DNA of 64,000 nucleotides from Myotis daubentonii (taxonomy: Eukaryota > Chordata > Mammalia > Chiroptera > Vespertilionidae), in NCBI RefSeq assembly GCF_963259705.1, contig NC_081842.1:34995796-35059795 (forward strand). Reading direction: 5' to 3'. Below, piece after piece: positions 1 to 64,000 of the stretch. The first letter of the stretch is position 1. Each line of letters begins with the position of its first letter. Position numbers and translations under genes: made by a program. The notes below the pieces were generated by a model, which was given only the letters and a program-made list of their open reading frames with translations, made no database searches and was not told the DNA's origin.

Positions 1-214
1 CAGGGATGTACTCTAGTTTGGTAGGTGAGTAGCAGGAGTAGGATTGAAGCTCCCAACTTCTTTTCCACCAGTTGAAGCAGATACAGAATACTTAGACCTT
101 CATCAAACTCCCACATATGGCCCTTTCTTTGCTTCAGGACTTCTGCAGAGGCAATAACTTCTCCCCAGAAAGCAAATGCAAATGCACATGTGCACACACA
201 TCTGTGTTTCAATA

Positions 215-450
215 CTCAATTGAGAATGCCTTCCCTGACCATTGTCCCTTTCCTCTCTCTTCTCCAGATGGATCACTCCTCTTTCCTTTATTGCAAAATT
301 CCCGCAAAATACTTATCAAGGTCTATTATTACTGTTTGTTTGTGTTCTTCCTGTGACTATGAACTCTATAACAGAAACCATGCTTTTTATCTTTGCATTC
401 TTATCATCTAGCACAGGGCTCAATAAAATTGGGGTACATATTTATAGATG
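215..450 (+). repeat. L2 LINE 3' end, old
   Basis: The stretch contains the L2-like 'gccttccctgacca' motif, then the degenerate region ending in 'agcacagggctcaataaa', the hallmark of the L2 3' terminus. It is strongly diverged, as expected of an ancient mammalian repeat. The bases before it (60-215) may belong to the same copy but are too decayed to claim. Confidence 0.6.
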
Positions 451-1020
451 ACATGGGCAAATAAAGAAGGAAGAACAAAAGAGAGAGAAATTCAGGAAAG
501 AAGAGAGGGAAGAAAAGGGGGGAGGGAGGGAGTGTTGGATTCATTTGGTTTGCAGATATGCAGAGAAGGAAATAAAGCTAAGTTTAATAGAATACTATTT
601 TTTGAAACCCCCCAATCCCCAGGCCCCAAACAGCAGCCCTGATTCTGATGGCAGAGTTTAGTTAGCTCAAGGATAACACAAGGCAGCAGTTGAATGACAT
701 TAAACTGCTCATGAGTTCATGCCCAAACCAATTCCCTCTGCAGGGAGATAACATTTCTGTAGTCTTCTGTGGTACTTTTAGAATCTCTCCAGGCTATGGT
801 GGCAACAGATTTAGTAGACAAGGGGGAACTAGCAGCACATCACATGAACCGAACTGGAAAATGTCCTGGCCAATTAACGGCAAATGTCTGTGGCAATTAA
901 CAAACAGCCTGGGAACAAAGACTATCTATGTTGTTATGCTCAGTCCTGGAATGTTTATTGTCTCTTCGTGTCTTTAGTTTTATAGTTTCAACATTTGAAA
1001 GATGAATATCCCACTCTTTC
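440..1020. other. No gene seen; purine-rich patch
   Basis: About 465-535 is a GA-rich, simple-sequence-like tract with AAGAGAGGGA-type runs. The rest is unremarkable AT-rich sequence in which I recognise no repeat. The short open frames have no recognisable similarity. Confidence 0.5.
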
Positions 1021-1024
1021 ACTA

Positions 1025-1140
1025 GTTTGTAAGCTCCCTCAAGGACTTAAACCCATTTAATATATCTTTTTATTCACACAACACCTAGCACAGTACTTGA
1101 CTCAAAGTAGAAATGCCATAAATATTTTTGAAATAAATAA
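1025..1140 (+). repeat. L2 LINE 3' terminus
   Basis: The order 'gtaagctccctcaaggac', 'cctagcacagtacttgac' and a closing ATAAATA-rich tail is the L2 3' end in sense orientation. The tail runs into a short A-rich stretch. Divergence is high. Confidence 0.7.
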
Positions 1141-1780
1141 AAAAAGTTCTCCCCCAAACCTGAAGTTTTAGTTTAATTTCCTGCCAGGTGTCCTCTGCAT
1201 GGTTGGGGATATAAATTAAACAGTGTGGCTTACATAGTTCTTCATACTTTTTAGTTGCCTTTATCAAAATGAAAACAGAAAAGTTAGTTTTGATTCAGGA
1301 AGGACTTTTAGAGGTCGTTTAGTTCAGCTCTCCCTTTTCAGATGAGAAGCCTGTTAATTTGGCTTGACTAACATAATGACGCTGGGAATATGGCGAGACT
1401 GATATCAGAAGCCAGTCTCCAGACTCTCTCTCAGTCTAGCGCTCCTTCTTTTACAGCAAGTCTTTTCTCATTACATCTAGCAATCAAGACAACGAGGTAT
1501 CTTTATAAAATTGCTTAAGAAAACAGAAAGTATTCTAGTACATTATGGTAGTTTTCTCACTAACACACATTATCAATCCTTGAATGGTTAGTTTACATTC
1601 AAGAGCCACTTTTGATGGTTTATCATCAACCCTTCCACCTATCTCCTTGAAAGAAAGAATAGAGACCAGCAGTCAAGTTTATGTTTTAGTCCTGATTCCT
1701 TCAGATCCACTTCTGATTACTTCTGTCATATCACTTTATCCTAATTTCCTCTTGGTTAACCTAAGAAAAAAGGTGGAGCT
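1140..1780. other. No gene seen; possible decayed LINE or MIR sequence
   Basis: Near 1320-1350 there is a weak antisense MIR-like stretch ('ttcagatgagaagcctg'). Nothing else is recognised. The 91-residue frame starting at 1584 overlaps the LINE-like stretch downstream and is not credible as a gene. Confidence 0.4.
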
Positions 1781-2240
1781 CCTCTTTTGTAAACCCAGCC
1801 TGCCATCCTGGCACTTGATCTACTTCTCATCAATATCTATAGCCTACCCTCTCTCCTGAAGCTTAGATGTCTCTCTAGCTACTGGTACCACAAACATGGC
1901 TCAAGTACCTTTTTGTACTTTTTTCAATTGCCTTCTTTCTTAAAACCTCCTCACCCTATGTACTTGAATAACTACCCCCAAATTCTATCCTTTTCTCATT
2001 CAGTTTGAAAAAATATACTCATCTGGCTTTATTAGCTTCATTTGTTTCTCATCTCATGACATTCTACTCTCCACTCCCAGAATGATACCAAAATGGCTCT
2101 TACCAAGGGCACAAATTGCTTCCTCATTATCAAATACAGAGGAAATTTTCAGTCTTATGTGACTGCCTCATTTCTTTTCTTTCAAAAAACTCCCAATTCT
2201 TTCAGTTTCCATTATTCTGTGCTCATTTGATAACCTGAAA
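1780..2240 (+). repeat. L2 LINE internal (ORF2) fragment
   Basis: The part around 2085-2170 follows the L2 ORF2 coding strand: a 'ggctcttaccaagggcac' stretch corresponding to 'ctgctcttgtcaaggtcac' of L2, then 'cctcattatcaaatac' and 'ttttcagtcttatgtg'. The upstream C/T-rich part fits the preceding L2 region less closely. Reading frames are destroyed. Confidence 0.55.
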
Positions 2241-2316
2241 TATTTTTATCATGATCATTTTTTTCTGTCTATGTGTGGGTTTCTCTTCTTCTGCCTACAA
2301 TTAAAATGCCTATTTC

Positions 2317-2535
2317 CAGCCAGCATGCCTCAGTGATTGAGCGGCGACCTATGAACCAGGAGGTCACAGTTCCATTGCTGACCAGGACATATGCCTAGGT
2401 TATGAACTCAATCCCGGGTGTGGGGCATACAGGAAGCAGCCGACCAATGATTCTCTCTCATCATTGATGTTTCTATCTCTCTCTCTCTCTCCCTCTCCCT
2501 TCTCTCTGAAATCAATAAAAATTATATTTTAAAAA
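2317..2535 (+). repeat. Ves SINE (bat tRNA-derived)
   Basis: The head is tRNA-like with an A-box-like 'cctcagtgattgagcggc' and a B-box-like 'cagttccattgctgacc'. It is followed by the Ves body ('catatgcctaggtt', 'caatcccgggtgtgg', 'tcattgatgtttctatctc'), a CT-rich tract, 'aatcaataaaa' and an A-rich tail. It is diverged by several percent. I do not see a clear target duplication. Confidence 0.9.
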
Positions 2536-2539
2536 AGAA

Positions 2540-3070
2540 ACATAATAATAACTTCAAGTATCAATATATACTGATGGTCAAAATCTGCATTTTCATCTCT
2601 AACAGTTTTGATATTCAAATATATGCATTCATATAACTATATAATGGGTTCTATGCCCATGTATGATAAGCACTATACACTCATTATCAAAACTCAATTT
2701 AACATCTTTGACCCTCTCCTTTTCCTATACAAATAGAACCACACCAAAAATGTTCTATGTGGGTGTCAAAAAAATTGTGTCAGATAAAATTCAATGTCAC
2801 ATTATTGTAATGTTAATTAAAAAGCCATCCTAAAAAATTGTAATAGGCACAAGAGTGAAGATAGTGAAATATATATCAAATATAAATGACCACACACTAA
2901 CTGAGAAAGTCTCAAATGATCATAAGGCACTCATTTCCCAGGAACTTCTTGCTCCATGTTCCTTCACTCTATTTTTTTAAAATATTTTTTTCCTTGCTCT
3001 TGTCTTTCCCTCTTTGAGAACTGAGGCTGATATGAGAATTGGAACCAATCATAAATGCCATTATATCCAA
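2540..3070. other. AT-rich, nothing recognised
   Basis: No repeat or gene is recognised between the Ves tail and the Helitron remnant. The stretch is A/T rich with no long open frame. Confidence 0.5.
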
Positions 3071-3071
3071 A

Positions 3072-3475
3072 TTAGGGGGTGTGTGTCCCTCAGCCCAGCC
3101 TGCACCCTCTCCAATCTGGGACCCCTTGAGAGATGTCACGCAGGATCGGGCCTAAAAGGGCAGCTGGACATCCCTCTCACAATCACGGACTGCTGCCTCC
3201 CAACCTCTTGCTTGCATGCCTGCCTGATCACCCCCTAACCACTCCCCTGCCAGCCTGATTGACACCTAACTGCTCCCCTGCCAGCTCAGTCACCCCTAAC
3301 TGCCCTCCCCTGCATGCCTGGTTCCCCCCAACTGCCCTCCCCTACTGGCCTGATCACCCATTACTTCCCTCCCCTGCTGGCCATCTTGTGGTGGCCATCT
3401 TTGACCACATGGGGGTGGACATTTTGTGTGTTGGAGTGATGGTCAATTTGCATATTACCTCTTTATTGTATAAGA
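3072..3475 (-). mobile_element. Helitron (HeliBat-type), 3' end eroded
   Basis: Read on the minus strand the element starts TC (complement of GA at 3474-3475, followed by T) and continues with the HeliBat 5' block whose plus-strand form is 'gtcaatttgcatattacctc'. The interior has the 'ctcagcccagcctgcaccct' and 'aatctgggacccc' blocks and five or so decayed copies of a roughly 32-bp CCCCTAACTGC-type unit (3190-3390). The left edge is TTAG without the usual terminal hairpin, so the 3' terminus looks lost. No transposase is present, so it is non-autonomous. Confidence 0.75.
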
Positions 3476-3554
3476 TTCATGTTAAGGTTCAAATTTACTA
3501 AATTTATTTTACCTGATGATATCACTATCAACCTAAGTGGTATCTATCTTTTAG

Positions 3555-4170
3555 AATAAAAACTTTGGGCTGATTCTTATATCCTCCTTTCATTACACTC
3601 TACATCCAATTAATCAACAATTCTTAAAAATTGTACTTTTTTCAAATTGACTTTTTTTTTAAATCCTCAAATGTTCATAATGTTTTTGTGTTTCCTAACC
3701 TATACTTTCATCTTTTTCTAGACTACCAAACAGCCTTGCATTGGGCTGCGTCCAGGCTTCTCCTACTAACTTAGAACTGAGATTCCAGAGAACATGTAAG
3801 GCACTCAGGCCCTCTCTGACCCTACATCCCATAATCCTGGTTGGGATTTTAAAACATGACAAGATTTTTCACACCTCATTCTTCACTAATAGAATCCAGA
3901 ACTACCTAATTGTTCACCTGGTAATTGCCCATTGCCCTGTGAAGACTAACCTGCAATTTTATCTAAGAAGCCATCCCTGTTATATCCTTTCTCTATTCAA
4001 TGAATACAATTGACTATGCCCTATTTTTAGTGTCTACTTTTTATATGTATTCATGTGTCTTTCAAAATATCTATAACATTTAATTATACTCGATCAATTT
4101 TTTTTTTCTCTTTCCCACTAAAGTTGTAAATTTATTGAGGATGGGGCTAAATGTGATTCAGCTCTAGGTA
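3555..4170 (+). repeat. L2 LINE, 3' part
   Basis: 3555-3620 matches the L2 stretch ending 'acatccaattaatcaac'. After a gap, 3940-4000 has 'aagaagccatccctg', and 4115-4150 has 'ccactaaagttgtaaattt...gaggatgggg', both typical of the last 500 bases of L2. The copy is old and heavily diverged. Confidence 0.55.
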
Positions 4171-4174
4171 TAGA

Positions 4175-5265
4175 TAGTATATACAGGTATGTATAATTAT
4201 TTTTAAAACTACATAACATTGTATGCATTGTATAATATACTCACCATTTTTTTTAAAAATGAGAAAGTAAAAGAGATCGCAAATGCCATCTGGAAGGTCA
4301 TCTGGAAGGCAGAGGTCAATTTAAAAACAATAGGTAGGAAAAGGGAAACTATGACAGAAAACCTACAGATGGCAAAGAGAAAGAATCTGTTAGTTGCCAC
4401 TTTCCAAATCATGACCCCTCTTTTGAAGTGAATCTTTTGCCTTATTTTCTATTCTTTCTTATCTCATGAGCAAGTGAGAGAAAGCCTCATTGGTTAGAAA
4501 CATACACCAGCACTGATCACTCTAACTCAACATCTAGACAAGAAACTAGCAAAAACATGAAGCATGAAGTAAAAGAGAGAATTTCCCCCAAAATAAGTTT
4601 ATAAACTTAGGGGAATAACAGAATTGTAAATTTACCTTGTTGTCATCATTTAAATAATAGATTATTACAAATAATACATATCCAGATTTGATATTTTTCT
4701 CATCTGCTGCAAGTATCAATTTGAAGAAGTAGAACATTTTAATAGGGAGCTAGGTATTCCAATGAAAATAACGTAACAGTGACAACATGAGAATTTCAAT
4801 GCAGAAAGGACTTAGGGGCAGTCATTTGGCTGGAATCCAAGGCTCAGAAACTTATCTGAGGGATATGTTGGTCATGAATGCTTGCTGATTTGCTGAAGAG
4901 TATGTTTTCTTTGGGTAAAGCTTAAGGAGAGAAGTGTGGTTGATAGAGATTGTGAAGGGGATAAATCTGCTCAAGCCATCCAGGTGTGCTGACAATAAAA
5001 ACACCACCTGTGCCTGCCTTGTTGAAATTTTTGGGTTTGGTTTTCACTTTATGAACACACTGAAAAGACAAATCAAATAATTAGAATTAAAATGTCTAAA
5101 AATTAATGAGTAATCATATTTTCTGAACCAGAAAAATTAAAATTATATAAAACAACAATGATGGGAATCAGTGTAAAAGTTTCTTCATACTATATTCAAA
5201 GGTATAGAAAAATTAGTAAAAGAGCCCTGCTTCTACCTTCCTTTATATTCAAGCTTTATATATAA
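4175..5265. other. AT-rich, no gene recognised
   Basis: A stretch of unassigned sequence. Overlapping open frames on both strands near 4209-4431 are mirror images of one A/T-rich patch and show no recognisable protein features. No SINE, hAT or Helitron landmarks are seen. Confidence 0.5.
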
Positions 5266-5722
5266 CTAGAGGCCTGGTGCATGAAAATTTGTGCACTGGA
5301 GGGGAGGTTTCCCTCAGCCTTGACTGCCCCCCTCACAGTCTGGAAGCCCTCAGGGGATGTCCTACTGATGGCTTAGGCCTGCTTCCTCAGCCCTCACTTC
5401 TTAGAGCTGGCCCTGCCCCCTGCACACTTGTGTGTGGGCGTGATCTGGGGCCAGGTCTGCTGGGGGAGGGGCTGTGGGAGGTCGAGGCACCACAGTCACA
5501 CCCCGTCCAGCCTTTGTGGAGGCTCCGGTACCATGGGCCACCCCACCTCTGTGGAAGGAAGGCCTGCGACTGGCACTGCCCCGCCTGTCCCTGCAGATCG
5601 AGGCACTGACCCACCTCTCCTGTGCCACCAGCCCTTGGCCCTGGCAGCTGCTGCAGCTTTGTCCAGAGGACGTCTAAAAGACATCTGGTCTAATTAGCAT
5701 ATTACCCTTTTATTAGTATAGA
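5266..5722 (-). mobile_element. Helitron (HeliBat-type), complete ends
   Basis: The left edge reads A|CTAGAGGCC (3' end CTAG on the minus strand, host A at 5265). Next comes the terminal hairpin arm 'tgcatgaaaatttgtgca'. The right edge ends '...ttattagtataGA' followed by T, the 5' TC terminus. There is no target duplication, and insertion is between A and T as expected of Helitrons. The interior is GC-rich (from 'tgccccctgcacact' to 'ccacctctcctgtgcc') and carries open frames on both strands with no recognisable domain. It is non-autonomous and the first of a tandem pair. Confidence 0.9.
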
Positions 5723-5725
5723 TGA

Positions 5726-5901
5726 TTAGAGGCCCGATGCATGAAATTTATGCAAGAGTAGCCTTCCTTCCCCTGGTTGCTGGCACCAGCTTCCCTCTGG
5801 CACGCAGAACCCGGGCTTCCCTCACAGCCCCAGCTTCTTCCGGAAGGTCGTCTGGAAGGACATCTAGTCTAATTAACATATTGTGCTTTTATTATTATAG
5901 A
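5726..5901 (-). mobile_element. Helitron (HeliBat-type), short, tandem to the previous one
   Basis: It begins TTAGAGGCC (3' terminus, variant of CTAG) only three bases after the previous copy ends. It carries the hairpin-like 'atgcatgaaatttatgca' and the 'tctggcacgcagaacccggg' interior, and closes with 'ctaattaacatatt...attatagA|T', the 5' end. At 176 bp it is an internally deleted derivative. The 3' hairpin and both termini remain visible. Confidence 0.85.
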
Positions 5902-7195
5902 TTTGGCATTATGTCTACTTCATGTTACTTGTGTGAAAGACAGTATTGCATATATTATGTACAGAAACATTATTAAATTGTGGGCTCTGCCTTCATCAAA
6001 GGCCTAATAAAATGGGTGAAATTTCTCACTTGCCTTAGCCTTTATTTGAAAAGAATTTGAAGTGTGTGCCATCAGACAACCACACATTTTCCCTAAACAA
6101 TATTTTTTATCCCCTAAACTCTTTTTAGTTGTAGGGTGGCATAATGTGACAGTAAGTGTCTCCAAGTACTAGTCGAACCAAATTACACTCTTGAATCTGT
6201 GCGTGCTCTGCCTGCTTATGGCAATGTGCCTGTTCTATCGCCCTTCCTCATCAGCTGTCTTGCTAAAGTGTGCAATGAGTAATGACTACAGGGAGATATT
6301 TAATGAAAATGCTACCCATGACTCTGAGCCAATTGTGACCCCTACTATTCTTCTACGATTAAAGAGTAATTACCCATTCCCCATGCAATCGCAATTGCGG
6401 GTGGCAGAGATCTTGGGTTGCCAAAATATGCCAGTAAACTAGTTAACTTTGAAATTTCTCAACATACAGAGGTCTAATATTGACATAGAAATACATAGGA
6501 AGTGGAAAGTCTGGCTCTTGGGAATATTAAATATAAATAGCCTTGCTTCCACTAATTTGGGTGAGAGTTGCAACAACTTTTTAAACAAGCTTTTACATAG
6601 AAGATGAAAGGAAGATGCCAAAGATTAATACTATCAATTTAAGTGGCCAGGATGCATCCAAAAGGCAAACATATAAATCTAAAGCAAATAGAATTGCATT
6701 GCTTAATTTCTGCTTATCATTCATTACACAATTGCCAGGAAGTTAAACATTACATTTTGCAAATCCATCACATCTTAAATTCATTTTGGAGAAGTTCCTT
6801 CTTCCATTATTGTATTGAGCTTTTATGGACCTTTGATGGCTCTCATAGTAATCGGTATAGAGGATCTACAAGCTTAACATAGACTGAAGTTCTGAGAGAA
6901 AAATGATGAATGTATTCTACATTATTCTCTAATTGTTTTCAGTGCCTCCAAACAAAGAGTATGAGCTCTTAATCTGGACCATGACACTTTGTTTTCAATG
7001 GTTATAATTCTAGCAAGGAAAACAAATAAGTTCAGGACTTCCAGTCACTTGTTGCTCAACATGGACAAAGTAGTAAGCAAATTGTAATTTTCACAATGCT
7101 CAAAGCTTAATGGTTTTAGCATTGGAAAAAATAATTTAATATTATTTTAAAAAGTAAATCTGTTCTGTAAGAAATTAATGTTCTAATGTCAATAA

Positions 7196-7200
<5 letters not shown>
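5902..7200. other. No gene or repeat recognised
   Basis: Unassigned AT-rich sequence. The 83-residue frame at 6191-6442 contains a hydrophobic start but has no recognisable family and no supporting signals, so I do not call it a gene. Confidence 0.45.

Positions 7201-7241
<41 letters not shown>
7201..7241. repeat. (TA)n microsatellite
   Basis: About twenty uninterrupted TA units. Confidence 0.97.
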
Positions 7242-7243
<2 letters not shown>

Positions 7244-7599
7244 CTCACATTTTTTAATTTGATATTCTATTCAATTCATTAGTTTTTCAATGAACACACC
7301 TCCCTTTTTTCAGGCACGGGGCTAAAGAAGAGGATATAGAAATGTTTCTTGCCTTTAAGATATGTGTGTTTTAATAGGTCAGATAAACATAAACTAATAT
7401 AGATACAAAAAAGATAGCATACATATGATAATAGAAGCAGGCACAGGAAGATGAGAAGTACAATGGAGCAAATGGTCAATTTGAGACAGGAAAAAGTAAG
7501 GTGGAACGGGAATATCGTCCAAAGGCCTCATAATGAAGATGTCTGTTGTTCTGAGTCTTGAAAGGTAACAGGTTTTTCCATGTGTGTGTGGTGATCTAG

Positions 7600-8105
7600 A
7601 AACATGTCCAAACATTCTTTGACACTCCTTCCACCAAGAAATGAAGTCTAATTCCCCTCCTCTTGAACATGGGTTGTCATTACTTCTAATGAGTAGAATG
7701 CAGCAGAAGTAACACTATATGCCTTTCAAGGCTAATCATAAAAGATGATATAGCTCCCATGTGACTCTCTTGTTCTGTTGATAACCATCTTTTTGAAGGC
7801 CCAAGCCATCCTGCAGAAGTCTCACTCCCCTGAAGCTACCATGCTGAAGAGACCATTTCAAGAGAACACATAACGAGAGGTGCCCAAGGAGACTGCTGTT
7901 TCAGATTTCAGTTGTTTGAGTCATTCAAGTCTAGGAGCCAACATGTGAGTTAACAAGTCTCAGACAATCCCAGTTCCAGCCACCATCTGATTATGTCCAC
8001 ATGAGAGACCTCACTCAGTAAGAACCACCTAGCTAAGTGCCATCAACTCCAGGACTACCCCAAGTGTTGGCATAACTTATAAAGCAGAAGATAACTAGAA
8101 CAGAA
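7600..8105 (+). mobile_element. MaLR (MLT1-like) solo LTR
   Basis: The order of landmarks follows the ERVL-MaLR MLT1 LTR: 'gaatgcagcagaagtaac', 'caaggctaatcataaaag', 'ccatcctgcagaagtctc', 'gagagacctcactcag', 'accacctagctaagtgc' and a closing 'agataactagaacagaat'. It is strongly diverged, an old mammalian insertion. I see no internal retroviral sequence beside it, so it is a solo or remnant LTR. Confidence 0.75.
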
Positions 8106-8431
8106 TAACATGGGCGCAGCCTGTGACAAACTATGGAGACCTACAACATGCTGGTGTTTCCAAGCAAGAACAAGTAGCTGAATATAATGAAAGGATAGAG
8201 TTTGAGTTAGGGCAAGGCAAGAGACAAGACTGAAGAGATTAGTGGAAGTCAGATCGTAAGACGTCCTAATAATTTATGCTAAGGAGTTTGATTTTTTTAT
8301 TCTGGAACTAATCTATATTCATCCACATTTTGAAAAAAAAAAATATATATATATATGTTTATTACTTGTGAAAACATCAGAATACTATTTATTAATTTGT
8401 GAACATATGCACAGTTTAAGAAATAACATGC

Positions 8432-8636
8432 GCCCTGGCCAGTGTGGCTCAGTGGGTTGGGTGTTGTCCCATGCACCGAAAGGGTTGCTGGTTACTGGTT
8501 CAGTCCCAAGTCAGGGTACATGCCCAGGTTGGCTGTTTGATCCCCAGTGGGATGCAGCTGATCAATGTTTCTTTCTTTCTCTCTGCCTTCTTCTCTCTCT
8601 AAAAATCAATAAAAATTTTCTTTTTTTAAAATAAAG
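8432..8636 (+). repeat. Ves SINE with target duplication
   Basis: The head is 'gccctggccagtgtggctca' and the body has 'gttactggttcagtccc' (B-box-like), 'tgatccccagtggga', 'tgatcaatgtttctttc' and 'aatcaataaaaatt'. An imperfect duplication 'aagaaata(a/g)catgc' flanks it, ending at 8431 and 8652. One mismatch suggests moderate age. Confidence 0.93.
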
Positions 8637-8652
8637 AAAAGAAATAGCATGC

Positions 8653-9600
8653 TCCGTAATTGCCTTTAAGTCTCTGAAAACTCTGAGGAACGAACTGCTT
8701 AGATTAGCACTTCGCTTTACTGAAATCAAATCCACCCCTCCTGGATAATGGCTTGTCCAGACATATTACCAGTCAGGGGTTATTTTGTAGTCAGCAGCTT
8801 CAGTGACCCTGGCTTTATTTAGAAAGATTTCAGTGCTTCATTGAAATGGTTCGTCTAAGCACTATGTGCACGGTTAACCTTTCGTGGCTATGGAGATTAC
8901 TAGCATGAGTCTTTAATTATAAGAACCCCGAGTGGAAGAGAGATTAACATATTTGCCAAGTTCACACAGCTTCGTAGCACTAAGGCCAAAAATAAGATCT
9001 ACACCTTTTTTTCAAAGAGCGATTCTTTGCAGAACGCTTTTGACTGGCCAACTAATGGCCATGTTGAAAAGAAAGCAGAATTAAGTTGTAAAGTCCTTAA
9101 TGCTTGCTTGCAATTATTAACAATTTTTTTTTTTTTTTTGGTTTGGCAAATATTGACATTTTGACAATCTATAGCCACTGTTCATTGTTACATGTGTGGC
9201 AGAAAACATGTCTTTGGTATTCATAAATGACAACAGGAAGAAAAGAATCTCACGATATAAGGTCTGTTCACTTTACACATTACATTAACATTCATTGTCG
9301 TATTATAGGGGGGCATTTGAAGAATGTGAGTAGATCCATTTAAGGTAAAATTGGGGAAGTAGCCTGTTACAATGAAATCATTTTGAAGCCTATTAACAAT
9401 TTTGCAAAGTCTTGTCCTATTGCCTCTAAATTTCAGCTGAAGCCCCAAGACAGAAAAAAATGGATAGAGATATTCCCTACATTCTAAAGAAAAGTGTTAC
9501 ACACACCCATATGGACTATAACTTAAGGCAGCAAAATCACTGCAGCAACTTCCTGGAAAACTAGTTCATTAAAGAGGTTTATCATGGTAAACATTATCAG
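8653..9600. other. No gene recognised; poly-T near 9125
   Basis: Apart from a T run around 9124-9140, the sequence is not assigned to a family. The short frame on the minus strand at 9221-9448 has no visible domain. Confidence 0.45.
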
Positions 9601-9603
9601 TCT

Positions 9604-9806
9604 CGCCCTGGCCAGGTGGTTCAGTTGCTTTGAGCATCATCCTATACACCGAAAGGTTTCAGGTTCCATTCCCTGTCAGGGCACATACCTAGGCTGTGGG
9701 TTCAATCCCCAGGCCTATGGGAGGCAACCGATCGATGTTTTCTCTCTCTCTCTCCCTTCCTCTCTAAAATCAATAAACATATCCTCTGTATTAAAAAAAA
9801 AAAAAG
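9604..9806 (+). repeat. Ves SINE
   Basis: 'gccctggccaggtggttcag' opens the element. The body has 'ggttccattccctgtcag', 'ttcaatccccaggcctat' and 'gatcgatgttttctctc', then 'aatcaataaacat' and a poly-A run at about 9792-9804. The host word 'ttatcag' lies on both sides (9595-9601 and 9809-9815) and is the probable target duplication. Confidence 0.92.
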
Positions 9807-9815
9807 TGTTATCAG

Positions 9816-10780
9816 CCTTGATGGAGTATGCCTCCACACCAGTCCCACCCCCGCCCTCAAGATAAGTGAGAAGAAATTTTTTAGATGGCGAAAACATTAC
9901 ATGTCTCTAAAAGGGAACACTGGGAATCTCACTCCCCAGCTGACTGGGGAGAGAACCTGACATCACCCCGGGACCTATACAAACATGGAGACTGGTCCTT
10001 GCCTCTCACCTGTGGAGTTCTGGAGAGAAAGTGCTTAATCTGACTTGATGGCAAGGCAAGTCAAAAGGGCAGCAGTGGGGAGCACTCTACACATAACTTG
10101 TTTAGTGAGACAAGTTTGCGTTCCTTCATGCAAAATGGATTACTCAGGAGGTAGAGTTCAAAACATATGGATAGGCCCCAGCCAGAAGGGCATGCCACAG
10201 GAAGAAGCCGAAAATGTTTCTCACTGTGGGGGAAGTGGAGTGTAAGAAGTCAGCCAGGAAGTGAAGCTCCTGTGTCCGCCAGCATTTGTAAGTTTACCAT
10301 CAAAGAGGACACCGAGATATGAATCCCTGGAGCCCTTCTGCAAAAGAAACACTGCTTTTTCCTCCTACCCCCATCCCTCTCCACACCCCCTAACTCCCCA
10401 CCCTGACTCTGAAGCAGCCAACTACCAAGTAAGTGGAGAGAAGGAGCTAAAAGCCTAAGGCAGCTTTATCACTTCTGATCTCTAATGCCCAGCTCAAACA
10501 TTGGCGGAGACCTGGGGAAAATTTAGAATTGGATGGATGTTTGAAGATTCATTAAGAAGGATTTGACTTGGTAATACCTGGAAATCAAACATATCCTTAA
10601 GCTGAAAGTGACTTGAAAATTGTACGATTTCCTGATCAAGTGATGGGGAGACGGAAGGAATCTTTTTCGAATGCAAACATGGAAGGAACAAAAATCTGTG
10701 TCCCGATTATAACCTCTCAGAATATCGCTCATTCAATAAAGTGGTTATATAGAGAGAAGTCTGAATATTAATACTGTCAC
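9816..10780. other. No gene or repeat recognised
   Basis: Unassigned. A C-rich patch around 10360-10410 ('ccctctccacaccccctaac') is the only compositional feature. Open frames at 10045-10245 and 10261-10458 have no recognisable domain. Confidence 0.45.
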
Positions 10781-10784
10781 TCCA

Positions 10785-10905
10785 GCTCTGTTTGAATCCA
10801 GCTTCATTCATGAAAGTGGGATAATAAGACCTATGTCATGGGCTGTTGGGAAGAATAACAGAGGTAATACATGTATATCATGTAGCATATGCTCACACTA
10901 GCATT
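10785..10905 (+). repeat. MIR SINE, 3' half
   Basis: 'agtgggataataagacctatg' and 'ttgggaagaataacagaggtaata' correspond to the MIR region after the 'ctcatctgtaaaatggg' block. It is diverged and truncated. Confidence 0.6.
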
Positions 10906-10909
10906 CTGT

Positions 10910-13900
10910 TTCTTCTTCCTCTTCTCTTAGATACCATATTTTTTAAAAGAGTTAAGGCAGCTTATAATTAAGTTGCTTTATTAGAAATTGAAAGTCAAAG
11001 TAATTAAAAGAAATGAGTGGCGTAAAAGCCAATGCAAGAGCCAGTTTTGTTAATATGATTAGGCCTCAGATTTGAATTTATTAAAGATCAAAACAAAAGA
11101 GTTATAAAATTCTTATCTGATTAAAGGAAACTTTCCAGTCCTTCAAGAGAGAAAAACCCTTCTGGGGTATGAAACTATAAAATAATTTTATTATATACAA
11201 TATTATCCAAGAGCCTCCCCTTTTATTTATTGCTGCCGAGAGACTCCAAAATTTATAATCCAATTAGATTGCAAAGGCTCATTATTTTTGTCTGTAATTT
11301 GAAATTCACAAAGATGTTCTAGACCAGTCCATAAAAGTTGTTTAAGACATAAACTAGCTCATTGTTATAGTGTTATTGGTAGCCTCTGAGTTCTAGTTCC
11401 TGGTAAAACAGAGGTCTTGAATTTTTCCTCTGTGTGTGCTCGCGCGCGCACACCCACAAAGAAAACAGAACAGGTTTTTTAAAAATCTTTTTTTTTTAAT
11501 TCATCAAATTTATCTTCAATGTCCTTCCTGCCCTACAATGTTGCTCACCCATGCCTGGTCCACAGCAAGCCAAGTGTTCTGTTTTCAAATGATTTGCTTT
11601 CCTTTCTGCAACCAAAAACTCCTGTTGTCAAGGGCTGGATGAGTTTAGGATGAAAACAACCCAATTCAATAAATCCATACTGACATAAAAATGCCTAAAA
11701 GCCATTTATGATTTCCAGAAAGGTGGAAATTTTATTAGAGTATTCTTTTTTGAGTTCAAATATTCTAAGTATAGGAATTTCAGATGGCATAATAAAATGA
11801 AGTCAAGAACATCTACCAAAACCCAATCAACATGGCCTGTACCTTTAAGAGCCAAGTACTTGTACAGCACCCATCCAGTGATTTCCAGTGCTGGGAGGAT
11901 GGACCAAAAGGGATATGAACCAATTTATTCATGGGCTATGTATGAACTGGGCCTTTCTCATTTAAAGTTGGACTATATTTATTGCAAAATCTAATTCAAT
12001 ATATGCCTCTCATCTATATTGTATTTTTAATTAAATTGGATCATTTGTAACATTTGTAGATATTTCTAAATTGCTAATAATCAAGCTAAATGAGAAAGAG
12101 AAGTCTGCAATGGAATAATCCCACTGGGGAAAAAAATCTACTGATTAGTCAAATGGAAATGAGCTATGGGTTTATCTAAAACAGAAGCCAAATACCCGCC
12201 TTTACTGTGGAGGCCCACACAGCAAAGACACTATACACTTCAAAGAAAGTTTGTGTTCCTGTTCTTTTCCAATATTTTCTACGTTTTGGAAATAACAATC
12301 AGGCCATTCATTTATGTGTGATGAATGATTTTAGGAGCATCTCAGCTCTAAATTTAGAGACCTTTGAAAGTGGTAAGTTGTGCCAGCAGTCAACGATGCT
12401 GAACAGGCTCCCGGGAGCAGAACAGTAGAAGGATCAAGGAAACATTCATCAACCTCCCTTCATAGCTCACCACTTTCCCTGTGAATTAAGGCATTTAGTT
12501 TAGTAAATCCTCGTGTTTATTTGGTTGGAGCAAAGCATTGTTAAAGTGGTTTCAAACAGAAAGGATGTCCTTAAATTTCTCTCACCCTCCTTATTTTGTT
12601 AGAGGCTGCTTGGTATGATGGCCCAGAAAACGGAAGTCTGAATTTTAATACTATGTCTGTATTGACTTTACTCAATCAATGAAATTCTTTTCTTTTTAAA
12701 ATATTAAGAGTTATACTATACTCTGTATGATTTTCTCACTGAGCCCAGGCTCCCTCCTTAAGCTGCACTGCAAGTCCCACAAGTTACTACTTCCTAACCC
12801 ATGAACCCCACTTCTGACCCAGGAAATTTTTTCAGGCTTTGTTTTCAACAGTGTAGCTTATGTCTCTCAGTGAGTCAGCAATGACTGCTGGGCCGTTAGC
12901 CTTAATATTGTTAAGTCATCTGCATACTCATCTCATTTTGTCACTGTAAGATGTTGTAATAGCATACTTTATGACAGATTCAGAAATCCTGATGTTACTG
13001 TCTGTTATTGTTTTCTAGTTCCTTCTCCCTACCTCACAAACTCCATAGCCAGAAAATTTAATAAGATGACAGTTTCTGTTATTTAGTACAAACCACAGGG
13101 AAGCCATAGATCAAGAGCTTCCTGCTCCATCCAGTGAAGAGGGGAGAACATCTTTGAGCTCTAGAAACTATGATGACTCTTTGATCTTAATTTTAAGAAA
13201 TTCCATTATCTTCTACATCCTCTACAGTGTGTCGGGTTATTTTCTTTAATAGCCAAAGTCTGTAAATCCACATTGTAATCAAATATATTGAGTATTCTTT
13301 CTAAAATTATCCTTTCACTTTTATTACCCAGAACGCCCAGGTTTTCTTCTTAAATTAGTCTAGCTTTCCTTTGTCTGCTCTGTTTAGGTTTTGGATTCAT
13401 CAGCAACCCTAGTAATAGGGCAGATCACTCAGCGATGCCACAGTTTGAGAAGGCTAGGAGAGCAAACTTTAGGGTCAGACATAGAGGAGGCATCAAAGAA
13501 AGATGAAAAACATTCACAAAGGAACAAAACACTTGGTAAGGAAAAAATTACAGTGTTACCCAGGAAGCCATGAACATAGGAGATATTTCCTGTGGTAAGC
13601 AGGAGCAAGGTACATATAGAAGACAGAGTTCCTATCAAAAGATAATTTAAAAAGATCAGACAATATGAGGATAATAAATAATGAAATAAAAACAGTTGCA
13701 AATGACAGTTTGCAAAAAATTGCAGCATAAATGATAGATGAGTAAGGTTTTACCATGTTTACAAGTGAATGAACGAAAGAAGAGTTATTATACAATAGAC
13801 AGAAGAGGTTCAAAGGAAGTTGCTTTTTGAACTTAGGTTTATTTAAGAATGTTTGTAGAAGTAGCTGACAGAGAGGAAAAAATAAAAGGTATAAGAACGA

Positions 13901-14175
13901 GAAATGAGGTAAACATTCTAAAAGGGGCCAGACCCAATGGAATCTGGAATTGGATAATAGCAATTTAAGTAAACGTGTGCCCCCTCAATAGAAACTTTTT
14001 CCCAATTAACTTTTCAGTTCTGCAGCTATTGTTTTCTTTCCACTCTAGTTACTTAATGACCACTTCTATATTTGAAGTTCTGGTTCACCTTGTATCTGTG
14101 TAAGTGAAAGCAATATCATCCTATGGTATCAGTGTATCGTGAGGTTTACTATTACTGATCAATACAAATGTTTAA
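10910..14175. other. Long unassigned stretch
   Basis: Over 3 kb without a recognised gene, SINE, Helitron or DNA transposon. A short CGCGCG/CACA patch lies at 11438-11456. The 135-residue minus-strand frame at 13556-13963 is A/T-rich and low complexity on the coding strand (F, L, S rich), and I see no domain. Very old decayed repeats could be present below my detection. Confidence 0.4.
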
Positions 14176-14183
14176 AGGGTCTG

Positions 14184-14404
14184 CTTTCTTTTTCTTTTCT
14201 TTTTTTATTGATTTCAGAGAGGAAGGTAAAGGGAGAGAGGTGGAAACATCAATAATGAGAGAGAATCATTGATCAGCTACCTCCTGAACAACCCCTACCC
14301 AGGATGGAGCCCGCAACCCAGGCATGTGCCCTGACCAGGAATTGCACAACAACCTCCTGTTTCATAGATCTACACTCAACCATTGAGCCATGCCAGCCAG
14401 GCTA
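14184..14404 (-). repeat. Ves SINE with target duplication
   Basis: On the minus strand the element reads head to tail: the plus-strand end 'gagccatgccagccagg' is the complement of the SINE head, and the plus-strand start 'ttttttattgatttcagaga' is the complement of the tail. The word 'agggtctg' with flanking T-rich bases occurs just outside both ends (about 14176-14183 and 14406-14413). Confidence 0.92.
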
Positions 14405-14414
14405 CAGGGTCTGT

Positions 14415-15460
14415 TTTAAATATAAACATTTAGGTTTACATAAGTACTCTGCTGATTAAGCTGGTATTTTTATCTTGTCCTCTTCAGATCCTAGGTAATA
14501 AATAAGAAAAGAATGCCCTCAAGTTATAATACACTTTAAAGACACAATTATATTAGAAGAAATGTATTCCCCTGGAAATGAAACACACCGTAACAGAGGT
14601 TTTATGAAGGGAAGGACATACTTTGGAAAATTTATTTCTCAGTAAAAATATCTGCTGCAGCTTTGAAAGGGGAGTTGCTAAAGCTCTCTTAAATTAAATA
14701 ATACCCTACCAACAAATACCAAGAGGGTAATGTTCAGTTTTACTGGAGTTTATTTGATACCTGACAAAATAATTGGATCTAAGACAATCATTATAATCAT
14801 AGGCTACTAAATTACACGGCGAAGAGTAGATAGGTCTTGGTCTTTTAACACAAGGAAAAGGAGCCTCAGTCCTCTTGTCAATCACTTCCTAGATATAGCC
14901 TCCCATTTGGGATAAAGTGTTATAAGTAATGGAAGTGTTGCAAATTATGCAGCAGCTCTGTTTATAGAAACAGTACTTGAATGACTATTAAAACATACTG
15001 TAATTTAAATGTGACATTTGATGGAAGCAGTTACACAGAGTATGACTACAAACATCTGTCTTTGTAGTCTCATTCCACAACAATTCCAGGTCAGCCTCTG
15101 TGGGATGCCCTAGGATGAATTCAATGATAAGAACCCACACAGCTCACAGCAGGGAATCTGCAGTATTTCTTTCCCACTTAGAACAAATTAGCCCTCCCAG
15201 TTTCAATCCCCAATGGAGTGAATATAGATTGGTTTTCTGTTTAGACCTAATGTTGTCTAAGCCACCCACCAGTGCTCCTCACTCTTCTTGTGGAAGTGAG
15301 CACTGCAGGGCACCAATTGATCACTTCCAGTGCTATCTCACAGCCTTGTACTACCACTCCAGGAGATTAGAAAGTGAAGCCAATCTTAGTTAGAAAAATA
15401 ACTTCAGAGTTGATGAAAATATATTCCTTTCAACCCATAAACAACCTATCTAAATAAATC
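14415..15460. other. No gene recognised
   Basis: Unassigned AT-rich sequence up to the nested SINE/Helitron complex. The 97-residue frame at 15100-15393 has no visible domain. Confidence 0.45.
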
Positions 15461-15615
15461 TGGAGCCATTCTGGCTTTTATTTTGTTACTAGAGGCACGG
15501 TGGATGGATTCGTGCACCAGTGGGGTACCTTGGCCTGGCCTGCACCCTCTTGCAATCTGGGACCTCTCAGGTGATGTCGGACTGCTGGTTTTGGTCTGAT
15601 CACCGCAGCCCAGGC

Positions 15616-15638
15616 TGATCCATGCACTGGGCCTCTAG
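15616..15638 (+). mobile_element. Internal Helitron 3' terminus, opposite strand
   Basis: 'gctgatccatgcactgggcc' followed by TCTAG and then T is a plus-strand Helitron 3' end lying inside a minus-strand Helitron. It could be a transduced end or a remnant of an earlier insertion. Confidence 0.75.
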
Positions 15639-15640
15639 TA

Positions 15641-15735
15641 TGCATGTAAGATCTTTGGTGAATCTCTTCCCACCCTCCCCCCTCCCCTCTTCCCTCTGAG
15701 ATTCATCAGTCTATTCCATGTTTCCATGCCTATGC
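15641..15735 (-). repeat. L1 3' UTR fragment carried by the Helitron
   Basis: The motif order 'gatctttggtgaatctcttc', 'ccctctgagattcatcagtc' and 'ccatgtttccatgcctatg' matches, with divergence, the complement of the bat L1 3' UTR seen complete at 22760-23015 and 46620-46860. The L1 3' terminus and poly-A are missing, so this is not an ordinary tailed L1 insertion. Confidence 0.75.
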
Positions 15736-16052
15736 ATTGAGTGTCTTCCCCCTGATGGTCAGTGTGTGTCATAGCTACTGGTCGAACAGTCAAATGGTTG
15801 AACAGTCAGTCACTTAGGTTTTTATATATATATAGATTCATTTCAGAGAGAGGAAGGGAAAGGGAGAGAGAGAAAGGAACATCAATGATGAGAGAAAAAC
15901 CATAGATTGCATGCCTCCTACATGCCACCCACTGGGAACTGAGCCAACAACCAGGGCACGTGACCTGCCTGGGAATCAAACCTTGACCTCCTGGTTCATG
16001 AGTTGATGCTCAACCACTGAACCACACTGACTGGGCACCATTCTGGCTTTTA

Positions 16053-16800
16053 GGCGAAACTGTGAGAGTAACTGGAGAGCAGTAGATATTTGTGACCACA
16101 ATAGAATGCCATTGTATTAAACGAAGGGATTAATGTCAGTAGCTGGGATCATATTCCTTATTATATACATGTATGTAAAAATCAGGATTAAAATTGGAAA
16201 TATGTATTGTTTACAAGTCAATTTCTTAAATTTCAGGAAAAAGTCAGAATTATAAAGAATAAATAAAATTTGAAATCATGCTTAAATCTTTTGTTTTTTA
16301 CCCATTTCTACCACCTATGACTTCAAGAATTCAAAATAACCAAAACCTCCCCCTTTAGAAACAAGTGATGATTTTAGGTTTTCTACAAGTACAAATTATA
16401 GTACCTATAAACATTATCTGGTACATGTGCAATAAGGATCTAATTAAACAAATTTTCCATTAATTTGTCTATAGTGAAAGACATTACTACAGCTTTTTAT
16501 ATTTATTGTAAAGATGCTGTGAAAACCCAAGAAAGAAATGTCTCTTGAATATCATTTTCAAGAAAAGCTGTCTTTCTGAACAAATAATTTGGCTTTTATA
16601 TATGCTCATATACACTGGGAGTTGTAGAACTTGCTTCAGTCTCTGATTTGACTACTGGGATACCCAGAAGAAGTATGCAGTCCACCTACAAAAGCATGGG
16701 AGACTAACAGGCAATTTTGTACTAACTGTACCATGGACATTACTGTTTTATTCTTATACCCCAAATCTGTATCTACTTACTTTTCAAAATTTATAACAGT
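16053..16800. other. No gene or repeat recognised
   Basis: Unassigned AT-rich sequence between the nested complex and the next Helitron. Confidence 0.5.
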
Positions 16801-16801
16801 A

Positions 16802-17264
16802 TTAGGGGCCCAGGGCACAAATTTGTGCACCTTGAAAGGAACAGTGGGCTGCAAGGCTGTGGTGGGCACAGGGATGGGTCTCGGTCCATCCTCTACAACC
16901 CCACCTGGCCCCTCCCGCCGTGGCTGCTGGTCCCCTGTCTGCCAGCAGCCCCACTCCCACAACCACCACCAACACAAAGCGGGTGCGAGCCCAGCGGGTG
17001 CGAGTGGAGCGTGGGAGCAAAGAATTCTCAGTAACTACCAGAGGCTTGCCCTGATGACAGAAATAGGTGCCCTGCCTTGGTCTGGTGCCAGCTCCACCAT
17101 CCTGCCACAGCCGACGACTGCCATGTTCTGTGCTCTACCGCCTGCAACCCATGGCCTCCATGTTTCACACGTGCTTTCTGGTAGTCAGTGCGCATCATAG
17201 CAACCGGTTGTTCAGTTGTTCTGCTGCTCAGTCTATTTGCATATTAGGGTTTTATATATATAGC
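16802..17264 (-). mobile_element. Helitron (HeliBat-type)
   Basis: The left edge TTAGGGGCCC with hairpin arm 'gcacaaatttgtgc' is the 3' end. The right edge has the HeliBat 5' block 'gtagtcagtgcgcatcat', 'accggttgttcag', 'tatttgcatattagg' and a short TA run. The terminal GA is altered to GC, so the 5' end is slightly decayed. The interior is GC-rich with overlapping open frames (one of 155 residues from 16733) that carry no recognisable domain. Confidence 0.85.
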
Positions 17265-17380
17265 TAGTCGTTTGAATATTTGAGAGCTCTTTCAATTGGC
17301 TCTTGTGTCTCATTGACATGTACTCATTATTTTTTTAAACCCTTTCTTTCTGGCACTAGTAGATTCTCCAGGATCTTCAT

Positions 17381-17596
17381 AGATAGATATAGATAGATAT
17401 AGATATAGATATAGATATAGATATAGATATAGATATAGATATAGATATAGATATAGATATAGATATAGATATAGATGTAGATGTAGATAGATAGATATAG
17501 ATATAGATATAGATATAGATATAGATATAGATATAGATATAGATATAGATATAGATATAGATATAGATAGATATATATAGAGAGATATATATATAT
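17381..17596. repeat. (TAGATA)n microsatellite
   Basis: About 36 units of TAGATA/ATAGAT with a few TAGATG and TAGA interruptions. The low-complexity frames across it (I/S/Y repeats) are artefacts of this repeat. Confidence 0.97.
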
Positions 17597-17599
17597 TTT

Positions 17600-18225
17600 T
17601 TTCCTATTCCAGTCTTAGAATCAACCATTTCTCCAAATATCCGTAGTTTATTTCACTGGGAACTAGAAATGGAAATAAAGATCAGGGTCCTAGGGGTAAT
17701 CATTCCTTCTCGGTCCAAACTACAGAACAAGGAAATGTATCTGAGACTAACCCATATATACACACTTAGCTATAAACCTTTCTATGTTTAACCATGTGCA
17801 TCTCTATCAGCTACATAAGAGTTTATACTGATGTTTCTATTTCATTACCACACGGATCATTCCAGCCTCCTTCCCTTGCTCATCTCTACGCTCCTATTCC
17901 ACTAGTGAGACATTTGGCTCCCACTACCCACCACATTTACTTAATGTTCAAGTCCAGTATGCATGTATAGAAGTTTCAGAATTATCAGCCTAACCCCTCC
18001 TGGGAACATTTTTGTCAACTTGAGAATGTACAGTGCTTATGTGAATTTCCTTTGCTGTTAGTCTTACAGAAGCCACTCATTTCCAAAAGAACTCATGTCA
18101 GCACCTTTCCTTCCCACCCTATTCAATGAGGTTATTTTATACATTTGTAATAGAGTTAAATTCTCTTGTCACAGTGTGCAATTCTTACTGAGAAACCCTA
18201 ACCTCCTAATTTTTTAAATTATAGT
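17600..18225. other. No gene recognised
   Basis: Unassigned sequence between the microsatellite and an antisense L1 fragment. Confidence 0.45.
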
Positions 18226-18229
18226 TCTG

Positions 18230-18680
18230 TACATTAAGGTTCACTTTTTATGATATAAAGTTCTATGGATTTTGACAGAAGCATAGTGTCATGTATCAGA
18301 CATTATAGTTTCATAACAAATAGTTTAACTGCTCTAAATGTGTCCTCTGTGACTTACCCATTCCCTCCACCACCAAACCCCTGGAAGCCACTGAATTTTT
18401 ATTGTCATTATAGTTATGCCTTTTCCAAGTGTCATAATTACACTCATACAGTATGTAGCCTTTTCAGATGGACTTCTTCAACTTAGCAATATACAGTTCA
18501 AATTCATCCATGTATTTTTTGTGGTTTGATAGTTCCTTTTCATTTATTGTTAAATAACATTCCATTATATGGTGTACCACACTTTTTTTTTATTCATTCA
18601 TTGAAGGATGTCTTGTTTTTGCCAGTTTTGGATGATTATGAATAATTCATACACAGGTTTTATGCATCTACACTCAACCT
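18230..18680 (-). repeat. Old L1 (L1M-type) 3' UTR, antisense
   Basis: The plus strand carries the complement of the classic L1 3' region: 'gacttcttcaacttagcaa', 'aaattcatccatgtat', 'acattccattatatggtgt', 'ttattcattcattgaagg' and 'gatgattatgaataattc'. It is strongly diverged and 5' truncated. Confidence 0.75.
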
Positions 18681-18684
18681 CTAA

Positions 18685-19790
18685 CAATTCATCACAATTA
18701 TCATTTAAGTGTCCTACCAGTTTATGGTTCCAGTTGAATCCATTTCAGGTTGGAAGATCTTGACTTTGGTTTTCTGAATTTATCTATCTTTTCAGATTTT
18801 CAGTGTCACTTTGTCCTGTGATCTCAATTATTTTATGGTTTCAAGGAAAGTTGTTGATTTTTTTATTTATTTAGCTTTTTCTTGCTATAGGTAAAAAACT
18901 ATAGACTTTCAAGCTCCCTCCATGTTGGAACTCAGAAAGAGAAATCACAAGTTCTATTTACTTTTTGTCTATTTATCAAAGCTGTCCACATTATAAGTTT
19001 TAATAAATAGAGAAAAGTACAGCCATGCAGGAAAAATACTAACCTATAATTCTATCCCTTAGAGCCACAGTTTCCTCCTCAAGATTTATTTGTGTTCAAC
19101 ATTTAAATCTTAATATGTTTTTGCAGGCTTTGAAAAATTACCACAAGTATTGATGTACGTATTTTATCTTATGTAATAAATATGCCAAGTTCTGCTTCAT
19201 ATTATGCAGAATGTGGAGCTAAGTATCTATTGTTATTTTCTCTTTTTTAGTTTTGCAATTAGTAGAAATTAATCCATATATTGCCATATAAAGTTAAAGG
19301 CTTTTACCAAGTTCTATTCAATCACCTATTAGATTTATTGGAAACATCCATTCACTTCATAAAACTTGCTAATATTTCCAGTGCATGAACACGCATGTTC
19401 AGTAAGCTACTCATCTCCATAAATACTTGAGATGAGACATATAATTGTTTAAAATGGTGAAGCATAAATATAATACATGAATGCAAAATGAATGAGAGTT
19501 AATGTCTTTATAACAATTCATTTACATGAAAACTAAGTGAATGTTTTAGGAAAAATTAAATAAAGATCAAATACGAAGTGAACTATGGAATGGAAAGATT
19601 TGGAGGAAAAATACTAAAAAAAATCTAGGAAGATTCTGCAAGTATTATTTTACTGTAGAAACTATAAGAAGTAAATAATAAATTATTTTATATTTTATAT
19701 TATATTTTAAATATGGTTTTATAGAATTCTTTTGTTAGGAATTTGACTTGGAATTCCAATCATCTAAACATACTCCATAATCACAGCTAT
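18685..19790. other. AT-rich, unassigned
   Basis: No gene. Some of this may be further decayed L1, but no landmark is secure. Confidence 0.4.
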
Positions 19791-19794
19791 TGTT

Positions 19795-19985
19795 ACTTAA
19801 TACTCACACATATTAAGCACCATTATAAGTATTTTACATATCACACCTTTAATTCTTACAACAGTTTCATGATACAAGGTCTATTTGTGTTCCCATTTTA
19901 TAGATGAGACGGATGTAGAGGCCATAAGAAACTGACCCCAAGTTGCACGACTTAAGGAAGTCAAAGAGGTAGCTGCTCTTATCCC
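19795..19985 (-). repeat. MIR SINE, antisense
   Basis: 'taattcttacaacagtttc', 'cccattttatagatgagac' and 'aactgaccccaagttgcac' are the complement of the MIR core and 3' region ('tgacttggg', 'cctcatctgtaaaatggg'). Confidence 0.75.
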
Positions 19986-19999
19986 ACGTTTGTATAAAT

Positions 20000-20205
20000 C
20001 AAAAACAAGATACAGCAGTTTCATATAAAGTTAAATATAAGTGTTTTTATGCAACTCAGTAATTCCACTTTTAAGATCCTACCCAAGGGAAATAAAACCA
20101 TAGTTCCATACAAAACCCTGCATGTGAATGTTCATAGCAGAGTTATTCATAATAGGCAAAATGTCAAAACAACTCAAGTGTTCTTGAGGTTAGGAAGATG
20201 GTTGG
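20000..20205 (+). repeat. Old L1 (L1M-type) fragment, sense
   Basis: 'caactcagtaattccactt', 'tgtgaatgttcatagcaga', 'ttattcataataggcaaaat' and 'acaactcaagtg' are the L1 3' region in sense orientation. Confidence 0.7.
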
Positions 20206-20328
20206 CATGATGTATTGGACAAGACAAATATCAAGAACCTTTTGATGGATCAAATGGCTTAGTGGGTGTTTTGGAGGGGACCAAATATTGGTTAATCTTA
20301 AATCAACCAGCACTCTATCTATGCCATC

Positions 20329-20706
20329 TGCTATGGACTGAATTGTAGCCCCTCAAATTCATACATTAAAACAATAAATCCAATGTGACTGTATTTGGAG
20401 ACAGGGACTATTAGGAGGTAATTACGTTTAAATGATATTATGAGGGTGGGTCTTTAACCCCATAGAGTTAGTGTTCTTATAAGAAAAAAATGCCAGAGAG
20501 ATCACTCTCCCTCCACTATGTGAGAGCACATTAGGAAAGTGGCCATCTGCAAGTTGGGAAGAAAGCCTTCATCAGAAACCTTGAACTTCATCAGCCAACA
20601 CCTTGAGCTTATACTTCACAGCCTCCAGAACTATGAGGAAATAAATTTCTGTTACTGAAGCAAGCAGTCTGTGATATTTAGTTATGGCGCCTGAATTGAC
20701 CAATAT
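20329..20706 (+). mobile_element. MaLR LTR (MST/MLT1-like)
   Basis: Starts TGCTATGGACTGAATTGTAG, followed by 'caatgtgactgtatttgga', 'aggaggtaattacg', 'gagggtgggtctttaa', 'ttagtgttcttataag', 'ctccactatgtgagagcac', 'cctccagaactatgagga' and 'gttatggcgcctgaat'. The complete order of an ERVL-MaLR LTR of MST or late MLT1 type is present. No internal region flanks it, so it is a solo LTR. The polyadenylation signal AATAAA lies around 20640. Confidence 0.88.
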
Positions 20707-20737
20707 ATCTTTCAGGCAATCCTCATTTCTGGACTAA

Positions 20738-20975
20738 TTAAGAAACTATGCAATAGTCTTTCTTGAGTATGAACTATTATATTCCAGGCATTGTACTAGG
20801 TACTTTAGATGTGTTACTTCATTGTATTCTTAGGATCCCATGAAGTCATTGTACAAATAAGGAAACCAGGGCTCATAAAACAAAAGTCAGTCACACAGTT
20901 AATAAATGCTGAAGTTTCAACTTGAACTCAGGCTATGTACGTGCCCTAACAACTCACTGCACTGTCTCCAATGGG
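20738..20975 (-). repeat. MIR SINE, antisense, near full length
   Basis: 'ccaggcattgtactaggtac', 'caaataaggaaaccagggct', 'cagtcacacagttaataaa' and 'aacttgaactcaggct' follow the complement of MIR from its 3' end to its tRNA-like head. Confidence 0.8.
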
Positions 20976-21141
20976 ACAGGAGATGGCTGGAGCTGGGAGA
21001 CTGTGCTAGGAATTAATAACACAGGATGTTTCCAACATAAATTTGTACCTAGATTATGCTTTTATCGATCACCTGCTAACTACCATTTATGAAAAGCCAT
21101 AAATGCCAGGCTGTAGAGTTTTTTCATTTTATCCTCTTGTC

Positions 21142-21367
21142 CAGAGGTCAGCTAACTTTTTTTTCTGTAAAAGGCAAGATAGTGGATATTTTAGGCTTTG
21201 TGGGGTATACGTTGTCTGGAGCAATTACTCAACTCAACTGCTATAGCAGAACAACAGCCATAGGCAATAAGTAGGTGAATAAGAATGTCTGTGTTATAGA
21301 AAAATTCATTTACAAAAATAGAGAGTAGATTGGATTAGGTACTCATGCCAAAGTTTGCCAGCTCCTG
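21142..21367 (+). mobile_element. MER5A-type hAT-Charlie MITE
   Basis: Terminal repeats CAGAGGTCAGCTAACTTTT and AAAGTTTGCCAGCTCCTG bracket the MER5A interior: 'aaaaggcaagatagtgga', 'attttaggctttgtggg', 'acaacagccataggcaat', 'catttacaaaaatag'. The flanking 8-bp words match at five of eight positions, consistent with great age. Confidence 0.9.
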
Positions 21368-21369
21368 CA

Positions 21370-22440
21370 GTAGTCAATAATAAATAATTGAAAAGGATTT
21401 GATCAAAGAAGGTTTTTTGAAGATGGGCTTGGTGGTAATGTACATGATGATTTGAAGGAGGAAGGAAATAGAGATAGATAGAAAAAGCTTAAGAAAACTG
21501 AGACTCAGCAGACTTGGTAGAATGAGTGAAGAGAAAGGAGCAATGTATATCATGTGTGAATAGGTCAGGTGTTTGGGTTATATGTTGATTCCTTTTAGAA
21601 CTTAGAACTTCCTCTTTTGAAAACTCACAAAAATAGATTATGTGTCAGAGTAGGTCAATATTGATTTTTTCTTTCTATTTTTCTTTCCTGGCAAAAGAAA
21701 ATATCCAATAACCAAAGAACTTATAGATGTTTAGAAGCAAGTCTCTCTTTCTCTCTCTCTCTTTCTCTCTCTCTCTCTTTCTCTTTTTCTGTGTGTGCGT
21801 GTATTATAGTTCAAGAAACCATACAAACCAAAGAACCTAAGAAAACCTATAAAGTATTTTTGTTTTTAATCACATTACTTAGTAATTCAAACAAACAATG
21901 AGGATGTGAAAATGAGGATGCTGTTGAGGAGTTCATGCCTCACAAATTGCCATAGCTCTAACACAAAGCCGGGTTGATGAGTTAGAATAAAATCACTCAT
22001 TTACAGAATCTTCTTTGGGAGGAGACAGGAACTAGGCTACTTGGTCCTTTATCTCTCTCTATAAAATCCTCTTTTATAAAAATGTTGGCATGGCAATTTC
22101 CTGTGTGTCAATGAGCGGGTAGAGTTGACTACACTGTTTAGCAGATGGAGAGAAGGCCCAAGGGGATTTTAATTTACTTGGTCAAGATCACTCAATTAAA
22201 CATCGCTTTATCTAGAAAAAAGACAAAACACTATGAATTTCTAACTACATGATCTCACCGCCACAAACTGGAAAGCGAACAATTCAGTTAATGAGCCAAT
22301 TTTTGTCTATGTCATGACAAAGCATTGGTTTGACTCATATTACTTTTAAATTAGCCAGCTGTTTGAGTAACGTCATACAAAACAACTGGCATTCCAAATC
22401 ACCCATTACTTCTTCCAATTTAATTGTATTGCCTTATCAC
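21370..22440. other. Unassigned; CT microsatellite at 21742-21790
   Basis: A CTCTCT/CTTTCT tract of about 50 bases ends in TGTGTGTGCG. The rest carries no recognised gene or repeat. Confidence 0.5.
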
Positions 22441-22444
22441 AGTT

Positions 22445-22650
22445 AGTGAAAGAGCATTCACTCATTTGTTCATGCATTGTTTATTGGTTAAACCCTTAGT
22501 AAGCACCAATTTTTTTCCAGGGCAGGGCATTGTGCTTAATAATAAAGGGAATATGGAGATGAGTGAGACACAACATCTGCCTGGAAAGTGTTTACAATCA
22601 CATAAGGAATATAAGACAATGAAACAAATATTGGTAAATAAATGACAAAA
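22445..22650 (-). repeat. L2 LINE 3' end, antisense
   Basis: 'attcactcatttgttcatgc', 'gggcattgtgcttaataa', 'gagatgagtgagacacaaca' and 'gtgtttacaatcacata' correspond to the complement of the last 200 bases of L2. Confidence 0.6.
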
Positions 22651-22754
22651 TGTAATAAGTAGCATATATTGACCAAAAGGAAGGTGCTTTCAACCTACAA
22701 GACTTCTCTCTTTGAGAAAAGAGCATTTTATACAGCTCTGGTATATTGGATTCT

Positions 22755-23015
22755 GTATTTATTTATTTAATTTATTTATTTTTAAATCTTTATTGCTGAA
22801 AGTATTACATACGTTCCCCCCCACACACTTTGACCCCTTCTAGCCTGTCCTTGCCCTCCGCCCAGGCCCCCAGGCCTTCAACCCCCTAATGTCTGTGTTC
22901 ATGAGTTATGCATATATGCATACAAGTTCTTTGGTTGACTTCTTCCTACCCACCCACACACTCTCACCTTCCCCCTGAGATTCCACAGTCTGTCCATGGT
23001 CCTATGTCTCTGCCA
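22755..23015 (-). repeat. Bat L1 3' UTR, antisense, with tail
   Basis: The plus strand begins with a T-rich tail complement and 'tctttattgctgaaagtatt'. It continues 'aatgtctgtgttcatgag', 'gcatatatgcatacaagttc' and 'tgagattccacagtctgtcc'. Reverse-complemented, it is collinear with the 3' UTR of the bat L1 at 46620-46868 in this window. It is a short 5'-truncated copy. Confidence 0.9.
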
Positions 23016-23555
23016 CTAAATAGCTGTCTGCCATTTGTTTAGTCACAACTTTCTGAACAGCAGTATCTTCGTCTATGCAAGAATAGGTTGCATTATTTTT
23101 TAATAATGTTTTTCCTACCAGTGCTATCTTGAGTTTCAATATTTTAAGTTGGAGAAGAACAGCTTTCAAAGAAAAAAGAAAGCTGTGATGAAAAAGGTGG
23201 AAACATAGATGTTCTTGAAGACATGACAATGGATCTTGACTGATGGAGATGAGTTGGGCGCACTCTTTAAGTAAAGGGAACAACATGAGCCAGCTGCATA
23301 TGTAAAAAATAAAATAAAATCATAACAAAGAGAACAATATCTACATCTGTTGGGTAAATGTCTGAAATTAAAATCTGCTCAGGAAACTGGATGGAAGTGG
23401 CAGGCTTAAAGTAGATAGAACTGTCTTTGACCAGTATTAGGTGTGAAAAGAAAGAATTCTTTGGGTCAGCCCTTTGCTGCATAGCCAGCTGCATAGGGAA
23501 AGTGAAAGTATGGGAGTGGGAAAGGCCGTCCAGTGCAGGAGTTGACATCCTAGCA

Positions 23556-23766
23556 CAGAGGTTCTCAACCTGTGGGTCGCGACCCCTTTGGCGGTCAAAC
23601 GACTCTTTCACAGGGTTCGCCTAAGACCATCCTGCATATCAGATATTTACATTACGATTCATAACAGTAGCAACATTACAGTTATGAAGTAGCAACAAAA
23701 ATAATGTTATGGTTGGGTCACAACATGAGGAACTGTATTTAAAGGGCCAGAGGTTGAGAACCACTG
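23556..23766 (+). mobile_element. SPIN-like hAT MITE with perfect 8-bp duplication
   Basis: Terminal repeats CAGAGGTTCTCAACCTGTGG and GGTTGAGAACCACTG bound a 211-bp element. The subterminal blocks 'gggtcgcgacccctttgg', 'aacgactctttcacaggg' and 'tcgcctaagaccatc' on the left, and 'caacatgaggaactgtat' on the right, are those of the SPIN family of hAT transposons. The exact word 'tcctagca' flanks both ends (23548-23555 and 23767-23774). No transposase is present. Confidence 0.93.
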
Positions 23767-23774
23767 TCCTAGCA

Positions 23775-26685
23775 GGTCAGTCCTGAGCACTGATAAGCCA
23801 CATTGCACCAGTAGAGAATGAAGCATTCTTACCCCATAGCACAGGGCAATGGAAAAAAGCACAAGGATTTCTCAGGATTCAGTTTCTATAGTTGATGTGG
23901 TATAGATGGCTGGGACTAGCTCATGGAAATCTCTAGGGCTATGGTTGACTAGGTTAACCAAATGAGTGAACATTATAAGAGGGATTTGGAAGTTTAATTC
24001 ACACCAGGAGTGAGTAAGACATCTTCAGTTCAGCATTTGTGCTAGAAAGTCTGTTGTAAAGAGCAACAACCTCTCTTTTGAGTTAAAATTAACAAGTCAG
24101 TGTCATTTAAGGCTGCAAAAATGAACTTTCTCATCAACATGAGCTTCAAAGCTGTGAAATCTTATGAATATATGAGACACTTGAAGGATTGATCCTTTCC
24201 CTAATTTCTTACTAATAATGATTTTTATCCCAGAGGAAAAATCAAAAGCAGCAAACTTTGGAGTTTAAGGGGCCAAGTAAAACAACAGAACTAGTAGCTG
24301 TGACATAGCCTAGGTCTGGTGATGGACATCACTGTGGCTATGGATCTAGAACCTGGCATCAAATCTATGACATAGAAGTTTCTGTAAGTATGAGTGGCCA
24401 GATGTCATTCCCTCTCCCCCAAAACAACCCAATCCCCTTTCTTTTCCTTACCTCTTCCCTCAAAAGAATGAAACTAGGCCTGGAATGTCACTATGAACCT
24501 TTCGCTTTGCTAGAGATATTTCCAAGAATAAATATCAGTGGTAATACCAAGGAATCTATCCTCTGACAGTCAGGACTTAGGGACTACAAAAGGCAATTCA
24601 GAAAGTTAATACAGTAGTTTAACAATGGAATAACCCTCTGGAACAGAGAACCTTCCTAAGAATAGACTCAACTCAGATCTGTTGCCTCTACCCTCAGGAA
24701 CTACAGGATATCCAGAAATTAGGACAAAGACTATGCCACATGAATCTGGATAAATATGACGTTCAATTGCTTCAAGAGTAGACATCTCATCCAACCAAGA
24801 TTGGATCATGAACATGTCCCACCAGGTGCATTATCATAATATTGGAATACCTTCAAGAGATTGTGGTCTTCCACAGTAGTAGGCAGCTGTGTGATATGTC
24901 TTGCTTCCCCGGGTTGGGTAGTAGTGAGTCTGTGTTGCAGGTTAATTCTCTCTATAGCTTGTAGAACACAATGGCCTAGCACCAAGCACCAAGAGATATT
25001 TAACCCCTATAGAACACATCTAAGGTATAATACCTGAATTGTGGGGGAGATAGGGAAAAAATGATCCTTTGTTTCCTTCTCTTTACCATTGTTTTAGACA
25101 CCCATGACCGAGGTCTCCTCTTCTTGCATTTTTTGATATCTTCAGCATCTGAGCATAAGGTGAGATTGAGGTGATAACTGAAGTCAGTCTCTACAAGCCT
25201 GGCTGTGGGATATGCCCAATGGGAGCAGCACACCATCCTGTTAAATGACTCAAGGGCATTTGCAGAACAATCTAGGAGGATTATTTTGTGGGAGATTAAT
25301 GACCTAAGGGATCATTTCAAAGAACTGTTGGTTAATAGGATCATTACAGAATCATAGTCCATATGCCTCTTCAATTGTGATAGTGAAAAAGGAGTCTGAA
25401 AAAAACTGTGTGTGAATTATCATACTGTTAATTGTCCAACTAAAAGCGATCAATAGATTTCTTGTTAAGAACACCTGGAGTTCACCTTGTCAGATTTGCA
25501 GAGGGAGTATTATCAGATAGCAGTTATAGCTGATGATGATAAAGGAAAGAGAGTTTTTACCAGAAGAGCAAGGTTGCATCCATTTGAAAGGTTGCCTTAG
25601 CCTCTCCCAGGAGGCCCTGCTATAAACCCTCACTAGAAAAGGTTGTTTGTGACAGGAACTTTCTTTTCTTTATCAGAAGCATCTACAGTTTCTTGAGGAT
25701 AATATATAAATTATTTTTCACCTATGTGTTAGCAAAGGCCCCTGCTACTCAGGGAGCACTTGTTGCCCATGTCCCACCCATATCTTTTCAGTGCTCACCT
25801 CTAAACGGAAGGCTGCTTGCTGTGAATAAGTGCAAATTCTTATTTACTGACCCCCCCCCCCCCCCAAACACACAGTCGGCTTTGTAGCACAGTATGCCAC
25901 TTACCATGGCAAGACAAATGTGGTAGGAGTTCACTCCCCTAGAAGCAGGCTTCAAACAATGAAGAGTGCTCCTCTCCCTCTAGGGACAATTCTAAGGTAT
26001 GATCTGCAATACTCCCAGAGTTCCCTGATGGACTCAAGCTCCAGCTGCTCGCAGTTGTAAAATTTGCTCTCTATTGCCTTCCTTCTCTTTCCAGCTTCAC
26101 TTCCCCACTTCCCTACGGGTGTTTCCTGGAACTACCTCCCCACTGGCTCTCAAATCTTTGAGTGTTTGCTTCCAGAGGAATCCAAAGACACTGAATAACA
26201 AATCTTGTTATACATTAATCTCAAATATTTTTTGCTTTTGGATGTGCCTGAAGATTGGGAACACAAACATATGGATCCACTTTTAATTTAAATGCAAAGC
26301 TTCTATCTTTCTCTACCTCTTGGCCCAAAATAAAAAGGAAGGCCAAAAATGTATAATTTCAGGTTACAATCCACATCTTACCTATCTGGTGGTCATCTGA
26401 GCATCTTACCTGAGGAAAAAGGGAATGGGAGCTCAAGTCTGCAGCCTCTAGGTCCTTTAAAAACTTGCTCCTCAAAGTTTACTCCTCAGTATCACCCTAA
26501 AGCTTATTAGGAAAACAGAATGTCAGAGCCCAACCATACCTACTGAATAGTCCTGCCTTTTAAAAGTTTTTATTTTTTACATTTTAAAGAGTGATTTATT
26601 TTCACTTAATTTGCATCTTGTATTAGACTACAGCTACTCGGAGCTGGATTAATTATATTTCTGGTTCATGACATTCTTTTTCTTA
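23775..26685. other. Long unassigned stretch
   Basis: About 2.9 kb with no gene recognised. Several open frames under 80 codons on both strands show no domain. A C run lies at 25851-25865. Around 26080-26180 ('ccagcttcacttccccactt', 'tttgcttccagaggaa') the sequence resembles the end of an old LTR, family not resolved. Parts could be decayed retroviral internal sequence, but I cannot show it. Confidence 0.4.
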
Positions 26686-26689
26686 TTGA

Positions 26690-26990
26690 ATTTATTGGGT
26701 TGACATTGGTTAATAAAATTATATAAATTTTAGGAGTACAGTTCTACAAAACATCATGTGCATATTGGAATGTGTGTTTACCACCCCATGTCAAGTTCCA
26801 TCCATCACCATTTGAACCCCTTTACCCTCTTCTTCTACCCTCCCCTACACTCCCTTCCCTCTGGTAATTACCATATTGTTGTCTATGTTCATGAGTCTTT
26901 ATTATTATTTTTTATTTCTTTGCTTAATCCCTTCACTCTTTCACTCAGCCTCCAACCCCTTTCCCTATATTTTTTTTTTAAAAAAAGGAT
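26690..26990 (-). repeat. L1 3' UTR, antisense (different L1 subfamily)
   Basis: The plus strand reads 'gaatttattgggttgacatt', 'ggttaataaaattatataaa', 'gtacagttctacaaaacatc' and 'ccatcaccatttgaacccc', the complement of a mammalian L1 3' UTR ending in '...accaatgtcaacccaataaa'. It differs from the UTR type at 22755-23015. Confidence 0.8.
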
Positions 26991-26994
26991 CTCC

Positions 26995-27790
26995 AGATGA
27001 TTCTTATGCATATTATAGATTGAACACTACTGCTTTCAGACACAAGGCTGGTCTTTTGGAGAAAATGGAAGCAGTATTTCCATCAGCAAATCTTGGCAGC
27101 TGCAGCTCTCTGCTTAGTTGTAATGTATTACTGCTATGTCAAGTAATAGTAAGAATTCTAGAATTTCCCTTTATGTGGGGTTACCTGGGTATAGATGAGA
27201 TTTTTACCAATTGCCACCAGGTGTAATAAGCAATCATGTATAACAATGTCATGTCCTACAGCCAAAGAACCAAAACACATGTAATTGAACAAGTTGAGTT
27301 TATTACTGGTTTCCTGAAGAGAGAATAGGCATCATGGGGAATCCTAGGGTGTCTCAGCAAGAGGTTGTCAGAAAGGACTTATTAAAGGATTTAGATGGTG
27401 GTTGAGTGACTTTGGAGAGGGTCTAAGGAATTCAGGCTTTGCAGTGAATCGATTTCTATCAGAAAGCAGGGATAATTCTGTAATTGAGTATCTCAATAAA
27501 TCTTATCTATCAGGAGGGCAGAATAAAATGAAGCTAAAGCTATAATTGGAGAAACCACAGTATGAGAGTGAAACAAAATGTAAATCTGCTTTTTCCTTTG
27601 TGGGGCTCAGATCCTCTGTGCCACATTTTATCTCTCTTAATTTGAATCTAAGGATTAAAGATACACACTATTTGTATAGGAGAGCCTTTTTACAAACCAA
27701 ATATTTCTTTCAATGGTCAACACAAGAAATAGTGGTATGTTCTACAGTTTAAAAAAAAAACAGCAGCTGGTTGTGTTGGATTTCTTTTAA
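26995..27790. other. Unassigned; possible antisense LTR fragment 27290-27500
   Basis: 'gttgagtttattactggttt' and 'atcatggggaatcctaggg' suggest an antisense old LTR with a polyadenylation region, but the family is not resolved. Confidence 0.35.
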
Positions 27791-27794
27791 AATG

Positions 27795-28010
27795 GTATGA
27801 TTCAATCATTTGATGAAGAAAAAAAACTCTTACTGTGCAGCTACTATATGTCACACAGTGTTTTCCTGTTGCCTAAAGATATGTGGTAAATAGGAAAATG
27901 TCTCTTATAGTGCATGGAAATAGTGAAGAGGGACAGAGAGTAAACAGGTAAATATAGCAAACACTCAAACAGTGAAAGGACTATGAATAAAATAAAACAG
28001 TGGAATAGAT
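27795..28010 (-). repeat. L2 LINE, antisense, part 1
   Basis: 'gcagctactatatgtcacac' followed by a decayed region matches the complement of the L2 3' end. It appears to continue after the LTR-like block at 28011-28350. Confidence 0.55.
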
Positions 28011-28350
28011 TGTTGTGACAGAATACACAGGAGAATGATCAGCCAGAAATCTGAGGGAGGAAAGTTTAACCTTTATTTCACAGATCTGCTAGTCCAGGGG
28101 AATTCTGGATCCAAAGCCTGAACTGAATTCTTGAGGAGGCTCTGACCTATATATCTCCCCCTGTGGCGGGCCCCTGAGGGTCCCCGCAGCTCTGCCCAAG
28201 TCAGTTGTGGTGGGACCCTGGGGTTAGGTTCTGCCCCTCCACCCAAGTCAGACTGTGGAAGTAAGACTACAGTTTTAACCAGATACTGAATTAGGTTGCA
28301 AGCCCCTCCATTTTCCTTTTCAAGATAATAATGGAGAAGGGGCTGATACA
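28011..28350 (-). mobile_element. Candidate solo LTR inserted in L2
   Basis: The block starts TGTTGTGACAG and may end ...GATACA, interrupting an otherwise collinear antisense L2. The complement of AATAAA ('cctttatttcac') lies about 60 bases from the left edge, where the R/U5 part of an antisense LTR would have it. Similar words 'gcccaagtcag' and 'acccaagtcaga' recur inside. Family and exact ends are uncertain. Confidence 0.45.
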
Positions 28351-28712
28351 GTTAGTTTAGTCCGGAAGGGTCCTTCTGAGGATAAGACGTTAGCAATGAG
28401 ACCTGGATGGTGAAGAGGACCCCACAATGTGCAGATCTGAAGGAAGAGCCTTCATGATGGAGAGAACAGACAGTGCAAAGCCCCTGAGTCTGGAAGACGA
28501 TACTAGGTGTTTTCTAGTGTCATGATTTAGGAAGAGTCACAATAAAGGCTGAAAGGTAGAGAGATGATATCTACAATTTTGTTTGCAATTGTTGAACCTG
28601 TGAAGTTCAAGATGCCTAACAAATAACTGGCATTTGGATATTTGAGTTTGGGATTTGAGGGAACAGTTCAGAACAGAAGATAATGCATTTAGGAACTATC
28701 AGCTCTGCTGTG
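28351..28712 (-). repeat. L2 LINE, antisense, part 2
   Basis: 'gagacctggatggtgaagag', 'gtgcaaagcccctgagtct', 'ggcatttggatatttgagt' and 'aggaactatcagc' follow the complement of L2 ORF2 in the right order. This continues part 1 upstream of the LTR-like block. Confidence 0.65.
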
Positions 28713-29300
28713 TGGTTTGTTGTTTAATCCTGGTTTCTGCTCAGGATAGGTTGTCCGGGCTAACCAGCAGATCCTGAGCGATGGGTGAATGATTACTCTG
28801 AAACCAGTTTCTGTGAAAGAGAGGCCTAAGGGACTGCCTGGCTAGAGGAACCAGACAGCCTCATTCACCTGCCCCTTCAAGCTTTTATTGTAACAGCAGT
28901 TTGGGATAAAGTTTATCTTTTAGATACAATCAGTGGGGGAAGTAATCTTGGGAGGACACATGTGTCTGCAGTGTCCTTTAAACCAAGTCTCCCGTGATCC
29001 CCCACAATAGGTCTTCAGTATATGAGTTCTAGAAAGCAACAACAGCAACTGCTAGGTAAAGAAAAAGGAAATAATGAAAAGTATTGTTGCCAGTGGATGA
29101 AACTCCCCTGTTTTTTAGGGGAGTGAGGTTCTTGGGGTGCCACCCTGGGTCTGAAACAGCAGCATCTGAGGCTGCGAAAAGCAGAGAGGAGGAAGCGAAT
29201 TGCCCAAATAGGTATTAGAATGGGGGAGACAAAGAGGGATGCATGATAGAATTCACAGGACAGAAAGGCTAACTCCCATTTCTCACCTGACTCCCTAGAG
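28713..29300 (-). other. LTR-like sequence, antisense, unresolved
   Basis: A complement polyadenylation signal ('aagcttttattgtaac', near 28880) and a TGTTGCCAGTGG start at 29085 followed by an inverted-repeat word 'ctcccctgttttttagggga' suggest LTR sequence. A second related start lies at 29487. No retroviral gene is recognisable. Confidence 0.35.
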
Positions 29301-29375
29301 CAGTGGTTCTCAACCTTGGCTGCACATTAGAATCACCTGGGAATCTTTTTAAAATCCTGATTTCTGGGCCTCAGA
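29301..29375 (+). mobile_element. MER20-type hAT fragment
   Basis: 'cagtggttctcaaccttggc' then 'gcacattagaatcacctggg' and 'aatctttttaaaatcctga' is the left half of MER20. The other terminal repeat is missing. Confidence 0.75.
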
Positions 29376-29486
29376 GTCTTGGTTAGCCTTCACCTTCTGG
29401 ACTTTTTTGGGCTGGCTTTGGCAGGCAGGGTTCACGTTTTGCAAGTTGTCCACAGAAACATCCTCACTCCTGGCTGGCTGGCCATC

Positions 29487-29670
29487 TGTTGCAATGGTTG
29501 AAACTCCCCTGTGGTTTGGGGGAGTGAGGTTTTGGGGCATATTTTCAGAAGCCCCCATGGGAGGACAGAATGTGAAAGAAGGCTTTATTTGTTCCAAAGT
29601 CCCCTGGCCCTAGAGCCAGTCCTGAGAGAGTGGCATCTGGGAGTTCAGCAAAGTCAGAATCAAGCCCAGT
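29487..29670 (-). other. Second LTR-like start, antisense
   Basis: TGTTGCAATGGTTGAAACTC followed by 'gtttgggggagtgaggtt' repeats the motif order of 29085-29140. A complement polyadenylation signal ('gctttatttgttcc') lies at about 29582. The sequence reads like an antisense LTR end, interrupted by the hAT element at 29679. Confidence 0.4.
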
Positions 29671-29678
29671 GTCTAGAG

Positions 29679-29913
29679 CAGTGATGGTGAACCTTTTGAG
29701 CTCTGCATGTCAGCATTTTGAAAAACCCTAACTTAACTCTGGTACCGTGACACATATAGAATTTTTTTGATATTTGCAACCAAAATAAAACAAAGACTTA
29801 TATTTTTGATATTTATTTTATATATTTAAATGCCATTTAACAAAGAAAAATCAACCAAAAAAATGAGTTCGCGTGTCACCTCTGACACGAGTGTCATAGG
29901 TTCGCCATCACTG
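29679..29913 (-). mobile_element. Young hAT MITE with perfect 8-bp duplication
   Basis: Ends CAGTGATGGTGAACCTTTT and GGTTCGCCATCACTG form the terminal inverted repeat of a 235-bp AT-rich element. Subterminal 'gtgtcagaggtgacacg' (minus strand) and 'gtgacacata' type words repeat inside. The exact 8-mer 'gtctagag' flanks it (29671-29678 and 29914-29921). It is non-autonomous and looks recent. Strand is arbitrary. Confidence 0.93.
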
Positions 29914-29921
29914 GTCTAGAG

Positions 29922-31440
29922 TTTCTGTTCCATATTGCAGCCGGGTGTGGTTCGGCATCCAAGTTAATGAAGGTCCATGAGTCCACATGTGGAGCCCACA
30001 TGGCCAGGAGCCATGTGGGGCACAGGGGAGCGTACCACTGCCATGGGAGCCCCAAGAGGGTCAGGAGCTGTGGAGCCAAGAGGGAAAGGAAGAAGAAGAG
30101 CTGGACTTCCTTTGTTTGGAAGTTTATATATTTAGATTTTGCATGCTTACAAAATCTGGCCAATTATTTGTTTCCAGGTATGATGGACAGGCAAGCATTT
30201 TCCCATGTCACTCAGACCTCATCACACATGTGCCTAAACAACCCTTGTCTAGTCCCTTCCCCCATCGATCAGCAGGGAACGGACTTGGAGAATGTTAAAG
30301 GTAGTTTTGGGGCAAAGCTATAGTAATGGCATGCCTATACTCCCCTTCTACTCGGTTCCTGTTAAATAATAAGCTTGGTTATTACAACGTTATCAGTATG
30401 ATACCCATGGAACAGGCTGAAACATTTAATGTCTTTGAAATGTTTAGTCAGGATCGAGAGAGGATGCCTTCCAGCTGACAGAATCCTGAAGGACAATATC
30501 CTTGAGTTGAATCTGCTTATTGATCTCTAGGTAGGATGGAGATTGGCTGAAACTAGGAGATGAAAACCACTTTCCTCAGATGGCAGTAGGAATGGAGATG
30601 AAAGGTCAAAAGGAGAGGATTGCTAGGTATTATAAGGCAAGGAACTAAGGTACATCCCTGTGCACTGACATGGGAATGAATTAAATATAGCAGGGACTTT
30701 AATGAAGGAAATATTATTTAAGGACTGGAACAAATACCCTTAAAGTGATAATGTAAGCATAGGCAGTTAGTTATTCATATAAGGAAGAAAACAAAAGGAA
30801 ATTAACTAATTTTAATAAACTTGGAAACAGGGACAAATAACAGAACAGAATTTCCATGTAGGTCCTGGGAAACAGACCCATTAACACACTCTAGGGGGGG
30901 CAGCCACTGGTCCAGGGATAGGAAACCTCTGTAGAAAGGTGGGGGGTGGAAATTCCTCTGCTCTAGATGATATAATGGAACTTTTGGACATGCTCAATGG
31001 AAACAGAGTGGCAGGTAACAATCAGAAAGGTAATTAGATTGGATAGAGGGCATGAAACCCCAATAGAATTTTCTGGGAGGAGGGACCAATCCAAGCTTGT
31101 GAAAAGTTAGAAGTTTGGGTTGGATAATTCAAATGGTTCTTTGTCCTTTGCCTAAACCAAGAAAACATAGGGAGAATTAACAGAAGCCTTGGGGCAGTGC
31201 TTCTAGAGCCTGCCCGCCCTCTAGGCTAGGTCCCCAAGGGTGCATTAATTCCTCTTAATTCACAATAAAATCTTACCATCACTTTTAAATTTCTCTTAGG
31301 GTCATGGAAAGAGGTTCATTGTATTATTCTGTACACTTTTATGTATGCTTAATGTTTTTCCTTAATAAAGGGTTTCTATTCAAATATACCCATATTATGG
31401 AGGATTTATTTGCTTCTGTTTTTTTAACATAAGAAATATG
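29922..31440. other. Unassigned; no gene
   Basis: Overlapping frames of 103 and 118 residues at 29967-30323 share one GC-richer patch and show no domain. The remainder may be old LTR or internal retroviral sequence, not provable by eye. Confidence 0.4.
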
Positions 31441-31444
31441 CTGT

Positions 31445-31447
<3 letters not shown>

Positions 31448-31498
<51 letters not shown>
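31448..31498. repeat. (CA)n microsatellite
   Basis: About 25 uninterrupted CA units. Confidence 0.97.
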
Positions 31499-31500
<2 letters not shown>

Positions 31501-31529
31501 TGCTTTCTTTTATTTATTTTAGTTTTGCA

Positions 31530-32515
31530 GGATAGATTTCCAAGACTAGAATTGCAGACCAAATACTATGTATACATTTTTTTAATTTAAAATCTGTTGA
31601 CACATTGCTTTCCAAAAGGATTATAACCTTTTACGCACCTATCAACAATGTATATAACTTTTTCTTCTCATAATTACCAATATTTGTGGCTAGTACTACT
31701 TTTTAAGTTTTACCATTCTGCTGAATATAAAAAGACATAGCTCATTGTTTTTTTAATTTTCATTTTCTCTACTATTAGAGATGTTTAGCATATTTTTAGT
31801 GTTTAGCAGTCATTTAGATGTGCTTCTTTATGAACTGCATTTTAATAATCATAATTTTTCTAATAGGATATTCATTTGCTTATGATTTATTTCTATGAGT
31901 TTTTGTGTATAGACATTGCTTTTTACCTATCATATGTTTCAAATGTCTTATTATTTATAATTTGCCTATCAACTTTGTATATGGTATGCTTTTTTCAGAC
32001 ACTATGTCTTAATGTTTAGATAGCTAAATATGTCTATCTTTTCTTCAATATATTTTGAGTTCCTATCTTGATTAAAATTTTTCTCCCAAACCTTTAAGAT
32101 TTTCTTCCAAATCATTAAGTATATCCATTGGCAATGTATTAATCAAAGTTCTAAGAAATCTTCCTGTTTTATTAGACTTTTCAAGAATCAGCTCTTGGAC
32201 TTATTCTAGTTATAATTTTTCCATTTTATTAATTTCAGCTTTAGCTTTATGCATGCCCTTCTATTTTTTTTTATTTTGTTGCCTGAGACATATACTAATT
32301 TCCTTTCTTTATATCTTTAACTACCAGGACATTTAGGACTTAATATCTTCCCTTGAGTATTTTTGCAGCATTCCTCAGTAATACTGTATAGTTTATAATT
32401 ATGATTTTATTTTACCATTGAGTTTAGAATTATTCAAGAGTGTATTCTTTAATCTCCAAATCATTAGAGTTTTAAGTTCATTATTTATTTCTAATGTTAT
32501 CATATTAGGATTATA
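31530..32515 (-). repeat. Old L1 (L1M-type), antisense, two segments
   Basis: 31590-31830 carries the complement of the L1 3' region ('cattgctttccaaaagg', 'cacctatcaacaatgtat', 'catagctcattg'). 32190-32515 carries the complement of ORF2 ('caagaatcagctcttgg', 'gagtttagaattattcaaga', 'ctttaatctccaaatc'). Intervening parts are decayed. The Helitron at 32516 lies inside or at the end of this copy. Confidence 0.7.
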
Positions 32516-32930
32516 CTAGTAGCCCATCACGCAATGCCCGCAGCTTCCACAGGAGCCGGAGGGAACCGCAACGCACTGGGGGGAGCCGTGCGGCTACACT
32601 TCTTGAGAGGTGGAAGCCAGCTGCCAGCACCCACAGAAGCCGGGAGGGACCTGAGCAGATTTCGCAGAAGGCCGGAGGGAGCCGAGCTGCTTCTGCAGGA
32701 GGCGGGCTCGCTGTCTCCTCTCCGGGCCTGCGCTAGGCTGCGGAGGCTGCAGGCCGGCCCCCCTGTCCCTGTCCCTGTCCATGTCCAGTCCGCTCCAGGG
32801 GGCCTGCCCGAGCCTGGGTGCAACGGCTCACCGTCTCTGTCTCCATCTCTGGTCCGGACCTCACCTGCGTGTGCAACCTCCTCCTGTCTGGTCATGACCC
32901 GCTATGGTGTCCTGGCCTAATTTGCATGAT
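32516..32930 (-). mobile_element. GC-rich Helitron, 5' end run into microsatellite
   Basis: Left edge A|CTAGTAGCCCATCACGCAA is a Helitron 3' terminus. The interior has three or four decayed copies of a roughly 30-bp unit (CAGAAGCCGGGAGGGAC-like, 32550-32710) and a CCCTGTCCCTGTCC run. The right side has the 5' block 'ggcctaatttgcat' and then merges into the TAGATA microsatellite. Open frames of over 120 codons on both strands reflect GC-rich composition and show no domain. Confidence 0.8.
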
Positions 32931-33222
32931 AGATAGATATAGAAATAGAGATAGAGATAGAGATAGAGAGAGATAGAGATAGAGATAGAGATAGAGATAG
33001 AGATAGAGATAGAGATAGATGATATAAATATAGATAGATATAGATATAGATAGATATAGATGATATAGATATAGATATAGATATAGATATAGATATAGAT
33101 ATAGATATAGATATGGATATAGATATAGATATAGATGATATAGATATAGATGATATAGATATAGATATAGATATAGATATAGATATAGATATAGATATAG
33201 ATATAGATAGATATATAGACAT
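32931..33222. repeat. (TAGATA/TAGAGA)n microsatellite
   Basis: About 290 bases of TAGAGA, TAGATA and TAGATGATA units immediately after the Helitron 5' end. The I/S/D repeat frames across it are artefacts. Confidence 0.97.
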
Positions 33223-33224
33223 AT

Positions 33225-34360
33225 ATAGTAAAAATACCTTTCTAAGAAATATGAAATATGTTAAAGCTATCACTAGAGACAACTACAAAGAATATTATAT
33301 TCTTTGTGGTAGACTGGTAGAAACTTAGCATGTAGTGCTTGTCCAAAGTCTTTTCTGTGTCCCAATGTCTCTAGCAAGTATTTTTTTTTTTTTTTTTGGC
33401 AAACACTTGTTTTTTCATCTCTATATGAATTGCTTTTCTCCTCTTAGAAGTCCCAAGCCCCTAGTACTCCTTTTTCCTTAACTCTGGATGGCATATAAAT
33501 CTCAATTGTCTGATTGTCTTTGGCCCCTCATGATGTTATGGAGCCCCATGCAATCGAAGTTCATTTTTTTCTTATTAATCCATCTTGTGTTAATTTGACT
33601 GGCCAAGGAACCTAGAAGGATAGAATAAAATGTTTTTCCTCCCTAACAATTGCAACCTATACTTTCGGGGGTCTATGTCTGTCTCGATTAGCTTCCTAAT
33701 GATGAGCTTAATGTCAATCTTTTATTTAGTAAGCAACTTTTTCTTTCCATTTACAGTTTGTAAAATGATCTCATTAATCTTAGAATCCAGGAATCTTAAT
33801 CATGACATGTCTGATCTGTCTTTTCCTCTCAATTTTGCATGGGATTTGCTAAATCCTGTCAATCTGATTCCAATCTATCTTCAGAATAGGGCATTTTCTT
33901 CTACTACTTGTCAAATAAAATAATTTTCTCTTATGTCCACTCATTTTTTCCTTCCTCTAGAACTAATGTTATTTGACTTTTAGGATTTTTGAATTTTTCT
34001 ATTTTATGATTTTCCTCATTATTTCCATTTGTGGGTGTTTTTTACTTCGTTTTAAAGCTTTTTAAAAAAAATTTAATATTTAAGACCACTCATTCAAGTC
34101 TTAACAATGACCATTATATTTTCACAATAATCTATTAACTTTTTATTTCAAACACCAAATTTCTCAATATCAACAATGTTATTTATCTTCTGATGTGCTT
34201 ATTAGTACCCTTCAGCAGTCCTTAGCTAAGAGCCACTGTTGGTGGGAATCTTAATTTTCTCAGAGGTGTTTGGGTCCAGCCTTTAATCTACCTTAATGTG
34301 ATAATACCACGGGTGAAGAGAAATGGAGCTGTCTCTATATCTGCAGGCTACTAAAGCTTT
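33225..34360. other. AT-rich, unassigned
   Basis: Poly-T at 33380-33398. Some of 33560-34200 may be decayed L1 or LTR, but no secure landmark is seen. No gene. Confidence 0.4.
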
Positions 34361-34364
34361 AATG

Positions 34365-34470
34365 TGCCTATGGTCACCTAGAAATCTTATTAAAATCCTG
34401 GTTCTAATTCCATAAATCTGTGTTGGGGCCTGTGATTCTACATTTTATTAAGCATCCAGCGATACCATTG
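34365..34470 (+). mobile_element. Old hAT-Charlie-like fragment
   Basis: 'cacctagaaatcttattaaa' and 'ggggcctgtgattctacatt' followed by 'taagcatccagc' fit a MER3/MER33-type hAT-derived repeat, diverged. Exact family is uncertain. Confidence 0.4.
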
Positions 34471-34474
34471 TGTC

Positions 34475-36440
34475 TTGTTTATTTTTAGATGGGGGGGAGG
34501 GGGCAAGGACAACATTATGCATAGCAAGGGACTAGTTTATACCAAATAGCAATTTGTGGGTCCCAATAGATGCATCATGGAGACTTTTTCTGCTTGCATC
34601 CAAGCAGAAACTATCACTGATATTGCAAAAACTATCATTTCCCAGGCCTTGGTGTTAGTAAGGATACGCACCACCTGTTGGGCTATTCTTGCTAGCTGGC
34701 GGAGACCAGTAGGTTTTCTCAGGAACACTCATCTTTCCTCCTGGGCAATTGTTGGTTTCTGTAGGGCAAACTCTCTCTCCACATAATTTTGATCAACACC
34801 TCATAGCTTTCCATCATTGATCTCCAGAGGCATTCTAAGACCAGAGGACAAAGGGTCTTTCATTTCTCTCCATCTGTTCTTGGAAGAGCCAAAGCCTGTC
34901 TATACCCTCCAGGCCCCAGTCAGTTGGTCCAACAGCTGCTTGGCGCAGGAAAGGTAGTTTGCTATTGATTTGGATTTGGGGGACGTGTTCCAGTTCCCAT
35001 CTTCAAATACAAAGAAAGCCTCTGTCTACTATATATATTTTTTTTAGCCAGGGGTGGTTTTCATATAATAAAATATGTATACATATTTTTAAGTTTAATA
35101 CCTGTGAGTTTGATCTAAGTTTTGGCAAAGAGCCCAGATTTTAAGCAGAAAAAAAGAAGGGAAAAATCAGATGACATTGCATCACTGAGTTGTAAGGGGA
35201 GAGAGTCAGCATTCTGTTAGAGGAAACTCCCTTTGACATTTCACTGAAAGTAAGATGATTTTTTAAAACTTGGGTTCCTGAAGAACTAAAAAAGAAAAAA
35301 TATAAATAATTGAAAAGAGGACAGGATCACCATATTCTCTACTCCTCGTTCTACTATGGGAGGATCCTGACATTGTTTGGCATATACCAGTACTAGCAGG
35401 TAAATGAAAATAAACTTTGAACATTGGGTGTTTCCCTTTCTGATCCTTCAGGGAGTGAGGCATCATCTTTGTACCTTTCCTGTGCTCCATCATAGAGGAA
35501 GCCAAGCATATGTGCTGTGCAAATGCTAGCAGTCTTATTTCATCTCTGTTTATTCCTAGAGTTGTCCAGATACAACTTGTAAGACAGTTTCTCTTATTTT
35601 CCAAAAATTGAAACTATATTTTTTAAATATTTATAATAAGCGGTTAAGCCAACAGTGATAGACATTCCATTGGAACCACTTTTACCCTGTTTTAATGAGG
35701 TTGGTCTGCATGGAGTAGAAGGGAACAGAGCAGCTGCAGGCAGAATTTAAGGGGCTGCTATGAAGCAGGAAAAATCTCCCTTAGGAAAGAGCTGTGCCTT
35801 TAACAGTGTGACCTAATGGAAGAGCTCCAGACAATAAAATGCAGCATTCCCAAGGCTTGAGGCTTTCATTCTTCTGTAACAGCTGTGGTGAGAAAAACTC
35901 CCAGAGAGACTGTAAAAGAGCAGTGGTGTTGTCATTATCATTCCTGTGTAAAGAAAAACTCTTTTATGTTTAAGGGTCTTTTTCCATTTTATTTCCTCCC
36001 CCTTTTGTAATAGTTCTTTCCATTTTATAAGATATCTCTGAAAACGTTTAACTATGTTTTTAGGACTCTATTTCTAACCAATACTCTAGCTCTGATACAG
36101 TAAATACTCATTTTCTGCTATTCAATGCAGTTCTACTTAAATTATTTTCTTTTAAAAGTTCAAAAGTTTATCTACTTACAGCCTTGATGCCATCTCTGTG
36201 ATGCTAGGGGACATGTGTGAACCAATAGCAATGCAGAAAGATTTCATGAATCTATAGATTAAACTCTGCAACAATGAGCACTTATTTCACCTACTGCATT
36301 GGGGACATAATCATAAGACTATAGATCTATAAGAAGCCTCTAGAGACTATCAGACTCATACATTTCTCTCCAAATATCTCAATGCTATTAAAGATAAATG
36401 GTTGTTTGTTTTTCACATAATATATATGTTATTCCTCACC
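34475..36440. other. Unassigned; no gene
   Basis: Two kilobases without recognised repeats. The 113-residue minus-strand frame at 35263-35604 has no visible domain or signal. Confidence 0.4.
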
Positions 36441-36445
36441 TGAGG

Positions 36446-36661
36446 ATATTTTTTCAATGATTTTTAGAGAGTGGAAGGGAGGAGGAGAGACAGAGAAACA
36501 TCGATGTGAGAGATATACATCGATTGGTTGCCTCCCACACTGGCCAACCTAGGCCTGGGATTGAGCCTGCAACTGAGGTATATGCCTTTGACCAGAATCA
36601 AACCCGGGATCCTTTAGTCTGTGAGCTGATGCTCTATTCACTGAGCCAAACTGGCTAGGGC
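36446..36661 (-). repeat. Ves SINE
   Basis: Complement of Ves: 'gatttttagagagtggaagg', 'catcgatgtgagagatat', 'gaatcaaacccgggatcc' (B-box complement), 'tgagccaaactggctaggg' (head complement). The poly-T tail complement is short. No clear duplication is seen. Confidence 0.92.
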
Positions 36662-36996
36662 TGTTTGTTTGCTTTATAAACATATTCCAGGGCAGAAATC
36701 CCGTAATTATCCAGGGTTTTAAAATCATCCAATTATAGGAAGAAGTTTTATTTATCCCTCAAAAACCCCACTTATTTTAATTTCAAAAACTGTAGGATTT
36801 TTATTTACTAGAGGAACCAAGAACATAAAATGAGGAAACTGAGTCCTGAAGAGTGGATTGGAACTCTGTCTTCTGTTAACCCAGTGTTCTTTCCAGTTAT
36901 TCTACCTCAAAGTGAACAAAGATAAAATGCATGCAATAGTATTGTTAAATGCCTTCCTCCATTACTATTTAGTGTAATTTTGTCTTTTACTTTTTA
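36662..36996. other. Unassigned
   Basis: No recognised element between the Ves SINE and the solo LTR. Confidence 0.5.
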
Positions 36997-37250
36997 TGTT
37001 GTTAGTCTGTCACCTGAAAGGGCAAGGGCTACACCCTCCATCTTACCCTAGCAGCCATGTGCTCGGCAAGGCTTCTTCCCGGAAGCCCAAGCCTCTGCTA
37101 GCCACGCCCAGGATTTCTTTAAACTAACCAATGACAATCAAGGGAGGTGCACGCCATAGATATGACCACATCCTGTCTAACAAGACCCAACTTGCACCTG
37201 GCCAATCAGCAGAGCCCACAGTCACCTCTCCTCCCCTTACTCCACCCCCC

Positions 37251-37257
37251 TATAAAA
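37251..37257 (+). promoter_or_regulatory. TATA box of the solo LTR
   Basis: TATAAAA lies 45 bases after a CCAAT motif (37202-37206), with the usual spacing to the AATAAA at 37343. The U3 core promoter looks structurally intact. Activity is not shown. Confidence 0.7.
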
Positions 37258-37342
37258 CTCCTCTTCCCACCGGGCTAGCCTCTCTCTGCAACTTGGCTTG
37301 CCGTTGCATCGGTGAATGTGGTTGGGGAGCCGAACTAGTTCA

Positions 37343-37348
37343 AATAAA
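37343..37348 (+). terminator. Polyadenylation signal of the solo LTR
   Basis: AATAAA sits about 90 bases after the TATA box, where R ends in gammaretroviral-type LTRs. Confidence 0.65.
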
Positions 37349-37424
37349 GACTCTCTGCTTTTGCATCAGACTTGGCTGGCTCCCTGTTGGTCTATTGGGG
37401 ATCTTGAAATCTGGGCATAACATT

Positions 37425-38425
37425 ACCTTGTAGGTACAATAAAAGAAAGGATGATAAAGGAGTCTATAAATGCAATACAAATTTATTTACAGGTATGCTG
37501 CAATTGATTAACAAGTTTTCATGAGTTAAAATAAAATTGTTGAATCCATGCTATTTTACTAACAAGCAAAATGAAGAAATTGAACTAGATGATTTCTAAA
37601 ATTTCTTCATATGGACTATTTTGAATCAATTCAATTTTGCTTTATGAAAGTTCCCTAATACTTTTAACACTAAATGTAACCCACCAAATCCAACATGAAA
37701 ATATCCAGGGCTTCCTTTGTAAAAGGAAACTGACATGAACTTTATAATTTAGCAGCATGATATTCATAGAAAAGGTATTTCTGAGCCAAGCCTGTATTTC
37801 ATTAATGTTATGAGTGTTTTGATTTTACACTTTATATTTTCCAGTTCTTTCCTGAGATTCTAAAAACTTGTTGAGAAATCAAGGTTAATCAATCCATCAG
37901 AGATCAGTATGACATTCATTTGCAAATTAGAATTTCTTTTTACACTTCAAAGTTTCTCTCCCACCCTCAGGAATACACAATAATTTCAGTGACACTCTTT
38001 ATAAACAGAACACAGAAATGAATGGGACTTGGGGAATGGATTAGAATTGGTCTTTGCAAAATAGGAGGGCCTCAAATTGCACATTCTTATGATAATCTGC
38101 ACTGAATGAATACTATTGTGGGTCTCCTGCAAAGTGCTGCAGGAATTCTTCCTTGTAATGTAACTGAGAAAGGAATGGTATCTCATCCCAAAGGTTTAAG
38201 GACAAAGACTAGAACAAATAATGTCAAAATCATCACAACCTCCTTTAATTTCCCCCACTCTACTCAAGGCTTCAACTTGACTTTACCTCATTAATCCCTT
38301 CATAATCAACAGATGGCCCAATTTATAACGTTGCTATAATGGAGTCTCTTGATTATAATTTACTCAACTTCCTTTTCCCACCTGAAAATCTCTCTGATCA
38401 CTCATTCTATGCTTTGCATTATATA
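37425..38425. other. Unassigned; no gene
   Basis: About 1 kb of AT-rich sequence without recognised features. Confidence 0.45.
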
Positions 38426-38429
38426 GAGA

Positions 38430-38672
38430 TAGCTACCAGGACTTAACAGTCAGACAGATCTGCCTGCGTCCAATACTACCTAGCTAAACAATCTCCTGCA
38501 AATTATTTAATCTCTCTGATCATCAGTATCCTTAAAATGGGAATAACAATACTTCCACCACAGGATGTTGTAAGGATTCAGGATAAAGAATAGCTCTCTA
38601 TATAAGTGTGTTTAGTAGATTGGTTCTAGTTGGCACACCATAAGTGCTCAAGAATTAGTTATTATTTTTATC
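38430..38672 (+). repeat. MIR SINE, near full length
   Basis: 'cttaacagtcagacagatct', 'gcaaattatttaatctctct', 'ccttaaaatgggaataaca', 'ggatgttgtaaggattcag' and 'ccataagtgctcaagaatt' follow MIR from head to 3' end. Confidence 0.85.
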
Positions 38673-38794
38673 TCTGAGGTAAAAGTGTATTTCCTTCTCA
38701 GGAAGGCTCATTTATCCCATCTTTCCAGGTTCACCAAATGCTCTCCACAACTGCTCAGCTTTTTAATCATTAAAAAAAGGTTTGTCCTGGGCTT

Positions 38795-39225
38795 ACAAAC
38801 CTGTTCATGTACAACTCTATGATATTCAATAAATGTATACTGACATACAACCACCACCACAAGAAAAATAAAGTTCAATTACCCTCCCCCCCAAAAAAAT
38901 TCCTCTGAGCCTTCCCCTTAACCTCAGTCTCTGGCAATCATTGATCTGTTTTCTAGTCTTATAGTTTTGCCTTTACAAAAAAGTCATATAAATGGAATAT
39001 TTAGCCTTTTAAGTCTAACTTCTTTCATTTTGTTTAATGCATTTGAACTTTCTCCATTTTGTTGCAAGTATCAGTCATTTGTTTCTTTAAGTAGCATTCC
39101 AGTGAATGTGGTGTTTTCCAGTTGTGTGGGTTCTCCATCCTCTTACTGAGGGGCATTTGAGTTATTTACAGTTTGGGGCAATTATGAATAAACTAAGGCT
39201 GAGTTTTAAATTACTTTTGTTGTTC
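38795..39225 (-). repeat. Old L1 (L1M-type) 3' UTR, antisense
   Basis: 'ataaatggaatatttagcc', 'ctaacttctttcattttg', 'gtagcattccagtgaat' and 'ggggcaattatgaataaac' are the complement of the L1M 3' region. This is a second copy of the type at 18230-18680. Confidence 0.75.
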
Positions 39226-39229
39226 AAAT

Positions 39230-40375
39230 TATTTTTCATTTTTACATTTAGCTCTTCAAAGTTGAGGAGCAGTTTCCTCTTCCATCCCTACAAATTCACA
39301 GATTCGTAGATTCTATAATAGTGTTTTTTTGTTTATGCTTGCAATGTAGCATTTTCTATTGGAGCTAACCTTCTTGTAATATTTTGCCAGATTCAGTCTG
39401 TGTTAGCCCAAGCCTGTAACTATCACTCTGCTTTCCAATATTTTCCCCTTAGGACAAAAAGTTCATTAGATACATAATTAGTCATCCACATCATTTTGAG
39501 CAAAAGTTTTGTGATAAGTTTTGCTACTGCAGAGTAGGGAGAAATATTCCAACATCAAATAACAATTTTCTTCCCACCTGCTACCCAGCCTTTATGCCAA
39601 TGCAAGAAATTTTGGGTTTTCTATTACAATGCCTCCAAAATTCTAGAGAGCAAGTATTACACTAATCATTGTATAGTGTAATAGCAAACCCACCCAAACT
39701 TTAGTGACTAAACACAATAAAATGTACTTGTCCCTAGTGCTTTCTGTCGCATGCAGTCAGGTAGAGGGCATTCTGCTCATTGTGTCATTCAAAAAGCCAG
39801 TCTGACAAAGTCCTGTCTCAATATAGACTTCAGTTATTACTGTAACAGCAGGAAAGAATTGGCCAAAATAAGTCACAGAGCCACACCTAACTTCAAAGAT
39901 GGTGAGGAAATACAATCCAACCATGTGCCCCAAAATAGAGAGTGAAGGACAGTACAGCTGGAACAATGTCTAAGATTCCCCCAAGTGTTTAGGTAATTTT
40001 TCTAACACCATTTATTGATTACATTATTTGCCCAGCAATTTTAAATGCCACCTTTATCATCTACTTAATTCTCATATGTAATATGTCTGTTATTGAACTC
40101 TATTTTATTAGGACTTTATTTCTTCCTATAACTGTACCTCAAGTACCATAGCTATCTAAACATCTTTGATAGAGGTAGGGCAGGTCCTTCTTCAGTATGC
40201 TGCTATTTCAAACATTTTATGGACTCTCTTGTTTTCACTTATTTATTATTTACAAGACATATTGTATCAACAAGTAATAAGGGAATAAAAACAATCTGGT
40301 GATAAAAATATACATATAAATAAAGCATGAATGTTCCTCTTCAATCTCTTTTTCACTCACATTCTGTTAAGATGC
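39230..40375. other. Mostly unassigned; repeat-like 39690-39960
   Basis: 39690-39960 resembles, in motif order, the last 170 bases of the window ('cagtgtcttatgcaataaaa'), suggesting an old interspersed repeat whose family I cannot name. No gene. Confidence 0.35.
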
Positions 40376-40379
40376 ATCT

Positions 40380-41535
40380 TTGATCTATATTGTGCTAGTT
40401 ATATTTTATACATGTATGTGAATATTTTTATAGCTTTAGCGTACACTGTTTTGGAGGGTTAACTGTTTAACATAATTTGGATCACATTATCTATGTTGTT
40501 TTACTACTTTTTAAAATTTATTTTAGTTGTGGATGGGAAATATGATTTCAAAATTTTGAAATTTGTAAATATAGTGTATGGTTTATGGTTCAGCATGTGA
40601 TTTATCTTAGTGAATGTTCCATGTTTTCTTGAAATGAGTATTTTGCAGTTATTGGATATAGTGTTCTGTAAATGCCACTTAGGTGAAGTTGATTGATAGT
40701 GTTTTTTAAATCTTCTATGATGATCTGTACTGATATTTTGTCTCCTCATTATACACTGAGATAAATATTAAAATCTCTAACTTTCAGAATTTATTCATTG
40801 CCCTCATTAATTCTATCCATTTTTGCTTTGTGTATTTTAAAATATTACTGAGTATATTCACATTAGGATTGTTATGTCTTGATTACTATTTTGTGATTAT
40901 AAAATGACCCTTTTATGTCTAATTATACTTGTTGTCTTGAAATCAATGTTGTCTGACATTGAAGAGCATACCAGTTTCCATATGCTTAGTGTTTGCATAG
41001 TGTATTTTTCCATTCTTTCATATCATATGTGTCTTTACTATTATATTTATAGTGGTTCTCTTGTAGGCAAGCAAATAGTTGGTGCTTGTTTGTTTTATGT
41101 AATCTGATAAACTCTGAATTCAATTATTCATGTAATTGAGATCAAATCTCCATGATGTTATTTGCTTTGTATTTGCTCTTCGCTTCTTTCTTCTTCCTTT
41201 TCTGGCTTTGGGATTAGTAAAATTTTTAATATTTTATGTTATCTTTCTATTGGCTATTTAGCTAATACTGCTTTGTGAAGTATTTTGCTAATTTTTATTG
41301 TTTATTTATTTTTGGTTTTGGCGTGTTTCCTCTAGGGATGTACAGTATACATCCCTAATTAATCACAGTCTTCTTGAATTAATATTATGTTACTACATAT
41401 TATGTAAGAAACAGTGATAAATTCAGTTGGTACTGCTCCTATTTTTTGCAATAATATGTCATATATTTATTTCTACATATACTATAAACCTCATAGTAGT
41501 TTGTTTTCCTTTTCTCAGGGATCACAATTTAAACT
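40380..41535 (-). repeat. Old L1 ORF2 region, antisense
   Basis: 'ttatcttagtgaatgttcc', 'gtgttctgtaaatgccac', 'atattaaaatctctaac', 'aatcaatgttgtctgacatt' and 'tggttctcttgtaggcaag' follow the complement of the L1 ORF2 N-terminal region in order. Frames are destroyed. The TA microsatellite and Ves SINE interrupt it. Confidence 0.75.
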
Positions 41536-41537
41536 AT

Positions 41538-41588
41538 ATGTGTGTGTGTGCATACATATATATATTAATATATATATATGTATATATA

Positions 41589-41632
<44 letters not shown>
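41538..41632. repeat. (TG)n/(TA)n microsatellite
   Basis: TG and TA dinucleotide runs abut the tail side of the following Ves SINE, and may have expanded from that tail. Confidence 0.95.
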
Positions 41633-41636
<4 letters not shown>

Positions 41637-41816
41637 ATTTCAGAGAGGAAGGGAGAGAGGGATAGAAACATCAATGATGAGAGAGAATCACTTACCGGCT
41701 GCCTCCTGCATGCTCCACACTGGGGATGGAGCCCAGGCATATGCACTGACCTGGAATCAAACCATGACCTCCAGGCTAATAGGTTAGCGCTCAACCACTG
41801 AGCCCGCTGGCTGGGT
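41633..41816 (-). repeat. Ves SINE
   Basis: Complement of Ves: 'gatttcagagaggaaggg', 'catcaatgatgagagaga', 'gaatcaaaccatgacctcc', 'ccactgagcccgctggctg'. It is slightly shortened in the centre. Confidence 0.92.
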
Positions 41817-42060
41817 GGTATTGATACATATTTAATAAATATTGCTAAATTGCTTTTGTAAGTGTTTGAATAGTTTGCATCCACATTACCAGAGTGTCTA
41901 TTTCATTATACCTTTGACAATGATCTTATCTCTGCTAATTTCATAGACAAAATAAATTATTTCCCATTTTTTCAATTTACAGATATTTTATTCATTATAG
42001 AGTTGGACATTCTTTTATAAGCTTATTAATCAGTTAATCTTCTTATATTGAAAATTATTA
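41817..42060 (-). repeat. Old L1 3' region, antisense
   Basis: 'aaattgcttttgtaagtg', 'tgcatccacattaccagag' and a decayed 'tgacaatgatctt' stretch match the complement of the L1 3' region. Confidence 0.55.
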
Positions 42061-42064
42061 ATGT

Positions 42065-43250
42065 CTTTCAATCACTTACTTTTGGTTCTCACCAATACTA
42101 CTCTCATTTACTAACATCCTGATCACTGCCCCTCATTTATTAGAGGCTTTTTAAAGTCACTCGGACTTTCTTAAGTTCTGCAATTATTCTGGTTATCTAT
42201 TAATATCCATCTAATATCTTTGCCTCTCATTTTATTGACTTTCTCACTTTCAATGACTTCCATCTTTGTTTCGTATTTGCCACACACTCCTACCTCACTC
42301 ATCGCTGCAAATATTTCTTAAACTTAAAAACTTACAATTTCCCTCTGACCTTAACCTCTCTCATCTTACCAGCTCTCCTATTTCATTGTCACCATAATAT
42401 TTTGTCATCATCTAATTGCCAAGTACCTAAGATTCATCAATATTCTCTGTCAAAATCCATCTGAAAAACACTCCTTATCTTTAGATCCACATCAACTCCA
42501 TGAAATATTTTCATAATCATTTTTCAGACTATCTCTCTGGCCCTTCATCTTTTATTATGTATAGGCTTTAAAAAACTCAACCTTCCCTCCTCTCTGACTA
42601 AACTTTGCTTGATGAACATTGCTGATGATTAGCACCATTAACATTCAAGAACTTTTGCCTCAACCTAACCGGTTTGGCTCAGTGAATATAGCGTCAGCCT
42701 GCAGACTGAAGGGTACCAGGCTCAATTCCGGTCAAGGGCATGTATCTTGGTTACAGGCACATCCCCAGTAAGGAGTGTGCAGGAGACAGCTGATCAGTGC
42801 TTCTCTCTAATTGATGTTTCTAATTCTCTATCCCTCTCCCTTCCTCTCTGTAAAATAATCAATAAAATATATTTTTTTAAAAAGAAATTTGCCTCAACTT
42901 GGCCTTCAGTGTTGTCAGGAATCCTGTCTATTCTAGTTGCTTCAACTTTCAAACATTGTCAACAGTTACTACCATAAACTTTCTTCAGCTAGCAAGATAC
43001 CTCTTCCAATGTCGCTTTCAGAACATAAACTCAGTCATTGCTTCACAGAAATTAGTAGCCAATTTTTCCTCAACTTCTTGCCACTCGGTTGTTATTTTAC
43101 ACTCCCCCATCCTTCTTTTTCCCCTGACACAACTCAAAAGGGGTTCTTTCTCCTAACTAAAGTTAATGGGCTTCATTCTTGATTGTTTGCTTTCTCTGCT
43201 TCATAAATTACTCCAAGTTTCTCCTGTGTCTTCAGCATCTCCAGTTATCA
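42065..43250 (+). repeat. C/T-rich LINE-like sequence, old, split by Ves
   Basis: Low-G, pyrimidine-rich sequence on both sides of the Ves SINE at 42664 resembles the upstream part of an L2/CR1-type LINE. Assignment is weak. Confidence 0.35.
42664..42886 (+). repeat. Ves SINE with target duplication
   Basis: 'cctaaccggtttggctcagt' opens it. The B-box region is 'ggctcaattccggtcaagg', and the body ends 'aataatcaataaaatat'. The word 'tttgcctcaa' flanks both sides (42654-42663 and 42888-42897). Confidence 0.94.
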
Positions 43251-43254
43251 AGGT

Positions 43255-44235
43255 GATCTGTTTTTGTAAGCATGTAACTTAGGTTTTTCTCATAGTTGTA
43301 GAGATAGAGGAAAGAAAGAAGGAAGGAACAAAAGAAGCAAAGGAATGGAGTCAGTCAGAGAGGGCAGGAGGGAGAAAGAGAAAGTTCACCCAGTACTCCA
43401 CTATGCTTGGCAAATAAAAGTTTATGATAAACATTTGTGGAATAAATGTTGAAAAGCATTACGTTTCAGAGTGATAAACCTTGATTTATGAGCTTCATGG
43501 TGTCAAGGAAGAAAACTATATTATCCTTCTGGAACTGTAGCTATAAATCCAAACAATGTCTTAAAAGACATACCTAAGCCACTCCACCTATTTTGTGACA
43601 ACAAAGATCACATACAAACAAAAAATAAAGTATTATACACATGTGTGTTTCCTAATCATATGATATAATGGAAATAAAGTGTAGCTATTTCAGGAGAGCT
43701 AGAAACATTTCCAAGGGACAGAGAGCACCCTTAACTGAATTCAATAAAATTCATACATATCAATTAATTATACATTCTAATTATGTTATAAACATATTAC
43801 TTATGTGTATTTGTATTTTATTTTGTTCAGATTTCACTGGTTTAAGTTAGAAAGGAAATTTTGTACTTTACAAACCCTAAAAATATTTCATGTGTAGCAA
43901 CTTTAAGGGTAGCAATTTGCTTTAAAAATACTGGCATTAGTGCATGTTAGTATAGCATTTCTTCCACAAATCTATTAATCTTTTCTAATTGCTTGGTTTT
44001 ATCAATTATTTATGCTTTAAAAAATTTATCTTAAATTAAATGTTCCAAGTGAATACATTTTAGGTTAATTTTAACATTAAAAGTAGGAGCTATAAACTGA
44101 TTGTACATAATGATTCTTATTAGAATAAGATTACAAACTACCTTTAAGAATAGATTCCTTAAAAGTTTTCAAATATACACTAAGACCTGAAATTTATTAT
44201 TTCACGCACCAGATGTCACTGTTTCTCCATGCTAG
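43255..44235. other. Mostly unassigned; L2 end near 43390-43460
   Basis: 'ccactatgcttggcaaataa' to 'gtggaataaatgttga' resembles an L2 3' end. A GGAAAGAAAG-rich patch lies at 43305-43385. No gene. Confidence 0.4.
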
Positions 44236-44239
44236 TAAA

Positions 44240-44426
44240 ATGGACCAACAAATTTTGGCAGTTAAAAAAAGAACAATTGACTCTATATTTCTATTCTTAA
44301 GTGCATATCCAGCAGAAATATGTGTGTAAAACAAAACAAAAAAAAGACCACAAATATTCATAGTGGCACTATTCATAATATTCAAAACTAGAAATTTTCC
44401 AAATGCCAATCAAGAGTAGAATGGTA
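44240..44426 (+). repeat. Old L1 (L1M-type), sense, part 1
   Basis: 'agtgcatatccagcagaa', 'caaatattcatagtggcac' and 'ccaaatgccaatc' are the L1 3' region. It continues after the younger L1 at 46885. The duplicated 15-mer 'aagagtagaatggta' is host sequence from this copy. Confidence 0.75.
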
Positions 44427-46869
44427 TGCATCTAGCAATATATTAAAAAGATCATATACTATGACTAAGTGGGATTTATTCCAGGGATTCAAGGCTGGTA
44501 CAATATTCACAAATCAATAAACGTGATACATCACATAAACAAATTGAAAGACAAAAATCACATGATCATGTCAATAGATGTAGAAAAAGCATCCTTCAAA
44601 ATCCAACACCCATTTTTTAGAAAAACTCTCAGCAAAGTGGGACTAAAAGGAGCATACCTCAACATGATAAAGGCCAAATGTGACAAACCTACATCCAACT
44701 TCATACTCAACGGGCAAAAAGTAAGACCATTTCCCCTAAGAAAAGGAACAAGACAGGGATGCCCACTTTCACCACCCCTATTCAACATAGTACTGGAAGT
44801 TCTAGACACAGCAATGAGACCAAAAAAAAGAAAAAAGAAAAAGAAATAAAAGGCATCCAAATTGGGAAGGAGGACGTAAAACTCATTATTCACAGATGAC
44901 ATGATATTGTACATAGAAAACCCTAAAGACTCCACCAAAAAACTACTAGATTTAATAAATGAATTTGGCAATGTTGCAGTATACAAAATCAACATCTAAA
45001 AATCAAAGGCTTTTTTATACACCAATAATGAATTCACAGAAAGAGAAGCTAAACAAACAATCCCATTTACCATTGCAATAACAAATTAATATACTTAAGA
45101 ATAAACTTAACCAAAGAGGCAAAAGAACTGTACTCAGAAAACTACAGGACATTGAAAAAAGAGATAGGAGATATAAACAAGTGGAAGAATATAACATGTT
45201 CATGCATTGGTAGAATCAACATCATTAGAATGTCCACCATGCTACCCAAGGCAATCTACAGATTCAATGCAATCCCCATTAAAATACCAATGGCATATTT
45301 CCCAGAGCTAGAACAAATACTCCAAAAATTTACATAGAATCAAAAAGACCCAAGTAGCTGCAGCAATTTTGAGAAAGAAAAACAAAGTTGGAGGAATCAC
45401 AATACCAGATTTCAAGTTATACTACAAAGCCACCGTAATCAAAATAGCCTGGTACTAGCACAAGAACAGGCATATAGATCAATGGAACAGAACAGAGAAC
45501 CCAGAAATTGACCCAAGTTATTATTCTCAAATAATATTTGATAAAGGAGGGAAGAGGATACAATGGAGTCAAGAGAGTCTCTTCAATAATTGGTGTTGGG
45601 AAAATAGGATAGGTACATCCAAAAAAAAAAATGAAACTAGACCACCAAATTACACCGTACACAAGAATAAACTCAAAAGGATAAAAGACTTAATGTAAGT
45701 TGTGAAACCATGAAAATCCTAGAAGAAACCATAGGCAGAAAAATATCAGACAACTCTCATGGCAATATGTTTACAGATACATCTCCTAGGGCAAAGGAAA
45801 CCAAGGAGAAAATAAACAAAAGGGACTACATCAAAATAAAAAGCTTCTGACACCAAAAGCAACCATCAACAAAATGAAAAGTGAGCCCACTGTATGGGAG
45901 AACATATTTGACAATGATACATCTGATAAAGGGTTAATATCCAAAATATATAAGGAACTCATACAACTTAACAGAAAGAAGACAAACAATCCAATTAAAA
46001 ATGGGCAAAAAAACCCCTATATAGACACTTCTCCAAAGAGAACATACAAATGGCCAAGAGACATATGAAAAAATGCTCAAAGTCACTAATCATCCGAGAG
46101 ATGCAAATCAAAACGACAATGAGGTACCATCTCACACCTGTCAGAATGACTATCATCAACAAGTGTTGGCGAGGATGTGGAGAAAAGGGAACCCTAGTAC
46201 ACTGTTGATGGGAATGTAGACTTGTGCAACCATTATGGAAAATAGTATGGAGTTTCCTCAAAAAATTAAATATGTAACTGCCATTTGACTCAGTGATCCC
46301 ACTTCTAGTAATATATCCTAAGAAACTTGAAGCACCAATCATAAAGAATATATGCACCTCTAGGTTCATAACAGCACACATTATAATAGCTAAGATTTGG
46401 AAACAGCTCAAGTGTCCATCAGTAGATGAGTGGATGAAAAGCTGTGGTACATTTATACCATGGAATGCTATGCAGCAGTAAAAAATAAGAATATCTTACC
46501 CTTTGAGACAACGTGGAGGGGCCTGGAGAATATCATGCTACCAGTCAGAGAAAGACAAGTATCACATGCTAGCACTCATATGTGGAATATAAGTAACAAA
46601 ATAAACTGATGAATGGAGTGGATCCAGAGACATGGAAGTATGGAACACTGTGGAATCTCAGAGGGAAGGCAGGGGAGGGTGGGTGGGTGGGATGTAATCA
46701 ACCAAAGACCTTGTATGCATATATGCCTAACTCATGGACACAGACAATAGGGTGCTTACGGCCTGGGGCTGGGAGGCAGGGGCAGGCTGGAAAGGGTCAA
46801 TGGGGAATAAAAGGGGGTCAATGGAGAATGAAAGTATGTAATACTTGCAGCAATAAAGAATGATTAAAA
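44427..46869 (+). mobile_element. Bat L1, 5' truncated, nested in old L1
   Basis: The 2.44-kb insertion has a perfect 15-bp target duplication 'aagagtagaatggta' (44412-44426 and 46870-46884) and a short A-rich tail. It starts in the ORF2 reverse transcriptase region ('ctaagtgggatttattcc'), continues through a [10 protein letters not shown] motif, an altered F(T)DDM motif and the ORF2 C-terminus, and ends with the bat L1 3' UTR ('gcatatatgcctaactcatg', 'cttgcagcaataaagaatg'). ORF1, endonuclease and 5' UTR are absent. Confidence 0.95.
44469..46480 (+). pseudogene. L1 ORF2 (reverse transcriptase) remnant
   Basis: This would encode the L1 ORF2 polyprotein from within the reverse transcriptase domain to its C-terminus. 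Visible motifs: 'GFIPGIQGW', '[14 protein letters not shown]' (fingers/palm), '[20 protein letters not shown]' and, in another frame, a TDDM variant of the catalytic FADD box at about 44898. Downstream blocks (45152-45337, 45874-46068, 46293-46481) lie in changing frames. Frameshifts, stops and an A-rich expansion at 44823-44846 break the frame, and the endonuclease half is missing, so no active enzyme can result. Confidence 0.9.
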
Positions 46870-46884
46870 AAGAGTAGAATGGTA

Positions 46885-47290
46885 ATTAAATACATTGGGG
46901 GTATATATACATAATGGAAAATTACGCAGTGATGAGAATGAAATAACTACAACCACATAACAAATCTCAAAACATGTTGAGTGGAAGAAGTCAGAAAAGA
47001 AAAAGTCTATATTGTAGCATTCCATATCTTTTATAAAGTTAAAAAAAAACATGCAAAAGTGATCTCTGGCTTAGTATCTGGATGAATGGTTACCATTGGG
47101 AGGAGATAGTGACTAGAAAAGGCCAAGGTGGGCTGTTAGGGAGTGTGATAACAGCCCACCTTGCCTCTTGACCTGGATGGTGATAATAAGGGTTTATACA
47201 GTTTGTGAAAAATTATTAAGCTAGAATTTTATGATTCATACAATTTTTATTTACATTATAATTTACTTAAATATTTAATAAAATAACTAC
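46885..47290 (+). repeat. Old L1 (L1M-type), sense, part 2
   Basis: 'gatgagaatgaaataactac', 'aatctcaaaacatgttgagt', 'gaatggttaccattgggag' and 'ggtggtgataataagggtt' continue the L1M 3' region interrupted by the younger L1. Confidence 0.75.
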
Positions 47291-47418
47291 AAAGAATTAA
47301 TTGAAACTAAGTTAATAAATCCCCTGAAGATCTACTTAAGGTATAATTTAAATTTAATGATTATACATATTGGATAAAACTCAAGAATTCCCAAACTTTC
47401 TCCCTTGAGCTGATTTTA

Positions 47419-47641
47419 CTTTACTTTTTTAATACTTTTATTGATTTCAGAGAGGAAGGGAGAGAGAGATAGAGATAGGAACATCAATGATGAGAGAGAA
47501 TCACTGATTGGCTGCCTCCTGCACACCCCACACTGGGGATCGAGCCCACAACCGGGGCATGTGCCCTGACTGGGAATTGAACCTGGGACCCTTCAGTCCA
47601 CAGGCCGATGCTCTATCCACTGAGCCAAACCAGCTAGGGCT
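47419..47641 (-). repeat. Ves SINE with target duplication
   Basis: Complement of Ves: 'ttattgatttcagagagga', 'aatgatgagagagaatcac', 'cacactggggatcgagcc', 'gaattgaacctgggaccc', 'gagccaaaccagctagggc'. The word 'ccttgag(c/t)tgatttta' flanks it (47403-47418 and 47642-47657). Confidence 0.95.
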
Positions 47642-47699
47642 CCTTGAGTTGATTTTAAATCCACAAACATTTTTGTATGATTCCCATGGCTACTTTCTT

Positions 47700-48200
47700 T
47701 TGTAGTCTAAAAAAATTCCTTCACAATTTCTTCCCATTCATTCTGCTGTGTGTACAAGAAATGCACCTTTCATTGATCAACTTCATTCTCCATTATGTCA
47801 ACCATTTTCTCTCTACTGACCCTCTCCCCTTGGCATATCAACCTGTCTAAGTTTCTTCTATCTACAAATACAAAATACTCCTCTTTGCTTCTCAGTTCCC
47901 TCTACCTAGTACACTATTGTCCAGGTAGAAAAATACTTTTTCTATACCTTCTTATGCTGAGTATTTTGAGGCCTGCAAATGAAACTGACAAATGACAGAT
48001 TAGCAAGAGACTATATTATATATAAATATAAATTTCTTTTCTTTCATAGCCAGGCATCCTCGGTCCCATATCATCACTTCCCAAACACAACTCCTATGGC
48101 AACACATAACTCCATGAAGTTTGTTTTCTCTAAGGTCACAAGAAGCCTTGATATTGCAATTAGCTTTAGCATCATTCCCTGAGGCATTTCACACTATTGA
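47700..48200 (+). repeat. L2 LINE fragment
   Basis: 'aaggtcacaagaagccttga' and 'ccctgaggcatttcacact' match L2 ORF2 words ('aaggtcaccaatgacctcca', 'cagcagcatttgacact'). The rest is C/T-rich and diverged. Confidence 0.5.
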
Positions 48201-48204
48201 TATT

Positions 48205-48855
48205 TATTTTAGCAGTAGAGCTAAACTGTCTGGAATTCATAAGTCATCGGGGTACTGGAAAATGGTATGTGTGTGTGAGGGTGGGGGGGGGGATTTAATC
48301 CTATGTAATCATTTAAGCCACAGCATTAGGTTACATTTTCTTTAGGTAAAAATAAATTCCATTCCTTTGATTTCTCCCTTATATTAATTACATTATATAT
48401 AGATTGATTTTATTATTTTATAGGTAGGTTATATCTACTGTGAAGCTAACTTTTGCATGATAAAGACAGCATTAAAAGTATTTGTTAAAAAGGGGAGCCA
48501 TTGGATATGATAGTCTGAGAACCATTGGTATAATGTGTAGACCAGCCACTCTGTTTAGTGAGGGTCAAGAGATGCTCCCTGCCTGGCCAGGACCAAAATC
48601 CAGTTTCACAAATAATCCATAATGATAGACAGAAGCAAAACTTACTCATAAAATAGTCTCACTTTAAAGCTGATCAGTCTCTTCAGTGTCCCAAATACTT
48701 CAGTTTTCTGGTGCCTAAGGTATGGTCCTAAGAGATATTTGCAAAATCTCCAGTAATTTTGATCTCTTGCCCCATTCTTGTCTACCATCAACTCTCATGT
48801 TCTGCTATAGGTAGAGGCTAAACTCAGTTTAACTCAGGCATTTAAACTGTCCACT
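48205..48855. other. Unassigned; G run at 48280-48292
   Basis: No gene or repeat recognised apart from a GGGTGGGGGGGGGG tract. Confidence 0.5.
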
Positions 48856-48871
48856 ATTAAGAAAAGGAGGA

Positions 48872-50243
48872 GAGTGGCCTTCACCTCTCCCTGTCATGGC
48901 CTGTGCTCCTTTGTGATATTTGTGTATTCCAAAAAGGGGGAAACATCTAGCAAAAATGTCACTTTGCCTGCTGTGTTCAAGGCTCACATTCGACCAGATA
49001 TTGGGAACTTCATTCACACCAACTTGAGCAAAAACAATAGACAGCCCTATGCTGTCAGTGAATTGGCAGGGCATCAAACCAGTACCATGTCCTGGAGTAC
49101 TGGCAGAGCTGTGGCTCGAATTCCCAGAATCTGAGATGGTGGAACTCATCGTTCTGGCAGGGTGCTTTTGGAAATACGTGTGTGGGGGCCACATGTTTGC
49201 ATCGACCAAAACCTGGCGCCATTGGCACCGCAGAGTGAACACAACACAGAAACGATATGCCATCTGCTTTGTCCTAGCTGCTCAGGCCTTACCAGCACTG
49301 GTCATGTCTAAAGGCTACCGTACTGAGAAAGTTCCTGAACTTCCTTTGGTGGTGGAAGATAAAGTTAAAGGCTACAAGAAAACTGAGAAGGCCGTTTTGC
49401 TTCTTAAGAAACTTAAGGTCTGGAATGATACAAAAAAAGGTCTATGCCTCTCAGCGAATGAGGGCTGGCAAGGGCAAAATGAGAAATGTTGTACCCAGCA
49501 CAGGGGACCTTGCATCATCTATAATGAGAACAACGGTATGTATCATCAAAGCCTTCAGAAACATCCCTCGAATTACTCTGCTTAATGTCAGCAAACTGAC
49601 CATTTTGAAACTTGCACCTGGAGGGCATGTGGGCCGTTTCTGCATTTGGACTGAAAGTGCTTTCTGCAAGTTAGATGAGCTGCATGGCACTTGGCATAGA
49701 GCTATCTCCTCAAGAGTAGCTACAGCCTTCCCATGCTCAATACAGACCTTAGTAGAATCTTGAAACGCCCAGAAACCCAAAGAGCCCTCCGAGCTCCACG
49801 CAAGAAGATTCACCGCGGAGTCCTGAAGAGGAATCCACGGAAAACCCTGAGGATCATGTTGAAGCTACTAAACCCGTATGCAAAGACCATGCCCCGGAAC
49901 ACCATTCTTCACCCGGCCAGGAACCACAAGCTTCGGGTGGAAAAAGCAGCTGCGGCACTAGAAGCCAAATCAGATGAGAAGGGGGTTCCAGGCAAAAAGC
50001 CTGTGGTCGGGAAGAAAGGAAAGAAGGCTGTCGGCATCAAGAAGCAGAAGAAGCCTTTGGTGGGGAAAGAGGCTGCAGCTACCAAGAAGCCAGCAGCTGA
50101 GAAGCCGGCAGAAAAGAAACCCACCACAGAAGAAAAGAAGCCAGCGGCATAAACTTAAATTTGTTTATTCCATGAAAGTCAAATCACTTTGGACAGCGGA
50201 TTCAATTTTGAATAAAAATATGATCAAAGACAAAAAAAAAAAA
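48872..50243 (+). pseudogene. RPL4P: Processed pseudogene of ribosomal protein L4
   Basis: The parent gene encodes the large-subunit protein uL4, which lines the ribosome exit tunnel. Conserved blocks appear in order: 'SELAGHQTS', '[10 protein letters not shown]', 'FASTKTW', '[10 protein letters not shown]', '[11 protein letters not shown]', '[11 protein letters not shown]', 'GKGKMRN', '[19 protein letters not shown]', 'RAPRKKIHR' and the Lys/Ala-rich tail '[12 protein letters not shown]' ending at TAA 50150-50152. There are no introns, and an AATAAA-type signal (about 50210) and an A-tract (50232-50244) follow, so it is a retrocopy. The start codon is at 48896. A frameshift near the start, a stop at 49132 and further frameshifts near 49435 and 49735 kill the frame. 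Flanking 'aagaaaggagga'-like words (48858 and 50260) are a probable target duplication. Confidence 0.95.
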
Positions 50244-50357
50244 AGAAAGAAAAGAAAGGAAGAAAGGAGGATCATTTCTGGTGGCTTGTTAAATTATTTT
50301 CTTGGTGGTGAAGGATGTGTGACAGTAATACATCAAGCACAGATCTAAAAACTTTGG

Positions 50358-50490
50358 TATATTCCCTCATTTTATCCCTGCTATGGAGGAAATACATATT
50401 ACCATATCCATTTTACAGGTGAGGAAATTTAGGCACAGAAAAGTTCATTTGAATTTGGCAAAATAATTCAATTGCAAATATGAATTGCCA
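50358..50490 (-). repeat. MIR SINE fragment, antisense
   Basis: 'accatatccattttacaggt' and 'gaggaaatttaggcacag' are the complement of the MIR 'cctcatctgtaaaatggg' core. Confidence 0.65.
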
Positions 50491-50494
50491 ATGT

Positions 50495-52330
50495 CTTACT
50501 TACGTCTAGGAAAATTCAACCTAAGTATGAGACTCAACGTTATATAGACATCTAACACAAACTGTATATTGGTGTAGGAGGAGTCTTCCTAAATTATGGT
50601 TCAATATCAGATGTTGCTGAGACTATATTCCCATGAAATGGGGGTATAAGACATAGCTGACCCTATCAAACTCAATTTCTGTTTGTTGATTTTTTTTTTC
50701 TTTGCAGAATTTTTGTTTAACAGTCTGGATGAAAGCATGCCTCATAGTATGTGTATCTATTTTCAAAAGGAAAGAATCTGAACAGAGGCACTTCAGTAGC
50801 TCTATGAATGGCTTCGGGAAGAATCATTTTTCTTTTTCAGCTTCAGATAGGGATCCAAAAGAGAGGTTAGCAGAAAACTACAGTCTTAACCATACAGAGT
50901 GACTATTCAAGTAACTACTTTCATCATTAAGATCCTTGAAAAGTTATTTCATTTTTCAGACAATTATTTTTTCTCAGTATTATAACTTTTTAAAAAACTT
51001 ATATACTTAAATAACTTTTGTACATTAGATGATATTTTAACATTATGGGTTCTGCAAAGGCACACTAACCTACTTGTCACAAGATTGTCTAGTGAGAGAA
51101 TATCTTATGAACAAATTTGAATTGTACACTATGTTTGGATATACTAAAAATAAGTGAAATAATATCTTCTTTGATATTTTTTGGTCAATTGTGAACTTGG
51201 ACTATTGACAAGTATTTTGTACCACGCACATTTTGGCTCTATTTTGCCCTGAATACCTCTGTCCTAAAACTTTTTGTCTGAGCTATAACTTAACTGAAGT
51301 TTTATGTAAAGTATCCATGAGCGTTAGAAGGACTGAAAAAAGAAAGGTTTTAAAATGGTATAAAAAGGAGAAAATCATCACAAAAAAATGCTATAAAAAG
51401 GAAAGTATACCTGCCAAAGAATGAGTCTCTTGTACCCATTCTCTTCACTCTACTATTCACCATCTTTTATTAAATCTCTCTCCTTCTATTGGCAGGTGCA
51501 ATAAATGGTAGTTACATTACGTTTTGGTACAAACTGTGTTTACCTTCATTTTTTTATTATTACTTATATTACCTCATTTTTGTTGTTTAATTGAGAAATG
51601 TTTTTCTATCTGTGAACATTTTTTGGCTACCTTGAATTGAAATGGAACACATCATAAAATTTCTCATTTAAACCAACAGTAAAATTGTTTAATTTAAGAT
51701 CCTTTATATTACAGTTTTCAGAAAAAATTGAAGTTGCTTCAGTACATAAGAAGAATAGATGTATTTTGACTTCTAAACCTAAACTCAAATTTGCTTCTCC
51801 TCAACCCAACCAGGGCTATATCTACAGAGCTCCCTACTAACCCTCAGGCCTTAGTACAAAATGAATCTTGGAGAAGTCCTACTGATTTGACCTGGAGAGC
51901 AATTGTGATTCAGTCCATTATTCCCACGTAGAGAACAAGTGAAAAGAAGCTTTCCTGTAAATATGACACCAGTTGAACATTTTCTCTCTTGTTATCTAAC
52001 AATTACAGTTAAGAATTCCTGGCAGTATCTTGTAAATTACATCATACCTATCATGATTTTGATAAATTAAGGAATGGATAAGTAGAGGAATTTGGGTACA
52101 AATTAATATTGACACTGACAAATCTCCTTGTGCTTGTTAATGAAAGTGAAGAGTATAAAGTATTCTAAAAGCTATAAAAAATGAGAATACAAAAGCTTGA
52201 CAAATTTCTCCTCTGTGATTGAATGTTTTTCTTTCATCCCTCCATACTACCTGCCTTCTCATACCTATTTTGAAATAAAAACATCAAGGGAAAACTAATC
52301 CATAATATACCAATATCAATGTATATAAGT
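50495..52330. other. Unassigned; no gene
   Basis: About 1.8 kb of AT-rich sequence without recognised repeats. Short open frames (50702-50902, 51233-51424) have no domain. Confidence 0.45.
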
Positions 52331-52335
52331 GGGCC

Positions 52336-52441
52336 TAAGTCAGCAGGCGGACATCCCCCAAGAGGTCCTGGGCTGCAAGAGGTCACAGGCCTGGCTAAGG
52401 GATCCCTCCTAATGCATGAATGTCATGCACCAGGCCTCTGA
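52336..52441 (+). mobile_element. Helitron 3' end fragment
   Basis: Plus-strand remnant with the 'ggcctggctaagggatccct' block, terminal hairpin region 'gcatgaatgtcatgcacc' and terminus CTGA (a CTRR variant) followed by T. The 5' portion is missing. Confidence 0.75.
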
Positions 52442-52505
52442 TACTATATAACACTGATTGCCTGCTTCTCTGTTCTTAGAATATCTATTTAAAAGGTGCT
52501 GGTTG

Positions 52506-52719
52506 ACCCTAACTGGTTTGGCTCAGTGGGTAGAGCATCAGCTGGTGACTGAAGGGTCCCAGGTTCTATTCTGGTCAAGGGCACATGCCCAGGTTGTGGG
52601 CTCAATCCCCAGTAGGGGACATGCAGGCAGCAGCTGGTCAATGAGTCTCTTTCATGATTGATGTTTCTATCTCTCTCTACCTCTCCCTTTCTCTCTGAAA
52701 TTAATAAAAATAAATAAAT
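52506..52719 (+). repeat. Ves SINE with target duplication
   Basis: 'ccctaactggtttggctcag' head, 'ggttctattctggtcaag' B-box region, 'gattgatgtttctatctctc' body and 'aattaataaaaataaat' tail. The word 'aaaag(g/a)tgctggttg' flanks it (52491-52505 and 52720-52734). Confidence 0.95.
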
Positions 52720-52876
52720 AAAAGATGCTGGTTGTTGAATGTGTACCAATGGAATACCATTAAAAAAGGAAATTTTAGACCAGAAAAAAAGAGGGGGTGT
52801 GAAAAGAAGTGAGAGTTTGGACCTTAAACAATAAGACCAATTAGTGGCAACCTGCCATTACAAGATTATTTCTAAA

Positions 52877-53399
52877 CTAGAGGCTTGGTGCACGAAAATT
52901 CATGCACTGGAGGGGGGTCCCTCAGCCTGGCCTGCCCCCTCTCACAGTCCGGGAGCCCTCAGGGGCAGAAGGCGACCCGGCGATCAGGGGAAGGTGACAC
53001 CTTCATCACACCTCTGCTGCTGCCACTGCTGGCAGTGCAAGCCTTGGCCAGTCCTGGTTACTGAGCCTTGAGTCAGCCCTGGGTGGCTGGGGGGGTTGAG
53101 GGGACTGGGGAACTCCGGAGGCAGGTGCATGGCAAGGCCGGGATGGACCCGGTCTTGCCACACGCCTGCCACGCCAGTGGGGCTGAGGGGACTGGGCACT
53201 GCATCTTGTGGCTGTGGGCGCTGCCATCTTTGAGGGCGTGGCAGTCAATTAGCATATTCCCTTCTTATTGGCTGTGGGTGCCGCCATCTTTGAGGGCAGG
53301 GCAGACAATTAGCATATTCCCTCCTTATTGGCTACGGGCACTGCCATCTTTGCAATGGCGTGAGGGTCAATTAGCATGTTCCCTCTTTATTAGATAGGA
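52877..53399 (-). mobile_element. Helitron with tripled 5' end
   Basis: The left terminus is A|CTAGAGGCTTGGTGCACGA with hairpin. The right terminus is '...attagataggA|T' (complement of TCCTATCTAATAAAG). Near the 5' end a roughly 60-bp unit containing 'gccatctttgagggc' and 'caattagcatattccct' is repeated three times (53210-53269, 53270-53329, 53330-53392). The GC-rich interior carries overlapping frames on both strands without a domain. Confidence 0.92.
53210..53392 (-). repeat. Three tandem copies of a Helitron 5' end
   Basis: Two 60-bp units and a final 63-bp unit each carry the 5'-proximal block 'caattagcat(a/g)ttccct' plus a TTATT run. Identity between units 1 and 2 is high by eye. Confidence 0.9.
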
Positions 53400-53673
53400 T
53401 AGGGAGTGTGTTGACCAACAGAGACAATCCTAGGGTCTACAGATAGTGGAAAGCTAATAAGCAGAAATAGACCTTGCAAGTACTGAATCCAGAGTAACTT
53501 TGGGAAAGCAGACTTCTAGTTACTCAGAAAAGTGCCCTGCTCAGCTGTAAGGAAGATAGGGAAGACAAACCTGACCTCACACATGGGCAAAGTAAAGGAA
53601 CTCTGTCTCCAGTGCCTAATTTTTGGGTCTACTCATAGATACTGAAATGAATATTAACTTTATTAGATTAGAC

Positions 53674-53896
53674 CAGCTGTGGGCAAACTACGGCCCGCGG
53701 GCCGGATCCGGCCCATTTGAAATGAATAAAACTAAAAAAAAAAAAAAAAAAAAAAGACCGTACCCTTTTATGTAATGATGTTTACTTTGAATTTATATTA
53801 GTTCACACAAACACTCCATCCATGCTTTTGTTCCGGCCCTCCGGTCCAGTTTAAGAACCCATTGTGGCCCTCAAGTCAAAAGTTTGCCCACCCTTG
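53674..53896 (-). mobile_element. Young hAT MITE with perfect 8-bp duplication
   Basis: Ends CAGCTGTGGGCAAACTACGG and AAGTTTGCCCACCCTTG form terminal inverted repeats. Subterminal 'ggcccgcgggccggat' is palindromic. A 22-A run is internal. The exact 8-mer 'gattagac' flanks it (53666-53673 and 53897-53904). At 223 bp it is non-autonomous. Strand is arbitrary. Confidence 0.93.
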
Positions 53897-53915
53897 GATT
53901 AGACCATCAAATAGA

Positions 53916-54523
53916 TCTATATATATAAAAAGACTGCTACTATAACAGCCTTAAAGACCTAACAACCAGTTGCTATGATGCCCACTGTGGCCAGAGAACC
54001 AACCCGATCAGGGGATGGAACCGGGGGCCAATCTTGTGCCCTTCCCCCGTGCCAGCCTGCCCCTGATCGTACTCTCCCACCCTGATCAAGAATGGGGCCT
54101 GTCAGCCAAATGCCTCCTCCTTTCCCCCAGGCCAGCTGTGCTCCCAATCAGCTGTCCCTGATCACACCCCCTCAACTCAATAGGGGGCAGGGCTGGGCGG
54201 CCAACCACCAATGGCCTCTCCTCCAGGCCACTGACCCCTGATTGGTACCCCCCACCCACCCCATTTGGGGGCTGGGCTGGCCGGCCTACCACTCACAGAC
54301 CCTCCCCATTGCCTGCCCCACTCCCAATCCGCCCCCCAACCCCAACCGCCCGTGGCCCCTTCCCCTAGCTGGTCCAGCTCTGATCAGGCCCCTGATCTGG
54401 GCCCGCCAGCCAGCCAACCTCCTGCTATCTCCTCCTCCTGACAGGCCCAGCCCCAATCCACCCTGATTGTGGCCGGGCTGGCTGGACCCCACCCATGTAC
54501 AAATTCGTGCACTGGGCCTCTGG
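53916..54523 (+). mobile_element. Helitron (HeliBat-type), 608 bp, complete ends
   Basis: Starts A|TCTATATATATAAAAAGAC and contains the 5' block 'caaccagttgctatgatg'. The interior is C-rich and repetitive (GGCC/CCCTGATC units, 54020-54480). The 3' end has hairpin 'acaaattcgtgcactgggcc' and terminus CTGG followed by T. It begins only 20 bases after a hAT insertion. No coding content is recognised. Confidence 0.92.
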
Positions 54524-54609
54524 TATAATGATAATGGTAACTGCTTTATTAGCAGGCACTATTCTGTTTTATTTTTTCATATCACTAAACATTATTTTAT
54601 TAATTTGCT

Positions 54610-54740
54610 TATTAAAATACAATTTCCATGAGAGGAGGGAATTTTGCTGTCTTATTTACCTCTGTATCTTCAGTGCCTGGAAGAGGAACTGACAAAGAAC
54701 AGAGGTTCATTAAACAAATATTTCTTAGGTAACTGACTGA
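54610..54740 (+). repeat. L2 LINE 3' end
   Basis: 'ccatgagaggagggaatttt', 'tgtatcttcagtgcctgga' and 'gttcattaaacaaatattt' are the L2 3' terminus. Confidence 0.7.
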
Positions 54741-54744
54741 TGGA

Positions 54745-55160
54745 ATTGATTAACTCATTAGTGGTGGACAAGTACCCCATAGACTCTTCCTAAGCCTTGG
54801 GAAAAAGAGGATAAACAGAGGTGTTTGGAATAAGTGTAAAATAGAAATGTTTCATGCTTATAAAAAAAGAGGAGAAGCAGCCTCAACCTTGCCGTGTCAC
54901 TGAGATGGAGATGGGTGCTAACAGTTTCACTGCCTTCAGAAAAATCATTACCTGGCCCAGCCACAATACAGTGGGTTTGACTGATTTACCAGTCTCAGGA
55001 AAGAATAAGCATGTCCTGAGTCAGAAAAACATAGGGGCTCAGTGCAATACTTATTGATAGCCTCAACCACTTTAAGAGAGAAAAGCTGGATTAGGAAAAA
55101 AGGAAGGAGCCAGGGTGTGAATGACTAGAGAAGTGATCCTATTTGTACTATTTCATAGGA
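54745..55160. other. Unassigned
   Basis: No gene or repeat recognised. Confidence 0.5.
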
Positions 55161-55162
55161 GA

Positions 55163-55594
55163 CTAGAGGCCTGATGCATGAAATTCAAGCGGATGTGGGG
55201 GAGGTCCCTCAGCCCAGCCTGCGCCCTCTTGCAATTTGGGACCTCTCACTCCTAACTGCCCACCTGCTCCCACCTTACTTCCCGCCTACTTACTCCTTAC
55301 TGCTTGGCTCGCCACTCCTTACTGCCTGCCTGCTCACTCCTCACCACTTGGCTCTCCGCTCCTTAGTGCTGCCACAGATGCAGGAGAGGCTCCCACCACC
55401 ACCGTTGCGCTCACCAGCCATAAGCCTGGCTTGTGGCTGAGTGACGCTCCTGTTGTGGGAGTGCACTGACCACCAGGGAACAGCTCCTGCATTGAGCGTC
55501 TGCCCCCTGGTGGTCAGTGCACGTCAAAGCGACCGGTTTTCTGGTCATTCTGGTCATTCCACCATAATAGTCCCTGGGCTTTTATATACATAGA
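55163..55594 (-). mobile_element. Helitron (HeliBat-type)
   Basis: Left terminus CTAGAGGCCTGATGCATGAA (3' end, minus strand). The interior holds decayed CTCCTTACTGCC-type tandem units (55245-55370). The right side has 'gtctgccccctggtggtcag', 'aagcgaccggttttctgg' and '...tacatagA|T', the 5' end. Its right half is closely related to the 5' block at 15736-15836. Confidence 0.92.
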
Positions 55595-55599
55595 TGCTC

Positions 55600-56165
55600 A
55601 TATTAAAGCCATAACAAGCACCAAACTGGTACCCTGTTAGGAAATGGAAGTGATTTGGGAAATATTAGAATTCTTGAAATTATTGGTTGAGGGCTTTCAC
55701 TAGAGACAATTTGCACTTCTACTGTTTTCTTTTTAGTATGTTATCAGTATTGATTGATTTTTTAATCCCCACATGCTGAAGGACTGTGGGGTATACCTAT
55801 TAATTTAGTTATTCCTTGATGAGATGTGATCTAGGTTACTGATTCAAATCTCATAAATAACTTTAAAAATAATTTTTATTTAATGCAGAGAATTTTATTC
55901 ATTTTCTTCTTCTTCCCATGTCTTTTAAGTAGATGTGTAAAATAGCACCTGAGACATGGAAAATCAGAAACCTCAGGCATTTGTGTTAAATTTCCGACAC
56001 ATTGACTCGCTTTCAAAAAAGGCATAATCTTCCTCTTCTTTTCCTTACAAAATTAAGTGCACATGTTAAAAGGAAAGTTTTGTTTTGTTTATAACTTTGG
56101 AGAAACTATGAAGTAGCTTTTACCTTCTAAAACCAGAGAGGAGTTTTAGCCAACAATCTGAGATT
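55600..56165. other. Unassigned
   Basis: AT-rich, no recognised features. Confidence 0.5.
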
Positions 56166-56181
56166 AATACCTAGCTCAGGG

Positions 56182-56390
56182 CCTAACCGGTTTGGCTCAG
56201 TGGATAGAGCGTCGGCCTGCAGACTGAAGGGTCTCAGGTTCGATTCTGATCAAGGGCATGTGCCTTGATTGTGGGCACATCCCCAGTTGGAAGTGTGCAG
56301 GAGGCAGCTGATCAATGTTTGTCTCACATTGATGTTTCTAACTCTCTATCCCTTCCTCTCTGTAAAAAATCAATAAAATATATTAAAAAA
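56182..56390 (+). repeat. Ves SINE, well preserved, perfect 16-bp duplication
   Basis: A-box 'tggctcagtggatagagcg', B-box 'ggttcgattctgatcaag', body 'ttgatgtttctaactctc', 'aatcaataaaatatatt' and A-tail. The exact 16-mer 'aatacctagctcaggg' flanks it (56166-56181 and 56391-56406). It is one of the youngest SINEs here. Confidence 0.97.
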
Positions 56391-56409
56391 AATACCTAGC
56401 TCAGGGCTT

Positions 56410-57310
56410 AGTTACTACCTGGAGTCAATGTTCTAGTATCATTAGGCCACAAAGGCATTTCCTGCCCTGCTCCAAGAACACAATACCTGCAGAGTCCATG
56501 CCACCTGTGCTAGAATTCACATTTTTAATATAACTTTACCAAAGGTGAATGCTTAAAGATCAAATAATTTAATTCATGCTTCTCATCTTTCATACTTAGG
56601 CATACCCAAAATGCAGTTTCTTCTGGCATAGTACTCTGTTCTCTCATTTGAAGATCTACTCTGCCCGCACCAACCTACCCCCCATAATCCCTTGCACTTA
56701 CTCCATAGTTAATTATTCTTATCTGCATATTCAGTCTTATAAGAGAAAGTTATCTTTGTCTCCTTGCTCTAAAGTAATATCTCAAAGATAATTTTAAGCT
56801 GTTCATTGGGTACATATTTAAATTTCAATAGTTGTATTTTATTTTAATGTATATTAGAAAATATATATCAGTCGTTTTTGCACATTGACTTTTTTTCAAA
56901 AATGACAGAGGTGATAAGATGGTTTAAAGAAAATTATTGAGAAAAACAATAGTAAATGTAGAAAGTAGAAATGGCAAAAATCCAGAATGACTTCAGTGTC
57001 AGAAGTGCTACCTTAAGGTAATCCTGATTTTTATTGAAAACTCCAATTTCATTGTCACTTTCTCCAGGATGTGCTATGCTTTCTCTTCCATCCCAGCTAC
57101 CATAAGGCCAGGAGATGTCAGCTGCATTCTCTCATTATCTTTTCCAGATCTAGACTTTGTCTGTCTTCATTTAAAAACTGTCCTTTGAAGCTCACATCTT
57201 CAAACTATAATGCTCTATAAGCCCCGTCTTTTCACTGTGGACTATTGCCCTTCAGAACAGTCTCTTATAGACATAAAAAGCTTGAAAATCCAGCTTACAA
57301 GCTTACACTC
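56410..57310. other. Unassigned; no gene
   Basis: C/T-rich segments around 56500-56720 and 57060-57200 could be old L2-type LINE, not secure. Confidence 0.4.

Positions 57311-57312
<2 letters not shown>

Positions 57313-57357
<45 letters not shown>
57313..57357. repeat. (GT)n microsatellite
   Basis: About 22 uninterrupted GT units. Confidence 0.97.
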
Positions 57358-57359
<2 letters not shown>

Positions 57360-57589
57360 ACTAATGAAAGTAATATATCTCCACTTGTGAAAATTTGGAA
57401 ACTATAGATTTTAACACTGTTTATCATTATTAATGATTTTTTAAAATACTGTTAATAACTGATATATTTCCCTTACATATCACTTTATTTATACCTTATT
57501 ATTAAGAGTCTTTATGTTATTAAGATGTCTGTCTTTATAGCATAATATAACTAATATAATATAGCCTATATATGTAATTCTTAATAGCC

Positions 57590-57780
57590 TAGTATAAGTA
57601 TCATCATTTAATCATCCTCTTATTGCTGGATACTTAGGTAGAAATGAACTTTCATTTTTGTGGACAAATGAACATCTTTGTGGACAATTTGTTATACCAG
57701 TTTGCATTACTCTACTGGACTAGATTCTCAGAAGAGCACTTACTAGGTCCAAGGTCATAAGAAATTTGAAGTGTAACTGG
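57590..57780 (-). repeat. Old L1 3' region, antisense
   Basis: 'gacaaatgaacatctttgtg', 'ctagattctcagaagagc' and 'tactaggtccaaggtcat' match the complement of the L1M 3' region. Confidence 0.6.
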
Positions 57781-57784
57781 ATAA

Positions 57785-58440
57785 ACTGAGGACTCCCAAG
57801 GGCATTCATAAAGAACATTAGGTGATTAGAAAGTGGCTAACAACCCAGCTTTGGTACTTTTGTTTCTAAAGCTATTCCATCTGCTATCAATCAGCCTTTT
57901 GTTATGCTGAGTGGGCCTTGAGATATCTGTATAGACTTTTTGAGAGATTCAGAGACACAGGGAGGAATGGAAGCTAAAGCAGAAGAGGAGAGCTATGTAA
58001 TAGTAACTGAGGGTAGTGAAAATTTGTGAGAATGAACAGGCATGGTTCAAGGAGATATAATGGGATTTAGGAAAAACCTTTTATATGGAGCCGACATTCT
58101 CTTTCACAAAAAGCTTATAATGTTTGTTCACACTCTGTCTTCAAGAAGTTCAGACAGGTCACATGGAAATTCACAGAGGCTGGTACACAAAGGCTTATAA
58201 ATGCAAACTTCAAAAGAATATCTGCAAAGCTTGCATGCTATGAATCTATAAAGTAGGTATCTGGGTTAAGGCTATAAGCTTTGGAACACAAAGAGCTATA
58301 AAAGAGGCTTTTAGCTGCTGCCTGGTGGTTTTAAATTGCAGGGGGTTGGGGGAGGGGGTAGTGGTGAAGGAGAAGGTGAGACTTGTGGAGAGTGGTGGAA
58401 TGATATTTTCCAAGTTTACATCTTAAGAACTAGCTACAAA
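57785..58440. other. Unassigned; G-rich patch at 58340-58380
   Basis: No gene recognised. The patch contains GGGGGTTGGGGGAGGGGG. Confidence 0.5.
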
Positions 58441-58444
58441 TATA

Positions 58445-58572
58445 CAGGGGTGAGCAAAAGTATGTTTGCAGTTGTTTGTATGGAAAACAATACAATAATT
58501 AATGAATGATAATACAAGAATAAACTCTGTTTTGAGAACTCACAAGTGTAAATCTACTTTTGCCCACCCCTG
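58445..58572. mobile_element. Mariner-type MITE, TA duplication
   Basis: Ends CAGGGGTGAGCAAAAGTATG and CTACTTTTGCCCACCCCTG are terminal inverted repeats about 20 bp long. TA flanks each side (58443-58444, 58573-58574). It is related to the element at 60080. Confidence 0.9.
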
Positions 58573-58845
58573 TACATAATTTTCAACTTCACCCCACCCT
58601 GACCCTTAAAAAAAAAAAAAAGGGGCTTGGTAATTTCTGATGGAGCAGTTTCACTCTATTATTTTGTTTAAGGGCATGGACTAAGGAAACACACTACCTG
58701 GGTTTGAATACAAAATCCAAAACAATAGAAAGTCAAAAATGAATAAAAGTGCTTTACCTAAGGAACATGGAGAGAACAGGAGAGTCAGCCCAGGATGGAA
58801 GCTAGTTTTGAACTGAAAATTGTATAAATGTCATACATATTTTTT

Positions 58846-59021
58846 AAATTTTTTTAATATATTTTTATTGATTTTAGAGAGGAAGAGAGGAGGAGAAAGT
58901 GATATTTCTCCACACTGGAGACTGAGCGAGTAACCCGGGCATGTCGCCTTTACCAGTATTGAACCTTGGACCCTTCAGCCCACAGGCTGATGCTCTATCC
59001 ACTAAGCCAAACTGGCTAGGG
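58846..59021 (-). repeat. Ves SINE with internal deletion
   Basis: Tail complement 'tttttattgattttagagag' and head complement 'ccaaactggctagggc' are intact. About 40 bases of the centre ('aatgatgagagagaatcac' block) are missing. 'catacat' followed by a T run flanks both sides and is the likely duplication. Confidence 0.9.
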
Positions 59022-59024
59022 CAC

Positions 59025-59405
59025 ATACATGTTTTTGAAAAAAATAAATAAATAAAAGAATGACAGAACAAACCAAGCCTCAAATTTGATAATAAAGTAA
59101 AATAAATCAACCTAAGTGTAAAACTGGTTGGTGCCATAACTGCACAGACCAGAATTATTCCAAATAACTTTAAAATATAGTCTTTGGACACTAGATCCCT
59201 AGTGGATATATCCTAAGGAAAATAAAATCCCAAAATTGTATCCAGTGGTCCTGTTAGTAGCAATATTGGTATCAATATTTTAGTATTTGGTATACACATT
59301 ACTTATACATTTATATTGATAGATATAGATAGATAGGTATATAAAGCAAATAAATAATTCTATTTATGCCATTAGGAAACATCATTTCTCAAAGCTGCAG
59401 AAAAT
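59025..59405. other. Unassigned; weak L1 sense fragment 59185-59265
   Basis: 'gtggatatatcctaaggaaa' resembles an L1 3' region word. The rest is AT-rich with a TAGATA run near 59320-59340. Confidence 0.4.
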
Positions 59406-59406
59406 A

Positions 59407-59675
59407 TCCTATCCAATAAAAGCCTAATATGCTAAGTGTCCAACCAGTCATTCGACCGTTTGACCAGTCACTATGACATGCACTGACCAACAGGGGGCAG
59501 ACGCTTTAACCAGTAGGTTAGCTTGCTGCTGGGGCCAGCTGACCGGACTGGTTAAGATGTACCGGACACAATCCGGGACCCAGCGGGGGATGTTGGAGAG
59601 CCGGTTTTGGCCCGAACCCTGCAGGCCAGGCTGAGGGACCCCACCAGTGCACCAGTCGGTGCTTCGGGCCTCTAG
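59407..59675 (+). mobile_element. Helitron (HeliBat-type), first of a tandem pair
   Basis: Starts A|TCCTATCCAATAAAAGCC and runs through 'aatatgctaagtgtccaac', 'gacatgcactgaccaaca' and 'ggttagcttgctgctggg' to hairpin 'tgcaccagtcggtgc' and terminus CTAG. It has complete termini and is 269 bp long. The 5' half is highly similar to the next copy. Confidence 0.93.
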
Positions 59676-59678
59676 GCC

Positions 59679-59926
59679 TCTATAATAAAAGCCTAATATA
59701 CTAAGTGTCCAAACGTTCGACCGTTCAACCAGTCGCTATGACGTGCACTGACCACCATGGGGCAGACGCTCTGATCAGTAGGTTAGCTTGCTGCTGGGTC
59801 TAGCCATTTGGACACAGCCGTTTGAGACTAGCTGGACACACCCTGGACGAATCTGTGCACCGCGCCGATTTTGGCCCAATCCCCACAGGCCAGGCTGAGG
59901 GATCCCACTGGTGCATGGTCCTCTAG
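59679..59926 (+). mobile_element. Helitron (HeliBat-type), second of a tandem pair
   Basis: Begins TCTATAATAAAAGCCTAATA three bases after the previous CTAG, then 'ctaagtgtccaaacgttcga', 'gacgtgcactgaccaccatg' and 'ggttagcttgctgctggg'. It ends 'ggtgcatggtcctCTAG'|T. The 3' hairpin is shortened. Confidence 0.92.
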
Positions 59927-60079
59927 TAGAAATATAAAATCAAATAAATTAGTAAAATAATAACAAATTTATGTTTTATTTATCTCTAAAAAAGTATTTC
60001 CTAACACCATTTTCAAATGATAGAACAAACTGAGCAGTAAAAAGTAAGTGACTGCAAAAATCAAAATGTCTGATACATA

Positions 60080-60204
60080 CAGGCTGAGGCAAAAGTAGAT
60101 TTACAGTTGTGAGTGCATGAAACAGATTATTCTTATATTATTACTTATTAATTATTGTGTTATTTTCTATATGAACAACAGTAAACCTACTTTTTCCACA
60201 CCCT
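60080..60204. mobile_element. Mariner-type MITE
   Basis: TA|CAGGCTGAGGCAAAAGTAG at the left and 'taaacctactttttccacac' with CCCTA|TA at the right. The interior is AT-rich. It is a relative of the element at 58445. Confidence 0.82.
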
Positions 60205-60247
60205 ATATATGATATACCATATATACATATTTGTATATATGTATATA

Positions 60248-60282
<35 letters not shown>
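60205..60282. repeat. (TA)n microsatellite
   Basis: Imperfect TATATG/TATA followed by about 16 TA units directly beside the mariner MITE TA target. Confidence 0.93.
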
Positions 60283-60284
<2 letters not shown>

Positions 60285-60289
60285 TTAAC

Positions 60290-60855
60290 TACATAATTAT
60301 ATTTAAAATAAAACTTGTGGGTCAACTTTGATGGCTGTTAGGACAGAAACTCATTATGATAATAATAAAATTAAAAAGCACACATTTATTTATTCTTTCC
60401 TATTTAGACTGTATTTCAGAATTCCACCCCAAAGTGATGTATGTTCTTCTTTATAGAAGAATCATAACTAGTAAATTCAGGAAAAATACTAAAATCGCAG
60501 TATCACCATTTTGTAGAACATAATAAAATAATACATGTTAAAACTATTAGGTGAAAGATTTATAGGAAGAAATGTTAATGGCTGATGACAACATTTGAGC
60601 CCTCTTAACCTAAATAAAAGTGGGACAATCGTATTATGTTCCTTGATGAGATGTGATAGAAAGTACATATCTCCATGGCTTATTATTGTAGAAAGAGGGG
60701 GGGTGGGGTAAGAGGGAGAGAGGGAAGCAAAGCTGAATCTCATCAAGTCTGGATCTACTGCCAAATTAATGTGAAAACATGGGTTTGGAGGAACATGTTA
60801 ATGAATACCACACTGATACAATCAGTCCAATGGAAAAAAGTGAGAAGTTCTGCAG
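60290..60855. other. Unassigned
   Basis: No gene or repeat recognised. A GGGGGGGTGGGG patch lies near 60695. Confidence 0.5.
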
Positions 60856-60857
60856 TA

Positions 60858-61263
60858 CAGTGGGGCCTTGACTTACGAGTTTAATTCGTTCTGTGACGGA
60901 GCTCGTAACTCAAATTACTCATATGTCAAATCAATTTTCACCATTACAATGAATTGAAATGCCATTAATCCGTTCCGAACACCCAAAAAACGAAGTTTTG
61001 CAAAATAACTGCAAGCACAAATGCGAGCCCAACACTGATGCTTCAAGAGCTAACCACTTAAAGTGAACGAGTGAGACACGTGATGCTGGGCTGATGTTGT
61101 GGCGTTCACTGTGACGTTCGCTGCGCCAACTAACAGCGGGGTATCTGAAGCTGGCTCGTAACCCGAATTTTAGCTCGCAACTCAAAGCAAAAACTCGGCC
61201 GAGAGACGGCTCGTATCTCGAAAAACTCGTTAGTCGGGACACTCGTAAGTCAAGGCCCCACTG
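60858..61263. mobile_element. Tc1/mariner-superfamily element with long inverted ends
   Basis: Ends CAGTGGGGCCTTGACTTACG and CGTAAGTCAAGGCCCCACTG are perfect inverted repeats. Similarity continues inward through 'gctcgtaact'-like and 'gtatctcgaaaaactcg' words. TA flanks both ends (60856-60857, 61264-61265). At 406 bp it has no transposase. The interior has unusual CpG content for this window and a minus-strand open frame of 103 codons that I regard as accidental. Confidence 0.9.
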
Positions 61264-61269
61264 TATACT

Positions 61270-61815
61270 GTAAATGATCTGGTAGCTTTAATGAGAAATG
61301 GCATAAAATGGGGTGGGGAGAGTTGTTAGCATGCGATACAAAGATGTTCACATTGCATGCCCATTCCCATTGGTCTAAACACATGTCTCTTTTCTAGACC
61401 TACTGGACCTGTTCTCCAGGATGCTTCTTCCAGGCTTCTGATCAAAAGTCTTAACCATTCACCACAGCCTAAAGTCCAGCCATACTCTTACTTCGAACCT
61501 CTTCTCTACACAAAGTGAATGACCAGATGAACTGGCTGATGTTCTGTCCATTGAGAGGATCACACTTACCACTGTTTTTCAGTTGGTACTTTTGGATCAT
61601 GAATTTGTCTCTGATGGTGGAAGCAGTGTCTTTTTCTAGATAGTCTTATCAGATTCATTTGGGGTAATGAAAATCATTTCCCAAAGGTAGGAACATAAAG
61701 TAGGGGAGAAAATGTAGCATATGCTCATTGTGCAAACTGGAATGCTAGGATGGAAAAGATAAATCTTATACTTAATAGAAAAAATCATGAAAGTGATGAA
61801 TGGAAGAAACCTGAA
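61270..61815. other. Unassigned
   Basis: No gene or repeat recognised. Confidence 0.5.
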
Positions 61816-61820
61816 ATATA

Positions 61821-61951
61821 CAGGATGTCCCCCCAGAATGCATAAACACTTTTAATAGCTGGGAGCTCAATTTTAAAATCAAATGTATTTAAATAAACAC
61901 TGCTTTTATAATTATTCAAAGCATGTATACATTTTGAGGGGGGGACATCCT
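61821..61951. mobile_element. Mariner-type MITE (second family)
   Basis: TA|CAGGATGTCCCCCCAGAATG at the left and 'gcatgtatacattttgaggg' plus GGGACATCCT at the right are inverted repeats, with 'aatagctgggagctcaattt' inside. The right TA is changed to TAGA. Confidence 0.82.
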
Positions 61952-62110
61952 AGATATCCTATAAAATAAATTTGGACGAAAAATGTAATGTAATATTTGA
62001 AATGGGTTATTTTGTCTTTGCCTTACAAGACTTACTGAGTCATTTAAACCATTCTGTATTACAATAGTCTTTCTTTTTCTCAATCACTAGACAGTCATTT
62101 TATTTCTATA

Positions 62111-63007
62111 CTAGTAGCCCAGTGCATGAAATTCGTGCACATTAAATGGGAATTAATTGCCCTAACCGGTTTGGCTCAGTGGATAGAGCATTGGCCTGCG
62201 GACTCAAGGGTCCCAGGTTCGATTCCAGCCAAGGGCAGGTACCTTGGTCGCGGGCACATCCCCATTAGGGAGTGTGCAGGAGGCAGCTAATCGATGTTTC
62301 TCTCTCATCGATGTTTCTAACTCTCTATTCTGTCACCAGCAATGGCTTCTTTTGGCTTCAGAGGTAGTTTGTTCCAAAAGTTGGTCTTTAAACATATTCT
62401 CTCCTCCCTGCTGTCAGGGGCCAGGGTGCAGGTGAATAGGATTGCTAGCTGGCAGGCCCCTGACAGCAAACTGGACACCTGTCGATTCCGTGAGGAAAGG
62501 GGCTCCCTCCTCCCTCCTGTCAGGGTCCGGGGTGCAGGAGAATGGGGTTCCTGGCTGGCAGGCCACTGACAGCAAGCTATCCAACAGCAGATTCTGTGAA
62601 GAATGGGGCTCCCTCCTTTCTACTATCAGGGTCTGGTTTGAAGGCCGGCCATGCCCCGTGTTGGGCCAGACCCAGAGTTCTACCAAGCCGTGGCCTCCAC
62701 TTCGGCAACCCAGGACTGACTGCTACTAGGCACTCCTGGTGCTCTGAGGGTGGGTTCTTCCCTCAGACCACACGGGAAACAGCTGGGGAGGGCACAGCCC
62801 TTGGCAAAACAACCCAGGATTCAGTGGGTCCATGCTCCCAGGGCTGGATCCTGCCTCAAACCCCGCCCTTGCCCAAAACAGCTCCTGGAAACAGCTGGGG
62901 AGGGCGCAGCCTTTGCCAAGACAACCCCTGCAGGACTGACTTCCTTCTGCTTGGTCTCGGCGGTTCAGGTCGTGATGAACACCACCCATGGTTTTTATAT
63001 AAGTAGA
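62111..63007 (-). mobile_element. Large chimeric Helitron carrying a Ves SINE
   Basis: Left terminus A|CTAGTAGCCCAGTGCATGA with hairpin 'catgaaattcgtgcac'. The right end is 'gtttttatataagtagA|T'. The 897-bp interior holds a Ves SINE body without tail (62158-62332), then GC-rich sequence with a roughly 110-bp unit repeated (62400-62510, 62511-62620, partial third) and a second repeated block ('aaacagctggggagggc', about 62774 and 62889). Overlapping frames up to 154 codons show no known domain. The interior looks like captured and amplified sequence. Confidence 0.88.
62158..62332 (+). repeat. Ves SINE body without tail, inside the Helitron
   Basis: 'gccctaaccggtttggctca', 'ggttcgattccagccaagg', 'gtgcaggaggcagctaatcg' and 'gatgtttctaactctctatt'. 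The 'aatcaataaa' end and A-tail are absent, and foreign sequence follows directly. This suggests capture or end loss. Confidence 0.9.
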
Positions 63008-63009
63008 TT

Positions 63010-63830
63010 GAAGTGAATCCTAAATCATATTTAGGACTGTTTTGCTATAACTATTCAAGACATGCCTTAGTATGGAAAATTCTCACAGATATTTATGCTA
63101 AGCCATCCAAACAACAAACAGAGCTTGGGCTGCACATACCATTTAATATTTTTCTGTGTTTTTATTTTTATTTTTTATATACTGACACAGCAGGAAAAGA
63201 GAATTCTCAAGTCTTCTTTTCACCTTACAGTCTAGTCATGTAACAATAATTTTTGAAAAAAATGATTTTCAAGATGTAATCATATTTTAAGTTTGTAATG
63301 TGATATAAAAGAATATTGGGAATCACAGTTAACCTTTCAGTTTTTAAACCATTTGGTAATACCAGAATTATAATAAGAAAATAATTAAATTTCACCACGC
63401 ATAAGAAGAAAAAAAGAATAGAGATAAAAAAAACTTGACTTTAATTTTTTTTAGTAATTAAAATTTTTATTTCATTTGTAGTTTGATCTGATTTTTTAAT
63501 AAAAGATATCTTTCTGTGAAGACAAAAACTTTTTGCGGTACTTGCAATATTATTTGAAAAAAACAATCAAGGATAATAGTAATCATAATAGTAAAATTAA
63601 TAAATAGTAGTAATAAAAATTTAAAAAAATTATCCTCATGATTTCAGACATGAGGGTAGAAAAGTTAATAAATAGATCAAACAGAAATATGTCTATTAAT
63701 ACTACATATTAAAAGAATAAAGTTTTTGTGCATAATAACTGTTTGTCTTTAATTCTTTCATGAGTGTTTGGAATTATTTAATTTCTTGTTGAAAGGAAAT
63801 TTCCCACTTGAGTTACTCAAAATAGGCTAA
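63010..63830. other. AT-rich, unassigned
   Basis: Long A/T runs with no recognised repeat or gene. Confidence 0.5.
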
Positions 63831-63831
63831 A

Positions 63832-64000
63832 AGCTATTATAGGTAACAACAAAAATCTCAGTGTCTTATGCAATAAAAGCTCATTGCCTGCACACAACGT
63901 CCAAAGCAGATGTTTTTGGGTCTGTGGCTCTTCTCTAAGGAGGAAGTCAAGGACCCAGGCTCTTTTCATCTCTGTCTGCACAGAAGAGACAGAACTCTGA
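63832..64000 (+). repeat. Old interspersed repeat, family not named
   Basis: 'aaaatctcagtgtcttatgc', 'caataaaagctcattgcctg' and 'gtcaaggacccaggctctt' resemble the order in 39690-39960. It runs off the window edge. Confidence 0.4.

What the first reader, a model, noticed from the sequence alone, without database searches (positions are those of the whole stretch)
15466..16052. Nested Helitron inside a Ves SINE, with a trapped L1 UTR and a second Helitron end
A perfect 15-bp duplication (15466-15480, 16038-16052) encloses a Ves SINE split by a Helitron (15489-15836). The Helitron contains an opposite-strand Helitron 3' end (CTAG at 15635-15638) and an L1 3' UTR piece with no tail. The order of events can be read directly: SINE first, chimeric Helitron later. 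The Helitron either arrived already chimeric or was remodelled in place. Two outward-facing 3' ends in one element is unusual, because rolling-circle elements normally have one 5' and one 3' end.
Basis: partly seen in the sequence, partly recalled or inferred. Interest (0 to 1): 0.8.

Follow-up and report, generated by a model that had tools for sequence, protein, structure and literature searches.

The report
Chimeric bat Helitron with flipping end
This is one damaged copy of a family of several thousand jumping DNA elements in a bat-like genome, each built with a scrap of another mobile element and two mirror-image tail ends whose in-between segment occurs in either orientation, which leaves a readable trace of how such elements are copied and shuffled.

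Summary
A Ves-type SINE with a perfect 15-bp duplication carries, in its 3' tail, a complete Helitron (15836 down to 15489, minus strand, A|TC...CTAG|T). Inside it are an L1 3'-UTR piece and an opposite-strand Helitron 3' end.

The L1|internal-CTAG junction occurs 4,698 times in the host genome (24-mer, up to 3 mismatches; control 0). Of 20 copies picked by that junction alone, 19 also have the Helitron 5' part plus the L1 piece. The internal end abuts L1 at the A|T site expected for an antisense Helitron insertion.

Two outward-facing 3' ends are thus a family trait; the two arms agree at 54 of 55 consensus positions. This copy lost 21 bp of the internal hairpin.

Not in the finding: the 61-bp segment between the arms exists in both orientations (18:7 among 25 classified of 32 junction-picked copies). 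Orientation is unlinked to two subfamily markers that are linked to each other, which implies at least two inversions. Template switching between the arms is the likeliest cause (inferred). An apparent excess of internal-hairpin deletions was my own ascertainment artefact.

The parts
15466..15480 (.). target-site duplication of the SINE, left copy
   Evidence: perfect 15-bp direct repeat
16038..16052 (.). target-site duplication of the SINE, right copy
   Evidence: perfect 15-bp direct repeat
15837..16037 (-). Ves-like SINE, head to start of the A-rich tail
   Evidence: similar to about a dozen other stretches of the window
15481..15488 (-). rest of the SINE tail beyond the Helitron
   Evidence: joined flanks continue the tail of two Ves paralogues
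15489..15836 (-). whole non-autonomous chimeric Helitron, A|TC ... CTAG|T
   Evidence: recurs as a unit
15733..15836 (-). Helitron 5' part, similar to the 5' parts of other Helitrons of the window (near 59416, 59681, 55537)
15639..15732 (-). L1 3'-UTR piece, sense on the Helitron strand, no tail
   Evidence: matches L1 3'-UTR copies at 46628-46721 and 22915-23009 and L058
15605..15638 (+). internal, opposite-facing Helitron 3' end (CTAG at 15635-15638); 34 of 55 consensus bp left, hairpin broken
   Evidence: inverted repeat; 21-bp deletion against family consensus
15544..15604 (-). 61-bp middle segment between the two arms, orientation o1 in this copy
15489..15543 (-). terminal Helitron 3' end (55 bp, CTAG at the end)

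Best explanation
The element is one copy of a non-autonomous, chimeric, Helibat-like Helitron family: 5' Helitron part, 94-bp L1 3'-UTR piece, inverted 3' arm, 61-bp middle, forward 3' arm. Origin: (1) A Helitron inserted antisense into an L1 3' UTR at an A|T site, TATGCATA|TATGCATA (junction shown, event inferred). (2) A Helitron 5' end in the opposite orientation became joined to the L1 piece, first at the longer junction J+, later shortened by 13 bp to J- (both forms shown, order inferred). (3) Rolling-circle transposition started at that 5' end, ran through the L1 piece and the reversed Helitron end, and terminated at a second copy of the same 3' arm, which came from fold-back copying of the inverted end or from a sister Helitron (inferred). 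(4) The unit then amplified as a block (shown). Because the two 3' ends are near-identical inverted arms, the segment between them has been inverted at least twice during the family's history (inferred from marker combinations). The likeliest cause is polymerase template switching between the arms, which also keeps arms alike, acting in source elements or during replicative transposition (inferred). In this window one such copy landed in the tail of an older Ves SINE; the 21 bp of the internal hairpin were lost in it or in its source. Mobility must have come from an autonomous Helibat-type transposase in trans (established knowledge of the family); I saw no sign of a function today.
For: Recurrence as a block: 40 of 40 scored places of 7,725 first-look candidates with the whole unit and 40 of 40 of 5,077 with the 5'+L1 part. 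The L1|CTAG junction occurs 2,312 + 2,386 times, reversed-pattern control 0. 19 of 20 copies picked only by that exact junction carry the 5' part and L1 piece. Canonical insertion into L1: L1 relatives read TATGCATA|TATGCAT (22800-23250; L058); two family copies, L038 and L114, sit in other L1s at this same kind of site. Inverted arms: 54 of 55 consensus positions identical over the 76 copies, of 127 given, that had both arms; internal and terminal arms have diverged equally (5.7% and 6.3% CpG-masked, 26 of 30 copies of set 2). Inversion: among 32 copies picked by junction alone (sets 4+5) the strict check gives 18 o1, 9 o2, 5 excluded; I set aside two of the nine, L130 and L162, whose internal arm looks like another Helitron family's, leaving 7. 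A looser score gave 21:9 with 2 undetermined. Without these two, junction type is linked to the middle's sequence (sets 4+6, [[2,19],[4,2]], p=0.011) but not to its orientation ([[14,7],[4,2]], p=1.0). Over all sets both middle alleles occur in both orientations (CAG 57 o1/16 o2, CTC 22 o1/11 o2), and the main lineages J+/CTC and J-/CAG each contain o1 and o2 copies. The 13-bp junction difference and the two-base CAG/CTC difference are each hard to regain, so at least two inversions are needed. Mechanism precedents: hairpin as terminator and read-through capture in Helraiser (PMC4778049, passages and section 12); template switching homogenises arms and inverts spacers of short inverted repeats in yeast (PMC8604942, abstract and passages).
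Against: Trees do not by themselves show repeated inversion: a single o2 clade is not rejected (AU p=0.132 on 5'+L1; 0.223 with arms), although at least 11 and 9 changes are needed on the free trees. In the samples not picked by orientation (sets 4-6) all four J-/CAG copies are o1; the eight J-/CAG/o2 copies come from set 3, which was picked with an o2 query. Linkage of junction type and middle allele is incomplete and weakens when L130 is dropped (p 0.004 to 0.011). In a 77-copy test one CpG column reached p=4e-4 with orientation, of 336 columns. No excess of variants shared by the two arms of one copy was found (98 against 101.5 permuted), so arm-arm exchange after insertion is not supported. 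The fold-back step has no direct witness; no ancestral locus was found. Both orientations of the middle also occur in other Helitrons, so exchange with them is possible.
Confidence: 0.7

Rival explanations
1. The second 3' end comes from a separate Helitron of the same subfamily (nested or neighbouring insertion), not from fold-back copying; a composite element with surplus termini then became mobile, as proposed for Fusarium Helitrons.
For: Composite Helitrons with surplus termini by self-insertion are proposed in PMC5148889 (passages). Some Helitrons here sit directly behind another Helitron's 3' end. L098 has a whole extra antisense Helitron placed exactly at the internal CTAG|T.
Against: Arms identical at 54 of 55 consensus positions would need a very close sister element; later homogenisation could also give this.
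Confidence: 0.4
2. The o2 copies arose by exchange of the middle (and part of an arm) with other Helitron families that carry the middle in the other orientation, not by inversion.
For: Other Helitrons in the same genome carry the middle next to their 3' end in one or the other orientation.
Against: Within o2 copies the middle's allele still tends to follow the family's own junction type ([[4,8],[8,2]], p=0.043; most J- rows from set 3), as it does within o1 ([[1,13],[35,4]], p=4e-8; most J- rows from set 1).
Confidence: 0.25
3. One inversion only: o2 is a single subfamily, and the marker combinations come from recurrent 13-bp deletion or recurrent change at the CAG/CTC site.
For: AU tests do not reject one o2 clade; in sets 4-6 the four J-/CAG copies are all o1.
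Against: Needs the same 13-bp deletion or a two-base change to recur; among the 37 copies of sets 3+4 no column is clearly tied to orientation (best p 0.03 of 299 columns).
Confidence: 0.15
4. One reading: the Helitron was remodelled at this locus.
For: None found.
Against: The same chimera occurs in many places.
Confidence: 0.01

Closest known systems
Helibat (Helitron1-type) non-autonomous families of vesper bats (HelibatN series; Helraiser as reconstructed autonomous relative), PMC4778049 (passages)
   Different: two outward-facing 3' ends as near-identical inverted arms; the captured piece is L1 3' UTR; the middle segment occurs in both orientations
Composite Helitrons with surplus termini, Fusarium oxysporum FoHeli (PMC5148889, passages)
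   Same: chimeric elements with more than one terminus of a kind, proposed to move as a unit
   Different: those resemble Helitron2 and are modelled with two 5' termini by self-insertion; here two 3' termini in opposite orientation, in thousands of junctions
Helraiser 3'-end bypass and de novo 3' ends (PMC4778049, section 12)
   Same: read-through past an end and use of another 3' end downstream
   Different: here the element read through an inverted Helitron end and kept it
Spacer inversion by template switching between inverted repeats in yeast (PMC8604942, abstract and passages)
   Same: inverted arms made alike, spacer inverted repeatedly
   Different: arms of 7-16 bp and inversions of 2-5 bp there; here 55-bp arms and a 61-bp spacer inside a transposon family
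Ves SINE of vesper bats (name from recall and from the titles PMC4436864, PMC4494050 in a search listing)
   Same: tRNA-like head (recalled), pyrimidine-rich 3' part, A-rich tail, 15-bp duplication
   Different: nothing unusual apart from carrying the Helitron in its tail

Membership tests
Helibat-like Helitron | 5'-TC terminus | tested here: met
   window A|TCTATATA; family consensus TCTATATATATAAAAGCC
Helibat-like Helitron | CTAG-3' terminus | tested here: met
   31 of 40 aligned copies end in CTAG exactly, window included
Helibat-like Helitron | insertion between A and T without duplication | tested here: met
   window: A at 15837 and T at 15488 in Helitron orientation; T follows in 36 of 40 copies, while the 5' base is blurred by TA repeats (A in 19 of 40 by alignment column)
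Helibat-like Helitron | hairpin shortly before the 3' end | tested here: met
   GTGCACGAATCCATGCAC-type imperfect palindrome before CTAG in most terminal arms of 40 copies
Helibat-like Helitron | only one 5' and one 3' end | tested here: not met
   a second, inverted 3' end inside: without a deletion of 4 bp or more in 27 of the 30 copies newly read from a search that ignored it, and at least 52 of 55 bp aligned in 32 of all 40 copies of that search
Helibat-like Helitron | mobilised by RepHel transposase | not testable with these tools
   348-bp element; a transposase must act in trans
Named Repbase/Dfam Helitron family | match to a published consensus | not testable with these tools
   no repeat library is available here
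Ves SINE | target-site duplication, A-rich tail, similar dispersed copies | tested here: met
L1 3' UTR | similar to 3' UTRs that end in a polyadenylation signal on the same strand | tested here: met
   L058:3862-3955 (83%) lies upstream of AATAAA on the same strand

The most novel reading that the evidence does not exclude
Helitron replicative transposition itself drives template switching between the two opposed 3' ends, so that the orientation of the segment between them is re-drawn as the family spreads; thousands of copies then form a natural record of strand switching on the peeled-off Helitron strand, and near-identical bipolar 3' ends are maintained by that switching.
Probability: 0.25. 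Interest if true: 0.6.

Novelty: new variant of a known kind. Interest (0 to 1): 0.42.

Why it matters
Chimeric Helitrons are known, but a high-copy family with two outward-facing, near-identical 3' ends and a segment found in both orientations gives a natural read-out of events that are hard to see in the laboratory: reading through a 3' end, making a new one, and switching template while an end is copied. It also shows one route by which Helitrons pick up other mobile DNA, through insertion at an A|T site in an L1 3' UTR.

Tried and rejected
Hairpin-loss idea: in the first 40 copies the internal arm had 30 deletions of 4 bp or more and the terminal arm 1, which looked like loss of an internal terminator. 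The query, the window copy, itself lacks that hairpin. Among the 40 places of the search with the 5'+L1 part, 8 have an incomplete internal arm (six of them from the ten shared with the first set) and 8 an incomplete terminal arm; in set 4 it is 3 and 10 of 20 (at most 51 of 55 bp aligned). So the excess was ascertainment and the idea is dropped.

Progenitor locus: three places seemed to have L1 on both sides of the unit. Read in full, L114 is an ordinary copy inserted into another L1, and L105 and L115 have L1 on one side only. No progenitor was found.

Post-insertion gene conversion between arms: not supported. Trees: inconclusive. Single-strand fold of part of one copy's 3' unit with flank: unremarkable, z -0.92. 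Viral-contig scan for the junction: 0. The genome-wide o1 pattern count did not complete; the o2 pattern gave 85, of which 12 were printed and 4 of these look by eye like other Helitron types, so no ratio can be taken from patterns. Thomas 2014 and Pritham 2007 are not held. Literature searches. In their listings, and in the passages I read of five papers (PMC4778049, PMC4971623, PMC5148889, PMC5876387, PMC8604942), I saw no report of opposed 3' ends or an invertible segment in a Helitron; the library lacks most subscription papers.

Dropped rows: L104, L109, L112 from the trees (and L098 from the longer one); L112 and L127 from the association test; L116 and L117 are the loci of L068 and L080 and were left out; L094 was replaced by its longer stretch L098; 13 of 139 copies were excluded by the strict check (2, 2, 0, 3, 2, 4 by set; named); L130 and L162 passed it but I set them aside, and repeats the tables without them. 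After that repeat I lowered the best explanation from 0.72 to 0.70 and raised the exchange rival from 0.22 to 0.25, because the linkage p-value rose.

Full report
What is in the window. A perfect 15-bp duplication (15466-15480, 16038-16052) flanks a Ves-like SINE on the minus strand. In its tail sits a Helitron running from 15836 to 15489 on the minus strand, with A before TC and T after CTAG. Skipping the Helitron restores a normal Ves tail. In Helitron orientation the element consists of a 5' part (15836-15733), an L1 3'-UTR piece in sense (15732-15639), an inverted Helitron 3' end (CTAG at 15638-15635; 34 bp left), a middle segment (15604-15544) and the true 3' end (15543-15489). The names Ves, Helibat and L1 rest on recall and on papers; the similarities are.

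Recurrence. The 348-bp unit found 40 of 40 scored places over at least about 80% of its length (7,725 first-look candidates), one of them the window itself. The 5'+L1 part found 40 of 40 (5,077 candidates). The junction GATCTTATATGCATA|CTAGAGGCC with up to three mismatches occurs 4,698 times, control 0; some of these carry another Helitron's end there (L094/L098; L130). Twenty copies taken at intervals from the exact matches listed on one contig were read: 19 carry the Helitron 5' part and L1 piece, L127 does not. The chimera is therefore a dispersed family, and the window copy arrived as such.

Junctions. L1 relatives read TATGCATA|TATGCAT, so CTAG|TATGCATA is the A|T junction of a Helitron inserted antisense into L1. 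Family copies L038 and L114 lie at the same kind of site in other L1s. The 5' junction exists in two forms: short (J-) and 13 bp longer (J+, 773 matches at up to 3 mismatches, control 0). J+ retains GGAGC of the normal Helitron 5' part (compare L055) and is probably the older form.

Two outward 3' ends. Of 30 newly read copies from the search that ignored the arms, 27 have the internal end without a deletion of 4 bp or more; L073 and L082 have deletions and L094 has another Helitron's end. Over all 40 places of that search, 8 have an incomplete internal and 8 an incomplete terminal arm. Over 76 copies with both arms, of 127 given, the two consensus arms agree at 54 of 55 positions, the difference being a CpG site, and arms of one copy share no more variants than arms of different copies (98 against 101.5 by permutation; non-CpG 23 against 19.1, reached in 220 of 2000). 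So the arms were alike in the source elements, and no exchange after insertion is visible. An earlier impression that the internal hairpin is preferentially deleted (30 to 1) came from using the damaged window copy as query.

The middle segment occurs in both orientations. First seen in 2 of 30 copies (L068, L080). A search with L080 brought further copies with L1, arm, inverted middle and arm in one piece (read). In the junction-picked sample of 32 the strict check gives 18 o1, 9 o2 and 5 excluded; a looser score gives 21, 9 and 2. I set aside two of the nine, L130 and L162, whose internal arm looks like another family's, leaving 7. Among 20 J+ picked copies the strict check gives 10 o1, 6 o2, 4 excluded. 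With L130 and L162 left out, junction type in sets 4+6 is linked to the allele of the middle ([[2,19],[4,2]], p=0.011) but not to its orientation ([[14,7],[4,2]], p=1.0); over all sets both alleles occur in both orientations (57/16 and 22/11). By the four-gamete argument this needs at least two inversions or exchange with other Helitrons. Within o2 copies the allele still tends to follow junction type (p=0.043), which favours inversion.

Limits of that argument. Sets 1 and 3 were picked by similarity to an o1 and an o2 copy, so only sets 4-6 bear on proportions; in these the four J-/CAG copies are all o1 and the two J-/CTC copies both o2, and the J-/CAG/o2 copies (eight) come from set 3. The existence of all combinations does not depend on how they were picked, but their frequency is poorly known. 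Orientation has no clear marker column in 37 copies of sets 3+4 (best p 0.03 of 299), while in 77 copies one CpG column reached p=4e-4 of 336. Trees of 57 and 56 rows do not reject one o2 clade (AU p 0.132 and 0.223).

How it works. Helraiser experiments show that the 3' hairpin ends transposition, can be bypassed, and that other ends downstream are then used (PMC4778049, passages and section 12). That is a sufficient route to a chimera of this kind. Near-identity of the arms suggests fold-back copying of the inverted end, or a very close sister element, followed by homogenisation. Template switching between inverted repeats both homogenises arms and inverts the spacer in yeast (PMC8604942, passages). 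I take this as the likeliest cause, acting in source elements or on the peeled-off strand that is thought to be copied during Helraiser transposition (PMC5876387, passages). This step is inferred.

Novelty. Chimeric Helitrons and read-through are known, and surplus termini have been proposed. Opposed near-identical 3' ends with an invertible segment in a high-copy Helitron family were not seen in the listings of my searches or in the passages I read of five papers; a Repbase or Dfam entry may exist. I rate it a new variant of a known kind.

Noticed in passing
window 59408-59927: Two Helitrons head to tail, the second starting directly behind the CTAG of the first. In the first family sample 5 of 40 copies by a strict pattern, about 10 by eye, start directly behind another Helitron's 3' end; this looks more than random insertion would give, but I did not compute it.
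   Followed up: partly
L098:282-475: A whole extra antisense Helitron inserted exactly at the internal CTAG|T of a family copy, so the internal end can serve as a landing site like a true 3' end.
   Followed up: partly
L1 3' UTR site TATGCATA|TATGCATA (L038, L114; places): Two family copies sit at this site in other L1s, and other Helitron 3' ends stand next to TATGCATA at some places (independent L1 insertions or insertions at the internal junction of family copies; not told apart). Possibly an insertion hotspot.
   Followed up: partly
window 52334-52439 against 59569-59675: Non-chimeric Helitrons in the same genome carry the same middle segment beside their 3' end in opposite orientations.
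   Followed up: partly
L090 and L083: Family copies in which the unit breaks off and hAT-like ends (CAGGGGTGGGCAAAC, CAGTGGTCGGCAAAC; label recalled) lie beyond, directly at the break in L090 and further downstream in L083.
   Followed up: no
3' flanks of family copies: Many insertion sites read T, then about six bases, then ATAA by eye, a possible target preference beyond A|T.
   Followed up: no
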